Source of the DNA: Candidatus Campbellbacteria bacterium CG10_big_fil_rev_8_21_14_0_10_35_52
GTDB taxonomy: Bacteria > Patescibacteriota > Minisyncoccia > Phycocordibacterales > UBA2163
NCBI GenBank assembly: GCA_002778715.1
Contig: PFAA01000038.1
Location: 1,468 to 13,006 of the forward strand
Direction of reading: 5' to 3'
Length of the DNA: 11,539 nucleotides
Position numbers and translations under genes: made by a program. How positions within the stretch are numbered: the stretch's first letter is position 1; every line of letters starts with the position of its first letter. The notes under the pieces were generated by a model. It did no database searches. It had not been told where the DNA came from and saw only the letters and a program-made list of their open reading frames with translations. Positions 1 to 11,539 of this stretch are shown here, piece by piece.

Positions 1-16
1 AGGTATTAAAAATTTG

Positions 17-198
17 TTTGTAATTTAGAATTTGTAATTTATTTCTAACAAAGGACTTTCCTTTGTAATCATAGATAAAAACATCCCAACAAACTTAAGA
101 ATGTTATTTGTATAGCGATTTAGTGGCGATTTGGCGGTTAAACCGCCAAGTGACCATAATTAGAAATTTGTAATTTAGAATTTGTTTCTAACAGAGGA
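17..198. repeat. Direct duplication of an AT-rich motif (17-55 and 167-198)
   Basis: The 19-mer TTTGTAATTTAGAATTTGT occurs at 17-35 and 167-185. In both places it is followed by TTTCTAACARAGGA (42-55 and 185-198), with a few bases missing between the blocks in the second copy. The first copy runs into a small hairpin (CAAAGGA, 3-base loop, TCCTTTG; 49-65). Bases 60-73 are the reverse complement of CTATGATTACAAA, the sequence that opens nested-stem element copy A, so this may be a worn element end. No function is evident. Confidence 0.5.
129..151. repeat. Palindromic hairpin, CTTGG-GG family, member 1
   Basis: Arms TTGGCGGT and ACCGCCAA (131-138, 142-149) enclose a 3-base loop; one more A-T and one G-T pair extend the stem outward. 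It is followed by GTGACCA. The hairpin at 3394-3416 is built alike (CTTGGAGG arms, followed by GTGGTCA), so the two look like one dispersed family. No T-run follows on either strand, so it is not a standard terminator. Confidence 0.55.
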
Positions 199-214
199 TT
201 TTTATTTAGAAAAA

Positions 215-239
215 TTTACTAAGGTATGACTTCGGTAAA
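215..239. repeat. Degenerate hairpin of the TTTACCGAAGTC family
   Basis: TTTAC (215-219) pairs with GTAAA (235-239). The inner stem AGGT/ACTT carries a G-T pair and there is one internal mismatch. The right half, GACTTCGGTAAA, is identical to the right arm of the hairpin at 491-526, making this a worn copy of the same palindrome. Confidence 0.45.
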
Positions 240-335
240 AAGATAGATGTATAGATATTATATACTGATATCGTCTAAACTATTTAAAAAATCTATATTT
301 TATTAAAAATAACATTATTTATATTATATTTGTTA

Positions 336-405
336 TAAAATATAGAGATTTCGTTATTATGCTTTATGTATAAATATTGATATATAACGAAATCTCTATA
401 TTTTA
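336..405. repeat. Perfect 22-bp inverted repeat with 26-base spacer
   Basis: Positions 336-357 are the exact reverse complement of 384-405; the core reads ATAGAGATTTCGTTAT. The spacer (358-383) is AT-rich. A T-run lies inside the right arm, but a stem this long and AT-rich is unlike the other hairpins here. It could be a tiny non-autonomous element with terminal inverted repeats or an RNA hairpin. No flanking target duplication is obvious. Confidence 0.6.
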
Positions 406-419
406 AGATTTACATATTG

Positions 420-440
420 TATGGAAGTCTGACTTCCATA
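420..440. repeat. Dispersed palindrome, copy 1
   Basis: Ten-base arms TATGGAAGTC and GACTTCCATA flank one central T. The same arms with a central A recur at 11358-11380, nearly 11 kb away. The GTC-GAC centre also links it to the TTTACCGAAGTC hairpins. Confidence 0.65.
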
Positions 441-490
441 CTTCTATATATAATTAATGAGAAAAGAACCTTTTTTGTTGGGGATTTGAA

Positions 491-526
491 TTTACCGAGG
501 TCTACCAGAGGTCTGACTTCGGTAAA
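491..526. repeat. Hairpin of the TTTACCGAAGTC family
   Basis: TTTACCGAGGTC (491-502) pairs with GACTTCGGTAAA (515-526) over 12 positions, one of them G-T, around a 12-base loop. The loop holds a second GAGGTCT copy, suggesting internal duplication. No T-run follows on either strand. Confidence 0.55.
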
Positions 527-591
527 ATTTAATAAAAAGTAGCAATTAGGAATTAGTTTGGTGTGTCCCTCCATATATGTTCCGACCCTAT

Positions 592-726
592 GATTACAAA
601 ACTCGTTGCAGAGGCATTGTCTTTGAAAGACATTGCGTAGGCAAAGAAACACGCCGAGCATAACAAAAAATCAACAGATTTTATATGTGTCTTGCAAAGA
701 TAATGCTAAGAAAGAGTTTTGTAATT
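592..726. repeat. Nested-stem element, copy A
   Basis: The ends are a perfect 12-bp inverted repeat, ATTACAAAACTC (593-604) with GAGTTTTGTAAT (714-725). Inside are a second stem (613-619 with 701-707) and a third (622-632 with 688-698). Copy B at 1731-1862 has the same plan in the same orientation and shares identical blocks: TTTGAAAGACATTGCG, AGCATAACAAAAAA and TGTCTTGCAAA. Paired positions differ in a compensatory way between the copies, so pairing itself appears conserved. It is either a structured RNA or a small non-autonomous mobile element; strand of action is unknown. Confidence 0.7.
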
Positions 727-778
727 TAAAATATATAGTTACTCTTTGTGTAATAAAATCAGAACTTATAAATATAAT

Positions 779-798
779 TATCTTGTCTAAACGAGATA
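779..798. repeat. CTCGTYTARACGAG palindrome, copy 1
   Basis: Eight-base arms TATCTTGT and ACGAGATA (one mismatch) enclose CTAA. The flank through 807 also matches the stretch inside the HTH gene at 1568-1590, about 20 of 23 bases, so this may be a stray copy of the start of that gene rather than an independent site. Confidence 0.5.
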
Positions 799-900
799 TA
801 TTTATCTTAAAATTAAATGATTTTTGCTGTTTTGAATCCATATATTATAAATATCAATATATAAACTTATATCATTCTTATAACTGTTGCTATATATCAT

Positions 901-920
901 TATCTCGTTTAGACGAGATA
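901..920. repeat. CTCGTYTARACGAG palindrome, copy 2, just behind the HTH gene stop
   Basis: TATCTCGT and ACGAGATA form perfect 8-base arms around TTAG. The palindrome abuts the TAG stop of the HTH gene (921-923, minus). No T-run follows on the minus strand, so termination is not supported. It could be an operator or an mRNA 3' hairpin. Confidence 0.55.
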
Positions 921-1613
921 CTATTTTAATTTAAATATATTAATTAAGTTGCTTAAATTGAAAACCTTTAGACCGCTTGCTAAATGGATTTTAGTATTCA
1001 TTTTTTCATTATTAACGGAGTAAGTTACATTCCGCTCTAATATAAAACTACCAGCTATAAATAATATGCCGACTATTGCAAGTGTAACTGTTATAATGCC
1101 GGCAGGATAGAAATTTCTGCGCGTTTGAAGCGCTATTCCTTGCCTTTTAATAATCGCTTTATTGTTTTGATTTTGTAATAAATAATCTTGTCTGTATTTT
1201 CTCAAATCTACTGTTGATTTTTCAATTGTAGGAATATGCGTAATGTATTCACCTATTGATTTTACTTCATTTTCTATATTATTTTTTTCTTCATCTATTT
1301 GATTTTCCATTAAAACTTTTTTATTTATTTCTAAATTATTAGGGCGATTATCGTCAATGTAATACATAGGATTTTCTAATTCATATTTTTTATACGCTAT
1401 TCTGTTATACATTCGAGCGTTTTGTTCTTTCTTAAAACTTTTTCTTTGTTCAACGACGGCTGTTTCTTTTACATACCAATTTCTTCCAATAAGCCGACAA
1501 TCCATATTTCCACTACGGCACATCTGTCCGATATAATCGACAGAGTATCCTGTAAGTTTTGCGGCTCGTTTAGACGAGATATATTTATTTCCAGCGAAAA
1601 TTAGTTCTTCCAT
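921..1613 (-). CDS. Helix-turn-helix protein with a C-terminal membrane helix
   Basis: The 230-residue product begins with a MerR/excisionase-like (HTH_17-type) DNA-binding segment at residues 10-58 (YISSKRAAKLTGYS, then YIGQMCRSGN and LIGRNWYV). A charged linker follows (about 60-165, rich in Asn, Glu and Lys), then one strong hydrophobic helix at about 169-192, preceded by basic residues (QTRRN). This predicts a cytoplasmic DNA-binding domain and a ~38-residue outer tail: a membrane-tethered regulator. Similar HTH-plus-membrane proteins are, from memory, common in Parcubacteria, with no assigned role. The start is the first ATG of the frame, with TATAAT ending 7 bases before it and no Shine-Dalgarno, so the mRNA may be leaderless. 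It stands alone, bracketed by nested-stem copies A and B. The target and signal are unknown. Confidence 0.75.
   Translation of the reverse strand: MEELIFAGNKYISSKRAAKLTGYSVDYIGQMCRSGNMDCRLIGRNWYVKETAVVEQRKSFKKEQNARMYNRIAYKKYELENPMYYIDDNRPNNLEINKKVLMENQIDEEKNNIENEVKSIGEYITHIPTIEKSTVDLRKYRQDYLLQNQNNKAIIKRQGIALQTRRNFYPAGIITVTLAIVGILFIAGSFILERNVTYSVNNEKMNTKIHLASGLKVFNLSNLINIFKLK
1565..1578. repeat. CTCGTYTARACGAG palindrome, copy 3, inside the HTH coding sequence
   Basis: Here CTCGT-TTAG-ACGAG lies in the coding sequence and encodes residues within ISSKRA at the start of the HTH domain. The same palindrome occurs outside the gene at 779-798 and 901-920. Confidence 0.5.
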
Positions 1614-1620
1614 ATTATTT

Positions 1621-1626
1621 ATTATA
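1621..1626 (-). promoter_or_regulatory. Likely -10 box of the HTH gene
   Basis: A perfect TATAAT on the minus strand ends 7 bases before the ATG. A start point at normal spacing would fall on or next to the ATG, giving a leaderless message. No clear -35 is seen, and the surroundings are AT-rich, so chance cannot be excluded. Confidence 0.5.
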
Positions 1627-1670
1627 AGTCATATATCGCATATATAATAATTGTTAGATGTGGAAAAGTC

Positions 1671-1690
1671 CTCTATTTGACTAAATAGAG
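1671..1690 (-). terminator. Possible terminator hairpin behind gatB
   Basis: CTCTATTT and AAATAGAG arms enclose a 4-base loop. Read on the minus strand the stem is followed by GACTTTTCC, a weak T-run. The location, between gatB with its trailing element and the HTH promoter, suits a terminator for gatB transcripts. Confidence 0.4.
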
Positions 1691-1730
1691 CCATTTTATC
1701 ATCAATCAAAAAAGAAGGATTTATTTACTT

Positions 1731-1862
1731 TGAATTACGAAACTTGTCGCGGGCATAATTTTTGAAAGACATTGCGCGATGCGAACACGCAAGCATAACA
1801 AAAAAAGCGGATTTTTATGATGTCTTGCAAAAACTTATGCCAAGAAAAGGTTTCGTAATTCA
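1731..1862. repeat. Nested-stem element, copy B
   Basis: Terminal inverted repeats of 13 bases, TGAATTACGAAAC (1731-1743) and its complement (1850-1862), are perfect. The second stem is GGCATAA (1752-1758) with TTATGCC (1835-1841). The third is TTTG-A-AAGACA (1761-1771) with TGTCTT-G-CAAA (1821-1831). Inside, TTGC can pair with GCGA as a small hairpin, followed by the unpaired block AGCATAACAAAAAA. The right end lies 3 bases from the gatB stop codon, so any gatB message that reads on carries this structure in its 3' UTR, as the complement. Confidence 0.7.
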
Positions 1863-1865
1863 GGA

Positions 1866-3311
1866 TTATTTAAGAAAATCTATAAAGAGTTTTTTTAATA
1901 TTTCAGGGTTTGCCGAGCAATTTGTTTCTTTCATACCCTGCCCTATTAAGAATTGCAATGATGATTCTTTACCGCTTTTGAAATCTTTAATAACTCTTTC
2001 ATTTTCTGATATTATTTTTTCAACAATTTTTTTCAATTCGCTTTCATCGCTTCTTTGAAATAAATTTTTCTCTTCAGCGATTTTAGCGGGGTCTCCCCCT
2101 CTCTCATACATCTCATTTAAAATATTTTTTGCTCCGCGAGATGATACTTTATTTTCATAAATCATTGATATTAGTTCTGTAAAATTTTTCGCAGATATAT
2201 TTTTATGTAATTTTTTATCTAAACTTTTATCTATTTTCATAAATCCCGCTATGTCGGTCGTTATGTAGTTGGAGGCGAGCTTGATTAACTCTTTGTTTTT
2301 TTCAAATTTTTCAATTATCTCATCAAAAAGTTTCGCGAGATAAGGGTCGCGAACAAACATATTCGCGTCATCTATTTTAAGACCAAAGTTGTTTTTATAT
2401 CTTTCTCTTTTCTCCCGCGGCAATTCTGGTATTTCTTTTTTCAAATTCTCTTTTGAAAATTCTTTAATAGCGCTGATTTGAAGTTTTGGCAAATCAGGGT
2501 CTGGGAAATATCTGTAATCTTCCGAGCCCTCTTTTAGACGCTGAGAAAAAGTTTGCTGTTTGTCTTCATTCCATCCTCTTGTTTCTTGTATTACCTTTTC
2601 ACTATTTTTAAGAATACTCTCTTGTCTTTTGATTTCAAAATCAATCGCATGTTCAACCGCTCTGAATGAATTGAGATTTTTGACTTCAACTTTTGTGCCT
2701 AATGGAACAGAAAAATGCGAACTATCGTCCGCAACTTCGCGAAGCGAAACATTTGCCTCAACGCGCATTTCTCCTTTTTCCATATTCGCCCCTCCTACGG
2801 CAAGAGTTCGCAGTAAAAGCTGAAGTTCTTTCGCGAAAAAAACGGCTTGAGCGGCATTTTTAATAATCGGTTCTGTTACCATCTCCATAAGCGGAATTCC
2901 CGCTCTATTAAAATCTATTAAACTGTTTTCTTTGTCGTGAATCACCCTTGCCGTATCTTCTTCCAAATGCACCCTCGTTATGGCAATTCCCGCTAAATTT
3001 CCTCCCGACACAAGAGGATATTTATATTGGCTAATTTGATACCCTTTCGGGATATCGGGATAAAAATAATTTTTGCGGTCAAACTCCGTAAAATCAGCCA
3101 AATTGCCGCCAATCGCTATTCCTATTTTTAAAATATGCTTAACCGCCTCTTTATTTATAACTGGAAGCGTCCCAGGATGCGCTACGCACACTGGGCATAT
3201 ATTTATATTTGGTTTTTTTTCGGCAGGGTTGTTTTTAGAGTCGCAAAACATTTTTGTTTTTGTTTTCAGCTCCGCGTGTATTTCAAGACCGATAGTTGGT
3301 ATATATTTCAT
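1866..3311 (-). CDS. gatB: Aspartyl/glutamyl-tRNA(Asn/Gln) amidotransferase subunit B
   Basis: GatB is the tRNA-binding and phosphorylating subunit of GatCAB. It converts Glu-tRNAGln to Gln-tRNAGln, and Asp-tRNAAsn to Asn-tRNAAsn, using ammonia released from glutamine by GatA. The 481 residues match the usual ~475-residue length. The N-terminal catalytic domain shows GLEIHAELKTKTKMFC (8-23), CPVC with HPGTLPVIN (about 40-53), and RKNYFYPDIPKGYQISQ (about 79-95). The C-terminal third, from about 330, is the helical GatB/YqeY tail that grips the tRNA. gatA and gatC are not in the window. A tRNA-Gln gene lies about 0.9 kb upstream, matching the substrate. The start is the first ATG; no Shine-Dalgarno is visible. 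It ends in TAA three bases from nested-stem copy B. Confidence 0.97.
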   Translation of the reverse strand: MKYIPTIGLEIHAELKTKTKMFCDSKNNPAEKKPNINICPVCVAHPGTLPVINKEAVKHILKIGIAIGGNLADFTEFDRKNYFYPDIPKGYQISQYKYPLVSGGNLAGIAITRVHLEEDTARVIHDKENSLIDFNRAGIPLMEMVTEPIIKNAAQAVFFAKELQLLLRTLAVGGANMEKGEMRVEANVSLREVADDSSHFSVPLGTKVEVKNLNSFRAVEHAIDFEIKRQESILKNSEKVIQETRGWNEDKQQTFSQRLKEGSEDYRYFPDPDLPKLQISAIKEFSKENLKKEIPELPREKRERYKNNFGLKIDDANMFVRDPYLAKLFDEIIEKFEKNKELIKLASNYITTDIAGFMKIDKSLDKKLHKNISAKNFTELISMIYENKVSSRGAKNILNEMYERGGDPAKIAEEKNLFQRSDESELKKIVEKIISENERVIKDFKSGKESSLQFLIGQGMKETNCSANPEILKKLFIDFLK

Positions 3312-3320
3312 ATTAACTTC

Positions 3321-3326
3321 ATAATA
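3321..3326 (-). promoter_or_regulatory. Candidate -10 box for gatB
   Basis: TATTAT on the minus strand ends 9 bases before the gatB ATG; a second candidate, TATAAT, lies about 25 bases before the ATG. Either gives a leader too short or too poor for a Shine-Dalgarno. No -35 is recognisable. Confidence 0.3.
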
Positions 3327-3356
3327 ACATAATGTGATTATAATTAGGAAATAATG

Positions 3357-3392
3357 CCGTAAAGTCCGTAAGGTTTATAAAGTTTGTAAAGT
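3357..3392. repeat. Short ACTTTAYRR minisatellite, 4 units
   Basis: Read on the minus strand this is four 9-base units: ACTTTACAA, ACTTTATAA, ACCTTACGG and ACTTTACGG. The same unit makes the 25-copy array at 5275-5496. Here it sits just behind the 3' end of the DedA-family gene, separated only by the hairpin at 3394-3416. Confidence 0.65.
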
Positions 3393-3393
3393 A

Positions 3394-3416
3394 ACTTGGA
3401 GGCTGAACCTCCAAGT
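3394..3416. repeat. Palindromic hairpin, CTTGG-GG family, member 2
   Basis: ACTTGGAGG and CCTCCAAGT are perfect 9-base arms around CTGAA. The hairpin starts 2 bases behind the TGA stop (3419-3421) of the minus-strand membrane gene. No T-run follows on the minus strand, so 3'-end protection is as likely as termination. It resembles the hairpin at 129-151. Confidence 0.55.
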
Positions 3417-3418
3417 GG

Positions 3419-4084
3419 TCATTTTTTACCTATGCGACTTAAGCGATATATTTTATATATAATATAAATAAATCCAAAAATAAACAGGGCTCCAGTGGAA
3501 AATGCCATAAACGCAACATATTTCTTTTGAACAAGAGCTTCGCTGGTATACGCGAATATGAAAGCAAAAGGAGATATTCCTATAATCGTAGCGAGTATGT
3601 ATTTTTTGAAAGAAATTCTGCTTAAAAATCCTACAGCGTAACTTAAAATATCAACTGGTAATATCATACGGAGAAAGACAAGCCCAAAAAATTCTGTTCT
3701 GCCTCTGAAATATTTCTCATATTTTTCTAATTTTTCAAGCGATACAAAGGAAGTGAGAATTGGCTTTCCTATATGGCGCGCTATTAAAAACGCTATCATA
3801 GCGCCTATTGTCCAACCCGCTATAGAATAAATACTTGTAAGAAAAGGTCCGAATATGGCGCTTGCCGGAACTATGAGAGGAAATACGGTCAATGGAGCTA
3901 TAACTGTGGCAAGAATAAAAATAAAAATAAATAAAATTACTCCTAAAATATCGTTTTGCGCGTATATGTTTAAGTAATCTATTACCTCTCCCCTGCTTCC
4001 AATATATATCATAAGCCCGACAATAATAATAAACAATATGTGTGAAGATTTTATCAATCTTCGGTTTTTTTGAAAAAATAACAT
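3419..4084 (-). CDS. DedA / TVP38-TMEM64 (VTT domain) family membrane protein
   Basis: The 221-residue product is nearly all hydrophobic, with helices at about 14-28, 45-75, 77-103, 133-153, 161-185 and 188-213. The VTT-domain pattern is visible: a Pro-rich IVPASAIFGPFLTSIYSIAG segment (71-90), GAMIAFLIARHIGK (94-107), and FLRMILPVDILSYAVGFLS (137-155), which holds the family's Arg and Pro in a re-entrant region. Members of this superfamily act as lipid flippases or scramblases, for example recycling undecaprenyl phosphate or moving phosphatidylethanolamine; the substrate here cannot be told from sequence. It ends in TGA. The start is the first ATG, preceded by an AT-rich leader without Shine-Dalgarno. 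It appears monocistronic. Confidence 0.85.
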   Translation of the reverse strand: MLFFQKNRRLIKSSHILFIIIVGLMIYIGSRGEVIDYLNIYAQNDILGVILFIFIFILATVIAPLTVFPLIVPASAIFGPFLTSIYSIAGWTIGAMIAFLIARHIGKPILTSFVSLEKLEKYEKYFRGRTEFFGLVFLRMILPVDILSYAVGFLSRISFKKYILATIIGISPFAFIFAYTSEALVQKKYVAFMAFSTGALFIFGFIYIIYKIYRLSRIGKK

Positions 4085-4129
4085 AATAATAAATTTAATA
4101 TTAAAAATTTTTCGCGAACTTGCCTCGCC

Positions 4130-4192
4130 TATTTCGCTTCGCGAAATATAGCTCCAAATTTTATCCTTACGAAGCGCGCCTGCGTGCTTTGT
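4130..4192. repeat. Two hairpins between tRNA-Gln and the membrane gene
   Basis: TATTTCGC and GCGAAATA enclose TTC (4130-4148). A second stem pairs 4169-4179 with 4182-4192 and includes two G-T pairs. Both are richer in G and C than their surroundings. They lie downstream of tRNA-Gln on the minus strand and could mark its transcript end, but no T-run follows either. Confidence 0.4.
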
Positions 4193-4215
4193 AAATCAAT
4201 CCTCCGCTTCTTTAA

Positions 4216-4286
4216 CTGCGGGGTTAGGACTCGAACCTAAATAACAACATCCAGAGTGTTGCATCCTACCATTAGATGACCCCGCA
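4216..4286 (-). tRNA. tRNA-Gln (anticodon CTG)
   Basis: The 71-base gene folds as a full cloverleaf. The acceptor stem is TGCGGGG with CCCCGCA, starting with the U1-A72 pair typical of tRNA-Gln. The D arm is ATCT/GGAT. The anticodon stem CAACA/TGTTG holds loop CTCTGGA, with anticodon CTG reading CAG codons. The T arm is TTAGG-TTCGAGT-CCTAA. The discriminator base is G, as expected for Gln. CCA is not encoded; the next bases are TTA. It is a natural substrate for GatCAB, encoded nearby, if glutaminyl-tRNA synthetase is absent. Confidence 0.95.
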
Positions 4287-4292
4287 ATATTT

Positions 4293-4303
4293 ATTATATT
4301 ATC
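4293..4303 (-). promoter_or_regulatory. Candidate promoter of tRNA-Gln
   Basis: On the minus strand an extended -10, TGTGATAAT, and an overlapping TATAAT lie 6 to 11 bases before the tRNA 5' end. No convincing -35 is seen. Confidence 0.4.
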
Positions 4304-4387
4304 ACATTTAGAATAATTTCTAAATCCCGAATTATAACTTTCACGAAAAAATAAAGCGTTTTTTGTTGTATCTTTAGTTAAATTAAA

Positions 4388-4430
4388 ATGGTGCGTAATT
4401 TCAGCGATAGCGGATTTTCGGCACCTTTTT
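4388..4430. repeat. GGTGC repeat, copy 1
   Basis: A 36-base core runs from GGTGC (4390-4394) to GCACC (4421-4425), which are mutual reverse complements. The core contains TTTCAGCGATAGCGGATTTT. ATG precedes it and a T-run follows. It matches copies at 4482-4524 (one substitution) and 5170-5212 (two substitutions), all in the same orientation. Confidence 0.8.
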
Positions 4431-4453
4431 TAAAACTTATCGGCAAATATGTA

Positions 4454-4471
4454 GCAATATAGATATATTGC
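4454..4471. repeat. 18-bp palindrome between GGTGC copies 1 and 2
   Basis: GCAATATA and TATATTGC flank a two-base centre. A near-perfect dyad of this size with a short centre suits a dimeric regulator's operator, but no binding protein can be named. Confidence 0.4.
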
Positions 4472-4481
4472 GTATTTATAA

Positions 4482-4524
4482 ATGGTGCGTGATTTCAGCG
4501 ATAGCGGATTTTCGGCACCTTTTT
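4482..4524. repeat. GGTGC repeat, copy 2
   Basis: It has the same core as copy 1 apart from one A-to-G change, with GGTGC at 4484-4488 and GCACC at 4515-4519. Similarity to copy 3 continues past the core as CACCTTTTTATTTTA. It lies about 65 bases behind the PaaX/Cas2-like stop codon. Confidence 0.8.
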
Positions 4525-4588
4525 ATTTTAATTTTATTTTAATATTTAAAAATTTAAAATTATTTTAATAACTACACTAAATGTCAAA

Positions 4589-5134
4589 TTAAGTTAAGTT
4601 AAACTTAATCTTTAACTGTTCTTCATTGGTAAATGATTTTGCCCTGACAAATCTTACAAACGGCCTAATTAAAAAAACTTCAACTATAAAATCAATTTCA
4701 CTTTCACATTCATAAGGAAAAATAAAAACTGATTTCTGTAACTCTAAAAATCCTAATTCTTTTAATTTTATTCTTAACGCTTCTCTTGTTTTCTTTAATT
4801 TTTCCGGAATATCAAAAATAACGATTCGCCATTCGCCGTTCCATTTTGCCGGTCTCTTAATTTCTATTTCGTCCAATTTAAATTTTAACGCTTTCTTTTG
4901 ACCTTCTTTAGTAAGAACGATTTTTATGGACCCGTCTTTGTATTCTTTGTAGTCAACTAAACGGTCGTTATAAAACTCTCTAACCATAGCGTATAATCTT
5001 TTCCGTTCAATATCTTTCCATACTTTTGAAACACTTTTTATAATTTTAAAATATCCTTTCGGCGACCTTGATAAGCCCAGCGCGACACCGCTTAAAAGCA
5101 ATAATAAAATTTTCTGTTTTGTTGTTTGCTTCAT
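4589..5134 (-). CDS. PaaX-like / stand-alone Cas2-like protein
   Basis: The 181-residue product has an N-terminal winged-helix-like half (about 1-85, with basic TKQKILLLLLSGVALGLSRS and a turn DYKEYKDGSIKIVLTKEG). The C-terminal half is a ferredoxin-like, Cas2-type domain: EWRIVIFDIPEKLKKTREAL (101-120), LKELGFLELQKSVFIFPYEC (124-143). In Cas2 the Asp ending the first strand is the metal ligand; Asp108 in FDIP occupies that place. PaaX regulators join the same two domains but are usually longer, so this is a short PaaX-like protein. No cas1 or CRISPR array is present, so adaptation is unlikely; a DNA-binding repressor or a nuclease is possible. It is flanked by GGTGC repeats, copy 3 upstream and copy 2 downstream. 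Start: first ATG, no Shine-Dalgarno. Confidence 0.75.
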   Translation of the reverse strand: MKQTTKQKILLLLLSGVALGLSRSPKGYFKIIKSVSKVWKDIERKRLYAMVREFYNDRLVDYKEYKDGSIKIVLTKEGQKKALKFKLDEIEIKRPAKWNGEWRIVIFDIPEKLKKTREALRIKLKELGFLELQKSVFIFPYECESEIDFIVEVFLIRPFVRFVRAKSFTNEEQLKIKFNLT

Positions 5135-5169
5135 TTTATTTTTTTATTTTATTATTTATAATATAATAA

Positions 5170-5212
5170 ATGGTGTGTAATTTCAGCGATAGCAGATTTT
5201 CGGCACCTTTTT
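5170..5212. repeat. GGTGC repeat, copy 3 (upstream of the PaaX/Cas2-like gene)
   Basis: It differs from copy 1 at two core positions. One change turns GGTGC into GGTGT, so the end pairing survives through a G-T pair. It lies 35 to 80 bases before the PaaX/Cas2-like start codon, where an operator would sit. Confidence 0.8.
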
Positions 5213-5274
5213 ATTTTACTTAATTTTCAGCTAATTTCAACAAAAGTATACCCATTATTTATTGAATATACCAA

Positions 5275-5496
5275 ACTTTATAGACTTTACAGACTTTATA
5301 AACTTTATAGACTTTATAGACTTTACGAACTTTATGACTTTATGACTTTATGGACTTTATGGACTTTATGGACTTTACGAACTTTACGAACTTTATAAAC
5401 TTTACAGACTTTATAAACTTTACAGACTTTATAAACTTTATAGACTTTATAGACTTTATAGACTTTATGACTTTACAGACTTTACGAACTTTATGG
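5275..5496. repeat. ACTTTAYRR minisatellite, 25 units
   Basis: Twenty-five head-to-tail units of ACTTTA plus a short suffix: 22 units of 9 bp and 3 of 8 bp. The suffix comes from a small set: TAG, CAG, TAA, CGA, TGG or TG. The order is TAG CAG TAA TAG TAG CGA, then TG TG TGG TGG TGG CGA CGA, then TAA CAG TAA CAG TAA, then TAG TAG TAG TG CAG CGA TGG. The last unit contains the pyrG stop codon (5491-5493). A 4-unit relative lies at 3357-3392. Confidence 0.95.
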
Positions 5497-7155
5497 ACTT
5501 TTAATCGTCTTAACACATACTTTTATAAAAGCAGTGAAAAGCGGATGCGGGCAAAGCGGCCGCGCTTGAAATTCCGGATGAAACTGCGTGGACAAAAAAA
5601 ATGGATGTTTATTGGGAGGAAGCTCAACTATTTCCATAAGCTTTCCGTCCGATGACACTCCCGAAAACACCATACCACCTGATGATAATTTTTCAATATA
5701 TTCAGGATTTACTTCGTAGCGATGTCTGTGTCTTTCTTTAATTATATTTTTACCGTATGCTTTTCTTGCAATAGTTCCCTCTTTTAACCGCGCTTCATAT
5801 GAACCGAGACGCATCGTGCCACCGTAATTATTCTCCTTTAATTTCTTTTTTTGGTCTGGCATTATATCTATTACAGCATCTTTTGTTTTTGGATTAATCT
5901 CCGAGGTATTCGCGTCTTTCATTCCTAAAACATTCCTTGAGTATTCAATTATCGCTAATTGCATTCCGTAACAAATTCCAAAATATGGTTTTTTGTTCTC
6001 GCGCGCCCATTGAATGACTTTGAGCTTGCCTTCTACTCCGTCTTTACCAAAACCGCCGGGTATTAAGATACCGTCATATTTTGATAAAGATTTTAATTTA
6101 TTTTTATTAATGTCAAATTCTTTTGAATCAAGCCTGTGAAGGAGCGGTTTTACTCCAAACTCATAGGAAGAAAATTTCAAAGCTTCAATTATGGATATAT
6201 AAGCGTCAGATAATATAAAATCTCCCGTATCAAAATATTTTCCAACTATCGCTATATTCACTTCTCTCTTGCCAGCTAAAATTTTCCCGCTTTTGCTGGT
6301 AAAATTTCTCCATTTTTTTAAATTGGTATTTTTTCTTGCTTTGCCGTATCCAAGAAGTTTAAGGATTATATTCCCAAGATTATCTTTTTCAAAATTAATC
6401 GGAACATCGTAAATACTTTCAATATCCGGAGCCGATATTACATATTCTGTCCGCACACTGCACGATATGGCTATCTTTTCTTTTCGTTTTTTATCAAGCA
6501 GTCTTTCGCTTCTTGCGATTATAATGTCCGGCTGGACACCGTATGAATTTAAGAGCCGCACCGCATTTTGCGTCGGTTTTGATTTCATCTCACCAAGTTT
6601 TTTTGGTATGGGCAAATAACTCATCATTATAAAAAGAACATCATTTGGTTTTTTAACATTAAGAACACGGGCGGCTTCTATAAACATTATATTCTGATAA
6701 TCGCCTATGGTGCCTCCTATTTCTATAATTGAAATATCCGACCCATTCCTCTCCGCCGCTTTGTTTATTCTGTAAATTATTTCATCGCGAATATGCGGTA
6801 TTGCTTCAACACACTTCCCTTTATAACCAAGATTTCTTTCTCTTTCAATAACGCTCTTATATACCATACCGCTTGTAATATAATCTTCTTTCGTCAGGTC
6901 TATGTCTAAAAATCGTTCATAATTGCCCATATCCTGGTCGCATTCTAAACCGTCTTTAAGAACAAACGCTTCGCCGTGTTCTGTTGGGTTCATAGTTCCT
7001 GCGTCAACATTTAAGTATGGGTCTATTTTAATAAGATTTATACTGAAACCTCTTGCCTGCAAGATATTGCCTATTGAAGACGCCGCTATACCCTTACCGA
7101 CACCAGACATAACTCCGCCTATAATGAATATATATTTATGATTTTTTCTGTTCAT
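5491..7155 (-). CDS. pyrG: CTP synthase (glutamine-hydrolysing)
   Basis: It converts UTP, ATP and glutamine to CTP. The 554 residues are near the usual ~540. The N-terminal amidoligase domain (1 to about 275) opens with IIGGVMSGVGKGIAASSIG (11-29), including the P-loop Lys21, then KIDPYLNVDAGTMNPTEHGE (43-62). The C-terminal class I glutaminase domain (about 299-545) has the oxyanion loop PGGFG (366-370), nucleophile Cys395 in FGICYGMQ, and His526/Glu528 in QFHPEF. Tyr follows the Cys where most homologues have Leu. It overlaps ftsX by 4 bases (ATGA), implying translational coupling. The last residues (KSP) and the TAA come from the first minisatellite unit, so the array may have replaced the original 3' end. 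Confidence 0.97.
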   Translation of the reverse strand: MNRKNHKYIFIIGGVMSGVGKGIAASSIGNILQARGFSINLIKIDPYLNVDAGTMNPTEHGEAFVLKDGLECDQDMGNYERFLDIDLTKEDYITSGMVYKSVIERERNLGYKGKCVEAIPHIRDEIIYRINKAAERNGSDISIIEIGGTIGDYQNIMFIEAARVLNVKKPNDVLFIMMSYLPIPKKLGEMKSKPTQNAVRLLNSYGVQPDIIIARSERLLDKKRKEKIAISCSVRTEYVISAPDIESIYDVPINFEKDNLGNIILKLLGYGKARKNTNLKKWRNFTSKSGKILAGKREVNIAIVGKYFDTGDFILSDAYISIIEALKFSSYEFGVKPLLHRLDSKEFDINKNKLKSLSKYDGILIPGGFGKDGVEGKLKVIQWARENKKPYFGICYGMQLAIIEYSRNVLGMKDANTSEINPKTKDAVIDIMPDQKKKLKENNYGGTMRLGSYEARLKEGTIARKAYGKNIIKERHRHRYEVNPEYIEKLSSGGMVFSGVSSDGKLMEIVELPPNKHPFFLSTQFHPEFQARPLCPHPLFTAFIKVCVKTIKSP

Positions 7156-8087
7156 TCTCTGTTTTTGAGATACTTTCTAACGGCTAAATAACTTGACACA
7201 GCGCCCAATAGTATGCCAACACCGAGAATAATAATAAATATTTTAGAAAATGTGTTTATATAATAATCAAATAAATTCATACCACCAAAAAAATTTTCCG
7301 TGATTGGCCCAAGCCAAATTGTAAGAGGATAAAAAAGAATCAAGGTTATTATAGCGGATATTATGCCATACATTATTCCTTCAAAAACAAACGGCCCGCG
7401 AATATACGAATTGCTGGCGCCGACAAGTTTCATTACGGAGATTTCATCACGAGCGGTATAAATAGCGAGCTTAATCGTGCTAAAAGTAATTATAATAGAG
7501 GCGATTACAAGAATTGTTGTGATAATAAATCCAAGTATTTTCGATGAATCAATAATTTTTGTAAGCTTATCAATAGCGTTCTTGTTCTTAAAAGGATTTA
7601 CATCGTCTATTATCGGTATATCGTCTGTCGCGGACAATATACTTTCATTTTTAAGAAACTCCACAATGCCTTCATATTGCGATATTTCTTTTGCTTTTAT
7701 GTTTAAATTCGCGCCGAGAGGATTCTCGCCAAGCTCGTCAAGTGCTTGCAATGTAAGCTGGTCGTCTTTATGTCGTGTCTTAAATTGCTCAAGCGCTTTT
7801 TCTTTAGACACATATTCAACAAAAGCGACTTCGGGAAGCGTTTCTAAAGATTTTTTAAGCTCAAGTATATCTTCTTCCAAAGCATTCGTAACAAAATACA
7901 CATTTACATCAACCTTGTCTTTTATTTGATTAAGCGACGCTTTAAGCGTTGCTCCAACAAATATAAGCAAACCAAGAACAAAGAGCGTCATCGTCATCAC
8001 TAAAACTGAAGCAAACGAAACAAATCCATTTCTCCAAAAATTTACAAAGCCCGATTTTATTATTCTTTTTGTGTCAGTCCATAACAT
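7152..8087 (-). CDS. ftsX: Cell division protein FtsX
   Basis: FtsX is the membrane subunit of FtsEX, which couples ATP hydrolysis at the division site to activation of peptidoglycan hydrolases outside. The 311 residues show the family layout: a basic N-terminus, helix 1 (21-48), an extracytoplasmic domain (about 50-180, with VDVNVYF and LPEVAFVEYVSKEKALEQF), then helices at about 184-209, 234-258 and 281-303. The conserved ARDEISVMKLVGASNSYIRG (212-231) lies between helices 2 and 3. It follows ftsE by 64 bases and its TGA overlaps the pyrG ATG. The chosen ATG has others just upstream, but they are out of frame. No Shine-Dalgarno is seen. Confidence 0.95.
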   Translation of the reverse strand: MLWTDTKRIIKSGFVNFWRNGFVSFASVLVMTMTLFVLGLLIFVGATLKASLNQIKDKVDVNVYFVTNALEEDILELKKSLETLPEVAFVEYVSKEKALEQFKTRHKDDQLTLQALDELGENPLGANLNIKAKEISQYEGIVEFLKNESILSATDDIPIIDDVNPFKNKNAIDKLTKIIDSSKILGFIITTILVIASIIITFSTIKLAIYTARDEISVMKLVGASNSYIRGPFVFEGIMYGIISAIITLILFYPLTIWLGPITENFFGGMNLFDYYINTFSKIFIIILGVGILLGAVSSYLAVRKYLKNRE

Positions 8088-8152
8088 ATAACATATATTA
8101 ATTTTAATCTTATATTTTTATTTCGTGTTTTTTATTTTTTATTTTACATTTG

Positions 8153-8833
8153 CTACAACGCATACTTTCCTTTTTTATCATCTCTTACGACTCTGCCGCT
8201 ATCCATTGTAATAACTCTGCCACCGACAGAATCCACAACGCCTTTATTATGAGTGGTCAAAATCACAATAGTGCCGAGGTCATTTATTTTTTTAAGTATC
8301 TGAACAACATCGTATGTATTTATCGGGTCTAAATTTCCAGTCGGCTCATCAGCGATTACAATATCCGGCTGATTTACGATAGCGCGGGCTATAGCGACCC
8401 GTTGTTTTTCTCCTCCCGAGAGCTCTCGCGGGAAATTCCATAATTTATCTCCGAGGTCAACAAGCTCAAGAACATGTGGAACATCAGACGCTATTTCATC
8501 ATCTGTCCTTCCCGCCGCTTCCATAGCAAACGCAATATTTTCATACGCTGTTTTATTCGGCAAAAGTCTAAAATCTTGAAACACAGCGCCTATCCTTCTT
8601 CTAAAATCGTTTAATTCCGATTTTGAAAGGTCGTGTATATCGGATGATTCAAAAAATACGCTTCCAATAGACGGTCTCTCTTCGGCAAGAAGCATTTTAA
8701 TGAGTGTCGTCTTGCCGGCGCCTGAATGTCCCACAATTGATATAAATTCTTTTGGAGCGATAGAAAGCGTTATATTATCAAGGGCGGCGGAACCTCCATT
8801 ATAAATTTTTGAAACTTGGTCAAAATAAATCAT
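8153..8833 (-). CDS. ftsE: Cell division ATP-binding protein FtsE
   Basis: FtsE is the ABC ATPase partner of FtsX. The 226 residues have every motif in place: Walker A GHSGAGKTT (35-43), Q-loop Gln86 in VFQDFRLLPNKTAYENI, signature LSGGEKQR (138-145), Walker B IVIADEPTGNLD (158-169), and the H-loop His195 in LTTH. The DFRLLPNKT stretch and the length are typical of FtsE rather than of LolD-type ATPases. It is the first gene of the ftsE-ftsX-pyrG operon, behind a terminator-like hairpin and a -10 box 8 bases before the ATG. There is no Shine-Dalgarno. It ends in TAG. Confidence 0.97.
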   Translation of the reverse strand: MIYFDQVSKIYNGGSAALDNITLSIAPKEFISIVGHSGAGKTTLIKMLLAEERPSIGSVFFESSDIHDLSKSELNDFRRRIGAVFQDFRLLPNKTAYENIAFAMEAAGRTDDEIASDVPHVLELVDLGDKLWNFPRELSGGEKQRVAIARAIVNQPDIVIADEPTGNLDPINTYDVVQILKKINDLGTIVILTTHNKGVVDSVGGRVITMDSGRVVRDDKKGKYAL

Positions 8834-8841
8834 AAAAATAA

Positions 8842-8847
8842 ACTATA
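8842..8847 (-). promoter_or_regulatory. Candidate -10 box for the ftsE operon
   Basis: TATAGT on the minus strand ends 8 bases before the ftsE ATG, again implying a leaderless or nearly leaderless transcript. It sits just past the prfB terminator-like hairpin. No -35 at proper spacing is evident. Confidence 0.4.
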
Positions 8848-8868
8848 AGCGTGAAATAAAAATTAAAA

Positions 8869-8931
8869 CTACGGCAAAGATTCAAAATAATTTTATCATT
8901 TCCACATATTGTTTTGCATTTATTGCCGTAG
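8869..8931 (-). terminator. Rho-independent-like terminator of prfB
   Basis: CTACGGCAA (8869-8877) is the exact complement of TTGCCGTAG (8923-8931). Pairing continues inward with few mismatches to about 8891/8908, giving a ~23-bp imperfect stem. On the minus strand the stem is followed by TTTTAATTTTTATTT. It stands between the prfB stop and the ftsE promoter, so it should end prfB transcripts. The stem is longer than a usual terminator, and the plus strand also has T-runs further on. Confidence 0.65.
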
Positions 8932-8970
8932 CTCCATGATTTTTGTTTTTAACTTTTTGTCTTCTTTATT

Positions 8971-9846
8971 TTACTCTAAATTTTTCTCTGCGTCCAGAAA
9001 TTCTTGTATATCGCCGTTCAAAACCTTATTAGTATCGCGAATTTCAACATTTGTTCTGTGGTCTTTTACCATTTTATATGGATGAAGCACATAAGAACGA
9101 ATCTGATTTCCCCATTCTATACTGATTGTTTTGCTGATAGAAAGTCCTTTTTTCTCCTTTTTTCTGTCTTCTTCTCTCTTTCTAAAAAGTTTGCCTTTTA
9201 ATAATTCCAGCGCTCTCTCTCTATTTTGCGCCTGCAAGCGTTCCGATTCAACATGCGCAGACAAACCTGTTTCTTTGTGAACTATTCGCACCGCTGTTTC
9301 GCGTTTGTTCACATTTTGTCCTCCTGGACCGCTTGAACGCGCGAATTGTATTTCAATATCATTATCTAAAATTTCAAAATCGGCAAATTTCTGAAGTTTT
9401 GGCGCGACTTCAACCATTGAAAAAGAAGTGTGCCGAAGTTTTTTCGCGGAAAAAGGCGAAACGCGGACAAGACGATGAACTCCTGATTCATTTTTTAAAA
9501 TTCCGTAAGAATTTTTTCCTATCGCTTCAAATGTAATATTTCTGTATCCGCCATGGTCATTTTCATTTTTGTGCAGTATGTATATTTGCCATCCTTTCTT
9601 TTCTATGAATTTCTCATACATAGAAAAAAGCATCGCTGAAAAATCCTCCGCGTCATCGCCTCCCGCGCCGGAAAAAATCGTTATGATGGCGTTTGAATTA
9701 TCATACTTGCCTACTCCTTGCTCCAGCGCCTTAAGCTTGTCGAGTTCTCTAATAACGGTTTGCGCTTTGTTTTTATCACTCCAGAAATCAGCTTTCTGTA
9801 TTTTCTCTTCAAGCTCTTTAATTTTTTGTTTAATATCTTTTTTCAT
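8971..9846 (-). CDS. prfB: Peptide chain release factor 2, short form
   Basis: RF2 recognises UAA and UGA and triggers peptide release. The RF2-type anticodon tripeptide SPF is at 130-132 (RLVRVSPFSAKKLRHTSF) and the catalytic GGQ at 175-177 (ARSSGPGGQNVNKRETAVR). The product has 291 residues against about 365 in E. coli. The N-terminal helical domain lacks roughly 50 residues between the WSDKNKAQ region and GAGGDDAEDF, plus the part before the usual frameshift site, so there is no autoregulatory in-frame UGA. The ATG is the only plausible start: it follows the encoded CCA of tRNA-Thr(CGT) with no gap, and a GAGG inside the tRNA acceptor stem lies 8 bases before it. prfB-ftsE-ftsX is a common gene order. 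Confidence 0.95.
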   Translation of the reverse strand: MKKDIKQKIKELEEKIQKADFWSDKNKAQTVIRELDKLKALEQGVGKYDNSNAIITIFSGAGGDDAEDFSAMLFSMYEKFIEKKGWQIYILHKNENDHGGYRNITFEAIGKNSYGILKNESGVHRLVRVSPFSAKKLRHTSFSMVEVAPKLQKFADFEILDNDIEIQFARSSGPGGQNVNKRETAVRIVHKETGLSAHVESERLQAQNRERALELLKGKLFRKREEDRKKEKKGLSISKTISIEWGNQIRSYVLHPYKMVKDHRTNVEIRDTNKVLNGDIQEFLDAEKNLE

Positions 9847-9922
9847 TGGAGCCGCCTCGCAGAATTGAACTGCGGACCTATGCGTTACGAATGCATTGCT
9901 CTACCAACTGAGCTAAGGCGGC
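9847..9922 (-). tRNA. tRNA-Thr (anticodon CGT), CCA encoded
   Basis: Acceptor stem GCCGCCT with AGGCGGC, D arm GCTC/GAGC, anticodon loop TTCGTAA (anticodon CGT, reads ACG), T arm CGCAG-TTCAATT-CTGCG, discriminator T, then an encoded CCA at 9849-9847. The last pair of the anticodon stem (31-39) is A with C, an oddity. The base after CCA is the A of the prfB start codon. It follows tRNA-Thr(GGT) by 41 bases and is probably co-transcribed with it and with prfB. Confidence 0.95.
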
Positions 9923-9963
9923 ATTAAATCTTAACTTTTCTAAAATATCTTTCTATCTAAGGG

Positions 9964-10036
9964 AGCCGCTCGCCGGGATTGAACCGGCGACCTTGTCCTT
10001 ACCATGGACACGCTCTACCAACTGAGCTAGGGCGGC
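9964..10036 (-). tRNA. tRNA-Thr (anticodon GGT)
   Basis: Acceptor stem GCCGCCC with GAGCGGC has one C-A mismatch at 6-67. D arm GCTC/GAGC; anticodon stem TGTCC/GGACA with loop ATGGTAA, anticodon GGT, reading ACC and ACT; T arm GCCGG-TTCAATC-CCGGC; discriminator T. CCA is not encoded (the next bases are CCC), unlike its neighbour. It is the first gene of the tRNA-Thr, tRNA-Thr, prfB run. Confidence 0.95.
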
Positions 10037-10046
10037 GTAATAATTA

Positions 10047-10052
10047 AGTATA
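10047..10052 (-). promoter_or_regulatory. -10 box of the tRNA-Thr / prfB transcript
   Basis: TATACT on the minus strand ends 10 bases before the tRNA-Thr(GGT) 5' end. It lies in the 51-bp divergent gap shared with alr. No clear -35. Confidence 0.5.
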
Positions 10053-10076
10053 TCGCAAATCCGTCTTTTTTGGTAT

Positions 10077-10082
10077 TATAAT
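10077..10082 (+). promoter_or_regulatory. -10 box of alr
   Basis: A perfect TATAAT ends 5 bases before the alr ATG, overlapping an extended form, TGGTATTAT. A start at normal spacing would be at or within the ATG, so alr is probably leaderless; there is no room for, or sign of, a Shine-Dalgarno. Confidence 0.55.
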
Positions 10083-10087
10083 AAAAA

Positions 10088-11227
10088 ATGAAGCCAAACT
10101 TAAAAACATGGATTGAGATTGACAGAAAAGCCGCGCTTTCCAATGTAAAAGCAATTCGCTCAATCTTAAAGAAAAAGACGCGGCTTTACGCTGTTGTAAA
10201 ATCAAACGCGTATGGACACGGGCTTCGTGAATTTTCACTTATAGTCAACGGCAAAGTTGACGGCTTTTGCGTAGATAGCACGCGTGAAGGAAAAACATTA
10301 CGCGATGTCGGTATAAAAAAGCATATTCTTATCTTGGGTCCGACGCTTTCAAATAAAGAAGTAAAACTTGCCGCAGAAAATAATCTTGAAATTACAATAT
10401 CAACATTTGAGTCGCTTAAACAAATATCCGCAATAAAAGAAAAACCTTTTTTTCAAATAAAAGTTGATACAGGAATGCATAGACAAGGATTTTTTGTAAA
10501 AGATTTGCAAAAAGTTATTGATATTATAAAAAATGGCAATTTAAGCGGGAAATTAAAAGGAGTATATACTCATTTCGCGTCCGCGAAAGATGTTACTTAT
10601 CCATATTACACAAAGAATCAAATTGAAAAATTCAAAGAAGTTCAAATTATGTTTAAAAAATCTGGTTTTAATAATGTCATATTTCATTCATCCGCGACAG
10701 GAGGAACTATTTTATATCCTCAATCGCATTTTGATATGGTAAGAATTGGAATAGGACTATATGGCTATTTTCCGTCTAAAGAAAGTAAAATTCAGCATTC
10801 TTTAATAAATAAAAAAACACTTCATTTGAAAACGGTGTTGAGTTGGAAAACAAAAATAAGCGAGATTAAAAAATTAAAGAAAGGAGATTTTGTCGGATAT
10901 GATTTGACTGAAAAAATAGATAATGATACTTTTGTCGCGATAATACCTATCGGATATTGGCATGGGTTCTCCAGAGCGCTGTCGCATAAAGGACAAGTGC
11001 TGATAAAAGGCAAAAAATGCAAGGTTGTCGGAAGAGTATCTATGGATATAATTATCATAAATTGCGGAAATATAAATACTAAGGTCGGCGATATCGTTAC
11101 AATAATCGGCAAAAGCGGTAAAAAAATATTTACAGCCGATGACCAAATGGATATTGCCGATACTATTATTTATACTTACGAAATTATCACAACAATAAAT
11201 CCTCTTATAAAAAGAATTGTTATTTAA
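10088..11227 (+). CDS. alr: Alanine racemase
   Basis: A PLP-dependent fold-type III enzyme that interconverts L- and D-alanine for peptidoglycan. The 379 residues match the usual length. The PLP lysine is Lys38 in AVVKSNAYGHG. KVDTGMHRQGF (125-135) carries the conserved active-site Arg. Arg219 in MVRIGIGLYG contacts the PLP ring nitrogen in the family. The catalytic Tyr is Tyr271 in FVGYDLTEK, opening the C-terminal beta domain, with IPIGYWHGFSRALS (286-299) and GRVSMD (315-320). No membrane or signal segment, so it is cytoplasmic. It is the only gene on the plus strand and is divergent from the tRNA-Thr/prfB unit. The C-terminus is Ile-rich but intact. Confidence 0.96.
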   Translation: MKPNLKTWIEIDRKAALSNVKAIRSILKKKTRLYAVVKSNAYGHGLREFSLIVNGKVDGFCVDSTREGKTLRDVGIKKHILILGPTLSNKEVKLAAENNLEITISTFESLKQISAIKEKPFFQIKVDTGMHRQGFFVKDLQKVIDIIKNGNLSGKLKGVYTHFASAKDVTYPYYTKNQIEKFKEVQIMFKKSGFNNVIFHSSATGGTILYPQSHFDMVRIGIGLYGYFPSKESKIQHSLINKKTLHLKTVLSWKTKISEIKKLKKGDFVGYDLTEKIDNDTFVAIIPIGYWHGFSRALSHKGQVLIKGKKCKVVGRVSMDIIIINCGNINTKVGDIVTIIGKSGKKIFTADDQMDIADTIIYTYEIITTINPLIKRIVI

Positions 11228-11256
11228 TAATAATTTAATCACCTCTCCTTCAACTC

Positions 11257-11306
11257 TTCAAATAGCGCCAAACTTTCCCATATGGGGTGGAAGCGCTCTA
11301 TTTGAA
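11257..11306. repeat. Hairpin behind alr
   Basis: TTCAAATAG (11257-11265) pairs with CTATTTGAA (11298-11306), and CGC with GCG after a 2-base bulge. The loop contains CCCATATGGG. No T-run follows on the plus strand, so it is a poor terminator, though its position 30 bases behind the alr stop suits a 3' end. Confidence 0.45.
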
Positions 11307-11357
11307 AAAACTTGGACATCAAACTTCAAAATACAACTTTGGATTTTTATTATAGAT

Positions 11358-11380
11358 TTATGGAAGTCAGACTTCCATAA
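11358..11380. repeat. Dispersed palindrome, copy 2
   Basis: Eleven-base arms TTATGGAAGTC and GACTTCCATAA flank one central A. The same arms, one base shorter, occur at 420-440. Confidence 0.65.
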
Positions 11381-11441
11381 CTTCCAAATATTTTTGTTCG
11401 CTCCGCTTCCAAAATACAAACAAGCCTCTGCCCCCGCTCGT

Positions 11442-11470
11442 CCAGCCCTTCGCTCTCAGCGAGGGGCTGG
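11442..11470. repeat. GC-rich hairpin with a tRNA-like T-loop motif behind it
   Basis: CCAGCCCTTCGCT pairs with AGCGAGGGGCTGG over 13 positions (one G-T) around CTC. GGTTCAAGTCC, a typical tRNA T-loop string, follows at about 11474-11484, but its flanks do not form a 5-bp T stem and no other tRNA parts are seen. It could be a worn tRNA remnant or chance. Confidence 0.4.
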
Positions 11471-11497
11471 GCTCGGTTCAAGTCCATCGTCGCTGTA

Positions 11498-11539
11498 AAA
11501 CGCAAAAATCCAAATGCTCCGCATTTGGATTTAGCGTTT
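11498..11539. repeat. Long hairpin at the window edge
   Basis: AAATCCAAATGC (11506-11517) and GCATTTGGATTT (11521-11532) pair perfectly around TCC. After a small internal loop, AAACGC pairs with GCGTTT, which ends exactly at the window end. The stem may continue beyond it. If Ts follow on the plus strand it would be a strong terminator. Confidence 0.55.

Follow-up and report, generated by a model that had tools for sequence, protein, structure and literature searches.

The window analysed here (the whole stretch, 11,539 nucleotides) carries two look-alike structured elements, copies A and B, in the same orientation and close to gatB. The features at this locus are:

592..726, + strand: copy A, a miniature element with ends ATTACAAAACTC / GAGTTTTGTAAT; target duplication not found (3/7 bases)
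618..704, + strand: core of copy A (helix P1 and three-way junction with P2 and P3), 73.4 bits with model R1
921..1613, - strand: HTH-membrane gene, 230 aa, without Pfam match; a resident neighbour, outside the element
1721..1727, strand not applicable: left target duplication of copy B, TTATTTA
1728..1865, + strand: copy B, a miniature element with IS982-type ends CTTTGAATTACGAAACT / AGGTTTCGTAATTCAGGA
1757..1837, + strand: core of copy B, 61.4 bits with model R1
1866..1872, strand not applicable: right target duplication of copy B, TTATTTA, starting at the gatB stop codon
1866..3311, - strand: gatB, with copy B inserted directly past its stop codon

Both copies were located where the first-pass annotation had placed them, and their predicted folds were more stable than those of shuffled sequences. 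As RNA, copy A had a minimum free energy of -47.9 kcal/mol (z -7.73) and copy B of -48.5 kcal/mol (z -6.51), with 0 of 200 shuffles equally stable in either case; as DNA, both strands of each copy also beat the shuffles (z -5.6 to -6.9). The extent first given for copy B (1731-1862) became 1728-1865 once the terminal repeats were counted, so that the miniature element is about 138 bp long, with no transposase ORF inside. The nested-stem form that had been described holds insofar as A and B share stems, but further in, the structure forms a three-way junction bearing two hairpins, which became clear only after aligning relatives. The A-G mismatch of the third stem, described for both copies, recurs in 16 of the 31 distinct copies that share these ends. 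The predicted folds of A and B have 33 pairs in common: 24 identical, five changed on one side and four changed on both (from A to B: A-T to G-C at 598, C-G to T-A at 604, T-A to A-T at 618 and C-G to T-A at 621). The two copies differ by 36 substitutions over 140 aligned columns, 13 of them within the 66 paired columns; since the other 23 fall outside the shared pairs, A and B alone are modest evidence for pairing, and the strong part comes from the wider family.

Further copies were found in the genome of the window and in many related genomes. BLAST with copy A identified 17 places at E <1e-6 in its own genome (G000, 532 kb), several of them cut by contig ends or with a run of N after them, and the 11 full copies had a mean column identity of 87% in alignment. 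A consensus search over 60 relatives, the own genome included, gave a patchy match in 17 at E <=0.01. Among the congeners, this search found 19 matches in G003, one weak match in G004 and none in G001, G002 and G005, while with the covariance model G002, G004 and G005 had two matches each and G001 had none.

The end TGAATTACGAAACTCG, with at most two mismatches, occurred 37 times in G000, 59 times in G003, 49 times in G028, 29 times in G019 and not once in G106, against 0 or 1 matches per genome for the reversed control pattern (0 in G000). The interiors between such ends differ: one of the forms carries the hairpin and measures about 133 bp, others measure 203-320 bp, and in G028 one reaches 973 bp; palindromes of 40-41 bp with the same ends are barely more than the ends themselves. 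G003 also has a miniature element of 104 bp whose ends are related and whose interior differs (L142 238-341 and 874-977; L149 132-235), which seems multi-copy, the end-pattern matches suggesting well over ten. The 973-bp element (L138 541-1513) comes from a genome of another family of the order and has identical 15-bp ends. It encodes a 266-aa ORF that matched the NCBIfam IS982 transposase model NF033520 with 104.2 bits (E 7.8e-30), a score under the NCBIfam cut-off of 130 bits; a search by sequence for solved structures of this transposase returned none. In the excerpted text of PMC7335449, the ends of IS982 elements start with 5'-AC in 57 of 69. Here, some ends (such as the left end of B, ACTTTGAATT) start with 5'-AC only when the A is assigned to the element, and others read ATCGTGAATT.

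An exact 7/7 target duplication, within two bases of the ends, flanks 10 of the 28 copies with IS982-type ends, against a mean of 0.43 and a highest value of 4 in 2000 permutations. By genome, these are 3/11 in G000, 7/13 in G028, 0/2 in G003 and 0/2 in G019; one of the ten duplicated copies (L105) sits in a 21-bp repeat. The length of 7 bp lies inside the range of 2-10 bp spanned by IS982 direct repeats (PMC7335449, excerpted text), and as all ten duplications read TNNNNNA, 5 bp is possible if the A and T belong to the element. In the window, copy B has the duplication and copy A does not. B landed at the gatB stop codon, which the duplication preserved, and its site is empty in the congener G003, where the flanks are continuous. 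For copy A an empty site was not obtained, the corresponding stretch of G003 holding another element with similar ends. The empty site of B and the target duplications show the element to be mobile, as had been proposed. The HTH-membrane gene, in contrast, is not a passenger, and the data do not support the other role considered in the first-pass annotation, that of controller: it adjoins gatB in G001, G002, G003 and G004 (a fifth congener, G005, has no match to it at all), so that its position between A and B is coincidental. It is a resident gene, and B was inserted between gatB and it. The target duplications, together with ends as found on an IS982-type element, argue for a DDE transposase acting on A and B and against their mobilisation as single strands, another of the earlier proposals.

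It is very likely that A and B are enzyme-less miniature copies of an IS982-type insertion sequence, in which short terminal repeats enclose a captured hairpin; for B and for other copies, insertion was accompanied by a 7-bp target duplication. An IS982-type transposase gene was detected in only 3 of 41 genomes. Of these, G000 contains only a decayed C-terminal remnant of an IS982 gene with a stop, followed by a degenerate end, and no intact transposase-bearing element was seen in G000 or G003; the G000 assembly is 96% complete with gaps inside repeats, which bears on its having only a decayed IS982 gene. Because this remnant is all that the assembly shows, we infer from the shared ends that an IS982 transposase acted in trans. 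The autonomous 973-bp element lacks the hairpin core, so the hairpin is cargo and not a leftover of the parent; three weak matches (E 0.045-0.11) fell in other short elements. MITECca01 of Cardinium, described in the excerpted text of PMC9769881 as an IS982-derived MITE derived from its parent insertion sequence, is similar in being short and transposase-less, with IS982-like terminal repeats and many, mostly intergenic copies, and differs in its interior; the elements described here instead enclose a distinct conserved hairpin, which the transposase-bearing element lacks. We found no IS982-derived MITE with such a hairpin cargo in the literature searched. The elements offer a clear case of a miniature insertion sequence bearing foreign structured cargo instead of its own deleted interior.

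The structure of the cargo is conserved by covariation over many genera. In 16 cores from eight genomes, aligned without the model, the consensus is a helix (P1) followed by TTGCGSAG-P2-CGAGCATARC-P3-ATGYGY, a three-way junction. In some sequence of this alignment, 25 of 33 pairs had changed on both sides, and 95.0% of cells were paired, compared with 73.3% after shuffling and 34-54% after sliding. In a second alignment, which was fitted to the model and from which duplicate rows were removed for the P2/P3 strand, covariation and loop counts (97 of 102 kept), both-side changes affected 31 of 33 pairs. Pairing, for which selection had been proposed from A and B, is thus maintained far beyond these two copies. 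Between distant genomes, the arms are wholly different and the tip is constant. We considered that the arms might be inverted repeats of the insertion site, and rejected this because congeners show compensatory arm changes and because arm lengths cluster near 19 bp (the median of 66 copies, range 4-44). Taken whole, we consider it probable that A and B are IS982-type miniature copies enclosing an older, independent hairpin, for which a role at the RNA level is a much more tentative part of the reading. This cargo has a helix whose sequence is free, and which ends in a three-way junction carrying two small hairpins.

In the order, model R1 matched 85 of 197 genomes and 66 of 140 genera at E <=0.001 (its E-values are rough). 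The 112 genomes without a match indicate that the hairpin is not essential. A sample of the phylum gave matches in 21 of 379 genomes at E <=1e-4, 12 of them in the order, one elsewhere in the class and eight outside the class (six in family f146). Copy number is patchy, up to at least 23 matches per genome, and some genomes of only 0.5-1 Mb have at least 10 copies; as R1 was scored on 23 candidates per genome in the order and on 12 in the phylum sample, all of its per-genome counts are minimum values. Among named genomes, the exact core pattern occurred in 26 stretches, 22 of them in Patescibacteria/Parcubacteria groups (including Nomurabacteria, Taylorbacteria and Campbellbacteria) and one further in an uncultured bacterium. 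The matches in Bacillota, Cyanobacteria and Anaerolineae (L164, L184, L186) were taken as chance since they had no R1 match, and the exact pattern occurred in 0 stretches of viral contigs. The Rfam 15 covariance models gave no match at E <=1 on A, B or the hairpins of 11 related loci, and the literature searched yielded no description of the hairpin. The finding therefore splits in two: a miniature transposon of a known kind, IS982-derived MITEs having been described (PMC9769881, excerpted text), which partly counts against the earlier view that no such family was known, and a hairpin family absent from Rfam 15 and from the literature searched. Model R1 offers a starting point for annotating the intergenic DNA of Parcubacteria, which are hard to culture.

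Copies with and without IS982-type ends were separated by genome (G000, G003, G019 and G028 against the rest), and by eye a few copies from the remaining genomes (L067, L118) have similar ends. For hairpins without such ends, single-strand mobilisation is an alternative reading: an enzyme would read the folded strand and insert the hairpin itself without target duplication, the IS982 ends being acquired later in few lineages. Consistent with this, 64 copies from other genomes gave no duplication signal (mean longest shared word 6.52, against 6.47 when permuted), subfamilies of the G031 copies are alike over arms and core only, and the patchy distribution reaches the high copy numbers given above. 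When the flanks of five G018 copies were searched in the congener G100, two sites were occupied by another member of the family, on the other strand (scores in G100 of 54.4 and 49.0 bits); at one the same hairpin was present with a compensatory arm change, and of the remaining two sites one was rearranged and one was not found. Some orthologous copies, on the other hand, are stable between congeners (the pairs L045/L114 and L054/L113 look orthologous by eye), and no enzyme emerged as a candidate. A link to Y1 transposases, as in REP/REPIN sequences with RAYT, which are likewise multi-copy folded intergenic repeats, was rejected: PF01797 is present in 27 of 41 genomes and does not track the hairpin, being absent from the high-copy genomes G018, G100, G023, G103, G069, G074 and G139 (each with at least 11 matches) and present in nine compared genomes without a hairpin match; the structure here is also larger than in REP/REPIN, and Y-shaped. 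On balance we regard this route as unlikely. We would likewise give little credence to the broader proposal that the hairpin represents a novel type of folded-strand element, present in Paceibacterota and in one or more other classes of the phylum, which would spread by recognition of its folded tip, leave no target duplications, exchange in place at fixed intergenic sites (for another subtype, on the opposite strand), and have been captured by an IS982-type insertion sequence.

Some hairpins occur in tandem and are truncated in part, as would result from insertion of new copies into older ones (L091 1524-1783, L058 1501-1694, L096 1565-1730). A variant core, TCGCGAG...CGAGCGCTTCAGGATTTTT, was seen in hairpins of G018 (right flank of L115; L100 2397-2482); the L115 hairpin sits at a stop codon, and its G100 version is shorter by 54 bp, between repeats of TCAAAA.

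The hairpin might be a functionless palindromic passenger, with pairing perfected by template switching inside imperfect palindromes. MITEs are commonly palindromic (PMC10969869, excerpted text), and the P3 loops of the window copies (AACA in A, AGCG in B) do not follow the family consensus; copies from the four genomes with IS982-type ends are in general less strict, with AGCA in 15 of 31. Of 66 distinct copies from other genomes, however, 50 have AGCA as the P3 loop, 37 have GACG or GGCG as the P2 loop, and 63 have GA as the junction bases after P2. Such conservation of unpaired loops and junction is not explained by palindrome repair, and makes the passenger reading doubtful. With strict patterns, the base loop with tandem G·A (e.g. 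GCGAGG/CCGAGC) was complete in only 21 of 98 copies, and by eye is visible in more copies than these counted, an inspection from which L220 (match at 1221-1306) was left out; it lies mostly 23-26 nt from the tip (for G028 copies, a TTGCG occurring earlier in the arm gave a spurious distance of 15).

Regarding which strand is read, copies of other genomes had more G-U than A-C both in P2/P3 (25 against 3) and in the arms (25 against 11), pointing to one folded strand. Copies with IS982-type ends had the reverse in P2/P3 (10 G-U against 24 A-C), which may reflect common descent. With respect to gene starts and ends, the copies taken together had no clear preference in orientation under stricter, though crude, ORF calls; in G031, 15 of 19 copies point towards a downstream ORF start under crude calls, and by eye several are followed by promoter-like motifs. 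That the hairpin acts as DNA, as a cruciform or protein-binding site between transcription units, would fit the folding of both strands, arms that are nearly all Watson-Crick with few G-U pairs, an intergenic location in both orientations and this lean in G031, but is distinctly unlikely because one strand has more G-U than A-C in copies of other genomes and the copies as a whole have no orientation preference.

Under the preferred reading of an RNA-level role, the folded + strand would be recognised as RNA when intergenic regions are transcribed, perhaps as a site for processing or stability. A cis-regulatory leader was rejected, as the G031 lean was not borne out over all copies with stricter ORF calls. 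An intrinsic terminator was rejected as a general role, since T-tracts were not enriched over controls: of 65 copies, 10 had a T-run of at least five at the right arm and 15 an A-run at the left arm, with 17 and 11 for the wrong-base controls and 9-11% for random 24-mers; the G018 and G100 copies are terminator-like by eye. We know of no report of ERIC/Correia-type repeats with one covarying three-way junction across many genera. Compared by description only (PMC10969869, excerpted text), ERIC and Correia/NEMIS repeats resemble the hairpin in being palindromic, intergenic, high in copy number and about 100-200 bp long, and are reported to affect transcripts through folding. By analogy with Correia and ERIC transcripts, we tentatively suggest that the folded strand may have a role, most likely in RNA. 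Strong covariation, no Rfam entry and multiple copies in tiny genomes pose the question of what reads the Y-shaped tip.

The window contains other repeats. A palindrome, CTCGTTTAGACGAGATA, occurs around and inside the HTH-membrane gene at 782-798, 904-920 and 1565-1581 (two exact copies and one imperfect); the copies at 904 and 1565 are kept in G003, and the palindrome is a possible operator of this gene. Three copies of a terminator-like 56-nt repeat, GGTGCGTGATTTCAGCGATAGCGGATTTTCGGCACCTTTTT, lie at 4384-4439, 4478-4533 and 5166-5221, around a PaaX/Cas2-like gene. Beside CTP synthase, an array of 9-nt units (GACTTTATA and variants) spans 5272-5510, with a complementary stretch near 3358 (3358-3392). 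Finally, a perfect 22-bp inverted repeat with a 26-nt loop is found at 336-405 and persists in G003, where its changes are compensated or tolerated.
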